From Planctomycetaceae bacterium TMED10 (GTDB lineage: Bacteria; Planctomycetota; Planctomycetia; Pirellulales; UBA7805), in NCBI GenBank assembly GCA_002168195.1, contig NHBP01000065.1, positions 37,700-49,149 of the forward strand: a stretch of 11,450 nt of DNA, in the 5' to 3' direction. A model generated the notes under the pieces. The model did not search any database. It was not told the origin of the DNA and saw only the letters and a list, made by a program, of their open reading frames with translations. Below, piece after piece: positions 1 through 11,450 of this stretch (the first letter of the stretch is position 1; every line of letters begins with the position of its first letter). The translations under genes and the position numbers were made by a program.

Positions 1-123
1 ATCTTGATGGTAAGTATTGAGCAGGCTAAGAACGGAGATTTACCACCTTATAGCGTCTGGCTGGGTAATATAACGCTTCTCATCTGGAGTATCTTTCTCA
101 TTCGTAAAATCCTCCGCTACTAG
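1..123 (+). CDS. C-terminal fragment of a probable LptF/LptG (YjgP/YjgQ) family permease
   Basis: The first reading frame is open from the window edge to a TAG stop, giving 40 residues that end in LPPYSVWLGNITLLIWSIFL followed by IRKILRY. The pattern is a polar stretch, then LPP, then one hydrophobic membrane segment, then a short basic tail. LptF/LptG permeases of the lipopolysaccharide export complex typically end this way: a last transmembrane helix preceded by a proline-containing loop, and a positively charged cytoplasmic tail. The rest of the gene lies outside the window, so the family call rests on this tail alone and another polytopic membrane protein is possible. The coding status is more secure than the identity. 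Confidence 0.5.
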   Translation: MLMVSIEQAKNGDLPPYSVWLGNITLLIWSIFLIRKILRY

Positions 124-133
124 GCACGTTTAC

Positions 134-191
134 GGACGAGCGGCTCTTTAGCAAATTGAATTCAGTGCTAGCAGTGACAAACCGCTCGTTT
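134..191. repeat. Inverted repeat after the permease gene, possible terminator stem
   Basis: ACGAGCGG at 136-143 is matched exactly by its complement CCGCTCGT at 182-189, and two G-T wobble pairs extend the stem outward. The loop is 38 nt and contains the 8-bp palindrome TGCTAGCA at 166-173. The structure begins 12 nt after the permease stop codon, where a terminator or mRNA 3' stabiliser would sit. There is no run of T after the stem, so a classical intrinsic terminator is doubtful. Confidence 0.4.
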
Positions 192-320
192 GAGCTGCGA
201 TGAAAGCTTGCGGTTGTTACTTCGTTCGGGGAGTGATAGACTCATCCCCCGTGTTTCTCTTAGCTCCACTGAGCAATTGTGGCTTGCTTGAGTACTGATT
301 TAGGAACGATTGCGTGCGAC

Positions 321-328
321 AAGGAGGT
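321..328 (+). promoter_or_regulatory. Strong ribosome binding site that sets the histidine kinase start
   Basis: AAGGAGGT is a full match to the anti-Shine-Dalgarno core and lies 5 nt before the ATG at 334. The frame is also open back to a TTG at 310, but that TTG lies upstream of this site, so translation must begin at 334. Confidence 0.85.
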
Positions 329-333
329 CGCCG

Positions 334-1947
334 ATGTTCGCTCATAGACCCATTCGGCACAAGCTGATTTTGATGCTACTCCTGCTCCTGGTTTTTATGA
401 CCGCAGGTTCTCTGGCAGGTCTCACAGGAGTCTGGTCCTATCGTACGACCGTCAAAAGCATCAGGAACCACGCGGAAGAAAAGCCGGACGAGAAAACGCT
501 GAGGCGTTGGGTCACAAACCTACGGGTGAATATTAAAGAAATTGAAACCCTCCTGGATTTATCTGACAAATGGGCTGATCGCATACCCTTCGAGGTAAAA
601 AATGAGCAGAAAAATCTTCGGCAACAGTTTGAGACTGGATTGACATTTTTTGCAACGACCCTCGCAAGCTACAAGTTGCAAATGGAAAAGCGCGACCGAG
701 GAAATGCCCTACAAATCGGATCGAGCAACGAAGAGCGACAGACAGTCCGTGAGATCAATATTTGTCTCAAAAAAATCGAGAAGCAGACTGCTGTCGAGGG
801 ATGGATTGAAGACAAAAGTACGATTGAAAACATCGATGGCGATCTACTAGCCTTGCAAGATTATAGTGCAAAACTACCGTATTTTGTCCATAACCGATTA
901 GTCAATCTAGCTGATAACGTCCGCGTAGAATATCACACGTTCTTCTACACGACTTTGGCTTGTATGCTGTTGGCGGCCCTCACCATCGTGCTTTTTATCC
1001 GCTTATTTATCACCTGGATATTTCGTCCTCTGACAACATTAATCACTGGCTCACGTCAGGTTGCAACAGGTGATTTTGACTTCCGTATTCAGCTATCCGG
1101 AAACGATGAGATGTCGGAGTTGGCCGATGCGATGAACAATATGACGGAACAGTTCCAAATCATACAAAAAGATCTTAACCAGGAAGTTGAACAACGCACC
1201 ATCCAAATGGTGCGTAGCGACAAGATGGCTAGTGTTGGATTTTTAGCGGCGGGCGTGGCACATGAAATCAACAATCCGATGCAGTCAATCGCTTTGTGTG
1301 CCGAGTCCTTGGAACAAAGGCTTGAAGATCGTTCGATCGACGATGCCGAGGGTATCGCAGCTGCAAAAAAATACCTTCGGATGATCCAGGATGAAGCTTT
1401 CCGCTGCAAGGGTATCACTGCACAATTGTTAGATCTTTCTAGAACAGGCGATGAAACGGAAGAAGATACTGACCTTCGCGGACTCATTCAGGTGGTGGTC
1501 GATATGGTGGTGACGCTGACCAAATCCCAACGGAAACAGATCACATTCGAGGAATGCAAGTCCGTAATGATTGTGGCAAACCCACAGGAAATCAAACAAG
1601 TTATTTTAAATCTCATTAATAACGCTATGGAAAGCGTCGATGCGGGAGGTCACATCCGATTGAAGCTTGGAATCTGTGACGGCATGGCCGAAATTGTTGT
1701 TTCAGACAATGGATGTGGAATGACAGAAGAGGTCAGACAGCACTTATTTGAACCCTTTTTTACACAACGTCGACACGGCCAAGGAACCGGTTTAGGGCTG
1801 ACCATTGCCTACGGCATTATCGAACATCATGGAGGCCGCATGGAGGCCTTCAGCGAGGGTCCAGGTACTGGATCGCGGTTCAGGGTATTGCTTCCCCTTG
1901 CCGGAACGAGACCCGAGAGCCAAAAACCTAACTATCGAGCGGCCTAA
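334..1947 (+). CDS. Membrane sensor histidine kinase (HAMP, HisKA, HATPase_c), NtrB/AtoS-like
   Basis: This 537-residue inner-membrane kinase should autophosphorylate on a histidine and pass the phosphate to the response regulator encoded 44 bp downstream. Counting from the ATG at 334: transmembrane segment about 10-32; a mostly helical, charged extracytoplasmic region of about 170 residues with no domain I recognise; second transmembrane segment about 205-229; HAMP linker about 222-275; H-box AAGVAHEINNPM with His310; N-box VILNLINNAMESV (Asn426, Asn430); G1 box DNGCGM (458-463); F-box FEPFFTQ; G2 box GQGTGLGL (482-489). All catalytic boxes are intact. The HEINNP form of the H-box is typical of kinases paired with NtrC-type activators, which agrees with the neighbour. 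The signal sensed cannot be told from the sequence. Confidence 0.93.
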   Translation: MFAHRPIRHKLILMLLLLLVFMTAGSLAGLTGVWSYRTTVKSIRNHAEEKPDEKTLRRWVTNLRVNIKEIETLLDLSDKWADRIPFEVKNEQKNLRQQFETGLTFFATTLASYKLQMEKRDRGNALQIGSSNEERQTVREINICLKKIEKQTAVEGWIEDKSTIENIDGDLLALQDYSAKLPYFVHNRLVNLADNVRVEYHTFFYTTLACMLLAALTIVLFIRLFITWIFRPLTTLITGSRQVATGDFDFRIQLSGNDEMSELADAMNNMTEQFQIIQKDLNQEVEQRTIQMVRSDKMASVGFLAAGVAHEINNPMQSIALCAESLEQRLEDRSIDDAEGIAAAKKYLRMIQDEAFRCKGITAQLLDLSRTGDETEEDTDLRGLIQVVVDMVVTLTKSQRKQITFEECKSVMIVANPQEIKQVILNLINNAMESVDAGGHIRLKLGICDGMAEIVVSDNGCGMTEEVRQHLFEPFFTQRRHGQGTGLGLTIAYGIIEHHGGRMEAFSEGPGTGSRFRVLLPLAGTRPESQKPNYRAA

Positions 1948-1977
1948 AACTAATTTCAAGGGCAAAGAAATCGTCAT

Positions 1978-1984
1978 AAAGGAG
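1978..1984 (+). promoter_or_regulatory. Ribosome binding site pointing to a non-canonical ATC start
   Basis: AAAGGAG overlaps the stop codon TAA (1977-1979) that closes the regulator frame upstream. Seven nucleotides further on is ATC at 1992, followed in frame by the N-terminus of a receiver domain. No ATG, GTG or TTG exists in that frame between 1980 and 2060. Confidence 0.6.
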
Positions 1985-1991
1985 TATTCCG

Positions 1992-3365
1992 ATCGCAAAG
2001 GCATCAAACAACGGACTGAACATTCTTTTTGCAGATGATGAGAAAAGTCTTCAGGAATTAATGCGCACGGAACTTCCACGCATGGGACACGAAGTCACCG
2101 TATGTGCGGATGGCCTCGCAGCTGTCGATGCCCTTTCGCAAGATGCATTTGATTGCCTATTGGTTGATCTAAACATGCCCGGTCTCACCGGGATTGAAGT
2201 GATCGAAGAAGCTCGCAAAATCTCGCCAAAGACCGACTCCATCATATTGACCGGCAAGGGAACTTTTGAAAGCGCTATCGCGTCCATTCGAAATCACGTT
2301 TACGACTATTTGATGAAACCATGCAAATTAGTTGAATTAGAAAATCTACTCAAACGAGTTGCTGAAAAAAGGGACCTGCAAAATGAACGTCGAGCCCTGG
2401 AATATCAAGTGGAAAGACTCCAGGGGTCGGCCCGACTGATCGGTGATAGCGCCAGGATGCAGCGGGTTAACGAACTAATCACCAGAGTGGCATCGACTAA
2501 TTCAACCGTACTTATTCTCGGCGAAACGGGGACAGGTAAAGAATTAGTTGCGCGCGAATTACATGACCAAAGCAAACGTTCTGCAAAACCATTTGTGCCC
2601 ATAAATTGTGGTGCACTTCCGGAACATTTAATTGAAAGTGAACTCTTTGGTCATCGCAAGGGCGCCTTCACCGGCGCAGATGATCATCGCAAAGGCTTGT
2701 TCGAAGTTGCCTCTGGTGGCACACTTTTCTTAGATGAGATCGGTGAACTCCCCAGAGCCATGCAAGCCAAATTATTGCGGTTTTTGGAAAGCGGAGAAAT
2801 CCGCCGGGTCGGAGAAAATAGTTCGATTATTGTCGATGTCCGTGTTCTGTGCGCAACCCACCGAAACCTGCCCGAAATGGTTGCGAACGATGAATTTCGT
2901 GAAGACCTTATGTTCAGGATCAATACTTTTGAAATCGAACTGCCTTCACTGCGCGAACGGATAGAAGATTTACCGGCATTAGCAGAACACCTGCTCGGTC
3001 GTTTTTCTTCAGGGGCTTCGGCCAGGAAGAATATTTCTCCCGCCGCCGTTGAGGTTTTAATGGGGCATAGCTGGCCGGGAAATATTCGGGAACTAGCAAA
3101 TGCTATTCAACATGCAACCATTTTGTGCGATGAGGAAACCATTCTTCCGGAACACCTGCCGAACAATTTTGATTCGCGTCGCATGCGGAATACAAACAGC
3201 CCGACACTGGAGGCCGTTAGCCTCCGTGATTTAGAAATGCAGGCGATCGATCAAGCGCTCGAGCGCAATAGTGGAAACAAACCTAAGACTGCAGAAGAAT
3301 TGGGAATTAGCTTGAAAACGCTCTATAACAAATTAAACCATTCGATTTTAAAAGAGTCCGCTTAA
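1992..3365 (+). CDS. Sigma-54-dependent response regulator, NtrC family (receiver, AAA+, Fis-type HTH)
   Basis: Cytoplasmic enhancer-binding activator, 457 residues if started at ATC 1992. The receiver domain (about 9-120) has the acidic pair Asp15-Asp16 in ILFADDE, phospho-acceptor Asp59 in LLVDLNMPG, the Thr of ILTGKG and the Lys of LMKPC. The AAA+ domain follows: Walker A GETGTGK (177-183), the sigma-54 contact loop GAFTGA (224-229), Walker B TLFLDE (244-249) and HSWPGNIREL. The C-terminus ends in a Fis-like helix-turn-helix (about 427-451, NKPKTAEELGISLKTLYNKL). The first ATG, at 2061, would delete beta-strand 1 and both acidic residues that bind Mg2+, so it is a poor start. The in-frame sequence upstream of it clearly encodes receiver sequence, and a Shine-Dalgarno site stands 7 nt before ATC 1992. 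It sits directly after the kinase gene, its likely partner. Target promoters are unknown. Confidence 0.9.
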   Translation: MAKASNNGLNILFADDEKSLQELMRTELPRMGHEVTVCADGLAAVDALSQDAFDCLLVDLNMPGLTGIEVIEEARKISPKTDSIILTGKGTFESAIASIRNHVYDYLMKPCKLVELENLLKRVAEKRDLQNERRALEYQVERLQGSARLIGDSARMQRVNELITRVASTNSTVLILGETGTGKELVARELHDQSKRSAKPFVPINCGALPEHLIESELFGHRKGAFTGADDHRKGLFEVASGGTLFLDEIGELPRAMQAKLLRFLESGEIRRVGENSSIIVDVRVLCATHRNLPEMVANDEFREDLMFRINTFEIELPSLRERIEDLPALAEHLLGRFSSGASARKNISPAAVEVLMGHSWPGNIRELANAIQHATILCDEETILPEHLPNNFDSRRMRNTNSPTLEAVSLRDLEMQAIDQALERNSGNKPKTAEELGISLKTLYNKLNHSILKESA

Positions 3366-3379
3366 ATATTGAGCCTGCC

Positions 3380-3413
3380 AAAGCCTCGCCTCTCAAAACC
3401 ATGTGAAGGCTTT
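3380..3413. terminator. Possible bidirectional terminator between the activator gene and lexA
   Basis: AAAGCCT (3380-3386) and AGGCTTT (3407-3413) form a 7-bp perfect inverted repeat around a 20-nt loop in the 46-bp gap between two convergent genes. A on one side and T on the other would give short U tails in both directions. The stem is short and the loop long, and its last two bases overlap the lexA stop codon, so the call is tentative. Confidence 0.3.
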
Positions 3414-4002
3414 ATTCCACCCTGCGAACAACCCCTACGACGACACCGCGAATTTTCGCATTCCGGACGTAGATGGGCTTCATCGCCGAATTCGCTGGTT
3501 CTAAACGAATACGATTAGTTTCTGGATACCATCGTTTTAGTGTGGCCTCACCCTCATCCGTGATCGCGACGACAATCTGTCCTTTTCTTGCCGTCCGTTG
3601 ATCGCGGACGATCACATGATCACCATCGGCAATCGCATCTTCAATCATAGAATCTCCGCTCACCTTGAGTGCGAACAAATTCTCTTTGTCGAATATATCC
3701 GTAAAATTGATCCGCTCATGTTGCTCGACCGCCTCGTGCAGGACTCCTGCTGCAATCATGCCACACAGCGGTATGCCGGGCTCTTCTATAAGATGAATTG
3801 CCCTGGATCTGTTCTTCTCTCTAGAGATCAAGCCTTTTTTTTCCAGCGCCTTTAAATGACACATCACGCCGTTGGGAGATCGAATCTTAAAATGATCGCC
3901 GATCTCGCGCACGGTTGGGCCATAGCCACGATTGCGGATCTTATCGCGAACAAATTCGTACACCAACTTTTGTTTTTTGGTCAGCACGTCTGTCAAAGTC
4001 AT
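3412..4002 (-). CDS. lexA: LexA repressor (SOS response, self-cleaving S24 peptidase)
   Basis: LexA represses DNA-damage genes and cleaves itself when RecA filaments form. The 196-residue product (usual length about 200) starts MTLTDVLTKKQKLVYEFV. The winged helix-turn-helix spans about 1-65, with GYGPTVREIGDHF and SPNGVMCHLKALEKKGLI as recognition region and wing. The cleavage site is Ala85-Gly86 in MIAAGVL. The catalytic pair is Ser118 in KVSGDSMIEDAI and Lys156 in GEATLKRWY. All are present, so cleavage should be functional. The frame is open to a TTG at 4050, but the ATG at 4002 has AGAAGG about 8 nt upstream and puts the N-terminus where LexA proteins begin, so I chose it. No E. coli-type (CTGT-N8-ACAG) or alpha-proteobacterial (GTTC-N7-GTTC) operator is evident in the upstream gap; the operator of this lineage is not known to me. 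Confidence 0.95.
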   Translation of the reverse strand: MTLTDVLTKKQKLVYEFVRDKIRNRGYGPTVREIGDHFKIRSPNGVMCHLKALEKKGLISREKNRSRAIHLIEEPGIPLCGMIAAGVLHEAVEQHERINFTDIFDKENLFALKVSGDSMIEDAIADGDHVIVRDQRTARKGQIVVAITDEGEATLKRWYPETNRIRLEPANSAMKPIYVRNAKIRGVVVGVVRRVE

Positions 4003-4308
4003 CACATGCACCTTCTCGGTTGACGAAGAATTCCTCTGACAAGATTTCAACGCAAACCGCTTACGAGAGATGTTTCAAAAATAAAATTGAAAGAATGGAT
4101 TCCCAGCATTTCCCCCTTCGGTGATCCGCGGGAGTCCGTCTCACTCAACCATAAAAATCGCAAAATACTCGGCGATTTCAACAACGTAGTGCTATACATA
4201 ACGCCATATACTATTCATTTATACACTATATCGTCCTCGCTCGGCAAGGCAATGCAATAAGTCTCTCCCACTTTGTTGTTTTTTTCATAAATAAGGCGTT
4301 TTTTAGAC
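4003..4308. other. Divergent lexA/sppA intergenic region, AT-rich
   Basis: The stretch has no convincing gene. Its centre (about 4185-4230) is strongly AT-rich with several TATA-like hexamers on both strands. It contains the approximate inverted repeat TAGTGCTATA (4187-4196) / TATACACTA (4220-4228). Promoters for both lexA (-) and sppA (+) must lie here. If sppA starts at an internal codon (4390 or 4432), the non-coding stretch is longer. Confidence 0.5.
4225..4252 (-). promoter_or_regulatory. Candidate sigma-70-type promoter for lexA
   Basis: Read on the minus strand, TTGCCT (4252-4247) and TATAGT (4230-4225) are 16 bp apart, matching the -35 and -10 consensus at 4 and 5 of 6 positions. Transcription would start near 4218 and leave a leader of about 215 nt. 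The -10 overlaps one arm of the inverted repeat at 4187-4228. Other TATA-like hexamers nearby compete with this reading. Confidence 0.3.
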
Positions 4309-6243
4309 ATGCTGGCCGTTTTTGAACGCGTTCCGCTGTCCGTTCGAAAAGCAAAGCGTATAATTCCAGCCAGTATCGCTTTCACCTTCATGCATAAGTT
4401 CCCCGCAGGCAAAAATCTCGGAGAGATCACCTTGAATTTCTTTCAATGCTCGTTGCTTATCGTTTTCTATGCACTTTCAACTGCGTTCAGCGCAAGTCAC
4501 TTACAGTCTGCTGTCGCCGCTGAGCAAAAGAAACCTAAAGTTCAGGCGGCCGCAAACAAGCCACTTCAGTACGCTTTGTTTTCGATTGATGGCGCGCTTC
4601 CTGAAAGTGCGCAAGCGGCCGTTCCACTCGGGGGAATTGAAACCACGTTGCATCGTTTGATCAAGCGGATCGATAAATCTGCAAGCGACGATCAAATTCG
4701 TGGCATCATTCTAAAAATCCGAAGTCCCTCCATCGGCCGGGCGAAAATTGCGGAAATACGTGCGGCGATTGGCCGCGCACGAAAGAGTGGTAAAAAGGTT
4801 TATGCCGATCTTGAGATGGCAACCACATCCGATTATCTGATCGCTAGTGCGTGTGATGAGATCGTCATGCCACCGGCTGGCTCACTGATGGTGACCGGAG
4901 TTCGAATCGAGGTCACGTTCTATAAAGAAATGCTCGACAAAATTGGGGCAAAAGCGGACATTCTACAAGTTGGTGACTTCAAGGGGGCTGGTGAAACGTT
5001 CACCCGCTCCGAGATGAGTCCCGAGCTAAAAAAACAGTACGAGTCGTTAGCGACAGATTTTTTCGACCAGCTCACGACGAACATCGCCTCCGATCGTAAT
5101 CTCTCAAAAGAACGCGTCGCGCAGCTTATCAACGAGGGGCTATTTATGGCTGGCGATGCTGAAAAACATAAACTAATCGATCGAGTTGCATATCAAAACG
5201 ATTGGAAAAAATTTCTTCAGCAAGGAGATTCGCAACGAGAGATACGCCTGTTAGATAAATATGGTGAAAAAGAAATCGACAATGATTTTTCCGGATTTGC
5301 CGGGATGATCAAATTCATGAACTTGATGATGGGGCAGAAGAATCAGGATGCGTCCGGCACGTCCCCACAAATAGCAGTCGTCTACGTCAACGGTGCAATC
5401 GTTCCCGGAAAGAGTTCCAACACCTTGATGGGAAACAAAGTAGTCGGTTCTGAAACGATTATAAAAGCACTTAAAACCGCTGAGGAGGAAGACCGCGTGC
5501 GAGCAATTGTTGTGCGCGTTAACAGTCCCGGCGGGTCTGCGCTCGCAAGTGATTTAATCTGGAATACAATCCGTAATAGCAAAAAACCAATCATCGCCAG
5601 CATGGGTGATGTGGCAGCCAGTGGTGGGTATTATGTCTCGATGGGTGCCAACAAAGTTTTTGCTGAAGAAGGCACGCTCACCGGTTCGATCGGTGTCGTT
5701 GGCGGAAAAGTGGCCCTTCAAGATACCCTCCTGAAGCTTGGAGTGACGACAGACGTCGTCAGTCGAGGAAAAAATAGTGGCGTTTTCTCGATTCTCCAAC
5801 CATTCACGGAAAATGAACGCGCTGCACTCGCGGCCATGATGGAAAATATCTACCTTCAATTTATTACGAAGGCAGCAGCAAGCCGGAACATGGACCTCAA
5901 ACAAATGCGTCCTTTGGCTGAGGGCAAGGTCTATACGGGAAGACAAGCAAAAAAAATTGGGCTTATCGATGATTTGGGTGGTTTGCACGCTGCGGTACTT
6001 GCCGCAAAAAAAGCAAGCGGAATTGCGGTCGATGAAAAAGTGGATTTATTATTGCTACCGAAGCCCAAGAGCTTTCTCGAAGAGTTGTTCGGCAGCCAAT
6101 CGTTGGATACGAGATTATCTGGCACCGCTTTAGAAAAAGTGTCTTCGCAATGGACGCAGTATCTAGCAGAGGCAGAAGTTTTGGCAAACTTATTCCAGCA
6201 CCCGGTCAATACCGTACTGCCGTACCTTATCAAAATAGATTAA
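4309..6243 (+). CDS. sppA: Signal peptide peptidase SppA, 67K type (tandem S49 domains)
   Basis: Membrane-bound serine/lysine protease that degrades leftover signal peptides and membrane proteins on the outer face of the membrane. Numbered from the ATG at 4309 (644 residues): hydrophobic segment about 46-61 with a signal-peptide-like end SAVAAEQ; N-terminal S49 domain with the general-base Lys225 in VGDFKGAGETF; C-terminal S49 domain with nucleophile Ser438 in DVAASGGYY, preceded by VRVNSPGGSALASD and followed by TLTGSIGVVGGKV. Both dyad residues of the E. coli enzyme (Lys209, Ser409) have counterparts. The start is uncertain. ATG 4309 has only AAGG 12 nt upstream. ATG 4390 gives a sensible basic n-region but no ribosome site. 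TTG 4432 has GGAG 8 nt upstream but leaves no positive charge before the hydrophobic core. I give the longest form. It converges with proB, 17 bp between stops. Confidence 0.92.
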   Translation: MLAVFERVPLSVRKAKRIIPASIAFTFMHKFPAGKNLGEITLNFFQCSLLIVFYALSTAFSASHLQSAVAAEQKKPKVQAAANKPLQYALFSIDGALPESAQAAVPLGGIETTLHRLIKRIDKSASDDQIRGIILKIRSPSIGRAKIAEIRAAIGRARKSGKKVYADLEMATTSDYLIASACDEIVMPPAGSLMVTGVRIEVTFYKEMLDKIGAKADILQVGDFKGAGETFTRSEMSPELKKQYESLATDFFDQLTTNIASDRNLSKERVAQLINEGLFMAGDAEKHKLIDRVAYQNDWKKFLQQGDSQREIRLLDKYGEKEIDNDFSGFAGMIKFMNLMMGQKNQDASGTSPQIAVVYVNGAIVPGKSSNTLMGNKVVGSETIIKALKTAEEEDRVRAIVVRVNSPGGSALASDLIWNTIRNSKKPIIASMGDVAASGGYYVSMGANKVFAEEGTLTGSIGVVGGKVALQDTLLKLGVTTDVVSRGKNSGVFSILQPFTENERAALAAMMENIYLQFITKAAASRNMDLKQMRPLAEGKVYTGRQAKKIGLIDDLGGLHAAVLAAKKASGIAVDEKVDLLLLPKPKSFLEELFGSQSLDTRLSGTALEKVSSQWTQYLAEAEVLANLFQHPVNTVLPYLIKID

Positions 6244-6260
6244 GCATGCCTCGAATTGAA

Positions 6261-7409
6261 CTAGGTATTGTGTGCCGTCACGACTAAGTTGTCCCGATGC
6301 ACCACTTCAACATATGGAGAATGCTTGAGGATCTCCTGAATTTGATTACTTTGTAATCCCCTGATCCGTTCCGCGTGGCCCGAGTCGTAATTACTCAATC
6401 CGCGGCCAATCTCTTTTCCGGATAGACTCTGCAAGCCGACAACGTCACCTTTCGAAAAACTTCCGGTGATCTGCACGATACCGATCGGTAACAAGCTTTT
6501 TCCTTGCTGCGCGACTGCCCGCTCTGCCCCCTCATCGAGCACTAGCCAACCTCGGGGTTGCACTGTGTAGCCAATCCAACGCTTGCGCAAAGAAACGCTC
6601 TGACCCGAGGGTACAAACAGTGTGCCTACTGGCTCACCGGACAGTATCTCGTTAATGTTCTCAGCGTTCAAACCACTCGCCAGCACAACACTTTCGCCCG
6701 CCGCCGTCACAATTCGAGCCGCTTCTAATTTACTATCCATCCCTCCACGACTCAAAATCGAAACCTGAGGGAACGCCAATTTTTTAATTGATTTGTCGAT
6801 TTCAGTCACCGTCGTTATGACCTGTGAATCAGATTGCTCGGGATCACCATCGTATAATCCGTCGACATCCGAAAGCAAAATTAACAATGGTGCCCGCAAG
6901 AGTTGGGTCACCAATGCTGCCAGACGATCATTGTCGCCAAATGTTCCTACCAATTCATCCACGGCAACAGTGTCGTTTTCATTGATAATTGGCACCACTC
7001 CGTATTCCATCAACGTCAAAAGCGTGTTGCGTACATTGAGATAACGAACGCGATCATCAAGATCTTCCGCTGTGAGAAGCACCTGTGCGGCTGATCGTCC
7101 GTGCGACAGGAATGCTTTATCGTAAGCTGCGACTAAGAGCGGTTGCCCGACTGCTGCAACCGCTTGAAGATGTGCCAGATCCTGGGGACGCTGCTTGAGT
7201 CGGAGGTGAGCCATGCCTGCACCGACCGCTCCCGAACTAACCACGACGACCTTTCGACCTTGTGCCATCTGGAGGTGAATTTGCTCTGCGAAGCTTGCAA
7301 TCCGTCGATGATTCAGTAGACCATCTTCACCGGTCAACACACGGGTTCCCACCTTGACCACCACCACATCGGCAATCGTCGCAATTTCCTGCCGCAAAAG
7401 ATCAACCAT
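6261..7409 (-). CDS. proB: Glutamate 5-kinase with C-terminal PUA domain
   Basis: Cytosolic enzyme for the first step of proline synthesis, ATP-dependent phosphorylation of glutamate to glutamyl 5-phosphate. The 382-residue protein (E. coli 367) has the amino-acid-kinase fold: VVKVGTRVL with Lys19 near the ATP phosphates, SSGAVGAG (58-65), NENDTVAV (143-150), FGDNDRLAALV (157-167), LLSDVDGLYDGDP (178-190) and GGMDSKLEAA (222-231). A PUA domain follows at about 278-355 (YTVQPRGWLVLDEGAERAV onward, then GLSNYDSGHAERIRG). All core motifs are complete. The ATG at 7409 has only a weak AGGA about 12 nt upstream, but it stands right before the conserved N-terminus. The usual partner proA is not adjacent, so the gene appears to stand alone here. 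Feedback inhibition by proline is expected from the family, not shown. Confidence 0.95.
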   Translation of the reverse strand: MVDLLRQEIATIADVVVVKVGTRVLTGEDGLLNHRRIASFAEQIHLQMAQGRKVVVVSSGAVGAGMAHLRLKQRPQDLAHLQAVAAVGQPLLVAAYDKAFLSHGRSAAQVLLTAEDLDDRVRYLNVRNTLLTLMEYGVVPIINENDTVAVDELVGTFGDNDRLAALVTQLLRAPLLILLSDVDGLYDGDPEQSDSQVITTVTEIDKSIKKLAFPQVSILSRGGMDSKLEAARIVTAAGESVVLASGLNAENINEILSGEPVGTLFVPSGQSVSLRKRWIGYTVQPRGWLVLDEGAERAVAQQGKSLLPIGIVQITGSFSKGDVVGLQSLSGKEIGRGLSNYDSGHAERIRGLQSNQIQEILKHSPYVEVVHRDNLVVTAHNT

Positions 7410-7684
7410 GGTCTATTCTTTTCCTCAATAATCGCCGATCTGGAGCAGAGAATTAAAATCGCTCGCATTTGCAAAGCGGGAAGTTGAACATCTTATCACT
7501 AGTCTGCTCTGATTGATGTATTGTCTCTGAGAGTTTTAGTGGGAGCAAGGACGGAATTTCGTGTCGAAATCACGGATCCAGCATGATTCACTCCGGTCCG
7601 CGTCATTCCATTGAGTTTCTCTCGTTTGCCACCAACAACGATCTGAGATTTTTTGACAATGCAGTTTGTCGGCGGTCGTGATCC

Positions 7685-7713
7685 TTGAGCGTCCATAGGG
7701 CTCATCCTATAAT
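7685..7713 (+). promoter_or_regulatory. Sigma-70-type promoter for the purF-like gene
   Basis: TTGAGC (7685-7690) and a perfect TATAAT (7708-7713) are separated by exactly 17 bp, the optimal spacer. Transcription should begin near 7720 and leave a leader of about 148 nt before the ATG at 7868. The orientation and position fit the downstream gene. Confidence 0.6.
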
Positions 7714-7730
7714 TACGGCACGGTTCACTT

Positions 7731-7765
7731 GACGACGGCTTTGCTGGAATCAGCGGAAATGCGTC
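7731..7765 (+). other. Possible nested hairpin in the purF leader
   Basis: GACG (7731-7734) can pair with CGTC (7762-7765), and inside it GCTG (7743-7746) with CAGC (7751-7754) around a GAAT loop. The stems are short and I do not recognise a riboswitch class. It is listed only because it lies in the presumed 5' untranslated region of a purine-pathway gene. Confidence 0.2.
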
Positions 7766-7867
7766 TTCGATAGGAAAATGCCTTCTTATTAGTCATTGTA
7801 TCGCTTTCTTTGAGTTTTATTTGTTGCTCATCGAACACCTGGCAGGCGACATGGCGGAGAGATTTTA

Positions 7868-9787
7868 ATGAGCGACGACATCGGACACTACTGTGGCATA
7901 GCACTCGTTCGCCTTAAAAAGCCGTTAGCCTACTATATGGAAAAATACGGATCCCCTCTTTGGGGATTCAACCAACTCTTTCTGCTCATGGAAAAGCAGC
8001 ATAACCGTGGCCAAGACGGAGCCGGAATCGGTTCCATGAAGCTGAACATGCCGCCCGGTGAAGCGTTTATGTTTCGAGAGAGGAGTACGAGTTCAAAAGC
8101 TCTAAGCAAGATTTTCGGCGGTCAGCAGGCGATCATGGATAAGCTGGCCGATGCGGGATCCGTTAATCCAGACGTTCCAGAAACCATTAAACACCATTTC
8201 GATTATGGTGGTGAAATTTTTCTGGGTCACCTGCGCTATGGGACTTCTGGAGCTTACGGATCGACAACCTGTCATCCTTATTTTCGCAAAAGCAACTGGC
8301 CAGGTAAAAACTTGATGGTGGTGGGAAACTTCAATCTGACTAATGTGGATGCGCTGAACACCAAACTGGTAGAACGGGGACAACATCCGGTCTTTGACAC
8401 CGATACGCAGGCCATTTTGGAGGAAGCGGGATATCATTTAGATGCGTTCAATGACATGCTTTCCGCGGATGCAAAAAAAGCCGATATACCGGGCGGAGAG
8501 CAGGCTCAATGGATTGGGGAACGAATTAATCTGCCAGAGATTTTTCGCAAGGCAGCGATGCATTGGGACGGTGGTTATTCCCTGGCGGGGATTGTGGGGA
8601 ATGGTGACGCTTTTGCCCTGCGGGATCCCCTCGGAATTCGGCCAGCCTACTTCATCGACGACGATGAGTTGGTAGCAGTTGCGTCCGAGCGGGCTCCCCT
8701 CATGACGGTATTTGACAAAGAGCTTGAAGATGTGATGGAGGTCCAACCGGGAACCATCGTAGTCATCCGGTCAAGTGGAAAAGTAACGATCGATCGTTAT
8801 GCCGAAGACCCCGGTCGCCACGCTGGTTGCTCATTCGAGCGAATTTACTTCTCCCGAGGCAACGATGCGGACATCTATTCGGAACGCAAAAAATTAGGCG
8901 CACTACTTGTACCCCAAGTCCTCAAGTCGGTGGGCAAAGATTTTTCGAAAAGTGTCTTCAGCTATGTACCAAACACTGCTGAAAGCGCTTACTACGGATT
9001 CATGGAGCAGTTACGGCAGGTCAGGCGGGCAGAAGTAAAACAACGTCTTATGGATGCTCGCAAAGCACAAGAACTCACTGATGAACTCATCAATGAACTT
9101 GTTATGGACAACTGGCCTAAAGGCGAGAAGATTGCCAACAAAGACATCAAACTGCGCACCTTTATCAGTCAAGAAGCCGGTCGCGCGCAGCTTGTCTCAC
9201 ACGTTTATGACATTACCTATGGAGTGGTACGCGAGGAGGAAGACGCCTTAGTATGTATCGACGATTCAATCGTTCGGGGAACCACACTCAAGCGCAGCAT
9301 CCTTCAAATCCTGGGACGGTCACGCCCCAGAAAACTTGTTATCGCGTCTACTGCTCCTCAGATTCGCTACCCCGATTGCTATGGGATTGATATGTCCGAG
9401 TTGGGTAAGTTTGTTGCCTTCGAAGCAGCAATTGCCCTCATTGAAGAACACGGTTATGAAAATCTGCTTGCGGAGATCGCGGCCAATTGCAGGGAGGCGC
9501 TGAGCGAGGCGCAGCCTACGTGTGTAAATCACGTCAAGCAAGTCTATGAAAAATTTAAGGCGGAAGAAATTTCAGCGAAGATTGCTGATTTGGTATGTCC
9601 TGATTGCTTACGCGGTTCTATCGATGTTGATGTCATCTACCAGAACATCGAAAATCTGCACAAAGCGTTGCCAGATCACACGGGAGACTGGTATTTTACC
9701 GGGAATTACCCGACCCCTGGCGGTTACCGCGTCGTCCACAAAGCCTTTCTCAACTACTACGAGAAAAAAGATTGTCGAAGCTATTAA
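7868..9787 (+). CDS. purF: Long PurF-type amidophosphoribosyltransferase (class II glutamine amidotransferase plus PRTase)
   Basis: By family, PurF makes 5-phosphoribosylamine from PRPP and glutamine, the first step of purine synthesis. The product is 639 residues; typical PurF is about 470-510. The Ntn-type glutaminase domain has Cys9 in HYCGIAL, which would need an 8-residue propeptide removed to become the N-terminal nucleophile. Next come QHNRGQDGAGI (44-54), GHLRYGTSG (120-128) and GNFNLTN (153-159), where PurF normally has NGN. The phosphoribosyltransferase domain carries FERIYFSRG (323-331), the PRPP loop CIDDSIVRGTT (463-473) and YPDCYGID (501-508). Extra sequence sits between 55 and 115, between 380 and 430 and after 585. 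Cys321, Cys504, Cys577 and Cys580 lie near the Fe-S ligand positions of Bacillus PurF. The start is firm: GGAG (7856-7859) is 8 nt before ATG. A paralogous amidotransferase with a different acceptor is the alternative. Confidence 0.85.
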   Translation: MSDDIGHYCGIALVRLKKPLAYYMEKYGSPLWGFNQLFLLMEKQHNRGQDGAGIGSMKLNMPPGEAFMFRERSTSSKALSKIFGGQQAIMDKLADAGSVNPDVPETIKHHFDYGGEIFLGHLRYGTSGAYGSTTCHPYFRKSNWPGKNLMVVGNFNLTNVDALNTKLVERGQHPVFDTDTQAILEEAGYHLDAFNDMLSADAKKADIPGGEQAQWIGERINLPEIFRKAAMHWDGGYSLAGIVGNGDAFALRDPLGIRPAYFIDDDELVAVASERAPLMTVFDKELEDVMEVQPGTIVVIRSSGKVTIDRYAEDPGRHAGCSFERIYFSRGNDADIYSERKKLGALLVPQVLKSVGKDFSKSVFSYVPNTAESAYYGFMEQLRQVRRAEVKQRLMDARKAQELTDELINELVMDNWPKGEKIANKDIKLRTFISQEAGRAQLVSHVYDITYGVVREEEDALVCIDDSIVRGTTLKRSILQILGRSRPRKLVIASTAPQIRYPDCYGIDMSELGKFVAFEAAIALIEEHGYENLLAEIAANCREALSEAQPTCVNHVKQVYEKFKAEEISAKIADLVCPDCLRGSIDVDVIYQNIENLHKALPDHTGDWYFTGNYPTPGGYRVVHKAFLNYYEKKDCRSY

Positions 9788-9853
9788 GCGAATGGTCGTG
9801 CTTGCTGATCGACGTCTCAGAATATCCACTGGCAATGACGACACCGTGGTTTG

Positions 9854-10495
9854 CTACAATCGAATGTACTCAGAGCGAAATATTTTTTTCCCGCTCAATC
9901 TCATCCTACGCTCGAAGTGTGTTTGATAATCCAAATCGTGTGCCGCCTGACTTGGAATGACCTCTTGAGGACCTTGAAGCTGGGCATCTGTTTTTAATGC
10001 GGCAATACCTGCGTCAAACGTTTCTTGAACGTCTGTCCAAAAATGCAAATACCCTCCGCTGATCAAAGTTCGACTCAACTGACCAACGAAATTCTCATTT
10101 AAAAGGCGGCGTTTGTGATGTCTTTTTTTCCACCACGGGTCAGGGAAATAAATGTGGATCGCGGCAAGTGATGCATCAGGGAAAATCTCAGAAAAAACCT
10201 GGCGGGCATCGGCGTGGACAACGCGTGCATTGGCGACTCCCGCACGGGCCAGACGCGAAGCTGCAAAGCGAGCATATTTCAGAGAAATCTCAATCCCGAG
10301 AAAGTTTTTCTGCGGTAGGGCTGTCCCCTGACGTTGGAGAAACAATCCCTTCCCTGAGCCGATCTCGACTTCTAATGGGCAAGACGCAGTGAAAACTTGC
10401 TCCTGATCCCAAGGCTGCGGCAAGCTCTTTCCACTCAATAAATGGGAGGTCAAATCAATTTGGGAATCAACTTTTCCCAGAGCACGGCGTCCCAT
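9854..10495 (-). CDS. trmB: tRNA (guanine(46)-N7)-methyltransferase TrmB
   Basis: SAM-dependent enzyme that methylates N7 of G46 in the tRNA variable loop. The 213-residue product has the Rossmann-type SAM motif VEIGSGKGLFL (43-53), the acidic strand end GIEIS (67-71), VVHADARQV (92-100), the family signature YFPDPWWKKRHHKRRL (116-131), HFWTDVQE (151-158) and the C-terminal QTHFERRMRLSGKKI (191-205), which corresponds to the T-x-(F/Y)-E tRNA-binding segment. The frame also offers TTG at 10498, but the adjacent ATG at 10495 is preferred; GAGG lies 11 nt upstream. It converges with purF (66 bp between the genes) and follows the FabZ-like gene on the same strand by 96 bp, so cotranscription is possible. 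Confidence 0.95.
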   Translation of the reverse strand: MGRRALGKVDSQIDLTSHLLSGKSLPQPWDQEQVFTASCPLEVEIGSGKGLFLQRQGTALPQKNFLGIEISLKYARFAASRLARAGVANARVVHADARQVFSEIFPDASLAAIHIYFPDPWWKKRHHKRRLLNENFVGQLSRTLISGGYLHFWTDVQETFDAGIAALKTDAQLQGPQEVIPSQAAHDLDYQTHFERRMRLSGKKIFRSEYIRL

Positions 10496-10527
10496 CAATC
10501 AAATGGCCTCGCGTTGTTGCTCGTCAT
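10495..10527 (-). CDS. Possible 10-codon upstream ORF coupled to trmB
   Basis: ATG at 10527-10525 opens a frame for MTSNNARPFD, whose TGA stop shares its A with the trmB ATG (TGATG). AGGA stands 4 nt before this ATG. A stop-start overlap of this kind is the usual geometry of translational coupling, but an ORF this short occurs easily by chance and nothing else supports it. Confidence 0.2.
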   Translation of the reverse strand: MTSNNARPFD

Positions 10528-10591
10528 GGGATCCTGATTGAAACTGCACGATTCGACTTACTCTCGTGCCTGAGAATATCGCGCCGTAGGG

Positions 10592-11110
10592 CTAAGTGGG
10601 GCTCACCTCACGAAGGGCATCAGCAGGCAGCGGAATGCCTCGAATGGACCCTTCTACAACGAGATTTTCATTCACAAATCCCATAAAGTCGCAAAGTACA
10701 AGTGCACCTCTGCGAGCTCGCTTCTGCTTACATTGAATTACAAGTCGATCCCCCGGTCGCACCGCGCCGCGGAAGCGGACATTATCCAATCCGCCAAAAC
10801 CGACCATTTCACAGCCAAGAATATCATTCTTCTGCACAAAGTACGAAGCGAGTTGAGCTGCAGCTTCACACATTAAGACACCCGGCATCAATGGCATACC
10901 GGGCATGTGCCCTCGAACCCAAAAATCCTCTAGGCTGGTATCGACATACCCCACAATCGTACGCTGCTCGAAATCTTCAAAAACAACGGCGGTTAATTGT
11001 TCAATTTCAAAACGCTGGGGATTGCATTTGCGAATCGATTCGATATCCGCAATGACGTCGTTATCCACATCGTACATCGAAAATGGAATGAGCGGCTCTT
11101 TGGTTGCCAC
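10592..11110 (-). CDS. FabZ-like 3-hydroxyacyl-ACP dehydratase, hot-dog fold
   Basis: Probably removes water from 3-hydroxyacyl-ACP during fatty acid synthesis, or acts in a related acyl pathway. The core signature GHMPGMPLMPGVLMCEAAAQ (67-86) carries the catalytic His68 and Glu82 and corresponds to the FabZ motif GHFPG-x-P-x-x-PGVL-x-x-E-x-x-AQ. VRFRGAVRPGDRL (111-123) matches the following hot-dog strand. The protein is 172 residues, longer than FabZ (about 145-150). Its N-terminus lacks the usual HRYPFLLVDR segment and has NPQRFEIEQLTAVV instead, so it belongs to a divergent FabZ branch, and a specialised substrate is possible. The start is GTG at 11110, one base after the stop of the basic micro-protein gene; AGAAGGG lies about 12 nt upstream inside that gene. 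trmB follows on the same strand. Confidence 0.85.
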   Translation of the reverse strand: MATKEPLIPFSMYDVDNDVIADIESIRKCNPQRFEIEQLTAVVFEDFEQRTIVGYVDTSLEDFWVRGHMPGMPLMPGVLMCEAAAQLASYFVQKNDILGCEMVGFGGLDNVRFRGAVRPGDRLVIQCKQKRARRGALVLCDFMGFVNENLVVEGSIRGIPLPADALREVSPT

Positions 11111-11111
11111 G

Positions 11112-11210
11112 TTAGGTCTTTACCCTTCTTCGCTTTGATTTGCGTGCCTTGCTATTGGCTGGTCGCTTTCCATGATTCGCTTTTTTTGCGATTCGTCCAG
11201 GTTTTGCCAT
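11112..11210 (-). CDS. Highly basic 32-residue small protein
   Basis: An ATG at 11210 with AAGGA 7 nt upstream opens a 32-codon frame ending in TAA at 11114-11112. The product starts MAKPGRIAKK, continues KANHGKRPANSKARK from residue 10 and ends SKRRRVKT. It has 8 Lys, 6 Arg, 1 His and no acidic residue, so it would bind nucleic acid or sit on the ribosome by charge alone. I do not recognise a named family. The HG/R pattern and Lys-Arg clusters are reminiscent of tiny ribosomal proteins such as bL34 or THX, but I cannot align it with confidence. Its stop is separated by a single C from the GTG of the FabZ-like dehydratase, so the two are probably translationally coupled. The ribosome site, strong composition and gene-to-gene junction argue for a real gene despite its size. 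Confidence 0.75.
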   Translation of the reverse strand: MAKPGRIAKKANHGKRPANSKARKSKRRRVKT

Positions 11211-11387
11211 TTTTAATCCTTTTTAATATTTTTAGGGACTCTTCCCTTTTCAAGAACAGGCCCCGTTGCATGCTCTACTTGGTGACAGAATCTCGATTGG
11301 ATCCGGTCACCTTCCAATACACCTAGATTTTAACAATCGTGTGAATCCAGGAAAAGATCCGGTAAGACCGCCAAGACATTCATTTTT
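11211..11387. other. Intergenic stretch upstream of the basic small-protein gene
   Basis: It contains a 6-bp inverted repeat, GGTGAC (11281-11286) / GTCACC (11306-11311), with a 19-nt loop, and a 14-bp hairpin with arms AGGGA/TCCCT (11234-11247). On the minus strand TTGAAA (11252-11247) is followed 17 bp later by AATATT (11229-11224), a weak promoter candidate. No gene is evident. Confidence 0.35.
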
Positions 11388-11450
11388 TCAATTCTCGCCA
11401 GGGAAATTCAGCGATCGAATTATCGCCTCATACCGCCACTCGAGGCGAAA
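11388..11450 (-). CDS. Possible C-terminal end of an upstream minus-strand gene
   Basis: On the minus strand one frame is open from the window edge for 20 codons to TGA (11390-11388), ending RLEWRYEAIIRSLNFPGEN. The other two frames have stops within 30 bases. The residue mix looks like a real protein tail, and the orientation agrees with the small basic gene and the dehydratase downstream, but so short a piece cannot be identified and may be chance. Confidence 0.35.
   Translation of the reverse strand, partial: FRLEWRYEAIIRSLNFPGEN

Follow-up and report, generated by a model that had tools for sequence, protein, structure and literature searches.

The ribosomal protein bL37 has been described in Actinobacteria (NCBIfam model NF047428; PDB 5o60, 7kgb and 8crx). 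It is placed there in an rRNA pocket of H39, H40, H41/H42, H72 and H89, below the tip of the 5S rRNA and near the peptidyl-transferase centre (PMC5876184, PMC10085706, PMC10618245). A proposal of 2023, set out in a Borrelia paper, derives both bL37 and a shorter uL30 from a longer uL30 (PMC10618245). In the ciliate mitoribosome, the protein mL102 is located between the central protuberance and the L7/L12 stalk (PMC7326499); the plant mL102 (rPPR5) is a different protein that carries the same name (PMC12672651). The arrangement of a ribosomal protein gene with a gene of lipid synthesis is described for E. coli, where rpmF, encoding bL32, is on one transcript with plsX (PMC3896788). No paper on bL37 in planctomycetes, on a ribosomal protein with a KANHGKRP segment or on a bL37m of mitoribosomes was found among the open-access papers searched.

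Identification of the planctomycete bL37 gene

The window, the whole analysed stretch of 11,450 nucleotides, closes contig C1 in the genome G000. Its minus strand contains at 11112..11210 an ORF of 99 nt including the stop codon, which runs from ATG to TAA and encodes the 32-residue protein MAKPGRIAKKANHGKRPANSKARKSKRRRVKT. The gene is assigned on the basis of the ORF list, the match to the family NF047429, conservation in the family and pN/pS. The protein contains eight lysine and six arginine residues and no aspartate or glutamate. The junction of the ORF with the following FabZ-like gene, TAA-C-GTG (11108..11114, minus strand), and a Shine-Dalgarno-like AAGGA (11217..11221, minus strand) were read from the sequence. 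The basic, acid-free ORF with its 14 Lys/Arg and the junction are thus as the earlier note had described them. The AAGGA is also present; its spacing to the ATG is 6 nt, not 7 nt as had been given, and the exact motif is variable among the relatives of the locus. The expectation that gene callers with a cut-off of 90 nt could easily miss the ORF does not hold for that length, since at 99 nt with the stop codon it is not excluded by such a cut-off. A scan of the window for promoters and terminators gave about what chance would give (2 promoters against 1.2 expected and 1 terminator against 1.1), and an Rfam search of the window found no family.

The protein had been regarded as unrecognised. 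It is, however, matched over its full length (positions 1-32 of 32) by the model NF047429 (ribo_Plancto_bL37, '50S ribosomal protein bL37'), a curated NCBIfam equivalog for planctomycetes, with 56.9 bits against a cut-off of 40. No difference from the family was found, and by the curated cut-off the protein is a member of it. The actinobacterial/mycobacterial model NF047428 gave 16 bits for the single sequence, which is under its cut-off of 30, and covered only residues 6-17. Among 20 diverse planctomycete members, NF047429 matched all 20 and NF047428 matched 18 (E up to 1, best 8.2e-5). Searches of the 32-residue protein against Pfam (E up to 1) and PHROGs returned no family. We conclude, with a probability of about 0.9, that the product of the ORF is the 50S ribosomal protein bL37 in its planctomycete form. 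Once identified, the gene is an ordinary one, a tiny ribosomal protein gene that was already known through the NCBI models.

Remote relatives of the protein

Sequence comparison with solved chains led to the same group of proteins. A search of the PDB with the single sequence returned one chain, the Tetrahymena mitoribosomal protein mL102, at E 0.11, and did not find the solved bL37 chains 7kgb_v and 5o60_3 up to E 10. A profile built from 16 planctomycete members gave E-values of 8.1e-5 for mL102 (6z1p_AQ), 1.3e-4 for M. tuberculosis bL37 (7kgb_v) and 6.4e-3 for M. smegmatis bL37 (5o60_3). With the profile A2, which includes diverged members, the values were 6.6e-8 for mL102 and 2.6e-3 for M. 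tuberculosis bL37, and with A3, to which three actinobacterial sequences had been added, they were 1.1e-7 and 6.3e-5. The best plainly unrelated match in the three profile searches was a phospholipase A2 at E 0.29-0.47. By these searches the protein also belongs to bL37 in the wide sense, taken as homology in sequence to the bL37 chains of solved structures. A small mitoribosomal protein, mL184 (PDB 9g6k chain UI, 35 aa), was a marginal match of A2 (E 0.76) and was absent with A3.

The planctomycete and actinobacterial proteins have in common the KANHGKRP segment and the basic stretch that precedes it, and the likeness is limited to about 15-18 residues. Before the segment the planctomycete form is shorter by five residues, and after it there is a basic C-terminal tail of about 15 residues, which is absent from actinobacterial bL37 and partly found in mL102. 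The Tetrahymena protein (PDB 6z1p chain AQ) is alike in the core segment and in the beginning of the tail, corresponding to profile positions 3-29. It differs in being mitochondrial and in its length of 109 aa, with a long sequence before the segment, compared with 32 aa in the planctomycete protein. The suggestion that the protein is ribosome-associated is therefore supported by homology, through NF047429 and through the profile matches to bL37 and mL102. Its description as lineage-specific is correct only in part, since there are relatives in Actinobacteria and in a ciliate mitoribosome.

The protein might instead be a nucleic-acid-binding or assembly factor that acts outside the mature ribosome and merely has the KANHGKRP segment in common with bL37. 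Its strongly basic, acid-free make-up would fit such a factor, as would the tail without a counterpart in actinobacterial bL37. However, the conserved part is the very part that is visible in the solved actinobacterial 50S structures, and the closest match in the PDB is a mitoribosomal protein. We consider a non-ribosomal factor very improbable.

Distribution of bL37

Matches to NF047429 were found in 80 of the 294 sampled genomes of the phylum (60 of the 176 better ones), 31 of them over the cut-off, and the broader profile A2 matched 82 of the 294; as these scans scored at most 26-27 candidates per genome, a miss is no proof of absence. None of 14 control genomes was matched by NF047429. The core AN.G.RP was present in all 20 diverged matches that were fetched. 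Within the order, bL37 was found in 111 of 118 sampled genomes.

When named genomes were scanned for KANHGKRP with GCN or TCN after it, at least 119 loci were obtained. Among those listed, four are labelled actinobacteria (L057, L084, L107 and L119), one is an unlabelled bacterium (L085) and the rest are labelled planctomycetes; further loci may lie in other phyla. Aspartate and glutamate are absent from 109 of the 119 translated proteins of these loci, so the acid-free make-up is usual in bL37 and not fixed. A motif scan of viral contigs gave no match.

Gene order and selection

The gene that follows bL37 in the window (10592..11110, minus strand, GTG start) encodes a FabZ-like dehydratase of 172 aa, which is matched by PF07977 with 78.8 bits, over the cut-off. 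TIGR01750 (fabZ) gave 75 bits, under its cut-off of 155; the protein is divergent for fabZ, yet most of the order contains a match to it that resembles an orthologue. The next gene downstream (9854..10498, minus strand) encodes a TrmB-like tRNA (guanine-N7) methyltransferase of 214 aa (TIGR00091, 119 bits, cut-off 112.65). On the plus strand, 7868-9787 encodes a 639-aa amidophosphoribosyltransferase-like protein with 115.8 bits for purF, against a cut-off of 350, and only weak Pfam glutamine-amidotransferase matches.

Some FabZ-like match is present in 117 of the 118 order genomes. In 108 of the 111 genomes with bL37, the best FabZ-like gene lies downstream of it, with contig and strand in common; in the remaining three genomes (G304, G335 and G386) the two genes are on different contigs. 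The estimated gap in the 108 genomes has a median of 83 nt, and it is at most 300 nt in 104 and at most 10 nt in seven. Six of the seven order genomes without bL37 also gave no FabZ match with an E better than 1e-10. In G350, the seventh, FabZ starts about 55 nt from a contig end. For this reason the absences of bL37 may be assembly gaps.

Outside the order the picture is different. FabZ was found beside bL37 in none of 20 loci of f4, another family of the class, and in none of three further loci of the phylum (about 1.5 kb on either side in both cases), nor in any of 20 diverged loci. Among the motif loci listed, FabZ is at most 600 nt downstream in 64 of 119 (58 of 106 when only loci with 700 nt or more of downstream sequence are counted), and several loci labelled Mariniblastus or Pirellulaceae have no FabZ downstream. 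Since bL37 is kept without FabZ beside it outside the order, the pairing belongs to the order and the protein does not need it. The position ahead of the dehydratase gene, which the earlier note had taken to be fixed, is thus conserved in the order, and the synteny check proposed there gave a positive result in the order and a negative one in f4 and the diverged loci.

The ORF is intact in all ten family genomes, the window's own genome included. Within the genus, 24 of the 28 variable columns fall on the third codon position (p 5e-12 by a hypergeometric test without correction for relatedness), and the summed pS of 0.577 and pN of 0.023 correspond to a pN/pS of 0.041, calculated from 21 non-independent pairs of seven loci. 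Across the order, pN/pS is 0.218 (17 loci). This comparison of synonymous and non-synonymous changes, suggested in the earlier note, bears the coding frame out: the bL37 ORF is a real gene under purifying selection.

The selection data also bear on the possibility that the ORF serves chiefly as a leader peptide or translational coupler, which would allow re-initiation at the GTG of the FabZ-like gene and whose amino-acid sequence would be of little weight. The one-base junction, TAA-C-GTG, is found in the window and in seven of seven loci of the genus, and FabZ follows bL37 nearly throughout the order; re-initiation at the GTG would be plausible. The junction is also present at L037 from a neighbouring genus and not at L038-L040. 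A leader peptide would be expected to be linked to FabZ wherever it occurs and to vary freely in sequence; bL37 was found unlinked in all 20 f4 and all 20 diverged loci, its amino-acid sequence is strongly constrained, and a gap of 10 nt or less is confined to seven of 108 genomes. A leader peptide is therefore very improbable. The claim that the small protein sets the translation rate of the dehydratase likewise found no direct support, as the junction is confined, among the loci examined, to the genus and one neighbouring genus and the median gap in the order is far wider.

A chance ORF, to which the shortness and the composition would not be an obstacle (of the 7864 overlapping 32-residue stretches without a stop in the window, the ORF's own frame included, five are equally basic and acid-free, which makes composition by itself weak evidence for a gene), is ruled out with near certainty by the conserved frame and sequence, seen in the third-position bias, the ten intact family genomes, the curated family match and the occurrence in 111 order genomes, and not by the composition.

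A second copy of bL37 is present in G000 on contig C46, with five synonymous differences and one amino-acid difference. The two contigs are near-identical over 1.5 kb on the FabZ side, and the divergence starts inside the bL37 gene, so the copy is more likely to come from a second strain in the bin than to be a paralogue. The contamination rating of the bin is 7.38%. Aligned with window positions 9615-11450, C46 (L002) agrees at nearly every base as far as about 11150, after which 15 of 90 positions differ (11151-11240); strain mixture, a recombination edge or an assembly branch would each produce such a pattern.

Proposed role of bL37 and the apparent absence of uL30

We propose that planctomycete bL37 is a part of the 50S subunit. 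By homology, the KANHGKRP segment would lie in the 23S pocket of H39-H42, H72 and H89 beneath the tip of the 5S rRNA and would brace H89 beside the peptidyl-transferase centre. The basic tail, which actinobacterial bL37 does not have, would continue along the rRNA. The location and the contacts are thus predicted from the sequence relationship to the solved proteins.

The simplest role of the position ahead of the FabZ-like gene would be to link a gene of translation and one of lipid synthesis to growth, like rpmF with plsX in E. coli. In the rpmF-plsX-fab arrangement, too, genes of lipid synthesis are preceded by that of a ribosomal protein. It differs in the ribosomal protein and in the lipid gene, and co-transcription of bL37 and FabZ, like any translational coupling, is putative. 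The pair adds to the cases in which the gene of a ribosomal protein precedes a fatty-acid gene. This kept place and the likeness to a ciliate mitochondrial ribosome protein are the less expected features of the gene.

uL30 (PF00327) was not found in any of the 294 sampled phylum genomes, whereas 13 of the 14 controls were matched. In a subset of 20 genomes, uL29 (PF00831) was found in all 20 and uL30 in none. In G000, the ORFs that we read from their sequences as uS5 and uL15 (L213, 4119-3619 and 3622-3125, both on the minus strand) share a few bases, and no further gene lies between the two. A literature search on uL30 loss returned only a paper on Patescibacteria; the loss in planctomycetes may already be in print. 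The derivation of bL37 by a split from an N-terminal extension of uL30 is without sequence support, as the profiles matched no uL30-named chain at E-values of 10 or less. The presence of bL37 without uL30 neither proves nor excludes the origin of both from a longer uL30.

The apparent absence of uL30 from the sampled planctomycetes and the basic tail of bL37 are two unexpected points, and a phylum with bL37 and without any uL30 match is one where the proposal of a longer uL30 is testable. As a tentative and rather doubtful extension of the identification, bL37 might be an old ribosomal protein common to planctomycetes, Actinobacteria and, as mL102, ciliate mitochondria. Its tail might enter the space left by uL30, which planctomycetes seem to lack throughout, or extend in the direction of the A-site tRNA, as has been reported of mL102, and so take over part of the work of the lost uL30. 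If this were true, a peptide of 32 residues would partly replace a lost and otherwise widespread ribosomal protein.
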